A stretch of DNA of 64,000 nt, taken from NCBI GenBank assembly GCA_902573065.1, contig CACGHX010000003.1:1-64000 (forward strand), in the 5' to 3' direction. Below, one piece after another: positions 1 to 64,000 of this stretch; the stretch's first letter is position 1; each line of letters begins with the position of its first letter. The translations under genes and the position numbers were made by a program. The notes under the pieces were generated by a model. That model saw only the letters and a list, made by a program, of their open reading frames with translations, made no database searches and was not told where the DNA came from. This DNA comes from an uncultured Pelagibacteraceae bacterium. Lineage in GTDB: Bacteria > Pseudomonadota > Alphaproteobacteria > Pelagibacterales > Pelagibacteraceae.

Positions 1-326
1 AGTACTCAACTGGTCCAGTATCTCTTGGTTACCAAAAAGGTGTTGTAAGTGACTACACTGGTGGAGCTGAAGAAACTCAGTACACGAACCAATACTACGG
101 TATTTCATACAAAGTTAGCGATGATCTATCTATTTCTTACAACGAAATGGAATCTAGAAAAAGAACTAACGGTACTGACATAGAACAAGATTTTGATTCA
201 ATATCAGTTTCTTATACTATGGGTGGAATGACAATAGGTATTGCTGATGCAGACGTTTCTAATGCTTCTTACACATCTGGAAGAGCGCAAGACGAAACTT
301 CTATTTCATTATCTATAGCGTTTTAA
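1..326 (+). CDS. Outer-membrane porin, C-terminal fragment (5' truncated by window edge)
   Basis: Open frame from nt 3 to TAA at 324-326: YSTGPVSLGYQKGVV...GMTIGIADADVSNASYTSGRAQDETSISLSIAF*. Alternating beta-strand pattern and terminal Phe typical of beta-barrel porins. Confidence 0.75.
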   Translation, partial: YSTGPVSLGYQKGVVSDYTGGAEETQYTNQYYGISYKVSDDLSISYNEMESRKRTNGTDIEQDFDSISVSYTMGGMTIGIADADVSNASYTSGRAQDETSISLSIAF

Positions 327-330
327 GTAG

Positions 331-912
331 TTAAAAATTATTTTTAAAAAAAGCCGGCAAATATTTGCCGGCTTTTTTTTTATCTTTCAACATTACGCAA
401 CCAGAAATATTTAGCATTCTTAATAATTTAAATCTTTTTTCGTTGATCCCTCCTAGGGCTAAAAATTTCTTTGAAAATTTTCTAGTTAATAGGTTAAATT
501 TTAAAGTACCAAGGTGACCTTTTTTATTTTTGTGAGACGTCTCAAAAATTCTTGATAGAACAATATAGTCACACCCTTGTTCTATTTTTTCTTTAATTTC
601 CTGAATGTTGTGAGCGCTACCTAAAAATTTGATATTTGGCTTTATCTTTTTTAAGTGCTTAAAAGGCTTTTTATTATATGCAGAAATGTAAAAATTACTA
701 GAATTTAAAAAAAATAAAGTTCTAATATTATTTGGTACAAAAAGGCTAATATTTCTTCTTGTACAATTGTTATTAAATTTCTTTAACTCTTCATCTTTGT
801 ATTTTTCTATATTTCTTAGGATTAAAATTGCACCTGTTTTTTTTACATAATCTAGGTTAAGTTCATGTAATTTTTCAGTTATAAAAAAAATACTAAATTT
901 ATTAATAATCAT
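331..912 (-). CDS. Thiamine phosphate synthase/TenI-like TIM-barrel protein (divergent)
   Basis: Motifs LGSAHNIQEIKEKIEQGCDYIVLSRIFET and FLALGGINEKRFKLL resemble ThiE/TenI; the N-terminal half is degenerate. Confidence 0.6.
   Translation of the reverse strand: MIINKFSIFFITEKLHELNLDYVKKTGAILILRNIEKYKDEELKKFNNNCTRRNISLFVPNNIRTLFFLNSSNFYISAYNKKPFKHLKKIKPNIKFLGSAHNIQEIKEKIEQGCDYIVLSRIFETSHKNKKGHLGTLKFNLLTRKFSKKFLALGGINEKRFKLLRMLNISGCVMLKDKKKAGKYLPAFFKNNF
345..380. terminator. Intrinsic terminator, perfect GC-rich palindrome AAGCCGGCAAATATTTGCCGGCTT followed by T-run
   Basis: GCCGGCAAATATTTGCCGGC at 353-372 flanked by A-run and T-run; immediately downstream of the porin stop. Confidence 0.9.
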
Positions 913-1564
913 GATTGATGAAACTATAAATAAGTTAAAAATAATACAAGAAAATTTAAAAAATTTAAGTAATACTAATGAACCCGATATAATCTGCGTT
1001 TCTAAAACTTTCCCCCTATCAAAGCTTGAGCCGTTAATAAAGTCTGGTCATTGCCACTTTGGGGAAAATAAAGTCCAAGAAGCTGAAAAAAAATGGTCCC
1101 AAATTTTGCAAACTAATAAAAATTTAAAGATTCATATGGTCGGTAAGTTACAATCAAATAAGGCAAAAAAAGCTATAAATATTTTTAGTTTTATCCACTC
1201 TTTAGACAATCCAAAGTTAGCAGATGTCTGTAGGAAAAGTGAGGAAGAATTAAACAAAAAAATATCTTATTTTATTCAGGTTAACATTGGAAATGAGTCT
1301 CAAAAATCTGGGGTACTAATGAAAGATGTGAAAAATTTTTTAAAATACTGCTCAGTAGAAAATAAATTAAATATAATAGGTTTAATGGTTCTTCCACCAA
1401 ATGACGCTAATACAGAAAAATATTTTGAGGATATTTCTAAATTAAATTCTGAACTTGGTCTTAAAGATTTAAGTATGGGTATGTCTGCAGATTATAAAAT
1501 TGCGGCAAAACATAAATCAACTTACCTGAGAATAGGTTCTGCTATCTTAGGGCAAAGAACTTAA
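911..1564 (+). CDS. yggS: YggS/PLPBP family pyridoxal-phosphate homeostasis protein
   Basis: ICVSKTFP, HFGENKVQEAEKKW, HMVGKLQSNKAKKA, GLMVLPP, LSMGMSADYKIAAKHKSTYLRIGSAILGQR. Confidence 0.92.
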   Translation: MIDETINKLKIIQENLKNLSNTNEPDIICVSKTFPLSKLEPLIKSGHCHFGENKVQEAEKKWSQILQTNKNLKIHMVGKLQSNKAKKAINIFSFIHSLDNPKLADVCRKSEEELNKKISYFIQVNIGNESQKSGVLMKDVKNFLKYCSVENKLNIIGLMVLPPNDANTEKYFEDISKLNSELGLKDLSMGMSADYKIAAKHKSTYLRIGSAILGQRT

Positions 1565-2052
1565 TAAATAAAAAGTTTTGTTTTTTTATTTATCAAGGGC
1601 AAAATTTTTAACAAATCCTTTTTTTTAATTGCTAAACACCCTTTAGTGGGACTAAAATTTTTTTCAGCTACATGTAAAAAAATTGCGCTTCCCATATTTT
1701 TTTGAACAGGATTTAAATTATAATTTATGACTAAGATTATGTCATAAATATTTTCTCTCAAATATAATTTCTCAGCAGAATTTTTAAACGGGAAATTAAT
1801 AAGGCTATTATAAAACTTAGATCTTGGATCATCACACCATCCAAAGCTTTTCTTAATTTTTATCTTTCTGATCCCAGTACGAAAATACTTGATTTTATCG
1901 GATCTATACAAAACAAATTTAAAACTAAAAATACCCCTTGGTGTTTTAAGATCCCCCTCAGTTTTTTTCTTTGTTAAACCCCTTTTACCTATCGAGCATT
2001 TTATCTTATAATCTTTAACATAAAGGAATTTATTTTTATAATATAAATGCAT
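1561..2052 (-). CDS. L,D-transpeptidase (YkuD domain) family protein
   Basis: LKTPRGIFSF and IFLHVAEKNFSPTKGCLAIKKKDL (HxxxxxxxxTxGCxAI catalytic motif). Confidence 0.85.
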   Translation of the reverse strand: MHLYYKNKFLYVKDYKIKCSIGKRGLTKKKTEGDLKTPRGIFSFKFVLYRSDKIKYFRTGIRKIKIKKSFGWCDDPRSKFYNSLINFPFKNSAEKLYLRENIYDIILVINYNLNPVQKNMGSAIFLHVAEKNFSPTKGCLAIKKKDLLKILPLINKKTKLFIY

Positions 2053-2679
2053 AAAGAAAATTACAATATTAACATAATATGTTTTTGCAATAAAAATATC
2101 TCAAATGCACTAGAAGAACTAAAATCTTTTTTTGGCTTTAATTTGCATTTGGATCATAAAAACTTAACTGATTTAAAACAAGAAAATATTAATGCAATAA
2201 TTTCTGATATTGAAAATAGTAAAAAATTATCCTCTTTACATTTTAATAAACCAAAAATTCTAATTCAAGAAAATGGAAAAACTTCACAATCAAAAGATAC
2301 TTACTCACTAATTATAAAACTACCATTCAATCTGATACAGTTTAATCAAGATATAATTAACGTTTGTAAAAAATTTGAATTTCATAATAATTCTTTAATA
2401 AGTATTAAAGATTATATTTTAGACAAAAATGAAAGAACCCTTAAAAAAAACAATATACATTTAAAAATTACTGAAAAAGAGATTGATTTTATTGAAAATC
2501 TCCATGTATCTTCAAAACCATTAAGTAGAGAATTTATATTAAAAAATATTTGGAATTATTCTGCTGATACTGACACGCATACAGTGGAAACTCATATTTA
2601 TAGACTTAGGCAAAAAATTAAAAATCAATTTAAAGACAATAGTTTTATCAAAAATTCCAAGAAAGGTTATTCACTATGA
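2047..2679 (+). CDS. OmpR/PhoB-type winged-helix regulator with degenerate receiver-like N-terminus
   Basis: C-terminal LTEKEIDFIENLHVSSKPLSREFILKNIWNYSADTDTHTVETHIYRLRQKIK...KKGYSL (Trans_reg_C); N-terminus lacks the usual acidic pair. Confidence 0.8.
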   Translation: MHKENYNINIICFCNKNISNALEELKSFFGFNLHLDHKNLTDLKQENINAIISDIENSKKLSSLHFNKPKILIQENGKTSQSKDTYSLIIKLPFNLIQFNQDIINVCKKFEFHNNSLISIKDYILDKNERTLKKNNIHLKITEKEIDFIENLHVSSKPLSREFILKNIWNYSADTDTHTVETHIYRLRQKIKNQFKDNSFIKNSKKGYSL

Positions 2680-2792
2680 GGAAAAGAAATATGTTTGCTA
2701 AAGATTTAATGACAAATAAGTACAGAAAAAGAGTTATTAAACCAAAAAAAGGAAAAGGTAGCTATAACAGAAAAAAAATTAAGAAAGTCTAG
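2676..2792 (+). CDS. arfA: ArfA-like alternative ribosome-rescue factor (38 aa)
   Basis: Translated by hand: MRKRNMFAKDLMTNKYRKRVIKPKKGKGSYNRKKIKKV*. Matches the ArfA core (E. coli [21 protein letters not shown]). ATGA overlap with the upstream regulator. Confidence 0.78.
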   Translation: MRKRNMFAKDLMTNKYRKRVIKPKKGKGSYNRKKIKKV

Positions 2793-3708
2793 CTCCAATT
2801 TTTTGAATAATCTTAGATGACATCTCAGTTCCCTTTTCTAAACATTCTTTGAGCGAAAAATTATTTATAAAACCATGTAAAAATCCAGCTGCAAAAAGAT
2901 CTCCTGCTCCAGTTAAATCAACAATTTCTAAATTTTTTTGGGCACCAAATTCAAAAACCTCGTCATTCTTAATGGCTATACTTCCTTTTTCGCCTCTTGT
3001 AATAACTATTAATTTTCCAAGATTTTTTGAAAAAGAGACTGCTTCCTCAAAACTATTTGTATCGACTAAAGACAAAATTTCCTGTTCATTTGCAAATGTT
3101 ATATCCAATGAATTTTTAACTAAATTTAAAAAATTTGATTTGTGTCTATCAACACAAAATTTATCCGAAAGAGACATAGCAGTTTTTTTTGAACTTTTAA
3201 TTGCTTTTTCAAAAGCTTTTTTTGGATGTCCTTCGTCCCAAAGATATCCCTCAAAAAAAGTGATTTCGCTTTTTTTAATTGCTTCAATATTAATATCATT
3301 TTCATTAATTTTTCCTGCAATTCCTAAAAAAGTACACATAGTTCTTTCTGAGTCAGGTGTGATTAAAATCAAACATGTTCCTGTCGGAGCATCCTCATCC
3401 TTTTTGGAATAAAAAAATTTTACTTTCTCTTTTTTTAGACCTTTTTCATATTCATTTCCAAATTTATCGTTATTTATTTTTCCAATAAAACCAACCTCAT
3501 TATTTAGTTGTGAAAGTCCAACTATAGAATTAGCAACAGATCCTCCAGAGATAGTTTCTTCGATTTTTAGTTCAGAAGTAAGAGCTTTAAATTCATTTTG
3601 ATTTACAAGTTTCATTGTACCTTTAGTTAGATCATTTTTTTTTAAGAAATTATCGTCTACTTTACAAATAACATCTATAATTGCATTACCAATTCCCAAA
3701 ATTTTCAT
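2779..3708 (-). CDS. PfkB-family carbohydrate/adenosine kinase
   Basis: ISGGSVANSIVGLSQL, VDLTGAGDLFAAGFLHGF. Confidence 0.9.
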   Translation of the reverse strand: MKILGIGNAIIDVICKVDDNFLKKNDLTKGTMKLVNQNEFKALTSELKIEETISGGSVANSIVGLSQLNNEVGFIGKINNDKFGNEYEKGLKKEKVKFFYSKKDEDAPTGTCLILITPDSERTMCTFLGIAGKINENDINIEAIKKSEITFFEGYLWDEGHPKKAFEKAIKSSKKTAMSLSDKFCVDRHKSNFLNLVKNSLDITFANEQEILSLVDTNSFEEAVSFSKNLGKLIVITRGEKGSIAIKNDEVFEFGAQKNLEIVDLTGAGDLFAAGFLHGFINNFSLKECLEKGTEMSSKIIQKIGARLS

Positions 3709-3709
3709 A

Positions 3710-4363
3710 TTATGCCTTTTTTGTTTTTATAGGTTTTTTTCTGTTAGGATAGCAAGTAGTACAGATTTTACAAGCAACACCATAGCATTCTCTAGCTTTG
3801 CAATATTCTCTTCCATAATAGATAATTTGAAGGTGAAGTTTACTCCAGGACTCTTTTGGAAATAATCTTTTTAGATCTTTTTCAGTTTGTATAACACTTT
3901 TACCATTAGTTAAACCCCATCTTTGAGCTAAGCGATGAATATGTGTATCGACTGGAAAAGCAGGTATTTTAAATTTTTGTGACATAATCACACTTGCTGT
4001 TTTATGACCAACACCATGCAAATCTTCCAGATCTTCAAAAGATTTTGGAACTTTACCTTTATGTTTTTCAATTAATTGTTTTGATAATAAATAAACACTT
4101 TTAGCTTTATTTCTAAAAAGTCCTATACTTTTTATAAGTCTCTCAATTTTTTTTCTTCCTAATTTTACAAAATGTTTAGGTTTGTAATATTTTTTATAGA
4201 TATTTTTTGTTACATTATTTACATTCAAATCTGTTGTCTGAGCAGATAATGCAACTGAAACTAAAAGAGTAAATGTGTTTTTATGTTTTAATGGTATCGG
4301 TGTTTTAGGATAAATTTTATTTAATATTTTTAGTACTATCTTTGCTCTATTTGTTTTATTCAT
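3710..4363 (-). CDS. nth: Endonuclease III
   Basis: LLVSVALSAQTTD, LHGVGHKTASVIM, VDTHIHRLAQRWGL, 4Fe-4S Cys cluster CKARECYGVACKICTTC. Confidence 0.96.
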   Translation of the reverse strand: MNKTNRAKIVLKILNKIYPKTPIPLKHKNTFTLLVSVALSAQTTDLNVNNVTKNIYKKYYKPKHFVKLGRKKIERLIKSIGLFRNKAKSVYLLSKQLIEKHKGKVPKSFEDLEDLHGVGHKTASVIMSQKFKIPAFPVDTHIHRLAQRWGLTNGKSVIQTEKDLKRLFPKESWSKLHLQIIYYGREYCKARECYGVACKICTTCYPNRKKPIKTKKA

Positions 4364-4373
4364 TGTTTTAAAT

Positions 4374-5150
4374 TTAATTAAAATTTAAAACATTTCTCAT
4401 TGAGTATAAACCTGGTTTTTTATTTATTAACCATTTTGCAGCTGTTAAAGCACCCTCTGAATAAAGAGTTCTATCAAAGGACTCGTGGTTTAAAGTAATA
4501 ATTTCTTTCCCACTTGAAAATTTTACTTCGTGTTTTCCAACAGCTTTTCCTTTCCTTATCGAATTAAAATTAATTTTTTTTCCAAAAGGGAAAGATTTTC
4601 TATTTAAATATTTTTTACCAATAATTTTATTAAATTCTTTATTTTTTCCAACAGCGATACCGTTTCCGAGCATTAAAGCAGTTCCAGATGGGTGGTCTTT
4701 TTTACGTTTATGGTGTATCTCAAAAACTTTACTGAGGAATTCATCATTTAAAGATTTGGATGCAATTTCAGTCAAATGAACCAGCAAATTAACACCTAGG
4801 CTCATATTCCCAGCTTTAAGAATTGGTATTTTTTTTGAGTATTTTTTTATTAATTTTTCCTGTTTTTTAGAAAAACCAGTTGTTCCAATAACTACTCTTT
4901 TTTTTAACTTTGTAGCAATTTTAAGCACTTCCATAGTGCACTTAGGAATTGTGAAGTCTATAATAACATTTGTATTTAAAAATGCATGTTTTGAGTTTAA
5001 CACAGGCCTTAGTCCAGATACCTTTTTATTGATTTTTTTATTCTCAGTAATAGAAACAATCTTAAAATTTTTTGTTTCTTTAGATGATTTAATAAGTTGT
5101 TGACCCATTCTACCAAGGCAACCAGTAATTGATAAATTAATTTTTTTCAT
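4374..5150 (-). CDS. dapB: 4-hydroxy-tetrahydrodipicolinate reductase
   Basis: ITGCLGRMGQQL, VIGTTGFSKKQ, FEIHHKRKKDHPSGTAL. Confidence 0.96.
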   Translation of the reverse strand: MKKINLSITGCLGRMGQQLIKSSKETKNFKIVSITENKKINKKVSGLRPVLNSKHAFLNTNVIIDFTIPKCTMEVLKIATKLKKRVVIGTTGFSKKQEKLIKKYSKKIPILKAGNMSLGVNLLVHLTEIASKSLNDEFLSKVFEIHHKRKKDHPSGTALMLGNGIAVGKNKEFNKIIGKKYLNRKSFPFGKKINFNSIRKGKAVGKHEVKFSSGKEIITLNHESFDRTLYSEGALTAAKWLINKKPGLYSMRNVLNFN

Positions 5151-6281
5151 TTATTGTTTCCAAAATTTCTTTGCTTTATCAAAAAAACTCTTAATTAAAG
5201 GATTGGATTTATTATCCTCTAAATTTTTAAACTCGCTTAGTAGTTCTTTTTGTCTTTTTGTTAAAGATGTAGGTACTTCAGTAACAACCCTAATATATAA
5301 GTCTCCGAATAAGTTTCTTTTAAGAACTGGCATACCTTTACCTCTAAGTCTTAACTGTTTTCCACTTTGAGTTCCAGAAGGAATTTTAATTTTAGTTTTA
5401 CCTCCATCTATAGAAGGAACTTCCACATTAGCGCCTAAAGCTGCATCAGCAATTGAAATTGGTAGCTCGTAGAACAAATGCTCCTCAGATCTTTTAAAAA
5501 TTTCATGTGGTTCAACAGATACAAATAAGTACAAATCCCCACTTGAGCCCCCTTTAGTACCTGCTTCTCCTTTTCCAGCAATTCTTATTCTAGTACCATC
5601 ATCAACACCTTTTGGTATTTTTACTGAAACAGACTCATTTGACTGAGTTTTACCTGCTCCACTACAGCTACTGCAAGGATTGCTTATTTGCTCTCCTTCA
5701 CCACTACATTCAGGACAAGTCTGTTGTATTGTAAAAAAACCTTGATTAGATCTCACTCTACCTTGACCACCGCAATAACTGCAAGCTGTAGGTTTAGAAC
5801 CTGGTTTTGCTCCACTACCAGCACAAGTTTTACACTTCTTATAGGTAGTATAATTAATTTTCTCTTCCTTACCTTTAAACGCATCATCCAAATCTATTGA
5901 AATGTCATATCTTAAATCATTTCCTCTATTACTTCTTCTCCCTTTTCTAGATTGACTCGATCCACCAAATCCAAAGTCGCCAAAAACATCTTCAAAAATA
6001 TCTGAAAAAGATGAGGAAAAATCAAAGTTACCAAAACCACTCTGTCCACCACCTCCTTGAAAAGCAGCGTGACCAAACTGATCGTAATTATTTTTTCTTT
6101 TGTCATCAGAAAGTACATGGTAAGCTTCACTACCTTCTTTAAACTTTTCTTCAGCTGCCTTGTCGCCTTTGTTTTTATCAGGGTGATATTTAAGAGCTAG
6201 TTTTCTATAAGCTTTTTTTATTTCATCTTTACTAGCTGATTTTGATACTCCTAAGACCTCATAATAATCTCTTTTTGCCAT
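5151..6281 (-). CDS. dnaJ: Chaperone protein DnaJ
   Basis: J domain with HPD, Gly/Phe-rich region, four CxxCxGxG zinc repeats. Confidence 0.98.
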
Positions 6282-6308
6282 GAGAAACTTTTCTCCTGTA
6301 TATTAGTC

Positions 6309-8228
6309 TTAGGCTCTTTTTTCTTTATCTTCTTTTGAGTCTACAACTTCTGCATCAACTACGTTCTCTTTATCTTTTCCCTCTTTATTATCCTTATTAT
6401 TATCGTTTTTACCCGTAGGTTTTTGTTGATTTTTATAGACTGCCTCACCGAGCTTCATCGAGGCTTGTATTAAAGCTTGAGTTTTTTTCTTAATCTCTTC
6501 CGTATCGGTTCCTTTCAAAGCATTTCTTAGATCTGAAATTCCAGTTTCTATAGACTTTTTCTCAGTTTCTGAAATTTTTGAACCATGTTCTTTAAGATTT
6601 TTCTCAGTTGAATGAATTATCGTATCAGCCTGGTTTCTTGTATCAACAGAGTCTCTTTTTTTCTTATCAGTTTCTTTATTAGCCTCAGCATCCTTTACCA
6701 TATTTTTAATCTCTTCGTCTGATAAACCGCCAGAGGCTTGAATTTGAATTTTTTGCTCTTTTCCAGTACCTTTGTCTTTAGCTGATACGTTAACAATACC
6801 ATTTGCATCTATATCAAAAGTTACTTCTATTTGAGGTATTCCTCTTGGGGCCGGAGCTATACCGACCAGCTCAAAATTACCTAGAATTTTATTGTCAGCT
6901 GCCATTTCTCTTTCTCCTTGAAGAACTCTTATAGATACAGCGGGCTGATTATCTTCAGCAGTTGAAAAAACCTGGCTTTTTTTTGTTGGAATAGTCGTGT
7001 TTTTATCAATTAACTTTGTTGATACACCACCAAGTGTTTCGATACCCAAAGATAATGGAGTAACATCTAATAATAAAACATCTTTCACGTCACCTTGTAA
7101 TACACCAGCTTGTATAGCAGCTCCCATAGCCACTACTTCATCTGGATTAACGCTTTTATTTGGATCTTTGCCAAAAAAATTCTTAACTGTTTCAACTATT
7201 TTTGGCATTCTCGTCATACCACCAACTAATACTACTTCATCTATTTCAGCCGCAGAAAAACCAGAATCTTTCAAAGCAGTTTTGCAAGGTTCTAATGTTC
7301 TTTCTACTAAATTTTCAACTAATGCTTCTAGCTTAGCTCTGGTAAATTTTAAATTTATATGCTTTGGACCAGTTTTATCTGCAGTAATAAATGGGAGATT
7401 AATTTCAGTTTGTGTTGCAGATGATAGTTCTATTTTAGCTTTTTCGGCAGCTTCTTTTAGCCTTTGTAAAGCCAATTTATCACCTTTTAAATCAATTCCA
7501 TTATCTTTTTTAAATTCTGAAACTAAGTAATCTACAATGGTATCATCAAAATCTTCCCCGCCTAGAAATGTATCACCGTTAGTTGACTTAACTTCAAATA
7601 CTCCATCACCTATTTCTAAAATTGATACATCAAATGTACCTCCACCAAGATCATAAACAGCAATTTTTTTACCTCCTTTTTTATCGAGCCCGTAAGCTAG
7701 CGAGGCTGCAGTAGGCTCATTAATTATTCTTAAAACTTCTAAACCTGCAATTTTTCCTGCATCTTTAGTTGCTTGTCTTTGCGCGTCATTAAAATAAGCT
7801 GGTACAGTAATTACAGCTTTTGTAACTGGTTGTCCCAAATGCTTTTCAGCAGTTTCTTTCATTTTTTGCAAAATAAATGCTGAAATTTGTGACGGAGAGT
7901 ATTTTTTACCTTTAGCCTCGATCCATGCATCATTTTTATCAGATTTTACTATTTGAAAAGGAACTTTTTCTAAGTCTTTCTTTACAGATGGATCGTCAAA
8001 AGTTCTACCAATTAGTCTTTTAGAAGCAAAAATTGTATCTTTTGGATTCGTTACTGCTTGTCTTTTTGCGGGTTGACCAACTAATTTTTCATCTTTTTCA
8101 AGAAAGGCAACTACAGAAGGAGTTGTTCTCTGGCCTTCAGCATTTTCAATTACTTTAGGCTGTTTGCCTTCCATGATTGAAACGCATGAATTTGTTGTAC
8201 CTAAGTCTATACCTATTACTCTGCTCAT
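6309..8228 (-). CDS. dnaK: Chaperone protein DnaK (Hsp70)
   Basis: [49 protein letters not shown]. Confidence 0.99.
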
Positions 8229-8276
8229 GATTAATGTTATATGGGTGTTTTTTTTTAGACTACAAGACGAAAATTG

Positions 8277-8852
8277 TTATTTTTTTTCGCTTTTTTCAGG
8301 TTTTTTAACCTCATTTTGAGCCTTTTTTTTAGAAACAGCCACCAAAGATGGTCTTAGTAATCTGTCTCCAAACATGTAACCAGGAAGCATTTCTTGAACA
8401 ATAGTTCCTGACTCAACTTTTTCGTCCTCCATTTCTGTCATTGCTTGATGAAAATTAGGATCAAATTTTTTATTTTTTGTATCGATTTTTTCAATTCTAT
8501 TCTTTTTAAATATTGAAATTAGATCTTTCTCAATTATTTCAATATTATTCAAAAATTTATCAATATCTTTATTAACTTTTAAAACAGGATCTTCTTTAAT
8601 CGAAATGTATGCTCTTTGTAAGTTATCGAGTATTACTAAGTTCTCTTTAGCAAAACTAAAACCACCAAAATCTATCGCATCTTTAATTTCTTTATCGAAT
8701 CTTTTTCTTTGATTCTCAAGTTCCGCTAGAGTTCTGAGCAACTTTTCCTCTACGTCTTTAAGCTTTTCTTCAGTACTCAATTCTTTTTCATCCTCTTTTT
8801 TTAAAGGATCTACTTTTTTTTTCTGGTTATCTTCATCATTTAAATTACTCAT
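8277..8852 (-). CDS. grpE: Nucleotide exchange factor GrpE
   Basis: LAELENQRKRFDKEI..., FDPNFHQAMTEMEDEKVESGTIVQEMLPGYMFGDRLLRPSLVAVSK. Confidence 0.97.
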   Translation of the reverse strand: MSNLNDEDNQKKKVDPLKKEDEKELSTEEKLKDVEEKLLRTLAELENQRKRFDKEIKDAIDFGGFSFAKENLVILDNLQRAYISIKEDPVLKVNKDIDKFLNNIEIIEKDLISIFKKNRIEKIDTKNKKFDPNFHQAMTEMEDEKVESGTIVQEMLPGYMFGDRLLRPSLVAVSKKKAQNEVKKPEKSEKK

Positions 8853-8892
8853 AAAAAGTATATAGTCATGAAATATCTTATTTCTAGAGTAT

Positions 8893-9483
8893 ATGCAAAA
8901 AATTGATAAAATATTAGTAGGAACTCATAATAAAGGGAAATTTATTGAAATTAGTGATTTACTACCAAAAAAAGTAGAAAAAATATCACCAATTAATCTT
9001 GATATAGAAAGTCCAGTTGAGAATGGCAAAACTTTTGAAGAAAATTCTGAAATAAAGGCTAATTTTTTTTGTGAAAAATCTAATTTAGTAACTCTGTCAG
9101 ATGACTCGGGCCTTGAAGTTGATTGCTTAAATGGTGAGCCTGGAATTTTTTCATCAAGATGGGCAGATGAGCTAGGTGGGTTTCAGAATGCAATGATAAA
9201 AATATTAGATAAAGTAAAGAAACTAAACAGAAATACAAACGCTCAATTTGTTAGCAGTCTCACCATCAGATGGCCTGATGGGAAAAAAATAACTGAAACA
9301 GGTATAGTAAAAGGCGATATAACTGATATCAAAGGCACAAACGGTTTTGGTTATGATCCAATTTTTATACCCAAGGGTTACTCAAAAACATTTGCTGAAA
9401 TGAATTATATAGAAAAGTTAAAAATAGACCATAGACAAGTAGCTTATCAAAAACTATTCAAAAAAATTAAAGTTTATTTTTGA
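8893..9483 (+). CDS. rdgB: XTP/dITP diphosphatase (RdgB/HAM1)
   Basis: GTHNKGKFIEISDLL, LSDDSGLEVDCLNGEPGIFSSRW, GFGYDPIFIPKGYSKTFAEM. Confidence 0.96.
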   Translation: MQKIDKILVGTHNKGKFIEISDLLPKKVEKISPINLDIESPVENGKTFEENSEIKANFFCEKSNLVTLSDDSGLEVDCLNGEPGIFSSRWADELGGFQNAMIKILDKVKKLNRNTNAQFVSSLTIRWPDGKKITETGIVKGDITDIKGTNGFGYDPIFIPKGYSKTFAEMNYIEKLKIDHRQVAYQKLFKKIKVYF

Positions 9484-10630
9484 TAAATTTATTTTCCTCT
9501 AGTTTATAAATTTCGAGTTTTTGTATCACTTTATTTTCTGAGATAATGAAACTTCCTATTTTACCCTTAATTTCTTCTTTAAGATTAAAATCGCCTGAAG
9601 ATTTAATTTTTTTATTATTTTTCCAGAAATAATATATAAACCCTGTTATATCATACGATATAATTGAAATTTCATTTGGATAATATTCATAAGTTTTAAA
9701 AAATTTCTGGTTAAAAGATTTGAAATTATTTAAATTAATTGATGGAAAATAAAAACTTTTGATAGAAGTTTCAGATAATATACTAATATCAAACCACTGA
9801 TTTGCTGTAATAATTAACACATCTTTTTCAGATACATCTGTATAGGCTAAAGAAGTTAATACACTTTTTAATCCATCATCAAAATCAATAATAACAACAG
9901 AGTCAAAGTTGACTTTTCCTAAAGTATATTTTTGCTTAAGTTGATTTAATTCTCTTATATCCTTGGGTAATTCAGATTTTTCTAAGATTTTTACCCTAGA
10001 CTCCAAATTAATTTTTCTTTGTTTGTAATTTGTCAATTTTTCAATCTGTCCCGTCAAAACCTCAGAGTCATTACTATATTTAAAAGTTCTAGAATTACTA
10101 AAAGCTAATTCTTTTATTTTTTTTTCAATATGCTTAGCTTTATTATCATCTGGGTACAAAATTATAGTCTTTTTCTTATTTTTTTTATCAATAAAATTTT
10201 TTATTGCTAATAATTGAGATTCTAAGTTTATTCCCATCATCATAATATTTTTTTCAATACTTGAGTTCATATTTGATAAAGATAAAAATACTAAATCATT
10301 AAATCTTTTTAACTCGTTTGTAAAAGTTGAGTCTATCGGCCCTATAATAATGTTAATACCCTCGTCCTGAAATTCCTTACACGCACTTATTATTTTTTCT
10401 TTGTTTGAACCAGAGTCTTTTGGATATATTTTAATCGAATCATCATTTATATCGTGTAAAGCTAAATTCACAGAAAATAAAATCGTTTCACCCATAAATT
10501 TAAACTCTCCCGAGAAAGGTGCTAAAATTCCAATTTTTAGAATATTTGTATTATTGTTCTCAACAGCAAAAACAAAAGTATTAAAAGTAAGTGATAAATA
10601 AGATAAAAATATAATAATAATTTTTTTCAT
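9467..10630 (-). CDS. Penicillin-binding protein activator (LpoA-like / periplasmic-binding fold)
   Basis: Signal peptide, KIGILAPFSGEFKFMGETILFSVNLALHDI, INIIIGPIDSTFTNEL; adjacent to rsmI as in lpoA-rsmI loci. Confidence 0.75.
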   Translation of the reverse strand: MKKIIIIFLSYLSLTFNTFVFAVENNNTNILKIGILAPFSGEFKFMGETILFSVNLALHDINDDSIKIYPKDSGSNKEKIISACKEFQDEGINIIIGPIDSTFTNELKRFNDLVFLSLSNMNSSIEKNIMMMGINLESQLLAIKNFIDKKNKKKTIILYPDDNKAKHIEKKIKELAFSNSRTFKYSNDSEVLTGQIEKLTNYKQRKINLESRVKILEKSELPKDIRELNQLKQKYTLGKVNFDSVVIIDFDDGLKSVLTSLAYTDVSEKDVLIITANQWFDISILSETSIKSFYFPSINLNNFKSFNQKFFKTYEYYPNEISIISYDITGFIYYFWKNNKKIKSSGDFNLKEEIKGKIGSFIISENKVIQKLEIYKLEENKFIKNKL

Positions 10631-10635
10631 TTTTT

Positions 10636-11475
10636 ATGAATAATTTTTTATCAGGTTTATATATTGTTTCAACTCCAATAGGAAATTTGGATGATATTAC
10701 ATTAAGAGCTTTAAATGTACTTAAAAACTCAGATAAAATTCTTTGTGAAGACACTAGAAGGTCAATTAAATTACTTAATTATTACAATATTAATAATAAA
10801 TTGATTTCTCATCACAAGTTTAACGAAAAAAAAACAACTTCAATTATTTTAGAAAATATAAAAAGTGGAGAGGTGATTTCGATGATTTCAGATGCGGGTA
10901 CCCCAACTATTTCAGATCCCGGATTAGTTTTAATCAAAGAATGTATTAAAAATAATTTAAAAATATTTCCAATACCCGGAGTTTCAGCTGCAACGACAGC
11001 AATATCTGTTTCTGGTTTAAGTGATCAATACTTTTTTTATGGTTTTTTACCAAAAAAACAGACAGCTATTGAAAAAGAATTAAAAAAATTAAAAGAGCAT
11101 AAATTTAATCTGGTATTTTTCATTCCTCCAATAAAAATAAACTTTTACATGAAACTTTTTAAAAAATTCATGAAAAAAAGAGAAGTTTTCATTGCAAGGG
11201 AAATGACAAAAATTCATGAAACTTTTTATAGATTTAATTTAGATAAATTTTCTGGTTTTAAAGAAAAGTTAAAAGGCGAACTTACAGTTGTAATATCTGG
11301 GAATATTGAAAATTTTACCAATAATACTGTTATAGATACCAAAAAATTAAATATCGAAATAAAACAATATTTAAAAAAATATAGCGTTAAAGATGTGGTT
11401 AACTTATTTTCACAAAAAAATAATTTATCTAAAAAAAAAATATATGATATTTGTTTAAAACTAAAGAAAACATGA
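10636..11475 (+). CDS. rsmI: 16S rRNA (cytidine(1402)-2'-O)-methyltransferase
   Basis: LYIVSTPIGNLDDITLRAL, CEDTRRSIKLL, ISDAGTPTISDPG, PIPGVSAATTAISVSGL. Confidence 0.97.
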   Translation: MNNFLSGLYIVSTPIGNLDDITLRALNVLKNSDKILCEDTRRSIKLLNYYNINNKLISHHKFNEKKTTSIILENIKSGEVISMISDAGTPTISDPGLVLIKECIKNNLKIFPIPGVSAATTAISVSGLSDQYFFYGFLPKKQTAIEKELKKLKEHKFNLVFFIPPIKINFYMKLFKKFMKKREVFIAREMTKIHETFYRFNLDKFSGFKEKLKGELTVVISGNIENFTNNTVIDTKKLNIEIKQYLKKYSVKDVVNLFSQKNNLSKKKIYDICLKLKKT

Positions 11476-12062
11476 AAAAAATTTTTTTAATATCATTCTT
11501 AACCGTATTTACATTTTCTTGTGTTGGTACATCTTCAGTTGGAATTTTCGGTTCAGGTGTAAGTATAGCTTATGATCCAAGAACGGTTGGTATGCAAATT
11601 GATGACTCAATTATGCAAAAAAATTTAATTGGAAGATTAGCCTTAACTGATAAAAAATATATAATTAATATCAGTCCAAAAGTATTAGATGGGAATATTT
11701 ATTTATCTGGAAAAGTCGATGAACCAGAAGAAAAGTTAAAAATTATTAAAACAGCATGGGAAACTAAGGGAGCTAGATCAGTTCAAAGTACGATTACAAT
11801 AAAAGGAAAAAGTAATTTTAAAAGTACAGCTAAAGATATTCTAATATCTTCCCAATTAAAAACTGCACTTATATTTAACAAATTTACTAAGGCATCAAAC
11901 TACACAATAGATACGATAGAGGGTAAAATTTATATTTTTGGAATAGCTATGACAAAAAATGAAAAAGAAAAGGTTCTTTCAGAAGCTGATCAAATACATG
12001 GCGTCAAAGATGTAGTACCAAGTATTTATTTGGTAGAGGAATTAAGCAGACATAAAAATTAA
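11472..12062 (+). CDS. BON-domain lipoprotein (DolP/YraP-like)
   Basis: Start trimmed to 11472: MKKIFLISFLTVFTFSC lipobox; two BON-like repeats; downstream of rsmI as in E. coli. Confidence 0.8.
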   Translation: MKKIFLISFLTVFTFSCVGTSSVGIFGSGVSIAYDPRTVGMQIDDSIMQKNLIGRLALTDKKYIINISPKVLDGNIYLSGKVDEPEEKLKIIKTAWETKGARSVQSTITIKGKSNFKSTAKDILISSQLKTALIFNKFTKASNYTIDTIEGKIYIFGIAMTKNEKEKVLSEADQIHGVKDVVPSIYLVEELSRHKN

Positions 12063-14353
12063 TTTGTTTTTTTATTTTTATAATCGATTATTTCGGCAGA
12101 ATAGGCAGCTACTGAAGCAAGGTTCAGTATATCATTCGAAGACGATCTTAAAGGAGCAATTTCAATTGGTAAGCCTAAACCGATTAGTAAAGGACCTATA
12201 ATTTTTGCACCCCCAATTGTTTTCATTAGTTTAGTTGATATTGCAGCACTGTGAAGAGCTGGCATGATTAAGATATTAGCATTACCCACTATCTTTGAAA
12301 AAGGATAAGTTTCTTTATATTTTGGGTTAAGAGCAACGTCTGGCTGCATCTCACCATCGAAATCAAAATCTACTTTTTTGCTTTTGAGAAGTTCTATTGC
12401 GTCTCTTACATGTTTTGTATTTCTAGATGAAGGTTTTCCAAATGTTGAATGTGATAAAAACGCTACCTTTGGATCAAAACCAAATAACCTAGCAACTCTT
12501 ACACTAGAAATAGAAATTTTAACTAAATCTTCTGCAGATGGAAAATCATTCACTTGAGTGTCTGCAATAAAAATGGTTTTTTTTGGGGTTATTATCATAT
12601 TAAGACCAAATAAGATTTCACCTGGTCTTGGGTTTACCACTTTTTTGAGGCTTTCAATAGATGCTGCATAATGCCTAATATTTCCTGTCACCATTGCATC
12701 TGCATCTCCACAATCAACCATAGAGGCTCCCCAGATAATTCGATCGTTTCGAATTAGTCTATCCACATCTCTTTCTAACAAACCTTTTCTTTGTAATTTA
12801 GAATATAGTTTTTTTGAATAAAGCTCTCTTTTGTCTTTGTCAGTAGAATTTACAATTTTAATTTTGTAATTTTCGTCTAAACCAATTTCTTTCAACTGCT
12901 CCTTAACCCTTTTTTCATTACCAATTAAAATAGGAGTTCCTAATCTACTATTTTTATACGCGACAGCAGCTTTTAACATATTTTGATCTTCACCTTCAGC
13001 AAAGACAACAGTTTTTGGTTGTTTTTTGATTTGAGCATTAATTCCTTGCATAATACTCATAGATGGATCAAGTCTATTTGTTAGTTGATCTTTGTAAAGC
13101 TCAATATCCTCGATTTTTTTTCTTGCTACACCAGACTTCATCGCTGCTTCTGCTACCGCAGATGGAATTCTACTAATTAATCTAGGATCAAAAGTTGATG
13201 GAATAATATAATTTTTACCGTAGTGCGGTCTTTCCCCACCGTATGCGTTTACCACTTCGTCAGGCACTTCTTCTCTTGCAAGTGTAGCAATTGCTTTTGC
13301 TGCTGCAATTTTCATTTCGTCGTTTATTTCTTTTGCTCTTACATCTAGAGCACCTCTAAAAATATATGGAAATCCGATTAGATTATTTACTTGATTTGGA
13401 TAATCAGACCTTCCTGTTGCAACTATTGCATCAGATCTAACTTCATCAACTAACTCAGGTTTTATCTCTGGGTCCGGATTTGCACATGCAAAAATTATCG
13501 GATTTTTAGACATAGATTTCACCATGTCTTTTGTCAAAACATTTTTTGCCGACAATCCTAAAAAAATATCTGCTCCTTTAATAGCTTCCGAAAGCGTTCT
13601 GAGTTTTGTCTCAACAGAGTAAGCTGACTTAAATTGATCAATATTATCCCTTCCTTTATAAATTACACCTTTTCTATCAAGCATTAAAATATTTTCACTT
13701 TTAATTCCGATTTTTTTAAAAAGATTTGCACATGCTATTGCAGAAGCCCCCGCTCCATTTACGACAATTTTAACATCACCAACTTTTTTTTTTGATATAT
13801 CAAGTGCATTTATCAGAGCTGCAGTAGTAATTATTGCTGTACCATGTTGATCATCGTGAAATATAGGAATATCTAAAGTTTCTCTTAATTTACTTTCTAT
13901 GATGAAACAATCTGGAGCTGCGATATCTTCTAAATTTATTCCACCAAAACTATTTCCTATATTTTGTATACATTTTATAATTTCATCAGAATTTTTATTA
14001 TCAATCTCAATATCAATCGCATCAATATCTGCGAACCTTTTAAATAAAACGGCCTTACCTTCCATAACTGGTTTGGATGCTAAAGCACCTAAATTTCCAA
14101 GGCCCAAAATTGCTGAACCATTACTAATAACAGCAACCAAATTTCCTTTGCTTGTATATTCGTAAGCAGCATCTGGATTTTTTGAAATCTCCATAACAGG
14201 AACGGCAACACCAGGTGAATAAGCTAGAGATAGGTCTCTTTTTGTTGTTAAAGATTTGGAAGATACAATCTCAATTTTGCCAGACTTTCCTTTATTATGA
14301 AATTCTAATGCTTCTTTATCTGTATAGTGATCAATTTTTGATTTTTTTGTCAT
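12059..14353 (-). CDS. maeB: NADP-dependent malic enzyme with C-terminal phosphotransacetylase domain
   Basis: LSLAYSPGVAVPVMEI, DDQHGTAI, PTA-like C-terminus. Likely start MTKKSKIDHYTDKEALEFH (ORF opens at 14383). Confidence 0.93.
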   Translation of the reverse strand: MTKKSKIDHYTDKEALEFHNKGKSGKIEIVSSKSLTTKRDLSLAYSPGVAVPVMEISKNPDAAYEYTSKGNLVAVISNGSAILGLGNLGALASKPVMEGKAVLFKRFADIDAIDIEIDNKNSDEIIKCIQNIGNSFGGINLEDIAAPDCFIIESKLRETLDIPIFHDDQHGTAIITTAALINALDISKKKVGDVKIVVNGAGASAIACANLFKKIGIKSENILMLDRKGVIYKGRDNIDQFKSAYSVETKLRTLSEAIKGADIFLGLSAKNVLTKDMVKSMSKNPIIFACANPDPEIKPELVDEVRSDAIVATGRSDYPNQVNNLIGFPYIFRGALDVRAKEINDEMKIAAAKAIATLAREEVPDEVVNAYGGERPHYGKNYIIPSTFDPRLISRIPSAVAEAAMKSGVARKKIEDIELYKDQLTNRLDPSMSIMQGINAQIKKQPKTVVFAEGEDQNMLKAAVAYKNSRLGTPILIGNEKRVKEQLKEIGLDENYKIKIVNSTDKDKRELYSKKLYSKLQRKGLLERDVDRLIRNDRIIWGASMVDCGDADAMVTGNIRHYAASIESLKKVVNPRPGEILFGLNMIITPKKTIFIADTQVNDFPSAEDLVKISISSVRVARLFGFDPKVAFLSHSTFGKPSSRNTKHVRDAIELLKSKKVDFDFDGEMQPDVALNPKYKETYPFSKIVGNANILIMPALHSAAISTKLMKTIGGAKIIGPLLIGLGLPIEIAPLRSSSNDILNLASVAAYSAEIIDYKNKKTN

Positions 14354-14410
14354 TAAAATTTGAGTATGTAATATAAATGACATTAAATCACTAAAAATTT
14401 TGTCTTAATT

Positions 14411-15937
14411 ATGAATTTATTATCTTCCACGTCCGTATTTGGTTTTTACACTCTAATAAGCAGAGTTTTAGGATATTTGAGAGATATTTTGATTGCTATT
14501 TTCCTTGGAACAACAATCTATGCCGATGCTTTTTTTGTAGCCTTCAGATTACCAAATACATTTAGAAGATTGTTCGCAGAGGGGACGTTTAATGCTGCAT
14601 TCATACCAAGTTATGCGAAAACAAATTTAAAAAATAAAAAAGAAGGAAAAATATTTGCTGACGAAGTTTTTAATTTACTACTCTACATATTAATATTTAC
14701 TATAATTATAGTAGAGATTTTTACGCCAGTAGTTGTATATCTTATCGCACCAGGTTTTTTTGCTGATAGTGAAAAGTTAAGTTTAGCTGTTGAATTTACT
14801 AGAATAACTTTCCCCTTTTTACTTTTTGTGAGTTTATCCTCTATGCTTGCAGGGATTTTAAACACAAATAATAAATTTGCCGCCGCCGCCGCCGCACCAA
14901 TCGCTTTAAATATTGTACTCATTTTTTCATTGATATTGGCGTTTAATTTAGAATTGAATATAGCAAAAAGTTTATCTGTAGGTGTAACTTTATCAGGAAT
15001 TGTTCAGTTTTTAATACTAATTTTTTTCACTAAAAGATTTTATTTTCCATCTTTAAAAATATCATTAAAATTAAAAAAAAATATTAAAGACTTTTTTCAA
15101 AAACTTTTGCCAAGTATTTTTTCTGCTGGCATTACACAAATCAACATTCTTGTAGGAACTATTATAGCTTCTTTTCAAACAGGAGCAGTATCTTATCTTT
15201 ATTATGCTGATAGAATTTATCAAATTAATTTAGCTATTGCAGGGATAGCAGTTGGAACTGTAGTTTTACCAAATCTATCAAAAAAAATTAAAGAGAATAA
15301 TAAAAATTCTATTAATATTTTACAAAATAAATCTTTAGAATTATCTTTTGCTTTATCACTTCCCGCAGCATTTGGTTTATTTATTGCATCCAAAGAAATT
15401 GTGAATAGCTTATTTGGCTATGGTTCTTTTACGCAAGAAGATGTAACTAACACATCTTTAGCATTAATGTATTTTTCTTTAGGTGTACCTGCTTTTGCAT
15501 TAATAAAAGTTCTTTCCAGTTTTTATTTTGCAAGAGATAATACAAAAATACCTTTTTATATATCTTTTTTTAGCATGATCATAAATGTATTTATAAGTGT
15601 AGTATTTTTTAAAGAATATGGTTTTATAATAATTCCAATTGCTACAACTTTTTCGAGTTGGTTATCAGTGCTAATTTATTTTATTTTTTTTAACAGAAGA
15701 AAACTTATAATATTTGAAAATAAAAACTTTATGAATATTTGCAAAATTTTATTTGCAACCGCGCTAATGTGTTGTTTCCTTTATTTTGGTTTAATTTATT
15801 TTGAGGATAAGTTTGAATATACTTACAAATTTAAATTAATTTACCTTTTAATTATGGTAGGTTTATCAGCGGCTATTTATCTATTAACTACAAACATTTT
15901 GGGAATATTAAAATTTAAGAGCTATAAATTAAAATGA
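14411..15937 (+). CDS. murJ: Lipid II flippase MurJ (MviN)
   Basis: ISRVLGYLRDILIAIFLG, DAFFVAFRLPNTFRRLFAEGTFNAAFIPSY. Confidence 0.96.
   Translation: MNLLSSTSVFGFYTLISRVLGYLRDILIAIFLGTTIYADAFFVAFRLPNTFRRLFAEGTFNAAFIPSYAKTNLKNKKEGKIFADEVFNLLLYILIFTIIIVEIFTPVVVYLIAPGFFADSEKLSLAVEFTRITFPFLLFVSLSSMLAGILNTNNKFAAAAAAPIALNIVLIFSLILAFNLELNIAKSLSVGVTLSGIVQFLILIFFTKRFYFPSLKISLKLKKNIKDFFQKLLPSIFSAGITQINILVGTIIASFQTGAVSYLYYADRIYQINLAIAGIAVGTVVLPNLSKKIKENNKNSINILQNKSLELSFALSLPAAFGLFIASKEIVNSLFGYGSFTQEDVTNTSLALMYFSLGVPAFALIKVLSSFYFARDNTKIPFYISFFSMIINVFISVVFFKEYGFIIIPIATTFSSWLSVLIYFIFFNRRKLIIFENKNFMNICKILFATALMCCFLYFGLIYFEDKFEYTYKFKLIYLLIMVGLSAAIYLLTTNILGILKFKSYKLK
14879..14893 (+). repeat. (GCC)5 trinucleotide tract inside murJ
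   Basis: GCCGCCGCCGCCGCC followed by GCA, encoding part of FAAAAAAPIA. Confidence 0.95.
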
Positions 15938-16950
15938 GTAATAATTTTAAACAAACAGTTTTTTCGGGGGTACAACCTACTGGAAATTTGCATTTAGGCA
16001 ATTACCTTGGAGCTATAAAAAACTTTGTAGAGCTTCAAAAGAAAATGAAATGTATATATTGCGTAGTAGATCTTCATGCAATTACTGTTTTTCAGGATTC
16101 AAAAGAATTAAAAAAAAATATGCTTGAAACAACCGCAACCTTCATTGCATGCGGTTTAGATTTTAAAAAAAGTATTATATTTAATCAATCCTCAGTAAGT
16201 GAACACTCTGAACTGGCGTGGATATTTAATTGTATTTCTAGAATTGGTTGGATGAATAGAATGACTCAATTTAAAGAAAAGGCTGGAAAAAATAAAGAAA
16301 ATGCCAGTGTTGGTCTTTACGTCTATCCAAATTTAATGGCTGCTGATATTTTGTTATACAAAGCAACTCACGTACCTGTAGGAGACGATCAAAAACAACA
16401 TTTAGAACTTGTAAGAGATATAGCTCAAAAGTTTAATAACGATTATAAATCAGATAATTTTTTTCCTATTCCGGAGCCTTTAATTCAAAAAAAACTTTCA
16501 AGGGTTATGAGCTTAAGGGACGGAAAAAATAAAATGAGTAAATCAGATGAGTCTGAATATTCTAGAATTAATTTGCAAGACACAGAGGACGAAATATACA
16601 AAAAGATAAAAAAAGCAAAAACTGACTCTGAGCCTATTCCATCTAGGATTGAAGATTTAAAAAATAGGCCTGAGGCATTAAATTTGATAAATATTTATTC
16701 CTTTATAACAAATAAAACTTTAGAAAACACTTTAGATAGTATGGCAGGTAAAGATTTTTCTAAATTAAAAAAAGAACTTTCTGATGCTCTTGTAGCTACA
16801 ATTTGTCCAATCGGAAAAAAAATCAAAGAACTTAAAAAAGATGAGAAGTATTTGATAGACATTCTCAAAAAAGGGTCAAATAAAGCAAAGGAAATAGCAA
16901 AAATAAATATAAACAAAGTAAAAGATATTGTAGGATTTATTTCACATTAA
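15934..16950 (+). CDS. trpS: Tryptophanyl-tRNA synthetase
   Basis: FSGVQPTGNLHLGNYLGAIK, VPVGDDQKQHLELVRDIAQKFN, KMSKS motif. Confidence 0.98.
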   Translation: MSNNFKQTVFSGVQPTGNLHLGNYLGAIKNFVELQKKMKCIYCVVDLHAITVFQDSKELKKNMLETTATFIACGLDFKKSIIFNQSSVSEHSELAWIFNCISRIGWMNRMTQFKEKAGKNKENASVGLYVYPNLMAADILLYKATHVPVGDDQKQHLELVRDIAQKFNNDYKSDNFFPIPEPLIQKKLSRVMSLRDGKNKMSKSDESEYSRINLQDTEDEIYKKIKKAKTDSEPIPSRIEDLKNRPEALNLINIYSFITNKTLENTLDSMAGKDFSKLKKELSDALVATICPIGKKIKELKKDEKYLIDILKKGSNKAKEIAKININKVKDIVGFISH

Positions 16951-16980
16951 ATTTTTAAAAAAATGTGTTAAATTATAAAC

Positions 16981-17532
16981 ATGATACAAATAGAAAACAC
17001 ACCAAACCCAAACGCTTTGAAATTTCAATCTGAAAAACAGTTGTCTGAAGTTGATACTCAGGAATTTCAAAAAAAAGATTTAAATCAAATCAAAAATGAA
17101 TTTGTAAAAAATATTCTTAATTTTGAAGGAGTTGAATTAGTTTTAATCTCAAAAAATTTTATGAGTGTAAAAAAAGATGAAAAAACTAGTTGGGATACAC
17201 TTAAACCCTCAATTATTTCGTCAATTAATGATCACTTTGAAAAAAACAAGGAGCCAATAATTTTAAAAAATAATGTAGTTTTCAACGAAAAAGATAATGA
17301 TGAAGACGAGACAATTCAGAAAATAAAAGATGTGCTAGAAACTAAAGTAAGACCAGCAGTAGCAAAAGATGGTGGAGATATTCAATTTATATCATTTAAC
17401 AAAGGTATAGTTAACGTAAAATTAAAAGGTAGTTGTTCAGGTTGTCCAAGTTCTACAATGACGTTGAAACAAGGTGTTCAAAATTTACTTTGTCATTATG
17501 TCAAAGAAGTTAAGTCAGTAGAAGCTAGCTAA
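16981..17532 (+). CDS. NifU/Nfu family iron-sulfur carrier protein
   Basis: Nfu N-domain MIQIENTPNPNALKF and C-domain VRPAVAKDGGDIQF...GSCSGCPSSTMTL. Confidence 0.94.
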   Translation: MIQIENTPNPNALKFQSEKQLSEVDTQEFQKKDLNQIKNEFVKNILNFEGVELVLISKNFMSVKKDEKTSWDTLKPSIISSINDHFEKNKEPIILKNNVVFNEKDNDEDETIQKIKDVLETKVRPAVAKDGGDIQFISFNKGIVNVKLKGSCSGCPSSTMTLKQGVQNLLCHYVKEVKSVEAS

Positions 17533-17542
17533 TATATATTAA

Positions 17543-18721
17543 GTGAAAAAAGATATTCCATATAGAGAACAACTTTTAGAACTCTCAAAGCTATATAAAG
17601 TACCTGAGATAAAATCATATATTAAATCTAAAAAGAATTTAACTACATCACAATTAGAGCTTATTTTATTAAAAAATAAGATTCCTTTACCAGCCCAAAG
17701 CTACAGTAGAAAACACGTTGCTGAAATAAAATTTAAAGAACAAGTAATTACAAATTTAATTCTAACTATCGCTTTACTAGGATTTATTACAAGTTTAATA
17801 ACAATTAGACCTTATATAAAAATTGTTACCGATGAGATAAAATTTACACATGTCGCGAAAGAATATAAGTCAAATTTCACAGGTGAAAAGCAACTTTCTA
17901 AAAAAACTGGCAAAGAAAAAACTAAAAAAGATTATGATGAAGATATAAGTTTAGACACCAAAGTTACTTTGAACTTATTTGAGGATTTAAAATATGATTT
18001 AAAAAGTATTAGGACTGGTGCTTTGGTCAAACCAGTTTATTTATCTAAATTACCAAAAGATCTAAAGAAAATAAAAAGCACTAAAACAAAAAAAGATACA
18101 TTTATTAAAATTGTAATGCCCCTCATTATAGATGAGAATAATAAAATCTTAGAAAACAGAAAAAAACTTTTTAAAATTTTAAGCAAACCAAATAATACGA
18201 GAGGTGAGAAAGTTTGGTTAAAAAGACGATTTGAAGATTATTCAATAAAAAATGAAGATATAACTGAGCTAAAAATAAGAATGGATATAGTACCTGTTTC
18301 GATTGCAATTGCACAAGCAGCCAAGGAAAGCGGTTGGGGAACTTCTAGATTTGCTTTAGAGGGAAATGCGATGTTTGGACAATGGACTTGGGGCAAACAG
18401 GGTATTGCACCTTTGGATAGAGAAAAAAACAAAGGTCACAAAATTTTAAAATTTCCAATTTTAAGATCATCTGTACAGGCATATAAAAATAATTTGAATA
18501 CTCACAATGGATATAGAGAATTTAGAGAAAAAAGAGCAGAGCTTAGAAAACAAAATAAAAAAATATCAGGCTTAGAACTTGTAAAATATTTACATAACTA
18601 TGCAGCAACAGGTTCAGAATATACAAAAATTTTAAAAAAAATAATCGATCAAAATGAACTAACCGATTTTGATGGAGCAATTCTCATGAATTCAAATCAA
18701 GCCTCTACTCTTACGCTTTAA
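17543..18721 (+). CDS. Bax-like glucosaminidase-domain membrane protein
   Basis: GTG start; one TM segment; VSIAIAQAAKESGWGTSRFALEGNAMFGQWTW...LVKYLHNYAATGSEYTKIL. Confidence 0.82.
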   Translation: MKKDIPYREQLLELSKLYKVPEIKSYIKSKKNLTTSQLELILLKNKIPLPAQSYSRKHVAEIKFKEQVITNLILTIALLGFITSLITIRPYIKIVTDEIKFTHVAKEYKSNFTGEKQLSKKTGKEKTKKDYDEDISLDTKVTLNLFEDLKYDLKSIRTGALVKPVYLSKLPKDLKKIKSTKTKKDTFIKIVMPLIIDENNKILENRKKLFKILSKPNNTRGEKVWLKRRFEDYSIKNEDITELKIRMDIVPVSIAIAQAAKESGWGTSRFALEGNAMFGQWTWGKQGIAPLDREKNKGHKILKFPILRSSVQAYKNNLNTHNGYREFREKRAELRKQNKKISGLELVKYLHNYAATGSEYTKILKKIIDQNELTDFDGAILMNSNQASTLTL

Positions 18722-18722
18722 T

Positions 18723-19772
18723 CTATAAATCAGATATTACAAACTGTATACCAAGCCATCTCCATTCACCTGTATTTTCTCTTAAGGAACAATTGATCCT
18801 TCCTCTTTCAGTAACAAACTTACCCTCTAAATTTATTTTTATTTCATTATCGGAAATAAAATCAATTTTTGAATTTCTCCATTTATTTTCCTCATTTGAA
18901 TAACAATTAATATTTTTAATATCTGGACCATCCTTAAGAAAAGTAACTTTTACATCTGGTGGATTATTATTTGGACTCAAGTATTTTTCTTCGGGAGATA
19001 TTTTTAAATAAGGCAATGGTAATGTATTTAGAATCGTTTTAAATCTTTTTTCTTCACCATATTTCTCATTTATTGGAAATCTTGGTAACTCAAACTTATT
19101 TTTAGTTTTATCCATTACCCCCGAATGCTGACCAAAACCAAAATCAAATCCCAATTTTTTTACAATTTCAATATATGATTTTTTATATTCCCCGAAAGGA
19201 TACGCAAAAAATTTTGTTTCGTGATTAAGTTTGTCTTTAAAAATTTTGATTGATTTTTTTAGATCTTCTTCTATCTCAACATCACTTTTATCCACTAAAT
19301 AACCATGTGTATGGCTGTGATTACCTATGTGAACAAAATCAAATTTTGAAATTTCTTTAATTTCAGACCAATTCATGTATCCACTTGATCCAATGGTTTC
19401 AGTATTTATAAATATAATAAATGGTATTTCCTCACTTTTTAATATCGGCCAAGCATTTTCATAAAATGAGGAGAAACCATCGTCGATAGTAAGAAGAATT
19501 TTTTTTTCATTATTATTAGACTTAATCGCAGTTAAAAAATCTGTATGTGAAATAAAATTGAAATTACTATTTTTTATAATATCTAAATGTTTTTTGAATT
19601 CTTCGATTTTAATATTTGTAGATGGATACTTATTTTCTTCAAAACGGTGATACATTATTGAGATAATCCCATAGTCTTTTATACTCTTTGCATTAGAATA
19701 TGAATTGTTAAAATCGATAAATAAAATTATAAATAAATAAATGATTAAAAATTTTTTAATAATAAACTGCAC
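18723..19772 (-). CDS. Polysaccharide deacetylase family protein
   Basis: ISIMYHRFEENKYPSTNI, ILLTIDDGFSSFYENAWPIL, IGNHSHTHGYL, FAYPFGEY. The ORF opens at a TTG at 19805; a GTG at 19772 gives a better signal peptide. Confidence 0.85.
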   Translation of the reverse strand: MQFIIKKFLIIYLFIILFIDFNNSYSNAKSIKDYGIISIMYHRFEENKYPSTNIKIEEFKKHLDIIKNSNFNFISHTDFLTAIKSNNNEKKILLTIDDGFSSFYENAWPILKSEEIPFIIFINTETIGSSGYMNWSEIKEISKFDFVHIGNHSHTHGYLVDKSDVEIEEDLKKSIKIFKDKLNHETKFFAYPFGEYKKSYIEIVKKLGFDFGFGQHSGVMDKTKNKFELPRFPINEKYGEEKRFKTILNTLPLPYLKISPEEKYLSPNNNPPDVKVTFLKDGPDIKNINCYSNEENKWRNSKIDFISDNEIKINLEGKFVTERGRINCSLRENTGEWRWLGIQFVISDL

Positions 19773-20124
19773 AGGTAAAAATAATATTATAGCTTTAAGA
19801 GTCAATAATAATTTTTTTTTAAAAAAACTTCAAACAAATATAAGAAACAACGAGACACTTGTGAACAAAATTTTTGTTTTTGTAAGAGAAAAAAAAGCTA
19901 ATATTGACAAAAACTTTTCTGTTATTGTGAATATTGGGCCAGGCAGTTTTTCTGGAATTAGAATTTCTCTAGCTGTGGCTAAAGGGATCAAAATAGCAAA
20001 AGGATCGAAATTATATGGTTATAAAGACCATGATTTAGGTGAATTTAACCCTAAAAATATTGAAATATTAATTAAAAACAAATTAATAGAAAATAATTTG
20101 ATTAAACCTGTCTACATAAGTTAA
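19741..20124 (+). CDS. tsaB: TsaB-like tRNA threonylcarbamoyladenosine protein, short form (127 aa)
   Basis: N-lobe with IGPGSFSGIRISLAVAKGIKIA (TsaB GPGSFTGIRIG motif); ends IKPVYIS like the usual TsaB tail. Confidence 0.78.
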   Translation: MIKNFLIINCTGKNNIIALRVNNNFFLKKLQTNIRNNETLVNKIFVFVREKKANIDKNFSVIVNIGPGSFSGIRISLAVAKGIKIAKGSKLYGYKDHDLGEFNPKNIEILIKNKLIENNLIKPVYIS

Positions 20125-20135
20125 ATTATAAATTT

Positions 20136-20564
20136 ATGAGTAAAATAGAAGATAAATGTAAAGACAAAGGTGTAAGATTAACAGATCAGAGACGTATCAT
20201 AGCAAGAGTTATGTCTGACTCAAAAGCAACCTATGGATCGAAAGACCATCCTGATGTTGATGAACTTCACAAAAGAGTAAATGAGATAGATAAAAACATA
20301 AGTATCGCTACTGTTTACAGAACAGTAAAACTTTTTGAGGAAGCAGGTATAATTGAAAGACATGATTTTAAAGAGGGAAAATCAAGATACGAACCTCTAA
20401 CAGAAGAACATCATGATCATTTAATTGATATTAAAACTGGTGAAATTTTAGAGTTCGTAGATAAAGATATTGAAGAACTTCAAAAAAAAGTAGCTGAAAA
20501 ATTAGGTTATAAACTTGTTGATCATAAGTTAGAATTATACGCACAAAAAATTAAAAAAAACTAA
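20136..20564 (+). CDS. Fur/Mur-family metalloregulator
   Basis: GVRLTDQRRIIARVM, ISIATVYRTVKLFEEAGIIERHDF, EEHHDHLIDIKTGEILEF. Confidence 0.92.
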   Translation: MSKIEDKCKDKGVRLTDQRRIIARVMSDSKATYGSKDHPDVDELHKRVNEIDKNISIATVYRTVKLFEEAGIIERHDFKEGKSRYEPLTEEHHDHLIDIKTGEILEFVDKDIEELQKKVAEKLGYKLVDHKLELYAQKIKKN

Positions 20565-20568
20565 TAAA

Positions 20569-21912
20569 TTGCAAAAAAAAATTTTCATTAAAACTTTCGG
20601 TTGCCAAATGAACGAATATGATAGTAATCGTTTATCAGATTTAGTGAAAAAAGTTGGTTACCAAAGAACTAAAGATCTAGAAAACATAGATTGTTATATT
20701 CTAAATACTTGTCATATCAGAGAAAAAGCTACTGAAAAAGTATATCATGATATTGGGCGTTTAAAAAAAATTTACAAAAATAAAAAAAAACCTGCAGTTT
20801 TTGTTACAGGTTGTGTTGCTCAAGCCGAAAACGAGGAAATGCTCGATAGGGAACCTTACATAGATGCAGTAGTAGGTCCACAATCATATCAAAGTATCCC
20901 TAAAATATTACAAAGGCTAAATAAAAGAAAAGATAAATTAAATTTTACGAATTTTGATGTTGTGAAAAAATTTGACAAATTAAATCAAATTAAAAACACA
21001 GACACAAAAATATCATCTTTTGTTACTATTCAAGAGGGTTGCGATAAATTTTGTAATTTTTGTGTAGTTCCGTATACCAGGGGTCCAGAATATTCGAGAT
21101 CGCCTTTAGAGATAATACAAGAAGTAAAAGATCTTATTTCAAATGGAGTTGTCGAGATTACATTTTTAGGTCAAAATGTTAACGCTTATAGTCACAAAAA
21201 AAATGGATCTATTTTTAAACTTTCGGATTTAATATTTGAATTAGAAAATATTAAAGAATTAAAAAGGATAAGATATACTACATCTCACCCTAAAGATATG
21301 ACAAGTGATTTAATTAAATGTCATAAAATTTCAAAAAAATTAGCGCCATTTATTCACTTACCAATCCAAAGTGGTTCAAACACAATTTTGAAAAGCATGA
21401 ATCGCAAACATACTAGAGAAGATTATTTAAATATAATTAAAAATTTGGTTGCCGTAAGGCCGGAGATTAAATTTTCAAGTGATTTTATTGTAGGTTATCC
21501 AGGAGAGACCGAAAAAGATTTCGAGGATACTTTATCTTTGATCAACAATGTAAAATTTATAAATTCATTTTCGTTTATTTATAATCAAAGACCAGGAACC
21601 CCAGCATTTAAATTAAATCCATTAAAAAAGGAAATTCAGCATAATAGACTAATAATTCTTCAAAATTTACTAAACAATATTCAAAATAATTATAATAAAA
21701 ATCAGATTGGAAAAAACAAAAAAGTTCTGATTGAAAATAAAATAAAAAACCAAGAAAAATATTTTGGCAGAACAGATAGTTTCACACCTGTTGTGACTGA
21801 AAATATTGATGACAAAGATATTGGTAAAATTATAAATGTAAGAATAAAAGATTGTAACAAAAACACTCTATTTGGTTTTAAAGAAAATATAGATAAAGAG
21901 GAAGCAGCATAA
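20569..21912 (+). CDS. miaB: tRNA-2-methylthio-N6-dimethylallyladenosine synthase
   Basis: TTG start; FIKTFGCQMNEYDSNRL, EGCDKFCNFCVVPYTRGPEYSRSP, HLPIQSGSN, TRAM tail. Confidence 0.97.
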   Translation: MQKKIFIKTFGCQMNEYDSNRLSDLVKKVGYQRTKDLENIDCYILNTCHIREKATEKVYHDIGRLKKIYKNKKKPAVFVTGCVAQAENEEMLDREPYIDAVVGPQSYQSIPKILQRLNKRKDKLNFTNFDVVKKFDKLNQIKNTDTKISSFVTIQEGCDKFCNFCVVPYTRGPEYSRSPLEIIQEVKDLISNGVVEITFLGQNVNAYSHKKNGSIFKLSDLIFELENIKELKRIRYTTSHPKDMTSDLIKCHKISKKLAPFIHLPIQSGSNTILKSMNRKHTREDYLNIIKNLVAVRPEIKFSSDFIVGYPGETEKDFEDTLSLINNVKFINSFSFIYNQRPGTPAFKLNPLKKEIQHNRLIILQNLLNNIQNNYNKNQIGKNKKVLIENKIKNQEKYFGRTDSFTPVVTENIDDKDIGKIINVRIKDCNKNTLFGFKENIDKEEAA

Positions 21913-22928
21913 TGTTAGAAGCAAAAAATCTTGATAAAGAAATTTCAATAAAAAAAATTGATAATGAGACAGCAAATATAAAAATTTTTAACAATAATAT
22001 TTTAATGGCAATTGTTGGAGAATTTAATAAAAATCTTATTCAATTAGAAAAACTAACTAAAACCAACCTTTTTTTTAGAGGAAATTCAATAACTGTAAAA
22101 GGTAGTAAAACCTCAGTTGTTAACGTGTCAAATTCGCTAATGTTTTTAGTAAATAAGTATCTAGTTACCAATTCAATAGAAAATAATGATATAGTTTATT
22201 CAATTAAACATGGAGTTAATGAATTGGACGACAAAAAAAAAACAAATAATGTGAGATCGATTGATCAAGTCATAAAAACCCCTAGAAAATCAATAATAGC
22301 TCGATCAAAAAAACAATCTGAATATTTAAAAGCTCTTCAAAGTGAAAATATAATTATGTCACTAGGTCCTGCTGGAACTGGCAAAAGTTATCTTGCAGTA
22401 TCTGTTGCAGTAACTTTATTGATGGAAAAAAAAATTGATAGAGTAATATTATCTAGACCTGCAGTTGAAGCAGGTGAAAGACTGGGTTTTCTTCCAGGAG
22501 ATATGAAAGAAAAAGTAGACCCATACTTAAGACCTTTATATGACGCGTTATATGATTTATTTGGCTATGAACAAATTCAAAGAAAAATTGATAATGGATC
22601 AATTGAAATAGCACCGTTAGCTTTCATGAGAGGTAGAACATTAAAAAACTCTTTTGCAATACTCGATGAAGCGCAAAACGCGACCTCAACCCAAATTAAA
22701 ATGTTTTTAACAAGAATTGGGGAAAATTCAAAATTAGTTGTTAATGGAGATCCATCACAAATTGACTTAATTAATAAAAGTCATTCTGGACTTATAAAGT
22801 CTAAGAAAATTCTAAAAGATATTGATGAAATAAAAGTAATTGAGTTTGATTACAAAGATGTAGTTAGACATCCACTTGTGTCAAAAATCATACAGGCTTA
22901 TCAAAAAAATTTTGATGATCAAAATTGA
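21912..22928 (+). CDS. PhoH family ATPase (YbeZ type)
   Basis: SLGPAGTGKSYLAVSVAV, RPAVEAGERLGFLPGDMKEKVDPYLRPLYDAL, ILDEAQNATSTQIKMFLTRIG. Confidence 0.96.
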   Translation: MLEAKNLDKEISIKKIDNETANIKIFNNNILMAIVGEFNKNLIQLEKLTKTNLFFRGNSITVKGSKTSVVNVSNSLMFLVNKYLVTNSIENNDIVYSIKHGVNELDDKKKTNNVRSIDQVIKTPRKSIIARSKKQSEYLKALQSENIIMSLGPAGTGKSYLAVSVAVTLLMEKKIDRVILSRPAVEAGERLGFLPGDMKEKVDPYLRPLYDALYDLFGYEQIQRKIDNGSIEIAPLAFMRGRTLKNSFAILDEAQNATSTQIKMFLTRIGENSKLVVNGDPSQIDLINKSHSGLIKSKKILKDIDEIKVIEFDYKDVVRHPLVSKIIQAYQKNFDDQN

Positions 22929-23373
22929 TGTTTTTATAAAAGATGAAAACTGGAAAAAGCATATATCGAATCCAAACAAGTATTTAAATAAATTAGCAAA
23001 AAAAATAAATTTAAATTTTATTACTAAATCAAAGTCAATCAATTTTTCAATTAGACTTGCTGGTAATAAAGAAATAAGAGTTTTTAATAAAAAATTTAGA
23101 AAAAAAAATAAAACTACTGATGTCTTATCGTTCCCATATTATGAAACAAAAGAAACAAGAACAAGATTAAAGCTAAACAAAAATACTTATCTTGGTGATA
23201 TAATTATTAATTTATATAAAATTGATAAAAGAAAAAGTAAATTTAGAAAAGAGTTCAATAAATTATTGGTACATGGTTTGGTTCATTTATTAGGACATAA
23301 ACATTATAAAAATATAGACTTTTATAAAATGATAAAAGTAGAAAATAAAATTCTTAAACAATTGGAATGCTAA
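22915..23373 (+). CDS. ybeY: Endoribonuclease YbeY
   Basis: Start trimmed to MIKIDVF at 22915; KTTDVLSFPY, LGDIIINLYKI, LLVHGLVHLLGHKH. Confidence 0.93.
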   Translation: MIKIDVFIKDENWKKHISNPNKYLNKLAKKINLNFITKSKSINFSIRLAGNKEIRVFNKKFRKKNKTTDVLSFPYYETKETRTRLKLNKNTYLGDIIINLYKIDKRKSKFRKEFNKLLVHGLVHLLGHKHYKNIDFYKMIKVENKILKQLEC

Positions 23374-24920
23374 AATTTTTTAATACGAGATTTTTTATAC
23401 TCTTTGTTTTTCCTTTCTTTTTAGGCTCAATAACCGTGTTAGGTTTTAATCCATTTAACCTTTTGTTCATTAATGTTTTTTCAATGTCAATGTTATTCTA
23501 TTTGATTTATTACGTTAAAAAGAAAACACAAAGCTCATACAGAAAAAAACCATTTTTAAAAAACTTATTTTTTCTAGGTTCAGCTTATGGATTTGGCTTT
23601 TTTCTTTTTGGACTATATTGGATTTCATATTCCCTTACATTTGATCCATCATTTAAATTTTTAATTCCATTTGCATTAATATTAATACCTTTATTTTTAT
23701 CATTATTCTTTTCTATTCCAATAATTTTGATAGGTAACTTCATAGAGTTTAAAATATCTTCCATCATTTTAATGAGCATTTTATTTTCAATATCGGATTT
23801 TTTGAGAAGCTTTATTCTAACTGGTTTTCCATGGAATTTATGGGGTTATAGTTTGTCATGGTCACAAGAAAGTCTCCAGATATTAAATTTAATTGGATTT
23901 TTTGCCTTAAATTTGATTTTTATAACAATACTTTTTTTGCCAGTAACCTTTTTTTTTAAAGGTAAGTTAAAATATATCTTCATATCTTTTTTTGTTATTT
24001 TATTGTTTTCAAATTACTTTTTTGGTTCATATAAAATAAATTCAGAAAAAGATGATAATGAAAATAGGATAAATTTTAAGGTTGCTTCATCAGGATTAAA
24101 ACTATCAGAATTTAAAAATCAGATATTAGTACTAAATAATTTAATAAAAATAAGTGAACCCGACAAAAACCAAAAAACAATCTTTGTATGGCCTGAAGGA
24201 GTTTTTTTAAACGAAAATTTTAAAAAAAATGACGAAATAAAAAAAAAAATCAAAGAAAATTTTTCAAAAAATCATTTAATTATTCTTGGTGCTAATACAG
24301 AAAAAATTAAAAATAATAATAGGAACTATTATAACAGTTTATTAATTATTGATAATAATACGAATATAATTAGAGAATATAATAAGCGAAAATTAGTCCC
24401 ATTTGGTGAATTTTTACCATTCGAAAAATTTCTAAAAAAATTAGGATTTAAAAAAATTACTGAGGGTTATAATTCCTTTACTAAAGGTAAAGATGACTCA
24501 ATTATTAAAATAAATTTTGATAACAAAATTATTAATATTTTGTCTTTGATTTGTTATGAAATAATTTTTCCAAATTTTACAGGAAATCAAGAAAAAAATT
24601 TTAATTTTATCGTAAATATTTCTGAAGATGCTTGGTTTGGAAACAGTATTGGTCCTCAACAACATTTTGTTAAAGCAATTTATAGATCAATTGAAAATGG
24701 AAGTTACACTGTGAGGTCTGCGAATATGGGTGTAAGTGCATTTATAAGCCCAACCGGTAAAATTTTAAAAATCCTCAATTCCACTGAGGCTGGAAATATT
24801 GAGATGGATTTACCAGTAATAAAATCTAAAAATTACACCACAAATAAAAGTTTAATATTTACTTTACTTTTAATTATATATGCTATTACTTTCATATTAT
24901 TAAAAAAATTTAAATTTTAA
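23367..24920 (+). CDS. lnt: Apolipoprotein N-acyltransferase
   Basis: Polytopic N-terminus, [60 protein letters not shown]. Confidence 0.96.
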
Positions 24921-26083
24921 TGAATTCAAAAAATTATTTATTTACAAGCGAGTCGGTTTCTGAAGGCCATCCAGATAAAGTTTGTGATCGTATTTCGGAT
25001 ATGGTTGTAGACACTTATCTTTCAAAAGATCCATTATCAAGAGTGGCATGCGAAACTCTGACTACAACAAACAAAGTTGTTTTAGCCGGTGAAGTTCGAG
25101 GTCCAAGTACTAAAAAAGAAGATATTGTGTCAAAAGTTAGAGATTGCATTAAAGATATCGGATATGAACAAGAAGGATTTCATTGGAAAAATTGTAGCAT
25201 AGATGTTCACTTACATGCTCAATCTTCTGATATTGCTATGGGTGTAGACTCAAAAGGAAACAAAGATGAGGGAGCAGGAGATCAAGGAATTATGTTTGGT
25301 TACGCTTGTAATGAAACAGATGTTTTAATGCCTGCACCAATTTATTACTCACATAAAATCTTAGAATTAATGGCAGAGGATAGAAAAAAAGGTATTTCTA
25401 AAGATTTAGAACCTGACTCTAAAAGTCAAGTCACTATGGAATATGAAAATGGGAAACCAGTAAAAGTAAAATCTATAGTTATTTCGACCCAACACTCTCC
25501 TAAAGTAAATCAAAAAAAAGTAAAAGAAATTGTTAGACCCTATTTAGAAAAATCTATACCAAAAAAACTACTAGCAGAATTAAAAGATGAAGAATTTTAT
25601 GTAAATCCAACAGGTCAATTTATAATTGGTGGGCCAGATGGTGATAGCGGTCTTACTGGAAGAAAAATTATAGTCGACACTTATGGTGGTGCAGCCCCCC
25701 ACGGTGGTGGAGCATTTTCTGGAAAAGATCCAAGTAAAGTTGATAGATCTGCTGCTTATGCCGCAAGATATGTTGCAAAAAACGTTGTAGAATCAAAGAT
25801 AGCTGACAAATGTTTAATTCAACTTGCTTATGCAATTGGAGTATCGAAGCCTCTTTCAATTTATGTAAACCTTTTCGATGGTAATGATGAAAAATCAAAA
25901 AAAGTTGAGAAACTTATTAAAGAGAATTTTGATTTAAGCCCTCGAGGTATAAGGGAAATGTTGTCACTAAACAGACCTATTTATGAGCGAACAGCAGCAT
26001 ATGGTCATTTTGGCAGAAAACCAGGATCTGATGGCTCATTTTCATGGGAAAAAACAGATAAAGTTGATATTTTTAAAAAGTAA
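24920..26083 (+). CDS. metK: S-adenosylmethionine synthetase
   Basis: [53 protein letters not shown]. Confidence 0.99.
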
Positions 26084-26140
26084 TTATTGATAATTTAATA
26101 AAATTCAATTAAGTAATTGTTAAGTTACCTGGAAGATCAA

Positions 26141-26165
26141 AATGGGCTTTTGCCCATTTTTTTTT
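26141..26165 (+). terminator. Intrinsic terminator/attenuator-like hairpin before nusA
   Basis: AATGGGC-TTTT-GCCCATT followed by 9 T (26157-26165); ends 16 nt before the nusA ATG. Confidence 0.82.
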
Positions 26166-26181
26166 AGGAATAACTTTATAT

Positions 26182-27735
26182 ATGCTTAACAGAGGATTAG
26201 ATAAACAAGAACTGCTTAGAATTGTTGACTCAGTTGCTAATGAGAAATCAATAGATAAAGAACTTATACTAAGCTCAATGGAGTCTGCAATCCAAAAGGC
26301 TGCTTATAGTAAATTTGGTTTCGATAATGAAATCGAAGCGACAATAGATAGAGAAAAAGGTAGTATAAAAATTCAAAAAGTACTTCAAATAGTTGAGAAA
26401 GTTGAGGATGCATCAAAAGAAATAACTTTAAAAGATGCAAGTGAACTTGACAAAAAAAATAAGAATTTAAAAGTGGGCGATAAAATTTATGAAGAATTAC
26501 CCCAGGTTGATTTTGGAAGAATAGCTGCTCAAAGTGCAAAACAAGTAATTTCTCAAAGGGTTAAAGAAGCTGAAAAAACAAGGCAGTTTAATGATTTTAT
26601 TGAAAAACAAGGCCAAATTTTAAGCGGGATAATTAAAAGATTAGAATATGGAAATGTAATTGTAGATCTAGGTAGAGCTGAGGGAATTATTAGAAAAGAG
26701 GAATTAATTCAAAGAGAGATATTGAAAAATGGTGATAGGGTTAAAGCTTACTGTTATGAAGTCAAAAGAGACAATAAAGGCCATCAAATTTTTTTATCAC
26801 GTGCACACCCACAGTTTCTTGCAAGATTATTTTTTCAAGAGGTTCCAGAGATTTATGAAGGTGTTATAGAAATAAAAGCGGTTTCACGAGATCCAGGAAG
26901 TAGAGCTAAAATTTGTGTACACTCACAAGACTCTTCCTTAGACCCGGTAGGTGCATGCGTTGGTATGAGAGGAAGCAGAGTCCAAACAGTAGTAAACGAA
27001 CTTCAAGGAGAAAAAATAGATATTATTAAATGGACAGAAGATTTACCCACTCTAGTCGCAGAGTCACTCTCGCCGGCTGAAATTCAAAAAGTTTTAATTG
27101 ATGAACAAAATAAAAGAATTGACGTAATTTTGACCGAGGAAAATTTGAGTAAAGCAATCGGAAGAAGAGGACAAAATGTAAGACTTGCATCAAAACTTAT
27201 TAACTATGAAATTGATATATTAACCGACAAAGAAGACTCAGAGAGGCGACAAGCAGAATTTAAAGACAGAAGTCAAAATTTTATAAAAAATTTAGAGGTA
27301 GACGAAACACTTGGTCAACTTTTAGTTTCCGAGAATTTTCAAACTATTGAGGAAATTGCCCAATCAAAAATTGAAGATATAGGTAAAATAGAAGGTATAG
27401 AAGACTCAACCGCAGGCGAATTAATTACTAGGGCAAAAGAGTACTTAGAAAAAGAAAAAATTGAAATTTCAAACAAACTTAAAGAACTTGGTGTAGAAGA
27501 TTCATTAATAAATTTAAAAGGCATGACACAAGGAATGCTAGTGGTTCTTGGCGAACAAAACATAAAAAAATTAAAAGATTTTGCTGAACTTTCGTCTGAC
27601 GAGCTTATTGGTGGTATGGACGAAATTAAGGGTAAACGTATCAAAATTAACGGATATTTAGAGGACTTTGCTTTGACCAGAGATGAGGCAGATAATTTGA
27701 TTATGTCTGCTAGAAAGATTGTATTCGAGGATTGA
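26182..27735 (+). CDS. nusA: Transcription termination/antitermination protein NusA
   Basis: S1 and KH domains: VSRDPGSRAKICVHSQDSSLDPVGACVGMRGSRVQTVVNELQGEKIDIIKW, AIGRRGQNVRLASKL. Confidence 0.98.
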   Translation: MLNRGLDKQELLRIVDSVANEKSIDKELILSSMESAIQKAAYSKFGFDNEIEATIDREKGSIKIQKVLQIVEKVEDASKEITLKDASELDKKNKNLKVGDKIYEELPQVDFGRIAAQSAKQVISQRVKEAEKTRQFNDFIEKQGQILSGIIKRLEYGNVIVDLGRAEGIIRKEELIQREILKNGDRVKAYCYEVKRDNKGHQIFLSRAHPQFLARLFFQEVPEIYEGVIEIKAVSRDPGSRAKICVHSQDSSLDPVGACVGMRGSRVQTVVNELQGEKIDIIKWTEDLPTLVAESLSPAEIQKVLIDEQNKRIDVILTEENLSKAIGRRGQNVRLASKLINYEIDILTDKEDSERRQAEFKDRSQNFIKNLEVDETLGQLLVSENFQTIEEIAQSKIEDIGKIEGIEDSTAGELITRAKEYLEKEKIEISNKLKELGVEDSLINLKGMTQGMLVVLGEQNIKKLKDFAELSSDELIGGMDEIKGKRIKINGYLEDFALTRDEADNLIMSARKIVFED

Positions 27736-27736
27736 T

Positions 27737-29935
27737 ATGGTAGAGAGTAAAAAAAAAAAGACACTTACTATTTCGACGTCGTTCGATAAAAAAAAATTAG
27801 GTGAGTCTAATTTTCGAAGGGGTGAAAAAAAAGTATTTATTCCTGAAAAGAAAAGGTTTCCAAGAAATACAACAAAAAGCGGTAATTTTATAAATCAAAG
27901 TAATAATAAATTAAATCCAAATAAAAAAAATTTTGCAAGAAAGTTTGCTGAGCAACAAGCTACAAAAAGATTTATTCAGCCAGCCCAGAAAAAAAATGAA
28001 AAAACTAAAGAAAAGAATTTTGATAAAGCTTTTCCTTCAAGAAGGGAGCATAAACTAACTATATCTAGGGCAATGGATGTAGAGGAATTTGAAATTAAAC
28101 AACGAAGTTTAGCATCTGTAAAAAGAGCTAGATTAAAAGAGAAAAAAAATCTGAAACCTGGTGAAGATATAAAAAAAGAATTTAAGAAAGTTATAAGAGA
28201 TGTAAAAATACCAAAACAAATTACAATTCAAGAATTGTCTAATAGAATGGCAGAACAATCTTCAAATATTATCAAGTTTCTTTTAAATATGGGGGTAAAA
28301 GCTACGATTAACCATTCTATTGATAAAGATACAGCTGAATATATTGTCAAAGAATTTGGTCATGTTCCTGTTTTGGAACAGGCTATAAATGAAAATTTTG
28401 AAAAAAAAGATAATTTAGATAAATCCAATCTACATCCGAGACCTCCAATAGTAACGATAATGGGACATGTTGATCATGGAAAAACCTCTTTGCTAGATGC
28501 TTTAAGAAGTACAAATGTTGTCTCGGGAGAGCATGGAGGCATCACACAGCATATAGGCGCTTACCAAGTTTATAATGAAGAAAAAAAATTAATTACTTTT
28601 ATAGATACACCTGGCCACGCAGCATTTACAGAAATGAGGGCAAGAGGTTCAAAAGTAACAGATATTGTTATTTTAGTAATTGCGTCAGATGATGGAGTTA
28701 AACCTCAAACAGTCGAGGCAATTCAACACGCTAAAGCTGCTAATGTTCCAATAATAGTTGCTATAAATAAATCTGATTTACCTAATTCTCAAATTGGAAA
28801 AATAAAAGATGAACTAATGAGGTATGAATTAGTAGCAGAAAGTTTGGGTGGAGAAACATTATTTGTTGAAGTTTCAGCAAAAAATAAAACAAATTTAGAC
28901 AAGCTTAAAGAGACCATAATTTTACAATCAGAAATATTGGATTTAAAAGCTCCTAGGGACGGAAACGCAAAAGCAGTAGTTTTAGAGGCAAAAATTGACA
29001 AAGGAAAAGGGCCAGTATCAACTATATTAATTACTGGAGGAAAATTAAAAAAAGGTAATTATTTTGTTTGTGGTAATACGTGGGGAAAAATCCGAGCAAT
29101 GATTGATTTTAATGGAAAAATAATTGATGAAGCTAATCCATCATGTCCAGTTGAGATTTTGGGAATGAATGAATCAGCAAATGCAGGTGATGAATTTTTT
29201 GTTGTTGACAACGAAGAAGAGGCAAAAAAAATAAATTCTTTTAGAAAAACAGGATCTAAAGATAAAAATATATTATCATCGCAAGATAAAACGAATATTT
29301 TTGAAAATCAAAGTACTAAAAAAGAGCTTAATATAGTTTTAAAATCAGATGTTCAAGGATCAAGCGAGGCGTTGAAAAATGCTATTAATAAAATTGAACA
29401 TTCAGAGGTAAAACCAAAAATAATTTTATCAGATATCGGTATGATTAATGAGACAGATGTATCTTTAGCTAAAGCCTCAAACGCGATAGTAATTGGGTTT
29501 AATATAAAGCCTAATCGAGAAGCAAAACGTTCTGCAGATCAACAAAAAGTACGAATTGAATTTTTTAACATCATTTATAAGGCAATCGAGTTTGTTGAAA
29601 AATCGTTATCAGGTTTATTAGAACCTGAGAAGAAAGAAATTATACAAGGTACTGCAGAAGTATTACAAATTTTTAAACTTTCTAAATCTGGGAAAGTAGC
29701 TGGATCAAAGGTTATAGAGGGTGAAATTACAAGTACATCGAAAGCAAGAATAATTCGTGATGGAGCTGTAATTCACGATGGTAATATTTCAAGTATATTT
29801 AGAGAAAAAAATGCTGTTAAAGAAGTTAAAAATGGATTTGAGTGTGGAATATCATTTAAAAATTACGGGGATTTTAAAGTTAACGATAAGATTGAAGCTT
29901 ATAAAATTAATATCATACAAAGAGAGTTAAAATAA
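27737..29935 (+). CDS. infB: Translation initiation factor IF-2
   Basis: [38 protein letters not shown] start 27737. Confidence 0.98.
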
Positions 29936-30306
29936 TGATTAGAAAATTAAATAGCACAAACTTTAACCATAGACATTTAAGGGTTGGGGAACTGGTAAAA
30001 CAAAATTTAGGCCAAATTTTTTTAAGAAATGAGGCAAAAATACCCTCTTTAAATACAAAACTAGTAACAGTTACCGAGGTAAGGATGAGTTCAGATTTAA
30101 AGTCAGCTAGAGCTTATGTGATACCTTTAGGAGGAAAAGAGACAAAAAGAACTGTAAATACCTTGACTGAATTTTCCCATCTTGTTAGAAAAGCATTGTC
30201 AAAAAAATTGGACATAAAATTTCTTCCAAAATTATACTTTGTCGGAGATGAGTCATTTGATTATGCTGAACGGATTGAAAAGTTGATAAAAAAAAATAGT
30301 GAGTAA
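29935..30306 (+). CDS. rbfA: 30S ribosome-binding factor RbfA
   Basis: LRVGELVKQNLGQIFL, VTVTEVRMSSDLKSARAYV, LSKKLDIKFLPKLYFVGDESFDYAERIEKL. Confidence 0.95.
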   Translation: MIRKLNSTNFNHRHLRVGELVKQNLGQIFLRNEAKIPSLNTKLVTVTEVRMSSDLKSARAYVIPLGGKETKRTVNTLTEFSHLVRKALSKKLDIKFLPKLYFVGDESFDYAERIEKLIKKNSE

Positions 30307-30564
30307 ATGAAATCAAAAAAAGAAATAATCAAATCACTAGCCTCAAACAGTAAAGATGTAGGATCTACTGCAGTTCAAATAGGTCTACTAAGTGAAAAGA
30401 TAAATAGGCTATCAGAACATTTTAAAAATTTTAAAAAAGATAAACATTCTGCAAGGGGACTTACAAAGTCAGTAAATCAAAGAAAAAGACTTTTAAGCTA
30501 TTTGAATAAGAATGATCCAAAAAAATATAACGATGTTTTAAAAAAATTAAATTTAAGAAAATAG
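30307..30564 (+). CDS. rpsO: 30S ribosomal protein S15
   Basis: DVGSTAVQIGLLSEKINRLSEHFKNFKKDKHSARGLTKSVNQRKRLLSYL. Confidence 0.98.
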   Translation: MKSKKEIIKSLASNSKDVGSTAVQIGLLSEKINRLSEHFKNFKKDKHSARGLTKSVNQRKRLLSYLNKNDPKKYNDVLKKLNLRK

Positions 30565-32634
30565 ATGTTTAAAGTAAACAAAGAAGAAATAGATTTTGGT
30601 GGAAAAAAAATAATTTTAGAAACCGGAAAAATTGCTCGACAAGCAGATGGTGCAATTATTGCTACAATGGGGGAAACGGTGGTTATAGCTACTGTTGTCG
30701 GAGCAAAAAAAGCTAATCCTGAGACTGACTATTTTCCATTATCTGTAAATTATCAGGAAAAATATTATGCAGCAGGTAAAATACCGGGAGGATATTTTAA
30801 AAGGGAAGCAAGGCCAACAGAGTCTGAAACTTTGATTTCAAGATTAATTGATAGACCAATAAGACCTTTATTCCCAGAAAGTTTTAGAAATGAAGTTCAA
30901 CTTTTACCAACTGTTCTATCTTATGATAATGAAAATGAAGCTGATATTTTATCAATAATTGCCTCATCAGCAGCTCTATCAATATCTGGATTACCATTTA
31001 AAGGTCCAGTGGGAGCATCAAGAGTAGGATTTATTGAGGGTAAATATGTTCTTAATCCAACAAAGAAAGAATTAGAAAATTCAAAATTAGATTTAGTTGT
31101 TGCAGGAACTAAAGATGCGGTTTTAATGGTAGAGTCAGAAGCATCAGGACTAACTGAAAAAGAAATGTTGGATGCAGTCAAATTTGGTCATGAGGGATTT
31201 ATTTCTGTAATTAAAGGTATAGAAAAATTATCTAAAAAGTGTTCAAAAGAAAAGTGGAAAATTGAAGAAAAAGATTTTAGTAAAGTATCAAAAAAAATTG
31301 AAAAAGAACTTACCAAGGATTTAGAAAAAGCTTTTTCAGAAAAAGACAAAAAAACTAGATCAGATTTAATTAGTCAAGCTGGAGAGAAATGCAAAAGTTT
31401 GTTTGAAGGAGATGAAGATCTTTTAGAACATGAAATAATGTTACAACTGAAAAAACTTGAAAAAAATATTGTTAGAACAAGAATTTTAAAAAATAAAAAA
31501 AGAATTGACGGTAGAGGTTTGTCTGATGTAAGACCTATTAAATGTGAAGTTGGAGTTCTACCAAGGACACATGGATCAGCATTATTTACAAGAGGCGAAA
31601 CTCAAGCTTTAGTGACTACAACTTTAGGTACCACAGATGATGAACAAAGAATTGAAAGTTTAGAAGGTTTAAAAAGACAAAGATTTATGCTCCATTACAA
31701 TTTTCCTCCTTTCTCAGTTGGTGAAACTGGAAGAATTGGAACAGGAAGAAGGGAAGTTGGACATGGAAAATTAGCATGGAGAGCTTTAAATTCCTCTCTT
31801 CCTAAAAAAGAAAACTTTCCATACACACTTCGAATTGTTTCAGAAATTACCGAGTCTAATGGATCCTCCTCAATGGCTACAGTTTGTGGATCTTCACTTG
31901 CATTAATGGATGCAGCAGTTCCAATAGCAGAGCCAGTAGCTGGAATAGCAATGGGATTAATAAAAGAAAAAGATGATTTTTCAATTCTATCTGACATTTT
32001 AGGCGATGAAGATCATCTTGGTGATATGGATTTTAAAGTTGCAGGTACAAAGGATGGTATTACATCACTACAAATGGATATAAAGATTACAGGTATTACA
32101 TTTGAAATTATGGAAAAAGCACTTGATCAAGCAAAAGACGGAAGAGTTCATATTTTAAATGAAATGAACAAAACTATTAAGTCTTCAAGAAAAGAAGTTG
32201 GAAAACACACACCAAAAATGGAGACTATTAAAGTTGATAAAAAAGATATTGCAACTGTTATTGGTAAAGGTGGAGCGACTATTAGAGAAATCGTAGAAAA
32301 ATCTGGAGCAAAAGTAGACGTTAAAGACACAGGCGAAGTTACAGTAGCAGCTGCCAATGAAGAAATCCGAAAGATTGCAGTACAAATGATTAACGACCTT
32401 GTTGCAAAACCTGAGATGGGAAAAACATATAAAGGTAAAGTAGTAAAAATCATGGAATTTGGTGCCTTCGTAAACTTTTTAGGTAAACAAGATGGTCTTG
32501 TTCATATTTCTCAATTAGCAGCTAAAAGAGTTCAAAAAGTAACTGACGTTGTAAAAGAAGGTGATGAAGTTTCCGTAAAAGTAATTGGATTTGACAGAGG
32601 TAAAGTTAAACTTTCTATAAAAGAAGCTTCTTAA
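30565..32634 (+). CDS. pnp: Polyribonucleotide nucleotidyltransferase
   Basis: [42 protein letters not shown] and S1 domains. Confidence 0.99.
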
Positions 32635-33149
32635 ATTTTATATTCAAAATTTTGAGTTTTTTCATTAACACTTAATTCTCGAGCTCCATTTCTTAAGTGA
32701 AAATTACGTGCCATTTCTGTTAGAGGAGATAAAGTAACTAATCTATTTAAATGATTTGATTTTTTTATTTTTTTAAACACTTCTTTAACAATTAATTTTC
32801 CTCCACCTTTTTTCTTTGACCAAACAGTATAAGCTATTGCTATTTTTCCAATATTATCATTTCGCCAAGATACGCTCTGTAAATGAGCATCCTTAGTCAT
32901 CAAGTCAAATTCTTCAATTGTTTTTGGAATTTCATTTGTATAACCAAAACACATTATTGCACATATTTCTTTTTTATACTTAACGCCAAATATTTTCCTA
33001 CCATGACTAGTTCTAAATTTTATATCTAATTCAGGTCTGATTGGATCTTCTTTAGTGTTACAGGTCTCAAGTTCAACAAGCTCGGCTCCTTTAATCCAAT
33101 CAAAAAAATTTTCAAATTTTTCCCTAATTTTTTTATTTAATTTAGACAT
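32631..33149 (-). CDS. Conserved hypothetical protein, possible GNAT-fold acetyltransferase
   Basis: [20 protein letters not shown]...[20 protein letters not shown] weakly resembles GNAT; closely packed with neighbours. Confidence 0.45.
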
Positions 33150-33164
33150 TTTTGATTAAAATTA

Positions 33165-33950
33165 TTATGTAATATTTTTAGGATCAGGCATTCCTGCTTT
33201 ATTGTAACCAGCATCAACATAATGTATTTCACCAGTAACACCAGCGGCAAGATCACTTAGTAAGTAAAGTGCGGATTTTCCTACATCATCAATATCAACA
33301 TTTCTTTTTAAAAATGAGTGATCTGAACTCCATTTATATAAAAACTTTGCATCACCAATAGCTGATGCCGCTAAAGTTTTTATTGGTCCAGCACTTATTG
33401 CATTTACTCTAATTCCTTTTACACCTAAGTCTCTTGAAATATATTTTACACTTGACTCAAGAGCAGCTTTACAAACACCCATTACATTGTAGTTAGGTAT
33501 TACTTTAGTGGACTCGTATGTCAAAGTTAACATACTCGATCCATTTTTCATTATTTTTGATGCCTCTTTAGCTATCTCAGTGAATGAAAAACATGATACC
33601 AACATGCTTTTTGTAAAATTTTCTCTTGAGGTATCAATATACTGACCTGATAATTCTGCTCTATCCGAAAATGCAATTGCATGAACTACGAAATCAATTT
33701 GTGCCCACTTTTTTTTTATTTCCTCAAATGTTTTTTTAATATCATCTTTATTTTCTACATTACAATCTAAAAGGAATTTTGAATTAACAGACTCAGCTAG
33801 AGGCGTAACTCTTTTTTTTAGTGCGTCTCCAAGATATGTAAAAGCAAGCTCGGCTCCATTTTCTGAGAGTTTTTTTGCTATGCCCCAAGCTATAGATCGC
33901 TCATTAGCAACACCCATTATTAAACCTTTTTTACCTTTAACTAGATCCAT
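33165..33950 (-). CDS. fabI: Enoyl-[acyl-carrier-protein] reductase (NADH)
   Basis: KKGLIMGVANERSIAWGIAKKL, NVMGVCKAALESSVKYISRDLGVKGIRVNAISAGPIKTLAASAI. Confidence 0.97.
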   Translation of the reverse strand: MDLVKGKKGLIMGVANERSIAWGIAKKLSENGAELAFTYLGDALKKRVTPLAESVNSKFLLDCNVENKDDIKKTFEEIKKKWAQIDFVVHAIAFSDRAELSGQYIDTSRENFTKSMLVSCFSFTEIAKEASKIMKNGSSMLTLTYESTKVIPNYNVMGVCKAALESSVKYISRDLGVKGIRVNAISAGPIKTLAASAIGDAKFLYKWSSDHSFLKRNVDIDDVGKSALYLLSDLAAGVTGEIHYVDAGYNKAGMPDPKNIT

Positions 33951-35164
33951 TATTCAATCTTTTCAAAAATCAAAGTTGCGTTAGTTCCACCAAAACCAAA
34001 GCTATTAGACATTACGGAATTCAATTTCACATCTTTTTCAACCTTTGTAACAATTGGAAAACTCTTAGCTTCATCATCCATTTCATTTACATTTGCTGAG
34101 GCAGCAATAAAATTATTTTTCATCATTATTAATGAATAAATTGCTTCATGAACTGAAGCTGCACCCAGTGGGTGTCCAGAAAGAGATTTGGTTGAACTTA
34201 TTTTTGGAACATTATCTTTAAAAGCACCTTTTATCGCTTTTAACTCTGTTATATCTCCCACAGGAGTCGAAGTTCCATGAGCATTTATATAATCAACTTT
34301 ATTACGAGTTGTCTTTAGTGCTAAATTCATACAACGAGTCGCTCCCTCACCAGATGGCGCAACCATATCATAACCATCTGAAGTAGCTCCATAACCAGTG
34401 AGTTCAGCATAAATTTTTGCTCCTCTCGATTTTGCGTGTTCTAATTCTTCCAAAACTAAAACTCCTGCCCCCCCAGCTATTACAAATCCATCTCTAGTTT
34501 TATCGTAAGGTCTAGATGCTTTTTGAGGATTGTCGTTATATTTAGAAGATAACGCAGTCATAGCATCGAACATTGCTGTCATTGCAAAATGTATTTCATC
34601 ACTACCACCAGCAAATATAACTTTTTGTTTTCCAAATTGGATGAGTTCCATTGCATTTCCAATGCAATGCCCACTAGTCGCACAAGCAGAACTAATTGTA
34701 TAGTTAACACCTTTTATTTTAAAAGGAACAGCCAAGGTTGCCGAAGCAGTGCTTGCCATCGTCCTTGGAACAATAAATGGCCCCATTTTTTTTGGATTTT
34801 TTTCTCTTGTTTTGTCCGCAGCTAAAATTACATTTTCTATAGAGGGACCCCCTGATCCCATGACCATACCAGAATTTACATGACTTATATCTTTGTCCTC
34901 CAAACCAGAGTCACTAATAGCCTCTTTCATCGCTACATAATTATATGCTGATCCATTTCCCATAAATCTTAAAGCTTTTCTATCAACATAATCAGCAAGT
35001 TTAATATTTGGTTTTCCATGGACGTGGCTTTTTAAATTGTGTTCTTTATACTCTTCTGCAAAAGAAATTCCTGATTTGTTTTTTATAAGAGATTCGTAAA
35101 CTTCTTTTTGATTGTTACCTAAACAAGAAACAATTCCAATACCCGTTACAACGACTCTCTTCAT
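33950..35164 (-). CDS. fabB: 3-oxoacyl-ACP synthase I
   Basis: RRVVVTGIG-type start, ISSACATSGHCIGNAMELI, NAHGTSTPVGD, SLSGHPLGAASVHE; follows fabA. Confidence 0.95.
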   Translation of the reverse strand: MKRVVVTGIGIVSCLGNNQKEVYESLIKNKSGISFAEEYKEHNLKSHVHGKPNIKLADYVDRKALRFMGNGSAYNYVAMKEAISDSGLEDKDISHVNSGMVMGSGGPSIENVILAADKTREKNPKKMGPFIVPRTMASTASATLAVPFKIKGVNYTISSACATSGHCIGNAMELIQFGKQKVIFAGGSDEIHFAMTAMFDAMTALSSKYNDNPQKASRPYDKTRDGFVIAGGAGVLVLEELEHAKSRGAKIYAELTGYGATSDGYDMVAPSGEGATRCMNLALKTTRNKVDYINAHGTSTPVGDITELKAIKGAFKDNVPKISSTKSLSGHPLGAASVHEAIYSLIMMKNNFIAASANVNEMDDEAKSFPIVTKVEKDVKLNSVMSNSFGFGGTNATLIFEKIE

Positions 35165-35667
35165 TGCTTATAAACTCCAACTTTTAAATTTTCCGCAGTA
35201 TATATCTGCTTATCATCAGCTTTTAAAATACCATCTGCAAAACCAACAGTTCCACCTTCTGTTTTTAAAACTTTTTTCATATTAACTTCATAAGTTGCCA
35301 TTTTAACTTTTTTTATAACTTCTCCTGTAAATCTAACAGAATTTACGCCTAAAGCACGTCCTTTACCTGGTTCACCCATCCATCCTAAGTAAAACCCAAC
35401 TAATTGCCACATTGCATCTAATCCAAGACACCCAGGCATCACAGGATCACTTTTGAAATGACAATCAAAGAACCACATATTATCCTTAATATCTAATTCA
35501 GCTTTTATTATACCCTTTTTAAATTTTCCCTCACCCGATTGAATTTGAGTAATTCTGTCAAACATCAACATTGGAGGCGATGGTAAACGCGCATTCCCTT
35601 CGCCGAAAAGGACGCCATTCGCGCAGTCAATTAATTCGTTGTAGTTGTAATTGTTTTTTTGTTTCAT
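35161..35667 (-). CDS. fabA: 3-hydroxydecanoyl-ACP dehydratase
   Basis: LPSPPMLMFDRI, FFDCHFKSDPVMPGCLGLDAMWQLVGFYLGW; likely start MKQKNNYN at 35667. Confidence 0.97.
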   Translation of the reverse strand: MKQKNNYNYNELIDCANGVLFGEGNARLPSPPMLMFDRITQIQSGEGKFKKGIIKAELDIKDNMWFFDCHFKSDPVMPGCLGLDAMWQLVGFYLGWMGEPGKGRALGVNSVRFTGEVIKKVKMATYEVNMKKVLKTEGGTVGFADGILKADDKQIYTAENLKVGVYKQ

Positions 35668-35738
35668 TTTGAAAGCTAACAATTGCTTGAGTTTTTATCA
35701 ATATCATATATAAAATTGAAAAATTATACAGTAAGTTA

Positions 35739-36161
35739 ATGCATAAAATGAACAGCAAAAACAAGACTTTTATAGACAAACTCAGATCTTCAGGTCTCAG
35801 ACCTACAAATCAAAGAGTGGAAATAAGCAAATTTCTTTTCAATAGAAAAAAAACATTTCATTTCACAGTTGAAGAATTAAAAAATTCTATGAATTTAAAA
35901 AGGTCAAAAAAAATTTCTACTGCTACTTTTTATAACACAGTGCATGCACTAAAAAGCGCAGGGTATCTAAAGGAATTCTCTTTGGAAAATAATACCTCGT
36001 ATTATGATACTAATATTAAATCTCATCATCACTTTTTTGACAATGGGAAAGTGATTGATATTAAGAGCGACAAAATTACCTTTCATAAACTTCCAGATGC
36101 GCCAAAAGGCAAGAAAATCAAAAACGTTGAAGTTGTAATAAGATTAGAAAATAATAATTAA
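35739..36161 (+). CDS. irr: Irr-type Fur-family transcriptional regulator
   Basis: GLRPTNQRVEISKFLF, ISTATFYNTVHALKSAGYLKE, KSHHHFFDNGKVIDI; no C-terminal CxxC; divergent to fabA-fabB-fabI. Confidence 0.86.
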   Translation: MHKMNSKNKTFIDKLRSSGLRPTNQRVEISKFLFNRKKTFHFTVEELKNSMNLKRSKKISTATFYNTVHALKSAGYLKEFSLENNTSYYDTNIKSHHHFFDNGKVIDIKSDKITFHKLPDAPKGKKIKNVEVVIRLENNN

Positions 36162-36184
36162 TCCAAAAAAAAGATCTTGTTGTA

Positions 36185-36225
36185 TTGACACATACTTTAG
36201 AATAATTATAAACTAGTTATAATTA
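36185..36225 (+). promoter_or_regulatory. katG promoter with Irr-box-like element and inverted repeat
   Basis: TTGACA (36185-36190), 16 nt, TATAAA (36207-36212); TTTAGAA-TAA-TTATAAA (36196-36212); TAATTATAA-ACTAG-TTATAATTA (36203-36225). Confidence 0.65.
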
Positions 36226-36226
36226 A

Positions 36227-38416
<2,190 letters not shown>

Positions 38417-38417
38417 A

Positions 38418-38672
38418 ATGACAGAATTAACATCAGGTATATTTAATGCTTCAAAAAAAGTCTACACTTCAAATAAAGGGTCTATATTAAGAACGATTGT
38501 TTACACAATTGGTCATTTCGCAATTGCAATCACTGTTTTAATGTTGGTTGCAGATGTATCTTTCTACATAGCATTAACAGATGCAATTGTTGAGCCACTT
38601 GCAAATTCTGTATGGTATTTTATTTTGGATAAGTTTTGGACTGCAAAAGTAATGAAAAAATCTAAAAACTAA
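38418..38672 (+). CDS. Small DUF2061-type membrane protein
   Basis: ILRTIVYTIGHFAIAITVLMLVADVSFYIALTDAIVEPLANSVWYFILDKFW; starts 1 nt after katG. Confidence 0.72.
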   Translation: MTELTSGIFNASKKVYTSNKGSILRTIVYTIGHFAIAITVLMLVADVSFYIALTDAIVEPLANSVWYFILDKFWTAKVMKKSKN

Positions 38673-39121
38673 AGTCTTCCTTTTAAGTTTTGTTTTTTTA
38701 TCCAACCTGAATATTTACCTGTTTTAACTTTACACCAATTATTTTTACATTTTTTAATCAAACACAATCTTCCTATCTCTAGCATTGCCAGAGGTTTTGA
38801 ATATATGGATGGTCGTTGAAACAGTATTGAATTATCTAAAATATTAAATGCTGCCTTTTTCTTTGACAATTGTGACCAATGTATCCATCCAGAGTTATTT
38901 TCATGATCTAAAATTTTTCTCCAATTATCTGATTTATCTAAAACTAATATTGGTAAAAATTTTTTTTCATAAACTATCTTTACTGGATAATCAAAAGATG
39001 GACCTTGTCTTAGGTTAACCTTATCATTTCTTAGTGTAAGATAATAACTCTCATCAGCAAAAGAAAGAGAATTTAAGAATACAATTATATAAGCTAAGAC
39101 TATTTTACTTACCCAAGACAT
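38669..39121 (-). CDS. SH3-domain exported protein
   Basis: Signal peptide; DKVNLRQGPSFDYPVKIVYEKKFLPILVLDKSDNWRKI; CLIKKCKNNWCKVKTGKYSGWIKKQNL. Confidence 0.85.
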   Translation of the reverse strand: MSWVSKIVLAYIIVFLNSLSFADESYYLTLRNDKVNLRQGPSFDYPVKIVYEKKFLPILVLDKSDNWRKILDHENNSGWIHWSQLSKKKAAFNILDNSILFQRPSIYSKPLAMLEIGRLCLIKKCKNNWCKVKTGKYSGWIKKQNLKGRL

Positions 39122-39863
39122 GTAAATGATTTCTACAACTTGAATTTTTTTTTAATTTTACTTTTCTAAAGTTTAAATCAAGAGCATTAAATATCATAAT
39201 TTCATTTTTTAAAGGTTTCCCAATATTCAAAATAGATTTAACAACCTCATTGGCTTGCAATGAACCTGCAATACCTGCTAAAGTTGACATTATCCCCTCA
39301 CTTTCGCAATTTTGATTGATCGATGGTAAACTTGGCATAAAACATCTTAAACATGGTCCATCTTTTCTAAAATCAAAATTAAAAATATGACCATCATATT
39401 TGCTAATAGCTGATGAAATTAAAACTTTTTTATATTTAATACAATAATCGTTTATTAATAGTCTAGATTTGAAATTATCAGTACCATCACAAATAAAATC
39501 ATAATTTTTTGCAATCTTGTGAATATTTTCTTTATTAATTTTTTTTAAAAAAGTTTTCACGAGTATTTTTTTGTTAATTCTCTTAATAAAATTTTTTGAG
39601 ACCATTACTTTAAATTTTCCTAAATCTTTTTTTGTAAAAAGCACTTGCCTACTTAAATTTGAGATTTCAACTTTATCGTTATCAGCAATACCTAAATTAC
39701 CTACCCCTGAGTAAGATAAATAAAGCATTAATGGACAACCCAATCCTCCAGCACCAACTACTAAAACTTTTGAATTAAAAAGTTTTTTTTGACCTGATAT
39801 GCCAATATTTTTAAGGATTAGTTGGCGAGAATACTTTTTAAGTTCAGAGCTATTTAATTCCAT
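39105..39863 (-). CDS. ThiF/MoeB/HesA-family adenylyltransferase
   Basis: YSRQLILKNIGISGQKKLFNSKVLVVGAGGLGCPLMLYLSYSGVG, NLSRQVLF, CDGTDNFKSRLLIND, CLRCF. Confidence 0.93.
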   Translation of the reverse strand: MELNSSELKKYSRQLILKNIGISGQKKLFNSKVLVVGAGGLGCPLMLYLSYSGVGNLGIADNDKVEISNLSRQVLFTKKDLGKFKVMVSKNFIKRINKKILVKTFLKKINKENIHKIAKNYDFICDGTDNFKSRLLINDYCIKYKKVLISSAISKYDGHIFNFDFRKDGPCLRCFMPSLPSINQNCESEGIMSTLAGIAGSLQANEVVKSILNIGKPLKNEIMIFNALDLNFRKVKLKKNSSCRNHLHVLGK

Positions 39864-39865
39864 TA

Positions 39866-41092
39866 TTAATTTAATCTTTTTTTAATATCTAAAAAAGAAT
39901 TAATTATTTTTTTGGCTATTATAGAAGCTATAAATTTTTTTGAACCTTTCTTAATTTTTTGGATTTCACCATTATTTTCGATAATCGTAACTTCATTGAA
40001 ATCTACGTTAAAACCCGTTTCTTTACTTGATACGTCATTCGCTACAACAATATCGCAATGTTTCTCATGCATCTTTTCAATAGAATTTTTAATAATATTT
40101 TCGGTTTCTGCAGAAAAACCAACTAAAAGTTTTGGTCTATGTCTATTATTTTTCCCTAAAAATTCTAATATATCAGGATTTTGCTCTAATTGAATTTTAT
40201 CTAAATTTATTTTCTTTTTTAATTTTTGTTTATTTTTCATAACTGGTTTAAAATCTGAAACAGCTGCTGTACACACAGCGATATCGGTTGGTAAAGTTTT
40301 TTTTATTTCATTAAACATTTGTTTACCCGAGATTATTTTTTTAACTTTAATTTCATTTGAGTAATTAATATTTGTTGGTCCTGATATTAAAGTAGTTTTA
40401 ATTCCTAGCCTAGATAGTTCTAGAGCAATTTCGTAACCTTGTTTTCCACTAGACTCATTTGATATGTATCTCACTGGGTCAATATATTCACGTGTAGGAC
40501 CAGCTGTTACAGTTGCTCGTATATTTTTCTTTTTAAAATAATCTTTTTGTTTAAAAAAATTTTCTAAATATGAAATTATCTGTCTTGGACTAGACATTTT
40601 ACCTTTTCCATACTCACCACAAGCCATCTCACCATCTTGAGGACCTATAAACTTATAACCATACTTAAATAAAGTATTTAAATTTTTTTGTGTGGCTTTA
40701 TGTTCCCACATTCTTACATTCATAGCAGGAACTAGAAAGGTTTCTTTATCTGAGGCAAGAATGACTGTTGTAGCTAAGTCATCAGCAGAGCCTCTTGAAA
40801 GTTTTGACATAAAATTTGCAGTCGCAGGAAGAACTAGAATCGTATCAGCCCAACGAGAGAGAGCAATATGATCCATTTTTCCGTTATTTTTTTCACTAAA
40901 TGTATCCTCAAAAACTCTACTTTTTGATAAAGAAGAAATAGACAAAGAAGTAACAAATTTCTTTCCAGTTTTAGTTAAGATTACTTTTATAGAACAACTT
41001 TTTCTTTGTAATAATCTTATCAAGTCTAAAGATTTATAGGCAGATATTCCACCTCCTATAATTAGTAATATTTTTTTATTTTTTAAATTCAT
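39866..41092 (-). CDS. coaBC: Bifunctional phosphopantothenoylcysteine decarboxylase / phosphopantothenate-cysteine ligase
   Basis: KKILLIIGGGISAYKSLDLIRLL, PAMNVRMWEH, ATVTAGPTREYIDPVRYISNESSGKQGYEIA. Confidence 0.97.
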   Translation of the reverse strand: MNLKNKKILLIIGGGISAYKSLDLIRLLQRKSCSIKVILTKTGKKFVTSLSISSLSKSRVFEDTFSEKNNGKMDHIALSRWADTILVLPATANFMSKLSRGSADDLATTVILASDKETFLVPAMNVRMWEHKATQKNLNTLFKYGYKFIGPQDGEMACGEYGKGKMSSPRQIISYLENFFKQKDYFKKKNIRATVTAGPTREYIDPVRYISNESSGKQGYEIALELSRLGIKTTLISGPTNINYSNEIKVKKIISGKQMFNEIKKTLPTDIAVCTAAVSDFKPVMKNKQKLKKKINLDKIQLEQNPDILEFLGKNNRHRPKLLVGFSAETENIIKNSIEKMHEKHCDIVVANDVSSKETGFNVDFNEVTIIENNGEIQKIKKGSKKFIASIIAKKIINSFLDIKKRLN

Positions 41093-41098
41093 AAATTA

Positions 41099-42664
41099 TT
41101 AAAATACTATAAATACAGCTATTATAATACCTAAAAAAACTATAATCATATTATTTCTTAAATTTCTAAGTTTTAGTTCTTCAACTTCAAAATTTTTTCC
41201 GTTCAAAGCGCTTAGATTTAACTTTCCTTCCGCAATCATTTGAAGTGTTGTATTTGCATTATCCATAACTTTTGGTAGATCTGGAATTCTATCAAGTATA
41301 TCTTTTGATAATTCAATCGTTTTATTTATTGCAGACTCTGGACCTTTGACACTTTTGATCCAACTTTCTAAAACTGGTCTCGAAATTTTCCAAATATTTG
41401 TATCTGGATCTAATTTTCTAGCAACACCTTCAACTACAACCATTGTTTTTTGAAGCAATAGCAATTGTGTTTGTGTTTGCATATTAAATTTTTCAGTAAT
41501 CTCAAATAACTGCCCCAATAGATTTCCTCCAGAAATATCTTTTATTGATTGACCAAAAATAGGTTCACCAATCGATCGTAGAGCCTGAGCAAAATCATCC
41601 TTGGATGTATTTGGTGGAACTAGTCCTGCTAAAAAATGCATTTCGGCTACTTTTAAATAATCTCTCTCGATAAAACCAAAAAGAATTTCCGCTAAATATT
41701 TTTTGTTGCTTTTATCCAGCCTCCCCATAATGCCAAAATCCACCGGAATAATATTTCCTTCTTTATCAACAAAGAGATTTCCCTGATGCATGTCTGCATG
41801 AAAAAATCCATCCCTCACAGCCTGCTTAAGGAATAACTGAATTAAATTTGTAGAAACTTTCTTTAAATCTACATTTAATTTTTTCAATTTTTCTACTTCT
41901 CTTATTGAAAAACCCTCTATTTTATCTAATGTTAAAATTCTTTTAGAAGTATAGTTCCAATAAATTTTTGGAACTTTAATGCCATTATCGTTAATGGTAT
42001 TTTCCCTTAGCTCACCAGCCGCAGCTGCCTCAAATCTTAAATCCATTTCCACATTTGTTATTTCTTTTAAAAGATTAATAACCTCAACTAATTTTAATCT
42101 TTTAGTTTTTTTAAAAACACTTTCTATTAAAAATGCTAGAAACATCAGAGCATCTAGTTCTTCATTAACAAGAGTATGAATGTTGGGTCTTAAAATTTTA
42201 ATAGCTACATTTTTCTCGTCACCATCAATTTTTATCTTTGCAAAGTGGACTTGCGCTATAGAGGCTGCTGCAATAGGCTCACTTAATGATGAAATATTAT
42301 TATAAGATTTTGATCCTATTTCATTTTCTATTATTTTTTTAGCTTTTTCATTGTCAAAAGCTGGTAATCTATCCTGAAGTTTTTCTAAATCGTTTGCAAT
42401 TTTTTCACCTATTATATCTGGCCTTGTAGCTAAAAATTGGCCTAATTTAATAAATGTTGTGCCCATATCTTCTAAAGATTGACACAACTTTTCGCCAGGT
42501 GTTTTATTTAAATTTGCAATTTTTTTACTCGATCCAATAGAGCATAAATTAAATAAAATTTTTAAACTCATCGGGATAGGTTTTAATTGATCTAAAGTTT
42601 CAATAGCACCTGAAACAGATAATTTTCTTAAAATTTTTAATAAGTTATAAATTTTCTTAAACAT
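41099..42664 (-). CDS. ubiB: Ubiquinone biosynthesis protein UbiB (AarF/ABC1 kinase-like)
   Basis: LGTTFIKLGQFLATRPDIIG-like, AAASIAQVHFA, FFHADMHQGNLFVDKEGNIIPVDFGIMGRL; start trimmed to 42664. Confidence 0.95.
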   Translation of the reverse strand: MFKKIYNLLKILRKLSVSGAIETLDQLKPIPMSLKILFNLCSIGSSKKIANLNKTPGEKLCQSLEDMGTTFIKLGQFLATRPDIIGEKIANDLEKLQDRLPAFDNEKAKKIIENEIGSKSYNNISSLSEPIAAASIAQVHFAKIKIDGDEKNVAIKILRPNIHTLVNEELDALMFLAFLIESVFKKTKRLKLVEVINLLKEITNVEMDLRFEAAAAGELRENTINDNGIKVPKIYWNYTSKRILTLDKIEGFSIREVEKLKKLNVDLKKVSTNLIQLFLKQAVRDGFFHADMHQGNLFVDKEGNIIPVDFGIMGRLDKSNKKYLAEILFGFIERDYLKVAEMHFLAGLVPPNTSKDDFAQALRSIGEPIFGQSIKDISGGNLLGQLFEITEKFNMQTQTQLLLLQKTMVVVEGVARKLDPDTNIWKISRPVLESWIKSVKGPESAINKTIELSKDILDRIPDLPKVMDNANTTLQMIAEGKLNLSALNGKNFEVEELKLRNLRNNMIIVFLGIIIAVFIVF

Positions 42665-42665
42665 T

Positions 42666-43370
42666 TTATATTTTCCAGCCTGAATGAATTGCCGCAATTC
42701 CACCAGATAAGTTTCTAAATTCTACACTTTCAAATCCGTTTGATTTGATGAGCTTTAATAATTCTTCCTGACTATAAAAATCATTTATACTGTTTATTAA
42801 GTATTCGTATGGTTCTGATTTGCCAACAATGTATTTACCTATATGAGGTATCATTTTTGAATATTTTTTATAAAACTCAGATAAAATTTCATTGTTAACT
42901 TTTGAAAATTCTAAACACAAAAATCTACCTCCTGTTTTTAAAACACGCCTGCTTTCATTGATAGCAAGCTTAATATTCGAAAAATTTCTGATTCCAAAAC
43001 TCACCACATATATATCGAACGTTTCATCTTTAAAAGGCAGTTTTTCCGCCTGAGCGCGATACCATTTTACATTAGCTAAATTTTTTAATTTTTTTTCCCC
43101 TATTTTAAACATATTTTTATTTGGTTCTACGCAAGAAACTTTTCCAGAAAAATTAGTTTCTTTCAAGAAAGCTCTAGCGACATCACCTGTGCCTGAAGCT
43201 ACATCAATTAAGTGCTGGTTCTGTCTAGGACTCATCCAGTGAATTAATTTACTTTTCCAAAGCCTGTGTGCACCAAAAGACATTAAGTCATTCATTAAGT
43301 CATACTTATTAAAGACTTCGTTAAAAACTTTTGTCACATATTGTTTTTTTGATTGATTTATATTTTTCAT
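42666..43370 (-). CDS. ubiE: Demethylmenaquinone/ubiquinone methyltransferase
   Basis: VFNEVFNKYDLMNDLMSFGAHRLWK, IDVASGTGDVARAFL, VVSFGIRNFSNI. Confidence 0.97.
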   Translation of the reverse strand: MKNINQSKKQYVTKVFNEVFNKYDLMNDLMSFGAHRLWKSKLIHWMSPRQNQHLIDVASGTGDVARAFLKETNFSGKVSCVEPNKNMFKIGEKKLKNLANVKWYRAQAEKLPFKDETFDIYVVSFGIRNFSNIKLAINESRRVLKTGGRFLCLEFSKVNNEILSEFYKKYSKMIPHIGKYIVGKSEPYEYLINSINDFYSQEELLKLIKSNGFESVEFRNLSGGIAAIHSGWKI

Positions 43371-43385
43371 TTTTTATAAAGTTAT

Positions 43386-44252
43386 ATGCCAGAATTACCC
43401 GAAGTTGAAGTTGTTAGAAAATCGCTACAATCATTTATAAAAGGCCGAGAAATTAAAAAAGTATCAGTTTTTAATAGAAATTTAAGGTATAAAATTAGAA
43501 GAGATTTTGACAAAAAGATCATTAATCAAAAGATAATCTTTATAAGAAGAAGATCTAAATTTCTTTTATTAGGTCTCGAGAATCATAGCGTCATTTTAAT
43601 TCACTTGGGAATGACTGGAAAAATTTTTATAATTAACGATTCTTCTAATAAAGTATTTAAAACAAGTTTTTATTATGAAAATGAAATTAACAAAAAACAC
43701 AATCATTTTATAATTAAATTTAATAAATTCGTAAAGTTAATATATAATGATGTAAGAAAATTTGGTTTTGTTAAAATAATTCCATCTAAAAGTATAAAAG
43801 AAAACAATCATCTAAGACTATTGGGCCCGGAACCATTAAATAAAGATTTTAATTTCAAATATCTTAATACAAAAGTAAAGAATAAAAAAAAAAATATAAA
43901 AAATCTTCTAATGGATCAGAAATTAGTTTCTGGACTTGGAAATATTTATGTTAACGAGATTTTGCACCTTAGTTCTGTTAGTCCTCTCAAAGTTTCAAAA
44001 AATTTAAGTGTTCATCAAGCAAAAAAAATTGTAAAAAATATTAAAATAATTTTATTAACGGCAATTAAATCGGGTGGATCAAGTATAAGAGATTTTAAGG
44101 GAGCTTCAGGTAAGAAAGGTAATTTTCAACAAAAATTCATGGTATATGATAGGAATGGTCAGTTATGCAAAAAAACAGGATGTCGAGGAAAAATTAAAAA
44201 AATTTATATATCTAATCGTTCGACATTCTACTGCTTAAAATGTCAAAAATAG
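43386..44252 (+). CDS. mutM: Formamidopyrimidine-DNA glycosylase
   Basis: MPELPEVEVVRKSL, LIHLGMTGKIF, LMDQKLVSGLGNIYVNEIL, zinc finger at C-terminus. Confidence 0.97.
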   Translation: MPELPEVEVVRKSLQSFIKGREIKKVSVFNRNLRYKIRRDFDKKIINQKIIFIRRRSKFLLLGLENHSVILIHLGMTGKIFIINDSSNKVFKTSFYYENEINKKHNHFIIKFNKFVKLIYNDVRKFGFVKIIPSKSIKENNHLRLLGPEPLNKDFNFKYLNTKVKNKKKNIKNLLMDQKLVSGLGNIYVNEILHLSSVSPLKVSKNLSVHQAKKIVKNIKIILLTAIKSGGSSIRDFKGASGKKGNFQQKFMVYDRNGQLCKKTGCRGKIKKIYISNRSTFYCLKCQK

Positions 44253-44296
44253 TTAAATGTTGACCTCATTATTCTTAACATATATATCTGGCTCAG

Positions 44297-44563
44297 ATGC
44301 CTAATACAAAATCTGCAATTCGAAGAGTTAAAAGAGTAAAAAAACAATCTTTAGTAAATAAATTACGAAGAAGTAGATATAGACTAGCTATCAAAAAAAT
44401 TAACAAATTAATCGAAAAAAAGGATTTGCAAGCTATCAAGAAATTTTACCCAAAATTTCAATCAGAATTAATGCGAATAGCTAAAACAGGGGTTGTAAAA
44501 AGGGAAAACGCCTCAAGAAAAATTGCAAGAATTTCTAAAAAAATAAAAAAAATCAATAAATAG
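44297..44563 (+). CDS. rpsT: 30S ribosomal protein S20
   Basis: MPNTKSAIRRVKRVKKQSLVNKLRRSRYRLAIKKINKLI...GVVKRENASRKIARISKKI. Confidence 0.96.
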   Translation: MPNTKSAIRRVKRVKKQSLVNKLRRSRYRLAIKKINKLIEKKDLQAIKKFYPKFQSELMRIAKTGVVKRENASRKIARISKKIKKINK

Positions 44564-44673
44564 TTGTAAACAATTTAAAGTTGTCTTGTTTTTTAAATCA
44601 TTTGATTAAAAAAAAATCGTGAAACTATATATAGACAATTATTATTGGAGGTTGAATTATTATTTTTGATTTT

Positions 44674-44741
44674 CGACTTGAACGATAATTTTTTTAATTT
44701 TTTTTTATCTTTTTTTTAATTTCATCTTCAACGATTATTTT
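44674..44741. repeat. Degenerate direct repeat in dnaA upstream region
   Basis: CGACTTGAACGATAATTTT (44674) and CATCTTCAACGATTATTTT (44723) share 15 of 19 positions, 49 bp apart. Confidence 0.6.
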
Positions 44742-44827
44742 ACAACTCAAACTCAATTATTTTTTTATTTAAGGAAAAATAAGTTGAATTGAAAAATTTT
44801 TTTAATTAAAAATAAATTTCTTTTAGT

Positions 44828-46213
44828 ATGGAAAAACCATTTAAAATTGAAAAAAATTTAGTTTCAGAAGAGAACGTCCTTAATTGGGTAATAGTTCAGG
44901 AGAGTTTTCAAAAAGCTTTTGGTAGTGAAATCTATTCTAGCTGGCTAAAAAATATTTCTTTAATTAAAGAATATAACCATTATGTAATTTTAGGTGTTCA
45001 AACCAGATTTTTTAGAGATTGGATTACATCAAGATATGCTGATAAAATTTTAAGTGAATTACAAAAGCATAAACTAAGTATTAATAGAATTGAGTTTAAG
45101 ATCGAAGGTGAAAAATTAAACACCAAATCTTTATTATCCAAACCAGATATAAATAAAATATCAGATATAAAAGATGGAGTTTTAAACTATAATCGTTTGA
45201 ATCCAAATTTAAGTTTTGAAAACTTTATAACAGGCAAAAGTAATAATGTTGCTTTTCTTTCAGCAAAAAAGATTGCTTCCGAACTTTCTAGATACAATCC
45301 TTTGTTTATATATGGTGGAGTTGGTTTAGGGAAAACACACTTAATTAATGCAATAGGACTTGCATTAAAAGATACATCAAATGTTATGTTTATATCAGCA
45401 GAAAGATTTATGTATCAATTTATAAAATCAATTAAAAAAAACGAAATGGTAAACTTCAAAGATTTTTTTAGGAAAGCAAATGTTTTTATAATTGACGATA
45501 TACAGTTTATTAGAGGTAAAGAAGGATTGCAGGAAGAGTTTTTCCATACATTTAATAGTTTATTTGATAAAAGTGCACAAATAATAATTTCGTCTGATCG
45601 CCCGCCAAATAGATTAGATAGAGTACAAGATAGAATAAAATCAAGACTATCAGGTGGATTGGTAGTTGATATTGGAGTGCCTGATTATGATTTGAAATTA
45701 AATATTTTGAAAAAGAAAATTAATGAATTTCAAAACTCTTTTCATGAGTACCCTAACTTAAGTGAGGATATAATTGATTATATGGCGAGGGAACCAAACT
45801 TAAATATTAGGGAATTAATTGGTATATTCAATAGAGTGGTTGCTTTTAGTAAAATGAACAAAAAACCATTGAATGTTAACGATTGTAAAATAATTTTAAA
45901 AGATGTTCATAATAACAATAAAGTAGTAAGTATTGATAAAATACAAAACGTAACATCCAATTTTTTTAGTATTAATTTGCAAGAAATGCTGTCTCAAAGA
46001 AGATCCAGGCCTTTAGCAAGACCTAGACAAATTGCGATGTATTTAGCTAAAAAATTAACTACAAGATCATTACCAGAAATTGGAAGAAAGTTCGCAAATA
46101 GAGATCATACAACGGTAATACATGCTGTAAAAACTATTGAAAAATTGTCTCAAGACAACAGTTTAATGAAAAAAAATATTGAAGAGATAACATCAATAAT
46201 TTTGAGCGATTAA
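44828..46213 (+). CDS. dnaA: Chromosomal replication initiator protein DnaA
   Basis: NPLFIYGGVGLGKTHLINAIG, FIDDIQFIRGKEGLQEEFFHTFN, RPRQIAMYLAKKLTTRSLPEIGRKFANRDHTTVIHAV. Confidence 0.99.
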   Translation: MEKPFKIEKNLVSEENVLNWVIVQESFQKAFGSEIYSSWLKNISLIKEYNHYVILGVQTRFFRDWITSRYADKILSELQKHKLSINRIEFKIEGEKLNTKSLLSKPDINKISDIKDGVLNYNRLNPNLSFENFITGKSNNVAFLSAKKIASELSRYNPLFIYGGVGLGKTHLINAIGLALKDTSNVMFISAERFMYQFIKSIKKNEMVNFKDFFRKANVFIIDDIQFIRGKEGLQEEFFHTFNSLFDKSAQIIISSDRPPNRLDRVQDRIKSRLSGGLVVDIGVPDYDLKLNILKKKINEFQNSFHEYPNLSEDIIDYMAREPNLNIRELIGIFNRVVAFSKMNKKPLNVNDCKIILKDVHNNNKVVSIDKIQNVTSNFFSINLQEMLSQRRSRPLARPRQIAMYLAKKLTTRSLPEIGRKFANRDHTTVIHAVKTIEKLSQDNSLMKKNIEEITSIILSD

Positions 46214-46214
46214 A

Positions 46215-47330
46215 ATGCAATTTCAAATAAATCGTGACGTTTTACTCAAGTCACTTTCTATAGCACACAATATCATTGAAAGAAAAAATACTTTGCCAAT
46301 TCTATCAAATGTATTACTTGAAATTAAAAAAGATAAATTAAATATTGTTGCAACTGATCTCGATATATTATTTCTTGATGAAATTACAGATTTTAAATTT
46401 AATAAAGAGGGAAGTACTACAACGTCAGCGACTGTGTTGTTTGATATATTAAAAAAACTACCCCAAAACACAGAAATATCTTTTTCTTTACAAAATGAAA
46501 ATAAACTGAACATTTCTGCTGAAAATTCTAAATTCAATCTTCTTTGTTTACCAGTAGATAATTTTCCAAGTCTTAACGAAAATTTTCAAACAGACGGAAT
46601 AAACATTAATGGTGAAAAATTTTTATCTTTATTAAATAAAACTAAAATATCAATGTCAAATGATGAAACCAGACACTATCTAAATGGAATTTATATACAT
46701 ATTACAGAGTCAGAAAAAACTTCCTACTTAACAGGAGTAGCAACAGATAGTCATAGACTTTCATCTAGTAGTATTATATTGGACAAGATTGATAATTTTA
46801 AACCATTCATTTTACCTAAAAAGGCGGTTTTTCAACTCTGTAATTTACTTCAGGAGAATAAAGAGAATATTTTACTAAACTCTAGTGAAACAAAAATTCA
46901 ATTTAAGATTGGCAAGTCAAAGATAATTTCCAAAGTAATTGATGGAAAGTTTCCAGATTATAAAAAAGTTGTTCCACAAAAAAACAATAAAACTTTAGAA
47001 GTAGATACAAAGGATTTTATTCACTCAGTAGAGCGGGTAATAACAGTATCAATAGATAGAAAAGAAGGTGTAAAAATTGCACTCAAAAAGGGTGAAATCG
47101 AACTTTTTGTAAATAGCTCATCCTCTGGAGAGGGTAAAGAAAATTTAAAAGCTGATTATAATTCAGAAGATTTAACTGTTGGTTTTAATTCTAGGTATTT
47201 ATTGGATATCGCATCCGAAATTCAGGACAAAAAACTTATTATGAATTTAAATGACTCTGTCTCACCGGTGTTAATACAAGATTACTCAGATAAAAATAGC
47301 TATTTTGTAATTATGCCTATGAAAATATGA
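46215..47330 (+). CDS. dnaN: DNA polymerase III beta sliding clamp
   Basis: MQFQINRDVLLKSLSIAHNIIERKNTLPILSNVLLEI; 371 aa; directly after dnaA. Confidence 0.97.
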   Translation: MQFQINRDVLLKSLSIAHNIIERKNTLPILSNVLLEIKKDKLNIVATDLDILFLDEITDFKFNKEGSTTTSATVLFDILKKLPQNTEISFSLQNENKLNISAENSKFNLLCLPVDNFPSLNENFQTDGININGEKFLSLLNKTKISMSNDETRHYLNGIYIHITESEKTSYLTGVATDSHRLSSSSIILDKIDNFKPFILPKKAVFQLCNLLQENKENILLNSSETKIQFKIGKSKIISKVIDGKFPDYKKVVPQKNNKTLEVDTKDFIHSVERVITVSIDRKEGVKIALKKGEIELFVNSSSSGEGKENLKADYNSEDLTVGFNSRYLLDIASEIQDKKLIMNLNDSVSPVLIQDYSDKNSYFVIMPMKI

Positions 47331-47460
47331 AATTATTAGAATTTAGTTAAAAAAAATATTTTGTCTCATATTATCCTTATCAATCAATGATAATTTAATC
47401 TCCAGATAATGATACGTTTTATATAAGCGATAAAAAATGATATATTTATTTTTCTTTTAA

Positions 47461-49533
<2,073 letters not shown>

Positions 49534-49538
49534 CCAAT

Positions 49539-50816
49539 ATGAAACTATCTGATCTTCTTAAATTTGAGGAGGATTTACTCTTAGAAAAGAAGACAGTAGT
49601 CATTCTTAGATGGATAGCCCTTATTGGCCAACTTTTAACAATTTATTTTGTTCATTTTATTGTTGGTTTTAATTTACCAATAATTTTTTGTTCTTTAACA
49701 ATCTTTTGTGGCGGTCTTACTAATATATTCATACAGTTTAATTTTAGAAAAAATCAATTAAGCAATATAGAATCCACAATTCTTTTATTTTACGATGTTA
49801 TTCAATTAGCAGTTTTAATATATTTAACTGGTGGTGTTACTAATCCATTTATAATTTTTCTTATTGTACCAGCACTAATAAGCTCTACTTTATTAAATCT
49901 AGCGAGCACCCTTTTCTTATCAATAATAACTATTATGTCCTTAATACTTTTAACTTTTAATTATTACCCTTTACCAAGTGAAGGGAATTTACATTTTCAT
50001 GTTCCTGATTATTATATTTATTCTATTCCCTCTGCTTTAGTCATAGCCTTAATTTTTCTTAATTATTTTGGTTTTCGTTTTGGCTATGAAGCAAGAAGAA
50101 GAGGTAATGCTTTAAATAAATTAGAACTTGTACTTGCAAAAGAACAAGAGTTAGAGTCAATTGGTCACCAAGCAGCTGCAGCAGCACACTCTTTGGGAAC
50201 ACCATTATCAACAATAACTGTAATTGCTAAGGAGCTTAAAAAAGAAATAGTTGATAATAAAGAATTTAAAGATGATGTGGATACTATTTTAGAACAAGCT
50301 AAAAAATGTGGCGACATACTTAAAAAAATATCTCAGAATCAAATAGTAGATGATGAATACGTTAAAAATATTACGCTTCAGGATTTACTTTTTGAAATAA
50401 CAAAATCTTTTGAAAACATAACTGAGAAGAATTTAAATTTAAATTTAGAAAACGCAAAAAAAAGAATTTCAATAAAAAGATCTGCAGAATTAACATACGG
50501 AATACGTAATTTTGTTGGAAATGCTGTAAAATTTTCAAAAAAAAATATAAATATTAATTTGGTAGGTAATAATCAAACAACAACCTTACAGATTTCTGAT
50601 GATGGCCCAGGATTTCCAGATGATATTTATAAAATTATAGGGGAACCCTACATTACTACCAAATCAAAAAAACTTAAATCAAAAGCAGGCTTAGGATTAG
50701 GAACATTTATAGGAAAAACTTTATTGGAAAGAAAAAAAGCTAACATAGAATTCTTGAAATCTAGTAATGGTGGCGCATTAGTTGAAATTTCGTGGAATAA
50801 CAAAGATTTTGTTTGA
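49539..50816 (+). CDS. regB: RegB/PrrB-type redox sensor histidine kinase
   Basis: GGVTNPF quinone-type motif (49830-49850), AAAAHSLGTPLSTITVIAKEL H-box, KKCGDIL (Cys codon 50307-50309), GLGLGTFIGKTLLERKKA. Confidence 0.92.
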   Translation: MKLSDLLKFEEDLLLEKKTVVILRWIALIGQLLTIYFVHFIVGFNLPIIFCSLTIFCGGLTNIFIQFNFRKNQLSNIESTILLFYDVIQLAVLIYLTGGVTNPFIIFLIVPALISSTLLNLASTLFLSIITIMSLILLTFNYYPLPSEGNLHFHVPDYYIYSIPSALVIALIFLNYFGFRFGYEARRRGNALNKLELVLAKEQELESIGHQAAAAAHSLGTPLSTITVIAKELKKEIVDNKEFKDDVDTILEQAKKCGDILKKISQNQIVDDEYVKNITLQDLLFEITKSFENITEKNLNLNLENAKKRISIKRSAELTYGIRNFVGNAVKFSKKNININLVGNNQTTTLQISDDGPGFPDDIYKIIGEPYITTKSKKLKSKAGLGLGTFIGKTLLERKKANIEFLKSSNGGALVEISWNNKDFV

Positions 50817-50822
50817 AATTAG

Positions 50823-51875
50823 TTATCTAGGTTGCTGTTGTGTTAAACAATGAATTGTTCCAAATCCCCAAACAAGTACCGAACAATCAATTGGAATAAT
50901 CTTTCTATTTTTAAAATGTTTTTTGAATATCCTTAAAACTACTTTATCATTTGAATCATTAAAAATTGGAACTAAAACGATTTTATTTGCAATATAAAAA
51001 TTAAGATAACTTGCAGGTACTCTTATACCTTTAATAAATTTTGGTTTTGGCATAGGCAAATAAATAATCTTAATTTTTTTATTTTCTTGATTTTTAAATT
51101 TTTTTATTATTTTAATATTTTCGTCTAAATTCTTGAAGTTTTTTTCTTTTTTATTATTTTCCTTGGCAATGAATATTTTATTTTTTTCAACAAATCTGGC
51201 AATATCATCAATATGTCCATGCGTATCATCACCACAAATACCATTATTTAACCAAATTATTCTTTTAATCCCAAAGTATTTATTAAATATACGATAATAG
51301 TCTGACTCGGTAAGACCTTTATTTCTTTGTTGAACTTTACTAAGCAAACATTGTTTTGTAGTTAAAAGATAACCACTTCCATTAACATCAATTGATCCAC
51401 CTTCGAGAACAATTTCTTTATTTTTATATTTTGGATTTATCAAATGTGTTTTAGTGGTTTTTTTGACTTTAATATATGCTTTATTATCCTTTTTGAAATT
51501 CTTGTATTTTGACCAAGCATTAAATTTCCAGTTTGTGAGAAACTTCCTACCCTTATTATCTTTAATAAATATTGGTAAAAAGTCCCTAGTCCAAGCCCTA
51601 TTAGTTTTACAAATAATAAAATTAATATTAGTAAATTTGGTTTCAAGAATTCTTAAAAAGAAAGTTGCTTTATTTTTTTCAGATTTATCTTTAACTAAAA
51701 TATTAACTAACTGCACTCTTGATAATTCACTTACTATTTTCCCAAATACAAATGGTATTTGGTCAAATTTACCCGGCCAATCGTCCTTATTATGTGGCCA
51801 GGCTATCCATGTAGATTTTTGAGGTTCCCACTCAGCTGGCATCCTTAGTATGCCTTTATATGCTATCTTAGGCAT
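50823..51875 (-). CDS. aguA: Agmatine deiminase-like (PAD_porph superfamily)
   Basis: MPAEWEPQKSTWIAWPHNKDDWPGKF, EGGSIDVNGSGYLLTTKQCLL, GDDTHGHIDDIARFV, GTIHCLTQQQPR. Confidence 0.9.
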   Translation of the reverse strand: MPKIAYKGILRMPAEWEPQKSTWIAWPHNKDDWPGKFDQIPFVFGKIVSELSRVQLVNILVKDKSEKNKATFFLRILETKFTNINFIICKTNRAWTRDFLPIFIKDNKGRKFLTNWKFNAWSKYKNFKKDNKAYIKVKKTTKTHLINPKYKNKEIVLEGGSIDVNGSGYLLTTKQCLLSKVQQRNKGLTESDYYRIFNKYFGIKRIIWLNNGICGDDTHGHIDDIARFVEKNKIFIAKENNKKEKNFKNLDENIKIIKKFKNQENKKIKIIYLPMPKPKFIKGIRVPASYLNFYIANKIVLVPIFNDSNDKVVLRIFKKHFKNRKIIPIDCSVLVWGFGTIHCLTQQQPR

Positions 51876-52743
51876 CCTTGGGGTTATTTAATATATCTTT
51901 GTAAGAGTCGATTCTCCTATCTCTAAAAAAAGGCCAATGTCGTCGTACATTCTCAACCTGTTTAAAATCTATATCACAAATAACAGTTTTTTCCCCAAGT
52001 TTAGCTTCAGCAATTATATTTCCACTCGGATCAAAAACAATTGTGTTTCCCCAGAATTCTAATTTTTTAGAACCTTGTTTTTCAACACCAACTCTGTTGA
52101 CTGCAGCAACATAAACACCATTTGCAATAGCATGAGATCTTTGTACTGATATCCATGAATTGAGTTGAGATTTTCCATACCTCTTTTTTTCTTTGGGATG
52201 CCAACCTATAGCTGTAGGATAAAAAAGTATTTCTGCACCTTGTAAGGATGTAAGTCTAGCTGCTTCAGGAAACCATTGATCCCAACAAATTAAAGTGCCA
52301 AGATTACCTTGATTTGTTTTAAAAGATTTAAATCCAAGATCACCAGGTGTAAAATAAAATTTTTCATAATATTGCGGATCATCTGGTATATGCATTTTTC
52401 TATATTTACCTGCTAGTCTCCCCTTCTCATTTATAAGCACAAGGCTATTGTGATAAATACCTGTTGTTTTTTTTTCAAAAATTGGTGCGATTATTATTAT
52501 TTTAAGTTCTTTAGCTAATGAACAAAAAATATTAGTTGTTTTTCCAGGAATTTTTTCAGCTAGGTCAAAATTAGAGTGTTTTTTTTGCTGACAAAAATAA
52601 TTTGATAAAAATAATTCTGGTAAACATATAACCTTTGCCTTTTTTTTACATGCTTCTCTAATTCTTTTTATGGCAGAACTCATGTTCTTTTTTTGGTCAG
52701 ATGACATTTTCATCTGTATTAGAGCTATTCTTGTTTTTGTCAT
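51868..52743 (-). CDS. aguB: N-carbamoylputrescine amidase-like nitrilase family protein
   Basis: ICLPELFLSNYFCQ, AGKYRKMHIPDDPQYYEKFYFTPGDLGFKSF, GTLICWDQWFPEAAR. Confidence 0.92.
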   Translation of the reverse strand: MTKTRIALIQMKMSSDQKKNMSSAIKRIREACKKKAKVICLPELFLSNYFCQQKKHSNFDLAEKIPGKTTNIFCSLAKELKIIIIAPIFEKKTTGIYHNSLVLINEKGRLAGKYRKMHIPDDPQYYEKFYFTPGDLGFKSFKTNQGNLGTLICWDQWFPEAARLTSLQGAEILFYPTAIGWHPKEKKRYGKSQLNSWISVQRSHAIANGVYVAAVNRVGVEKQGSKKLEFWGNTIVFDPSGNIIAEAKLGEKTVICDIDFKQVENVRRHWPFFRDRRIDSYKDILNNPKDA

Positions 52744-52746
52744 TTT

Positions 52747-53790
52747 CTAGAATAATTTTTGGAAATTTCTTCTTTCTCTATTTTTCCAATTTTCACGATG
52801 ATAGGCATCACTGGCAATTAATGGAAGTACACTTGTTGCTTCAGCAAATACCATTTGTTCTTTCGTGGTATCTACTTTGCCCCAAGAACTCGCTTCCTTT
52901 AATGTGGAACTACTACACGCTCCGTCTCTTGTGTCTGCTACAGTAATCTGTATTGCATATTTGTGCATATCAACTTTCTTTCCTAAAAGTTCAGCACAAA
53001 CAACAGTATCTTGAACAAAGTTTTTTGGAACACCCCCACCAATCATGAATAATCCTGATGTTTTAGATTTCAATTTAATTTCGGTAAGTTCTCTAAATTC
53101 TCTTACAGAGTCAATTGTAATATGTTTTTTTGGGTTTTGCTCCTGGTGCATGACAAGGCCAAATCCTGCTGAACTATCGGTAAAAGCTGGACAAAAAATG
53201 GGAACATTATGATCGTAAGCTAATTCTATTAAAGAATTTTTCTTTTTAGCATTTTTCTTTAAATATTTTCCAATTTCTCTAATAAATTCTCTAGAAGTAT
53301 ATGATTTTGTAGGTAAACTATTTGCTATATCACATATTGTTTTGTCACATGCCTGTAGTTGTTCTTCATCAATATATGTGTCGTAAATTCTATCTATGTA
53401 ATTTTCTCTTAAAACCTTATCATCTTGGAATTGGTTACCTTGATAGTGTTTAAACCCTAATGACTCAAAGAAATCCATGTCTATTATTGAAGCTCCAGTG
53501 GCTACTATTGCGTCAACCATATTGTATTTAATTAAATCTGAGTAAAGGTTCATACAACCTGCTGCAGAAGTTGATCCTGCAATTGTTAAAAATATTGCAC
53601 AATCTTTATCATTTATCATTTCATTATAAATTTCTGCAGCTTTAGCAGTGTCCCTTGAGGTAAAGGACATCTTTTTCATAGACTCAATAATTTTTCTAGA
53701 GTCAAATGAAGTTATATCTATATGTTCGACTTCAGATTTTAATAGTGATTTTTTGTTATGTCCGAGAGACGGACCATTTTTTTTATTCAT
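52747..53790 (-). CDS. Deoxyhypusine synthase-like family protein
   Basis: IFLTIAGSTSAAGCMNLYSDLI, TGASIIDMDF, CPAFTDSSAGFGLVMH, MIGGGVPKNFVQDT, GACSSSTLKEASSWGKVD (retained Lys of the SWGK motif). Confidence 0.92.
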   Translation of the reverse strand: MNKKNGPSLGHNKKSLLKSEVEHIDITSFDSRKIIESMKKMSFTSRDTAKAAEIYNEMINDKDCAIFLTIAGSTSAAGCMNLYSDLIKYNMVDAIVATGASIIDMDFFESLGFKHYQGNQFQDDKVLRENYIDRIYDTYIDEEQLQACDKTICDIANSLPTKSYTSREFIREIGKYLKKNAKKKNSLIELAYDHNVPIFCPAFTDSSAGFGLVMHQEQNPKKHITIDSVREFRELTEIKLKSKTSGLFMIGGGVPKNFVQDTVVCAELLGKKVDMHKYAIQITVADTRDGACSSSTLKEASSWGKVDTTKEQMVFAEATSVLPLIASDAYHRENWKNRERRNFQKLF

Positions 53791-54968
53791 TACGCAACTA
53801 AGAAGTCAATATTTTCTTCTCGATCATACATCGAAAGAATTGGCTTATCATTTAATTGGTAATTTGCGTCAGAGAAAAAACCGTTAAATTTTGTTCTAAA
53901 AGTAGTACCATAAGCTCCTAATTGTCCAAGCTCAATATAATCACCTTCTTTAATATTATTTGGCAATAAGAATGGTCCCTTCATATAGTCAAGACTATCA
54001 CATGTTGGTCCATAAAAATTAAATGCTGTTTTTTTCTTTGAAACTACTCTGCCATTTGTAATCATTTTTGCCGGTAACACAAAATTTGGCACGCCTGCAT
54101 CAAATAAAGATCCGTAGGTCCCATCATTTATATAAAGTTTATTTTTTTTCTTTAAAAGAACTTTTACTATAGTTGAGCCTGCTTCTGCTACTATTGCTCG
54201 TCCTGGTTCACAAAATATTTCTGGTATTTTCTCTAGTTTTAAGTTTTTTAGGGATTCTTTAATTACATCTAAATAATTATCTAGGGGTTCAGGAATTAAG
54301 TCAGGATACATAGCTGGAAAACCACCGCCTACATTAATTACATCTGGTACAATTTTAGTTTTTTTAATAATTTTACCAATTTCATTTATCCCTTTTGCAA
54401 AAGAAATTTTGTGCATACATTGAGATCCAACGTGGAAACTTAACCCAACCCTTTTTGCATGCGCTTTACAAAGTCTCAATAAACCTAATGCTTCACTTGA
54501 TGTTGCACCAAACTTTCTTGATAAATCTATTTCTGCATGTTCATTTGAAATACTTACTCTTACGTATAAGTTTAAATCTTTTGCATTATTTGTTTCATCA
54601 AGAATTTTAAGTAACTCATCTTTTGTATCTAAGGCAAAATCTTTTACATTATATTTCGCATAAGCTTCTTTTATACTTTCTCTGTTTTTTACAGTATGCA
54701 TGAAGTATACTTTTGCTTTATTATTAATTTTTCTCACTAATTTTACTTCATTGAGTGATGCAACATCAAAATTTTCAATTCCATTATCACTGATAATTTT
54801 AATTACTCTTTCGTCAGGATTTGTTTTTACAGCGTAAAGAACTTTTCCAGGGAATTTATTTTTAAAAAATTCTACCGATTTCTTAATTGAATCAGGCCTA
54901 ATACAATAGACTGGGTCTTCTGGTTTCAATGTGTTAACTAGCTCGTTAACGTCACTAAATTTTTGCAT
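53790..54968 (-). CDS. Fold-III PLP-dependent decarboxylase (ornithine or lysine/ornithine decarboxylase type)
   Basis: VLYAVKTNPDERVIKII (PLP Lys), FHVGSQCMH, INVGGGFPAMYP, FCEPGRAIVAEAGS, GPTCDSLDYMKGPFLLP. Confidence 0.92.
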   Translation of the reverse strand: MQKFSDVNELVNTLKPEDPVYCIRPDSIKKSVEFFKNKFPGKVLYAVKTNPDERVIKIISDNGIENFDVASLNEVKLVRKINNKAKVYFMHTVKNRESIKEAYAKYNVKDFALDTKDELLKILDETNNAKDLNLYVRVSISNEHAEIDLSRKFGATSSEALGLLRLCKAHAKRVGLSFHVGSQCMHKISFAKGINEIGKIIKKTKIVPDVINVGGGFPAMYPDLIPEPLDNYLDVIKESLKNLKLEKIPEIFCEPGRAIVAEAGSTIVKVLLKKKNKLYINDGTYGSLFDAGVPNFVLPAKMITNGRVVSKKKTAFNFYGPTCDSLDYMKGPFLLPNNIKEGDYIELGQLGAYGTTFRTKFNGFFSDANYQLNDKPILSMYDREENIDFLVA

Positions 54969-55118
54969 TGTTAAATGTGTTCCCTCGTTTTATTACACAA
55001 TAAGCTTTTCAAAAAATTAATAAAAAAGCTTTCTAAATTGCGTATTTAACGTTTTTTCAATCTATGTAAAGAAAATAATTCAATATTGTCGCATTGTAAT
55101 ATTTGCCGTAGTGTCTAT

Positions 55119-55700
55119 ATGACAGTTATGAAACGTTCAATAGAAACACCTCCAGGTTTTAAAATAACCGACTTCGAGGATAAATCTCTTCTCATTGTTG
55201 ATGACGATGATCCGTTAAGAGATCGGCTTTCTAGAGCCATGGAGAAGAAGGGATTTGTTGTCAGAAACTCAAAAACTGTTGAAAATGCTATTAAAATGGT
55301 TAAATCCCAGCCCCCAAAATTTGCCTTGGTGGACCTTAGATTAGAAGATGGCAATGGTCTAGATGTTGTTCAGGAGATAAATAAGGCAAAAAATGACAGC
55401 CGAATAGTAATGCTCACTGGTTATGGAAATCTACCCACGGCTGTAGCTGCCGTGAAAGCAGGTGCTATAGATTACATGGCTAAGCCAGTTGATGCTGATG
55501 ATGTGGAGGCAGCTCTATTAGCATCCCCAGATTCGAAGGCTAAACCACCTGAAAATCCTATGTCAGCCGACAGAGTCAAATGGGAGCATATCCACAGGGT
55601 ATTCGAATTATGCAACAGAAATGTCTCTGAGACCGCAAGAAGACTAAAAATGCATAGAAGAACTCTTCAGAGAATACTTTCTAAAAGATCACCAAACTAA
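55119..55700 (+). CDS. regA: RegA/PrrA/ActR-type response regulator with Fis-like HTH
   Basis: LLIVDDDDPLRDRLSRAMEKKGF, FALVDLRLEDGNGLDVV, MLTGYGNLPTAVAAVKAGAIDYMAKPVDADDV, NVSETARRLKMHRRTLQRILSKR. ORF opens at 55086. Confidence 0.94.
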   Translation: MTVMKRSIETPPGFKITDFEDKSLLIVDDDDPLRDRLSRAMEKKGFVVRNSKTVENAIKMVKSQPPKFALVDLRLEDGNGLDVVQEINKAKNDSRIVMLTGYGNLPTAVAAVKAGAIDYMAKPVDADDVEAALLASPDSKAKPPENPMSADRVKWEHIHRVFELCNRNVSETARRLKMHRRTLQRILSKRSPN

Positions 55701-55704
55701 AATA

Positions 55705-56253
55705 TTAAGACTTTTTAAATTTGAATAGAGCAGGAATTATTAAAGTTAAAAGAACAACTTTAAATAGCTCAGCTAATAAGAATGGTTGGGCACCAAGCTT
55801 AAATATTGGTTTATCCCATCCAATTAATGAACCTAACCAAATCATTCCTAATAAATAAATAAAACTTACGGAAAAAATAAGCTTAATAAGATTTTTAAAA
55901 AAATTATTCGTATATTTAAATATACCAGCTAAATAAACTGTTACTAGGAAACCAATTAAATAACCCATCGTTGGTCCAGTAAAGTAAATTATACCTACTC
56001 CTTTTTCAGGAGTTCCAGCAAAAACAGGTAAACCAGCTATACCTTGAATTAAATAAAGTGAAACAGTAAAAAGACCTAATTTCCAACCGAGAGAGACACC
56101 TAGAAGTAAAACAACAAAAGTTTGCATTGTCATAGGGACCGGATAAAAAGGAATTTTTATTTTTGCAGATACTGCTAATATTATCGTACCACAAATTGCA
56201 ATGAACAAATTTTTTATTACAGAAACTTCTTTTAAATTTTTGATTAGTTCCAT
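55705..56253 (-). CDS. bioY: Biotin transporter BioY
   Basis: AKIKIPFYPVPMTMQTFVVLLLGVSLGWKLGLFTVSLYLIQGIAGLPVFAG...GPTMGYLIGF. Confidence 0.95.
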   Translation of the reverse strand: MELIKNLKEVSVIKNLFIAICGTIILAVSAKIKIPFYPVPMTMQTFVVLLLGVSLGWKLGLFTVSLYLIQGIAGLPVFAGTPEKGVGIIYFTGPTMGYLIGFLVTVYLAGIFKYTNNFFKNLIKLIFSVSFIYLLGMIWLGSLIGWDKPIFKLGAQPFLLAELFKVVLLTLIIPALFKFKKS

Positions 56254-56284
56254 TAGTTATTATTACTTCTATTTTTGAAAAAAT

Positions 56285-57211
56285 CTACTTATTTGTTACT
56301 TGTAAAAATATGTCCTCTAAATCACCTTCATCGGTAGAAATATCAAGTATTTCAACATTATTTTTTACTTTATCAATAATTTGATCAAATTTAATTTTTT
56401 TCTTATCATAGCTTGCAGTAATTTGACCATTACTTTTTGTGAATTTAACACCATCTAATTTAATTTTTTCAAAATTTTTTGAGTCCTTTACCTTAAATTT
56501 AATAATTTTACCTTCAATTCTTTCAAGCATTTTCTGAGTACTATCTAATGCTACCAAATTACCTTTGTTTATGATCGCAATTCTACTACACATTTCTTGA
56601 GCCTCATTTAAATTGTGTGTTGTTAATACAATAGTTATACCTAACTTGTTGAGTTCTCTTATATTCCCCCATAAATTTTGTCTAAGCTCAACATCTACAC
56701 CTGCAGTTGGTTCATCCAAAAATAAAATTGGTGGCTGATGTACCATTGCTTTTGCTATTAATAATCTTCTTTTCATACCTCCTGATAAACTTCTTGTGTA
56801 TGCATTGGCTTGTTTATCAAGTGAAACTGTTTTTAAAATTGAGTCTGTAATTCTATCCTCACTCTTTACACCATAAAATCCGGCCTGCAGTTCTAAAAGT
56901 TTTTTTGGGCTAAAAAAAGGATCAAAATTAACTTCTTGTGGTACAATTCCTATACAAGCTCTCACTTGTCTAGGATTTTTATCAAGATCGTATCCCCATA
57001 CAGTTACTTTGCCTGATGATTTCATTACTGTCCCAGCTAAAATATTTATAAATGTAGTTTTTCCAGCACCATTTGGACCTAAAAGCCCAAAAATCTCGCC
57101 TTGCTTTACTTCCAAACTTAAATTTTTTAGTGCCAAAACTTCTTGTTTTAGTTTATTACTTTTTGAATAAACTTTAGTTAAATTTTCAGAGGATAATGCA
57201 ATTTTGTTCAT
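56285..57211 (-). CDS. ABC transporter ATP-binding protein (ABC-2/CcmA-like drug or polysaccharide exporter type)
   Basis: Walker A LLGPNGAGKTTFINIL, SLSGGMKRRLLIAKAM, LFLDEPTAGVDVELR; no permease adjacent. Confidence 0.93.
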   Translation of the reverse strand: MNKIALSSENLTKVYSKSNKLKQEVLALKNLSLEVKQGEIFGLLGPNGAGKTTFINILAGTVMKSSGKVTVWGYDLDKNPRQVRACIGIVPQEVNFDPFFSPKKLLELQAGFYGVKSEDRITDSILKTVSLDKQANAYTRSLSGGMKRRLLIAKAMVHQPPILFLDEPTAGVDVELRQNLWGNIRELNKLGITIVLTTHNLNEAQEMCSRIAIINKGNLVALDSTQKMLERIEGKIIKFKVKDSKNFEKIKLDGVKFTKSNGQITASYDKKKIKFDQIIDKVKNNVEILDISTDEGDLEDIFLQVTNK

Positions 57212-57213
57212 AA

Positions 57214-57236
57214 TTTAATGTTATTATAACATTAAA
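57214..57236. repeat. 23-bp perfect palindrome TTTAATGTTAT-T-ATAACATTAAA in divergent intergenic region
   Basis: Read directly: 11-bp arms with a 1-nt centre, between the ABC ATPase start (57211) and polA start (57260). Confidence 0.9.
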
Positions 57237-57259
57237 AAAATTAAGATATCATTACAAAG

Positions 57260-60028
57260 ATGAGCACAATAAAAAAAACAGATCATTTTTATTTAGTAGA
57301 TGGGTCTGGTTATATTTTTAGAGCTTATTATGCTCTCCCACCATTATCCAGAAAAAGTGATGGTTTACCCACAGGAGCTGTAAGTGGTTTTAGCAGCATG
57401 CTCTTTAAACTTTTAGAAGAGGTGAGATCAGATGACTCAAAAAATAAGCCTACACATTTTGCAGTAATATTTGACTCTGCAAGAAAAAATTTTAGAAATG
57501 AAATATACAAAGATTATAAAGCGAATAGGTCGGAAGCGCCTGATGATTTAGCACCACAATTTGAATATATAAGGAAAGCAGTTAAAGCCTTTAATCTACC
57601 TTCAATAGAGCAAATTAATTATGAAGCTGATGATTTGATAGCAACCTATGCTAAACAAATAATTAGTCTTGGAGCAAAAGTTACAATTATTTCTTCGGAC
57701 AAAGATTTAATGCAGCTTGTATCAAATAAAATTAGATTATTTGATCCAATGAAAAGTAAAATTATTGGAGAAAAAGAAGTGATAGATAAATTTGGTGTAA
57801 AACCTACTCAGGTAGTTGACGTCCAATCATTAGCAGGGGACTCCTCAGATAATATTCCAGGTGTTCCAGGCATTGGTATTAAAACAGCATCTGAATTAAT
57901 AAACAAATTTAAAACATTAGAAAATTTACTTAAGAAAGCTGAGGAAATACCTCAAAAAAAAAGAAAAGAAACTTTAATAAATAATAAAGATTTAGCTTTG
58001 GTAAGTAAAAAATTAGTAACTCTCAAAGATGATGTTCCAATTAAAAACAAAATTGAAACTTTTGATATTAAAAAAATTGATAAGAATAAACTTTATGAAT
58101 TTTTAAGAGAAATGGAATTTAACAGACTTTTAAGTCAGGCAATTAACTTTTACGGAGAACCCGATGGAAAAGTAGTTGAACAAAGTGTCAAATCAGTATC
58201 AAAAAAAATTGACGTCACTAAGTACAAAACCATAAATAAAATTGCTGATTTTGATAAACTATTAAAAAAACTTGAGGATCAGTCATTAATATCTGTGGAT
58301 ACTGAGACATCATCACTAAATCCTCTAGAAGCAGATCTCGTAGGTATATCTGTTTGTTATTCACCAAATGAGGCCTATTACATTCCTGTTAAACATAAAA
58401 AAGAAAACTGTTTAAACAAAAAAGTAGTTATAGAGAAAATTAAAAAAATTTTTGAAGATAAAAGTATTAAAAAAATTGGTCAAAATATTAAATTTGATAA
58501 TTTAATTTTAAAAAAAGAAGGTATTAATACCAATCCAATTGAGGATACCATGTTGTTATCCTACACACTAGATGCAGGACTAAATAGGCATAATTTAGAT
58601 ACATTATCTGAAATTCATTTAGATCATAAAACTATTTCTTACAAAGATTTAGTTGGTTCTGGAAAAAACAAAATGATCTTTGAAGAAGTAGATTTAAAAA
58701 AAGCAACAGAATATGCAGGAGAAGATGCAGATGTAACTTTTAGATTATTCGAAATATTAAAAAGTAGATTGGACAAAGAAAAACTGAATAGAATTTATGA
58801 ATCTTTTGAAAAACCTCTGGTTCAAATTCTTTCACAGATTGAAATGAATGGAATAAAGATAAATAGTGAATACCTTAAAAAATTATCAAAAAATTTTATG
58901 GAAAAAATTAAAAAAATCGAAAAACGAATCTTTTTGATAGCAAAGAAAGAATTTAATATAGGATCTCCAAAACAACTTGGAGAAATAATCTATAATGAAC
59001 TAAAAATTACAAACTTAAAAAAAACAAAAAAAGGTAGTTTAGCTACAAATGCAAATATTTTAGAAGATTTAGCTTTAAAAGGATACGAATTTCCAAAGTT
59101 GGTTTTAGATTGGCGTCAATTATCAAAATTAAAAAATACCTATACAGATGCTCTTCAAGATCATGTTAATTCAAACACTAAAAGAGTACATACTTCATTT
59201 CTTTTGGCCGCAACAAACACTGGAAGACTAGCCTCTAGTGATCCAAATTTACAAAATATACCAATCAAAACAGATGATGGAAGGGAAATTAGAAAAGCAT
59301 TTATAGCTGAAAAAAATAACATTTTAATTTCAGCTGATTACAATCAAGTTGAAATGAGAATTTTAGCAGATTTAGCAGAGGTAAAAGAACTTCAAAAAGC
59401 TTTTTTGAATAAAGAAGATATTCATACGCTGACTGCAAGCCAAGTATTTAACGTACCTATAAAAAAAGTAGACCAAAATTTGAGAAGGAAAGCTAAAACT
59501 ATAAATTTTGGTATTATTTACGGAATCACCCAATACGGTCTAGCGAAACAAATTTCTGTATCAAATCAAGAAGCATTAGATTTCATTAATGCATATTTTA
59601 AAAAATTTCCTGAAATAAAAGATTACATGGAAAAAACAATCAAGTTTTGCAAAAAAAACGGATATGTAAATAATATTTTTGGCAGACGTATTCACCTAAA
59701 AGGTATAAATGATAAAAATTTTAGTGTTAGAAGCTTTCAAGAGAGAGCTGCAATAAATGCACCAATTCAAAGTTCAGCTGCTGATATCATTAGACTTGCA
59801 ATGATTAAAATTGACGACTTAATAAACTCAAATAAAATATATAAAGCAAAAATGCTTCTACAAATACATGACGAATTAGTTTTTGAGTGTCAAAAATCGA
59901 ATCAGAAGAATGTTGAAAAAATTGTGAAAAAAACGATGGAGTCAGTTTCTAGCTCTGATTATCATATGTTTAAAATCCCATTAGATGTAAATGTTAATTC
60001 TGGTAATAATTGGGATGAAGCTCACTAA
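57260..60028 (+). CDS. polA: DNA polymerase I (5'-3' exo, 3'-5' exo and polymerase domains)
   Basis: LVDGSGYIFRAYYALPP, SVDTETSSLNPLEADLVGIS, LISADYNQVEMRILADLA, RRKAKTINFGIIYGITQYGLAKQI, QIHDELVFEC. Confidence 0.98.
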   Translation: MSTIKKTDHFYLVDGSGYIFRAYYALPPLSRKSDGLPTGAVSGFSSMLFKLLEEVRSDDSKNKPTHFAVIFDSARKNFRNEIYKDYKANRSEAPDDLAPQFEYIRKAVKAFNLPSIEQINYEADDLIATYAKQIISLGAKVTIISSDKDLMQLVSNKIRLFDPMKSKIIGEKEVIDKFGVKPTQVVDVQSLAGDSSDNIPGVPGIGIKTASELINKFKTLENLLKKAEEIPQKKRKETLINNKDLALVSKKLVTLKDDVPIKNKIETFDIKKIDKNKLYEFLREMEFNRLLSQAINFYGEPDGKVVEQSVKSVSKKIDVTKYKTINKIADFDKLLKKLEDQSLISVDTETSSLNPLEADLVGISVCYSPNEAYYIPVKHKKENCLNKKVVIEKIKKIFEDKSIKKIGQNIKFDNLILKKEGINTNPIEDTMLLSYTLDAGLNRHNLDTLSEIHLDHKTISYKDLVGSGKNKMIFEEVDLKKATEYAGEDADVTFRLFEILKSRLDKEKLNRIYESFEKPLVQILSQIEMNGIKINSEYLKKLSKNFMEKIKKIEKRIFLIAKKEFNIGSPKQLGEIIYNELKITNLKKTKKGSLATNANILEDLALKGYEFPKLVLDWRQLSKLKNTYTDALQDHVNSNTKRVHTSFLLAATNTGRLASSDPNLQNIPIKTDDGREIRKAFIAEKNNILISADYNQVEMRILADLAEVKELQKAFLNKEDIHTLTASQVFNVPIKKVDQNLRRKAKTINFGIIYGITQYGLAKQISVSNQEALDFINAYFKKFPEIKDYMEKTIKFCKKNGYVNNIFGRRIHLKGINDKNFSVRSFQERAAINAPIQSSAADIIRLAMIKIDDLINSNKIYKAKMLLQIHDELVFECQKSNQKNVEKIVKKTMESVSSSDYHMFKIPLDVNVNSGNNWDEAH

Positions 60029-60081
60029 AATATAAATTGCCTAAATTTTGACAATTTAATTTAAACTATTAGGATATTATT

Positions 60082-60780
60082 ATGTCTAAAACTATTGCAC
60101 TTGTTGATGATGATAGAAATATATTAACTAGCCTCAGTATAGCTCTCGAGAGAGAGGGCTTTAAAGTGCAAACATATATAGATGGAGAAAGTGCTTTAGT
60201 TGGTTTATCTCGAAACCCTCCTGATTTAGCTGTCGTTGATATTAAAATGCCTAGAATGGACGGAGAGGAACTTCTTAAAAGGATAAAAAAAAAGATGTCT
60301 ATTCCAATTATATTCCTTACTTCAAAAGACGAAGAAGTTGATGAACTTCTCGGCTTAAAGCTTGGTGCAGATGATTTTATAAAAAAGTCAGGAGGATTTT
60401 CAATCAAGGTTTTGGTTGAAAGAATAAGAGTTCAATTAAGGAAAAAAAGTAATTCTCAAGATGAAACTAAAAATCTAATAGTTCATGGAAAGCTTAAATT
60501 AGACCCAAGCCAACTTGAGTGCCAATGGAATGGAAAAAATCTTCCTGAAAAGTTGACTACAACAGAATTTTTAATAGTAAAAGAATTAGCGCAAAGACCA
60601 GGGGTAATTAAGGAAAGAGCACATCTCATGGATATAGCATATAAAGAAAATACTGATATAGAGGATAGAACAATTGATAGTCACATCAAACGAATTAGAA
60701 AAAAATTTAAAAAAGTTGATGAAAAATTTTCTTCAATTGAGACACGTTATGGCAGTGGGTATAGGTGGAATATTAATTAA
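60082..60780 (+). CDS. chvI: ChvI-type OmpR-family response regulator
   Basis: [85 protein letters not shown]. Confidence 0.9.
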
Positions 60781-62318
60781 TGAATTTAGTGAAAAGTTCA
60801 TCTTCTATTTTAAGAAAATTTTTAATTTTCAATTCACTAATATTTTTAGTTTTGGGTTTATTTACATTTTTCTATTTGAATGCTATTCAACCAAATTTAG
60901 TGAAGCAAAGAGTAGAAAAACATACTGTAATAATAAATAATACTTCGAATCATATTGAGAGACTAAAAATAAATTTTGAAGAAAAAGATTTAAAAAGTTT
61001 TTTATTATCAACAAGATTTCTATTTCAAAACTTAGAGAGAGTTCAATTTTTTAGTGCCGATGGTAAATTAATTGGTGACACGAACGTAATTGATCTAGAC
61101 CAGAATGTTTTTGTTAGATCCGATGCAGTAATTCAAGAAAATCTAGACTCCAACTCAAACATAATTAGCGAAGAACTATCAAAAGATAGATCTATTCAAA
61201 AAAAAACTAGTATAGATGAATTAATTTTAAACAAAAAAAACAATGAACCAATTGTAACTGAAGTTAAAGAAAATGATAATTTTTTTATTAAGACATTAGA
61301 TGGTCTTATAATTGACAATGAAATTTTAGGCTACATAATGGTAACTGAACAGGCAAACGAAATCTTAATTGCAGTTGAAGAAAGAAGAAATTTTATTTTA
61401 AGAACTGTAATTGCTATAGCTATAGCAATATTTATTTTTTCAATATTTCTAAATAAATATATTCTTACTCCAATTGCAGCTTTAGTAGGTTACACAGAGG
61501 CCATTAAATCAAAAGATGATTCATCAGGAAAAATAGAGAGATTTTTAAAAAGAACAGATGAACTTGGTTTACTCTCAAGATCATTAAATAATATGACAAC
61601 TGATTTACAAGAGAGAACAAGAAGAGCAGAAAATTCTTCTGCTGATTTGGCTCATGAAATTAGAAATCCATTAGCTTCATTAAAAGGTGCTTCAGAACTT
61701 TTGGAAAGTTCTTCGGACAAAAATGAAAGAGAAAAATTAATTAAAATTTTAAGTCATGATGTTGAAAGAATTGACAGATTAATTACAGACTATTCTCAAA
61801 TGCTAAAAGATGAAGCCTCACTTTCAAGAGAAAAAATGAAAAAATTGGATCTTCAAATTTTAGTTAAAAATGTTGTTGATGAATTTGAAAGTAATTCAAA
61901 AGTAATAGATAAAGGAATAAAATTCAAAATTATTAAGGAAAAACCAAATGGTTATGATTTCAAACTTTTTGGTATAGATAACAGGCTAGAGCAAATATTG
62001 GCTAATTTGTTAGATAATGCTTTATCTTTCAGTCCTAGTAAAGGTGAGGTAATAGTTTCAATTAAAGGACATAAGGATTTTGTTTCTTTCAAAATTAAAG
62101 ATCAAGGCCCAGGATTTAGCGAGACAAATACTGAAAAAATATTTAAAAGATTTTACAGTAATAGACCTGAAAAATTTGGAGAACATTCAGGTTTAGGTTT
62201 AAATATCGTAAAGAGTATTGTGCAAATGCATGGAGGCAATGTTTGGGCTTCAAATAGGTCTGATAATGAAAAAGGTGCTCAAATTGAAGTAGAGCTACCA
62301 AAAAAATATAATCAATAG
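60780..62318 (+). CDS. chvG: ChvG-type sensor histidine kinase
   Basis: Two TM segments with periplasmic loop, HAMP, SSADLAHEIRNPLASLKGASELL, FKRFYSNRPEKFGEHSGLGLNIVKSIVQMHGG. Confidence 0.9.
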   Translation: MNLVKSSSSILRKFLIFNSLIFLVLGLFTFFYLNAIQPNLVKQRVEKHTVIINNTSNHIERLKINFEEKDLKSFLLSTRFLFQNLERVQFFSADGKLIGDTNVIDLDQNVFVRSDAVIQENLDSNSNIISEELSKDRSIQKKTSIDELILNKKNNEPIVTEVKENDNFFIKTLDGLIIDNEILGYIMVTEQANEILIAVEERRNFILRTVIAIAIAIFIFSIFLNKYILTPIAALVGYTEAIKSKDDSSGKIERFLKRTDELGLLSRSLNNMTTDLQERTRRAENSSADLAHEIRNPLASLKGASELLESSSDKNEREKLIKILSHDVERIDRLITDYSQMLKDEASLSREKMKKLDLQILVKNVVDEFESNSKVIDKGIKFKIIKEKPNGYDFKLFGIDNRLEQILANLLDNALSFSPSKGEVIVSIKGHKDFVSFKIKDQGPGFSETNTEKIFKRFYSNRPEKFGEHSGLGLNIVKSIVQMHGGNVWASNRSDNEKGAQIEVELPKKYNQ

Positions 62319-62364
62319 TGACCACTTGATTACTATAAATTAAATTGTTACAAGATTTTGATAA

Positions 62365-63654
62365 ATGAGCCAAGATTTTAAAGTAAAAGACATAAATTTA
62401 GCTGACTTTGGCAGAAAAGAAATTTCTATAGCAGAGTCAGAAATGCCAGGACTAATGGCATTAAGAAAAGAATTTAAAGGAAAGAAACCTTTGAAGGGAG
62501 CAAACATTTTAGGCTGTCTTCATATGACAATTCAAACAGCTGTTTTAATTGAAACACTCGTGGAACTTGGTGCTAGTGTGAGATGGTCTTCTTGTAATAT
62601 TTTTTCAACACAAGATCATGCTGCTGCAGCAATTGCAAAAGCAGGAATACCAGTATACGCATGGAAAGGCGAAACCGAAAAAGAATATTGGTGGTGTATT
62701 AAACAAACTATCGAAGGTGATAAAAATTGGAAACCAAATATGATTTTAGACGATGGTGGTGACTTAACTGGACTAATGCATAAAGATTACAAAGATCTTC
62801 TTAAGAATATTAAGGGAGTATCCGAAGAAACTACAACTGGGGTTCTAGCGTTAAAAAAAATGGAATCTAATAAAACATTGTTAGTCCCCGCCATAAATGT
62901 CAACGACTCAGTAACAAAATCTAAATTTGATAATTTGTATGGTTGCCGAGAAAGTTTAGTGGATGGAATTAAAAGAGCAACAGATGTAATGATGTCTGGA
63001 AAAGTTGCTATAGTTGCTGGTTTTGGTGATGTTGGTAAAGGAAGTGCAGCATCTCTTAGACAATCAGGCGCAAGGGTTATGGTTACAGAAACCGATCCTA
63101 TTTGTGCACTTCAAGCTGCAATGGAAGGATATGAGGTTGTCTTAATGGATGAGGCTATAAAGGATGCAGACATAGTTGTAACTGCTACAGGCAACAAAGA
63201 TATTGTAACTGCTGACCATATGAGAGAAATGAAAGACAGAGCAATATTATGTAATATTGGACACTTCGATAATGAGATACAAGTTGATGCTTTAAAGAAT
63301 TACAAATGGACTGAAATAAAACCGCAAGTACATGAAATAGAACTACCAAGTAAAAAAAGAATTATTTTACTAGCCGAAGGAAGATTAGTAAATCTTGGCT
63401 GTGCAACTGGGCACCCAAGTTTTGTTATGAGCGCTTCATTTACAAATCAGGTTATAGCTCAGATTGAATTGTGGAATAACTCAAAAAATTACGAGAAAAA
63501 AGTTTACGTATTACCAAAGCATTTAGACGAAAAAGTTGCAACATTACACTTAGGTAAAGTTGGTGCTAAATTAACAAAGATGTCTAAGGAACAAGCAGAC
63601 TATATTAGCGTTAAACCATCAGGACCATTTAAGCCGGATACTTATCGCTACTAA
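62365..63654 (+). CDS. ahcY: Adenosylhomocysteinase
   Basis: [53 protein letters not shown]-terminal [13 protein letters not shown]. Confidence 0.99.
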
Positions 63655-63665
63655 AATAGTAGCCA

Positions 63666-64000
63666 ATGTTGAAATATTACTTATCCCAAATAGATACTAT
63701 ATCTAAAAAAATTTCATTATCTTTATCAAAAACTGACTGTATATTTTTATATGGCGAATTAGGATCTGGAAAAACTACTTTTGTAAGAAGTTTGGTTCAT
63801 CAATTGCAGAAAAAAAATAAAATTAAAAAAACAGAAGTTGTAAGTCCAACTTTTAGTTTGCTTCATGAATACGAGATAAAAAATTTAAAAGTAATGCATT
63901 ATGATTTATATCGATTAAAAAAGAGTAAAGAGTTAGAGAAACTCGGTATATTTCAGGAAAATGATAATGTGATAACAATAATTGAGTGGCCTGAAATAAT
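63666..64000 (+). CDS. tsaE: TsaE tRNA threonylcarbamoyladenosine ATPase (3' truncated by window edge)
   Basis: Translated by hand: MLKYYLSQIDTISKKISLSLSKTDCIFLYGELGSGKTTFVRSLVHQL...VVSPTFSLLHEYEIKNLKVMHYDLYRLKKSKELEKLGIFQENDNVITIIEWPEI. Confidence 0.92.
   Translation, partial: MLKYYLSQIDTISKKISLSLSKTDCIFLYGELGSGKTTFVRSLVHQLQKKNKIKKTEVVSPTFSLLHEYEIKNLKVMHYDLYRLKKSKELEKLGIFQENDNVITIIEWPEI

Follow-up and report, generated by a model that had tools for sequence, protein, structure and literature searches.

The catalase-peroxidase gene katG of an uncultured Pelagibacteraceae (SAR11) bacterium very probably answers to the Irr-type regulator encoded immediately upstream, through a predicted operator of that regulator which would occlude the katG promoter, so that loss of Irr would open katG. 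This reading is drawn from the DNA sequence and its comparison across relatives. In the window (the whole 64,000-nucleotide stretch analysed here), fabI-fabB-fabA on the minus strand are followed on the plus strand by irr (35739..36161), katG (36239..38416) and a gene for a small DUF2061 membrane protein (38418..38672). In the mechanism that we infer, an Irr dimer bound at 36193-36215 would act as a repressor rather than an activator: it would mask the katG promoter from the spacer through the -10 hexamer, denying RNA polymerase access to katG and to the DUF2061 gene behind it. Upon inactivation of Irr, presumably by haem, by peroxide or by both as for other Irr proteins, the promoter would open and catalase-peroxidase would be made. 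The comparative data support the proposal of the first-pass annotation that an Irr box lies in the katG promoter beside irr.

The element consists of the core motif TTTAGAATAATTATAAA at 36196-36212 on the plus strand, within a predicted palindromic operator resembling the iron control element (ICE, or Irr box), TACTTTAGAATAATTATAAACTA, that spans 36193..36215. The core departs at a single arm position from TTTAGAANNNTTCTAAA, which we take to be the ICE consensus; the ICE-like motif reported in the first-pass annotation is present. Its placement between the two promoter hexamers has to be corrected, since the right arm coincides with the -10 hexamer TATAAA (36207..36212, plus strand), so that the element overlaps both the spacer and the -10. 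The -35 hexamer, TTGACA (36185..36190, plus strand), was assigned from the sequence and from congener geometry. A spacer of 16 bp separates it from TATAAA, and the arrangement TTGACN-16 bp-TATAAA recurs in 58/58 congener loci having the match. In the right arm of the window, TTATAAA, an A replaces the C of the canonical ICE arm TTCTAAA. This A is kept in Pelagibacteraceae, with C in the sister family, and as it creates the second base of TATAAA, the C-to-A change has merged the operator with the -10. An alternative promoter, TTTAGA-16-TATAAT, was dropped because other genera do not keep it, whereas TTGAC-TATAAA is kept. A compensatory symmetric change in the outer arms (C..G versus G..C) was also considered; all four combinations occur, and it was accordingly not counted as evidence.

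Because the DNA is AT-rich, a bare match of this kind is weak evidence. When up to three mismatches are allowed, the window holds no more ICE matches than its background predicts (38 versus 41.9 expected). With one mismatch there are 2 in the 64 kb, where a dinucleotide model predicts 0.42, and such a match arose in 0.04% of shuffled copies of the 77-bp irr-katG gap. Genome-wide scoring by pattern searches covered the organism's own assembly (770 kb, 74% complete), which contains seven one-mismatch ICE sites, the six others all inside ORFs, and no perfect ICE. The window has a one-mismatch ICE at 19027, inside an ORF, and a second Fur-family gene at 20112-20450. When the assembly is searched with the refined 23-mer TASTTTAGAATNATTATAAASTA, only the katG site matches in full; the sole further hit has three mismatches and falls inside an ORF. 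A search for a wider regulon found no second credible operator in these 770 kb. The first-pass annotation had asked whether the motif merely occurs at background frequency genome-wide: this holds for the loose 17-mer, whereas matches to the refined element single out sites that are linked to irr or look like part of a regulon. By itself, the bare motif is only suggestive; it is the comparative data that make a convincing case for a predicted Irr box.

Of 45 irr-katG gaps read from relatives, 44 contain the element (a few of these gap rows repeat one genome), including those of genera whose Irr is 55-60% identical and in which the rest of the gap is nearly unalignable. Column entropies over the element are biased, as the rows were chosen by pattern; the fair version is an alignment of 12 non-redundant gaps made without such guidance, in which the conserved columns fall on the element. 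Conservation upstream of katG in relatives, which the first-pass annotation had proposed as a check, thus holds. The consensus across relatives is ASTTTAGAAYNATTATAAAST, and the TATAAA arm faces the gene in most loci. The single exception, L063, retains the irr-katG arrangement with a degraded element. At the orthologous place after irr, the sister family within this order has a perfect ICE, AGTTTAGAATNATTCTAAAST, presumably the ancestral form, followed by rubrerythrin. A close match, ATTAGAATGATTCTAAT, also occurs in L172, from a class member farther removed, where it immediately precedes TTGACA in the interval from irr to rubrerythrin.

Across 149 relatives, 94 exact sites were found, and 68 of them are no more than 150 bp from irr, in a zone that makes up about 0.07% of a genome. 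Within Pelagibacteraceae, the exact element occurs in 41 of the 47 irr-containing genomes but in 4 of the 43 irr-less ones (Fisher p=2.6e-14, kinship not corrected). In three of these four irr-less genomes the site falls inside or at the end of an unrelated ORF, and the fourth is G035. The promoters of katG tell the same story: they lack the element in 17 of 18 irr-less genomes, the exception again being G035, and irr-less genomes with katG include G034, G038, G050 and G066, all complete or nearly complete single contigs. Conversely, where katG is unlinked from irr in relatives that have irr, the element precedes it in 4/4 cases with 0-1 mismatch (three sister-family genomes, with katG on a separate contig, and one more distant member of the class), which removes the idea that the element is a mere part of the katG promoter. 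Judged by its distribution, the site follows the regulator. In G035 (L286, C5:68400-70400), a katG of a second lineage stands behind an apparent irr promoter with an exact element; no irr was found in this 83% complete assembly, and the arrangement is either what the loss of irr left behind or the product of an assembly gap. In G029, G007 and G003, irr-less genomes of the same genus, the second katG lineage is located elsewhere with no element before it, indicating that katG and its control have been exchanged within one genus.

The irr product, a protein of 140 aa, has IrrA as its best NCBIfam match (136.8 bits, E=4e-40) and also matches Pfam FUR (E=1.6e-19). Among Fur-family models the Irr models score best, with 136.8 bits for IrrA and 122.2 for Irr, followed by 67.4 for PerRB and 29.5 for Fur. 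The upstream gene is accordingly Irr-type, as annotated at first pass; since its score does not reach the 150 bits of the curated IrrA cut-off, we name it Irr-type and not certified IrrA. A sister-family orthologue in the same position reaches 160.8 bits and passes this cut-off. The window protein contains no cysteine, and hence no four-cysteine structural zinc site of the PerR kind. The Cys-Pro haem regulatory motif of the Bradyrhizobium japonicum type is absent from all 84 Irr proteins compared, and an HHH motif is present in Irr. Residues H41, D90, H96, H98 and D107 of the window protein are invariant in 84/84 Irr proteins and align with the PerR regulatory ligands His37, Asp85, His91, His93 and Asp104 (PMC3953959).

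The presumed target, katG, encodes a catalase-peroxidase of 725 aa that clears both curated cut-offs (NCBIfam PRK15061 and TIGR00198), and its closest named relatives belong to uncultured Pelagibacteraceae (89-97% identity). The DUF2061 gene (84 aa, Pfam PF09834) starts 2 bp after katG, and the two are probably co-transcribed. The distance from the end of the katG match to the DUF2061 gene is 5 nt in most congeners and about 630 nt in another genus. In a sister-family genome (L226), a DUF2061 homologue comes after an ICE-preceded small gene, with no katG there; together with the closeness to katG in the genus, this suggests that the DUF2061 gene is in the same regulon. An in-frame TAA was reported near the end of the katG match of genome G030 (L241).

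The fabA-irr intergenic region of the window (35683..35738) holds no operator, the best match in this gap having 3-4 mismatches in all same-genus loci. In other genera of Pelagibacteraceae, 37 of 53 loci have a match there with 0-1 mismatch. Many other genera carry a second copy of the element in front of irr, best read as putative self-regulation, and the genus of the window has lost this copy. The slot after irr holds rubrerythrin, the katG lineage of the window, a second katG lineage (approximately 54-58% identical to the first) or a 61-aa protein that matches neither Pfam nor NCBIfam; in genome G053, irr is followed by element-like sites and then by rbr. Sites beyond irr's own mostly precede peroxide scavengers. 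A 1-Cys peroxiredoxin promoter carries the element in one sister-family clade and a few members of Pelagibacteraceae, a weaker case because half of the site coincides with a TATAAT hexamer. The peroxiredoxin element (L235:1535-1615, L228) is divergent from a gene for an MBL-fold hydrolase or a sulfide:quinone reductase-like protein. In another genome, a gene for a 67-aa protein has a perfect ICE before it and DUF2061 after it, and adjoins fabA. The small proteins encoded at L226:1237-1440 and L185:1638-1823 (61-67 aa) look alike by eye, and each stands directly behind a perfect ICE; neither has a Pfam or NCBIfam match, and they possibly form an uncharacterised family related to iron or peroxide.

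Several other explanations of the element were weighed against its reading as an Irr operator. That it is a chance resemblance in an AT-rich promoter is extremely improbable: loose matches are indeed at background and half of the motif is the -10 hexamer, but chance would not account for the deep conservation, the co-occurrence with irr and the absence from irr-less katG promoters. Since Fur-family boxes look alike, the element could in principle be the operator of the second Fur-family protein of the window (around 20112-20450), whose closest models are Fur and whose gene is the only other one of the family found in genome G000. This protein is retained in complete genomes that have neither irr nor the element (such as G038, G050 and G066), which makes it an unlikely binder, and the element adjoins irr and not this second gene; we consider its involvement very unlikely. 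It is also improbable, if slightly less so, that Irr bound here activates katG. The title of a B. japonicum paper describes ICE in positive as well as negative control, and other SAR11 genomes have an element immediately 5' of the -35; the site in the window, covering the -35/-10 spacer and the -10, has the geometry of a repressor site.

Assuming that the element is the operator of Irr, two accounts of the signal come into question. In species studied earlier, iron depletion makes Irr act as a repressor, and haem brings about its inactivation (PMC3413700). By this classical logic, which the first-pass annotation proposed, Irr would repress katG when haem is scarce and haem would release it when iron is plentiful, which suits KatG as a haem enzyme, rubrerythrin as an iron enzyme and the HHH motif of Irr. 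The missing Cys-Pro motif speaks against this account, although haem binds R. sphaeroides Irr despite the lack of such a motif (PMC3413700). Furthermore, the rbr transcript of P. ubique (SAR11_0399) rose 1.57-fold in iron limitation on microarrays (PMC2864753), a misfit with simple repression in low iron if the rbr promoter is controlled likewise. The iron-limitation logic for katG is in this respect partly contradicted, and we regard the classical account as possible but doubtful. Alternatively, the same operator and the same Irr would serve a PerR-like sensor, in which a metal-loaded dimer represses the scavengers and peroxide inactivates it, with iron and haem secondary; to this we give a chance just short of even. 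Its targets in relatives would be irr, rubrerythrin, two katG lineages and 1-Cys peroxiredoxin, and since peroxiredoxin needs no iron, iron sparing fails to explain it as a target. The invariant PerR ligands, the rise of P. ubique rbr in iron limitation and the core TTAGAATAATTATAA, one base off the per box TTATAATNATTATAA, point in the same direction. Against it, the window protein is nearest to Irr and not to PerR (136.8 versus 67.4 bits), the peroxiredoxin sites half-coincide with TATAAT and come mostly from one clade, and other Irr proteins retain the His cluster acting with haem (PMC4700492). Oxidants promote Irr degradation elsewhere (PMC3413700), and, in favour of peroxide, B. japonicum Irr forms in its His cluster a non-haem iron site that activates peroxide (PMC4700492). 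In view of the rbr rise and the sites preceding scavengers, derepression triggered by peroxide or haem is at least as likely as repression in low iron.

By position, sequence and co-occurrence, the predicted element and its regulator belong with the Irr/ICE system of Bradyrhizobium, Rhizobium, Brucella and Rhodobacter. Both have an Irr-type regulator, a site overlapping a promoter, a palindrome that in the window is one base from the consensus and in the sister family perfect, and rubrerythrin-like and peroxidase targets, as with mbfA and ccpA of R. sphaeroides (PMC3413700). Unlike that system, the right arm in the window is merged with the -10, the target is a catalase-peroxidase, and only one credible site was found in this incomplete genome, where that system has a broad iron regulon. 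With PerR and the per box of Firmicutes and Leptospira, it shares the Fur-family fold, the five conserved regulatory ligands, a core one base from the per box, katG/katA and peroxidase-type targets and, in other genera, putative self-regulation. It differs in that the window protein scores far higher as Irr and has no structural-zinc cysteines, and in that the sister-family sites are perfect ICEs, two bases from the per box. Like OxyR-controlled katG, which in many bacteria has its regulator gene nearby, the window katG has a regulator encoded next to it; in contrast, no LysR-type gene stands beside it, and the element is a Fur-family palindrome.

In the open-licence literature, no SAR11 paper linking Irr with katG was found. 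R. sphaeroides Irr does not bind the katE promoter (PMC3413700), so a direct link between Irr and catalase is not transferable from that species, and a direct Irr-catalase operator would extend the known picture. Relative to that literature, the new features are the merging of an ICE with the katG -10, a regulon that may be a single operon and an exchangeable scavenger slot. The joint presence and absence of site and regulator across relatives suggests that Irr is mainly a peroxide-defence switch in this reduced genome. More tentatively, and at somewhat less than even chances, SAR11 Irr may have become a dedicated PerR-like peroxide switch with a -10-fused operator and one exchangeable slot downstream of irr, filled by different lineages with rubrerythrin, one of the two katG lineages or a small uncharacterised protein, its operator kept or re-evolved.

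SAR11 bacteria are among the most abundant ocean heterotrophs. P. ubique, the first cultured representative, was reported without catalase and suspected to benefit from the peroxide removal of others (PMC3033426), yet many SAR11 lineages carry katG. The finding names a probable control of SAR11 katG and would link the removal of peroxide in surface seawater to a regulator known from other bacteria as a sensor of haem and iron, with lineage-variable rewiring of which scavenger sits behind irr. It also provides a clean comparative example of an operator vanishing together with its regulator.
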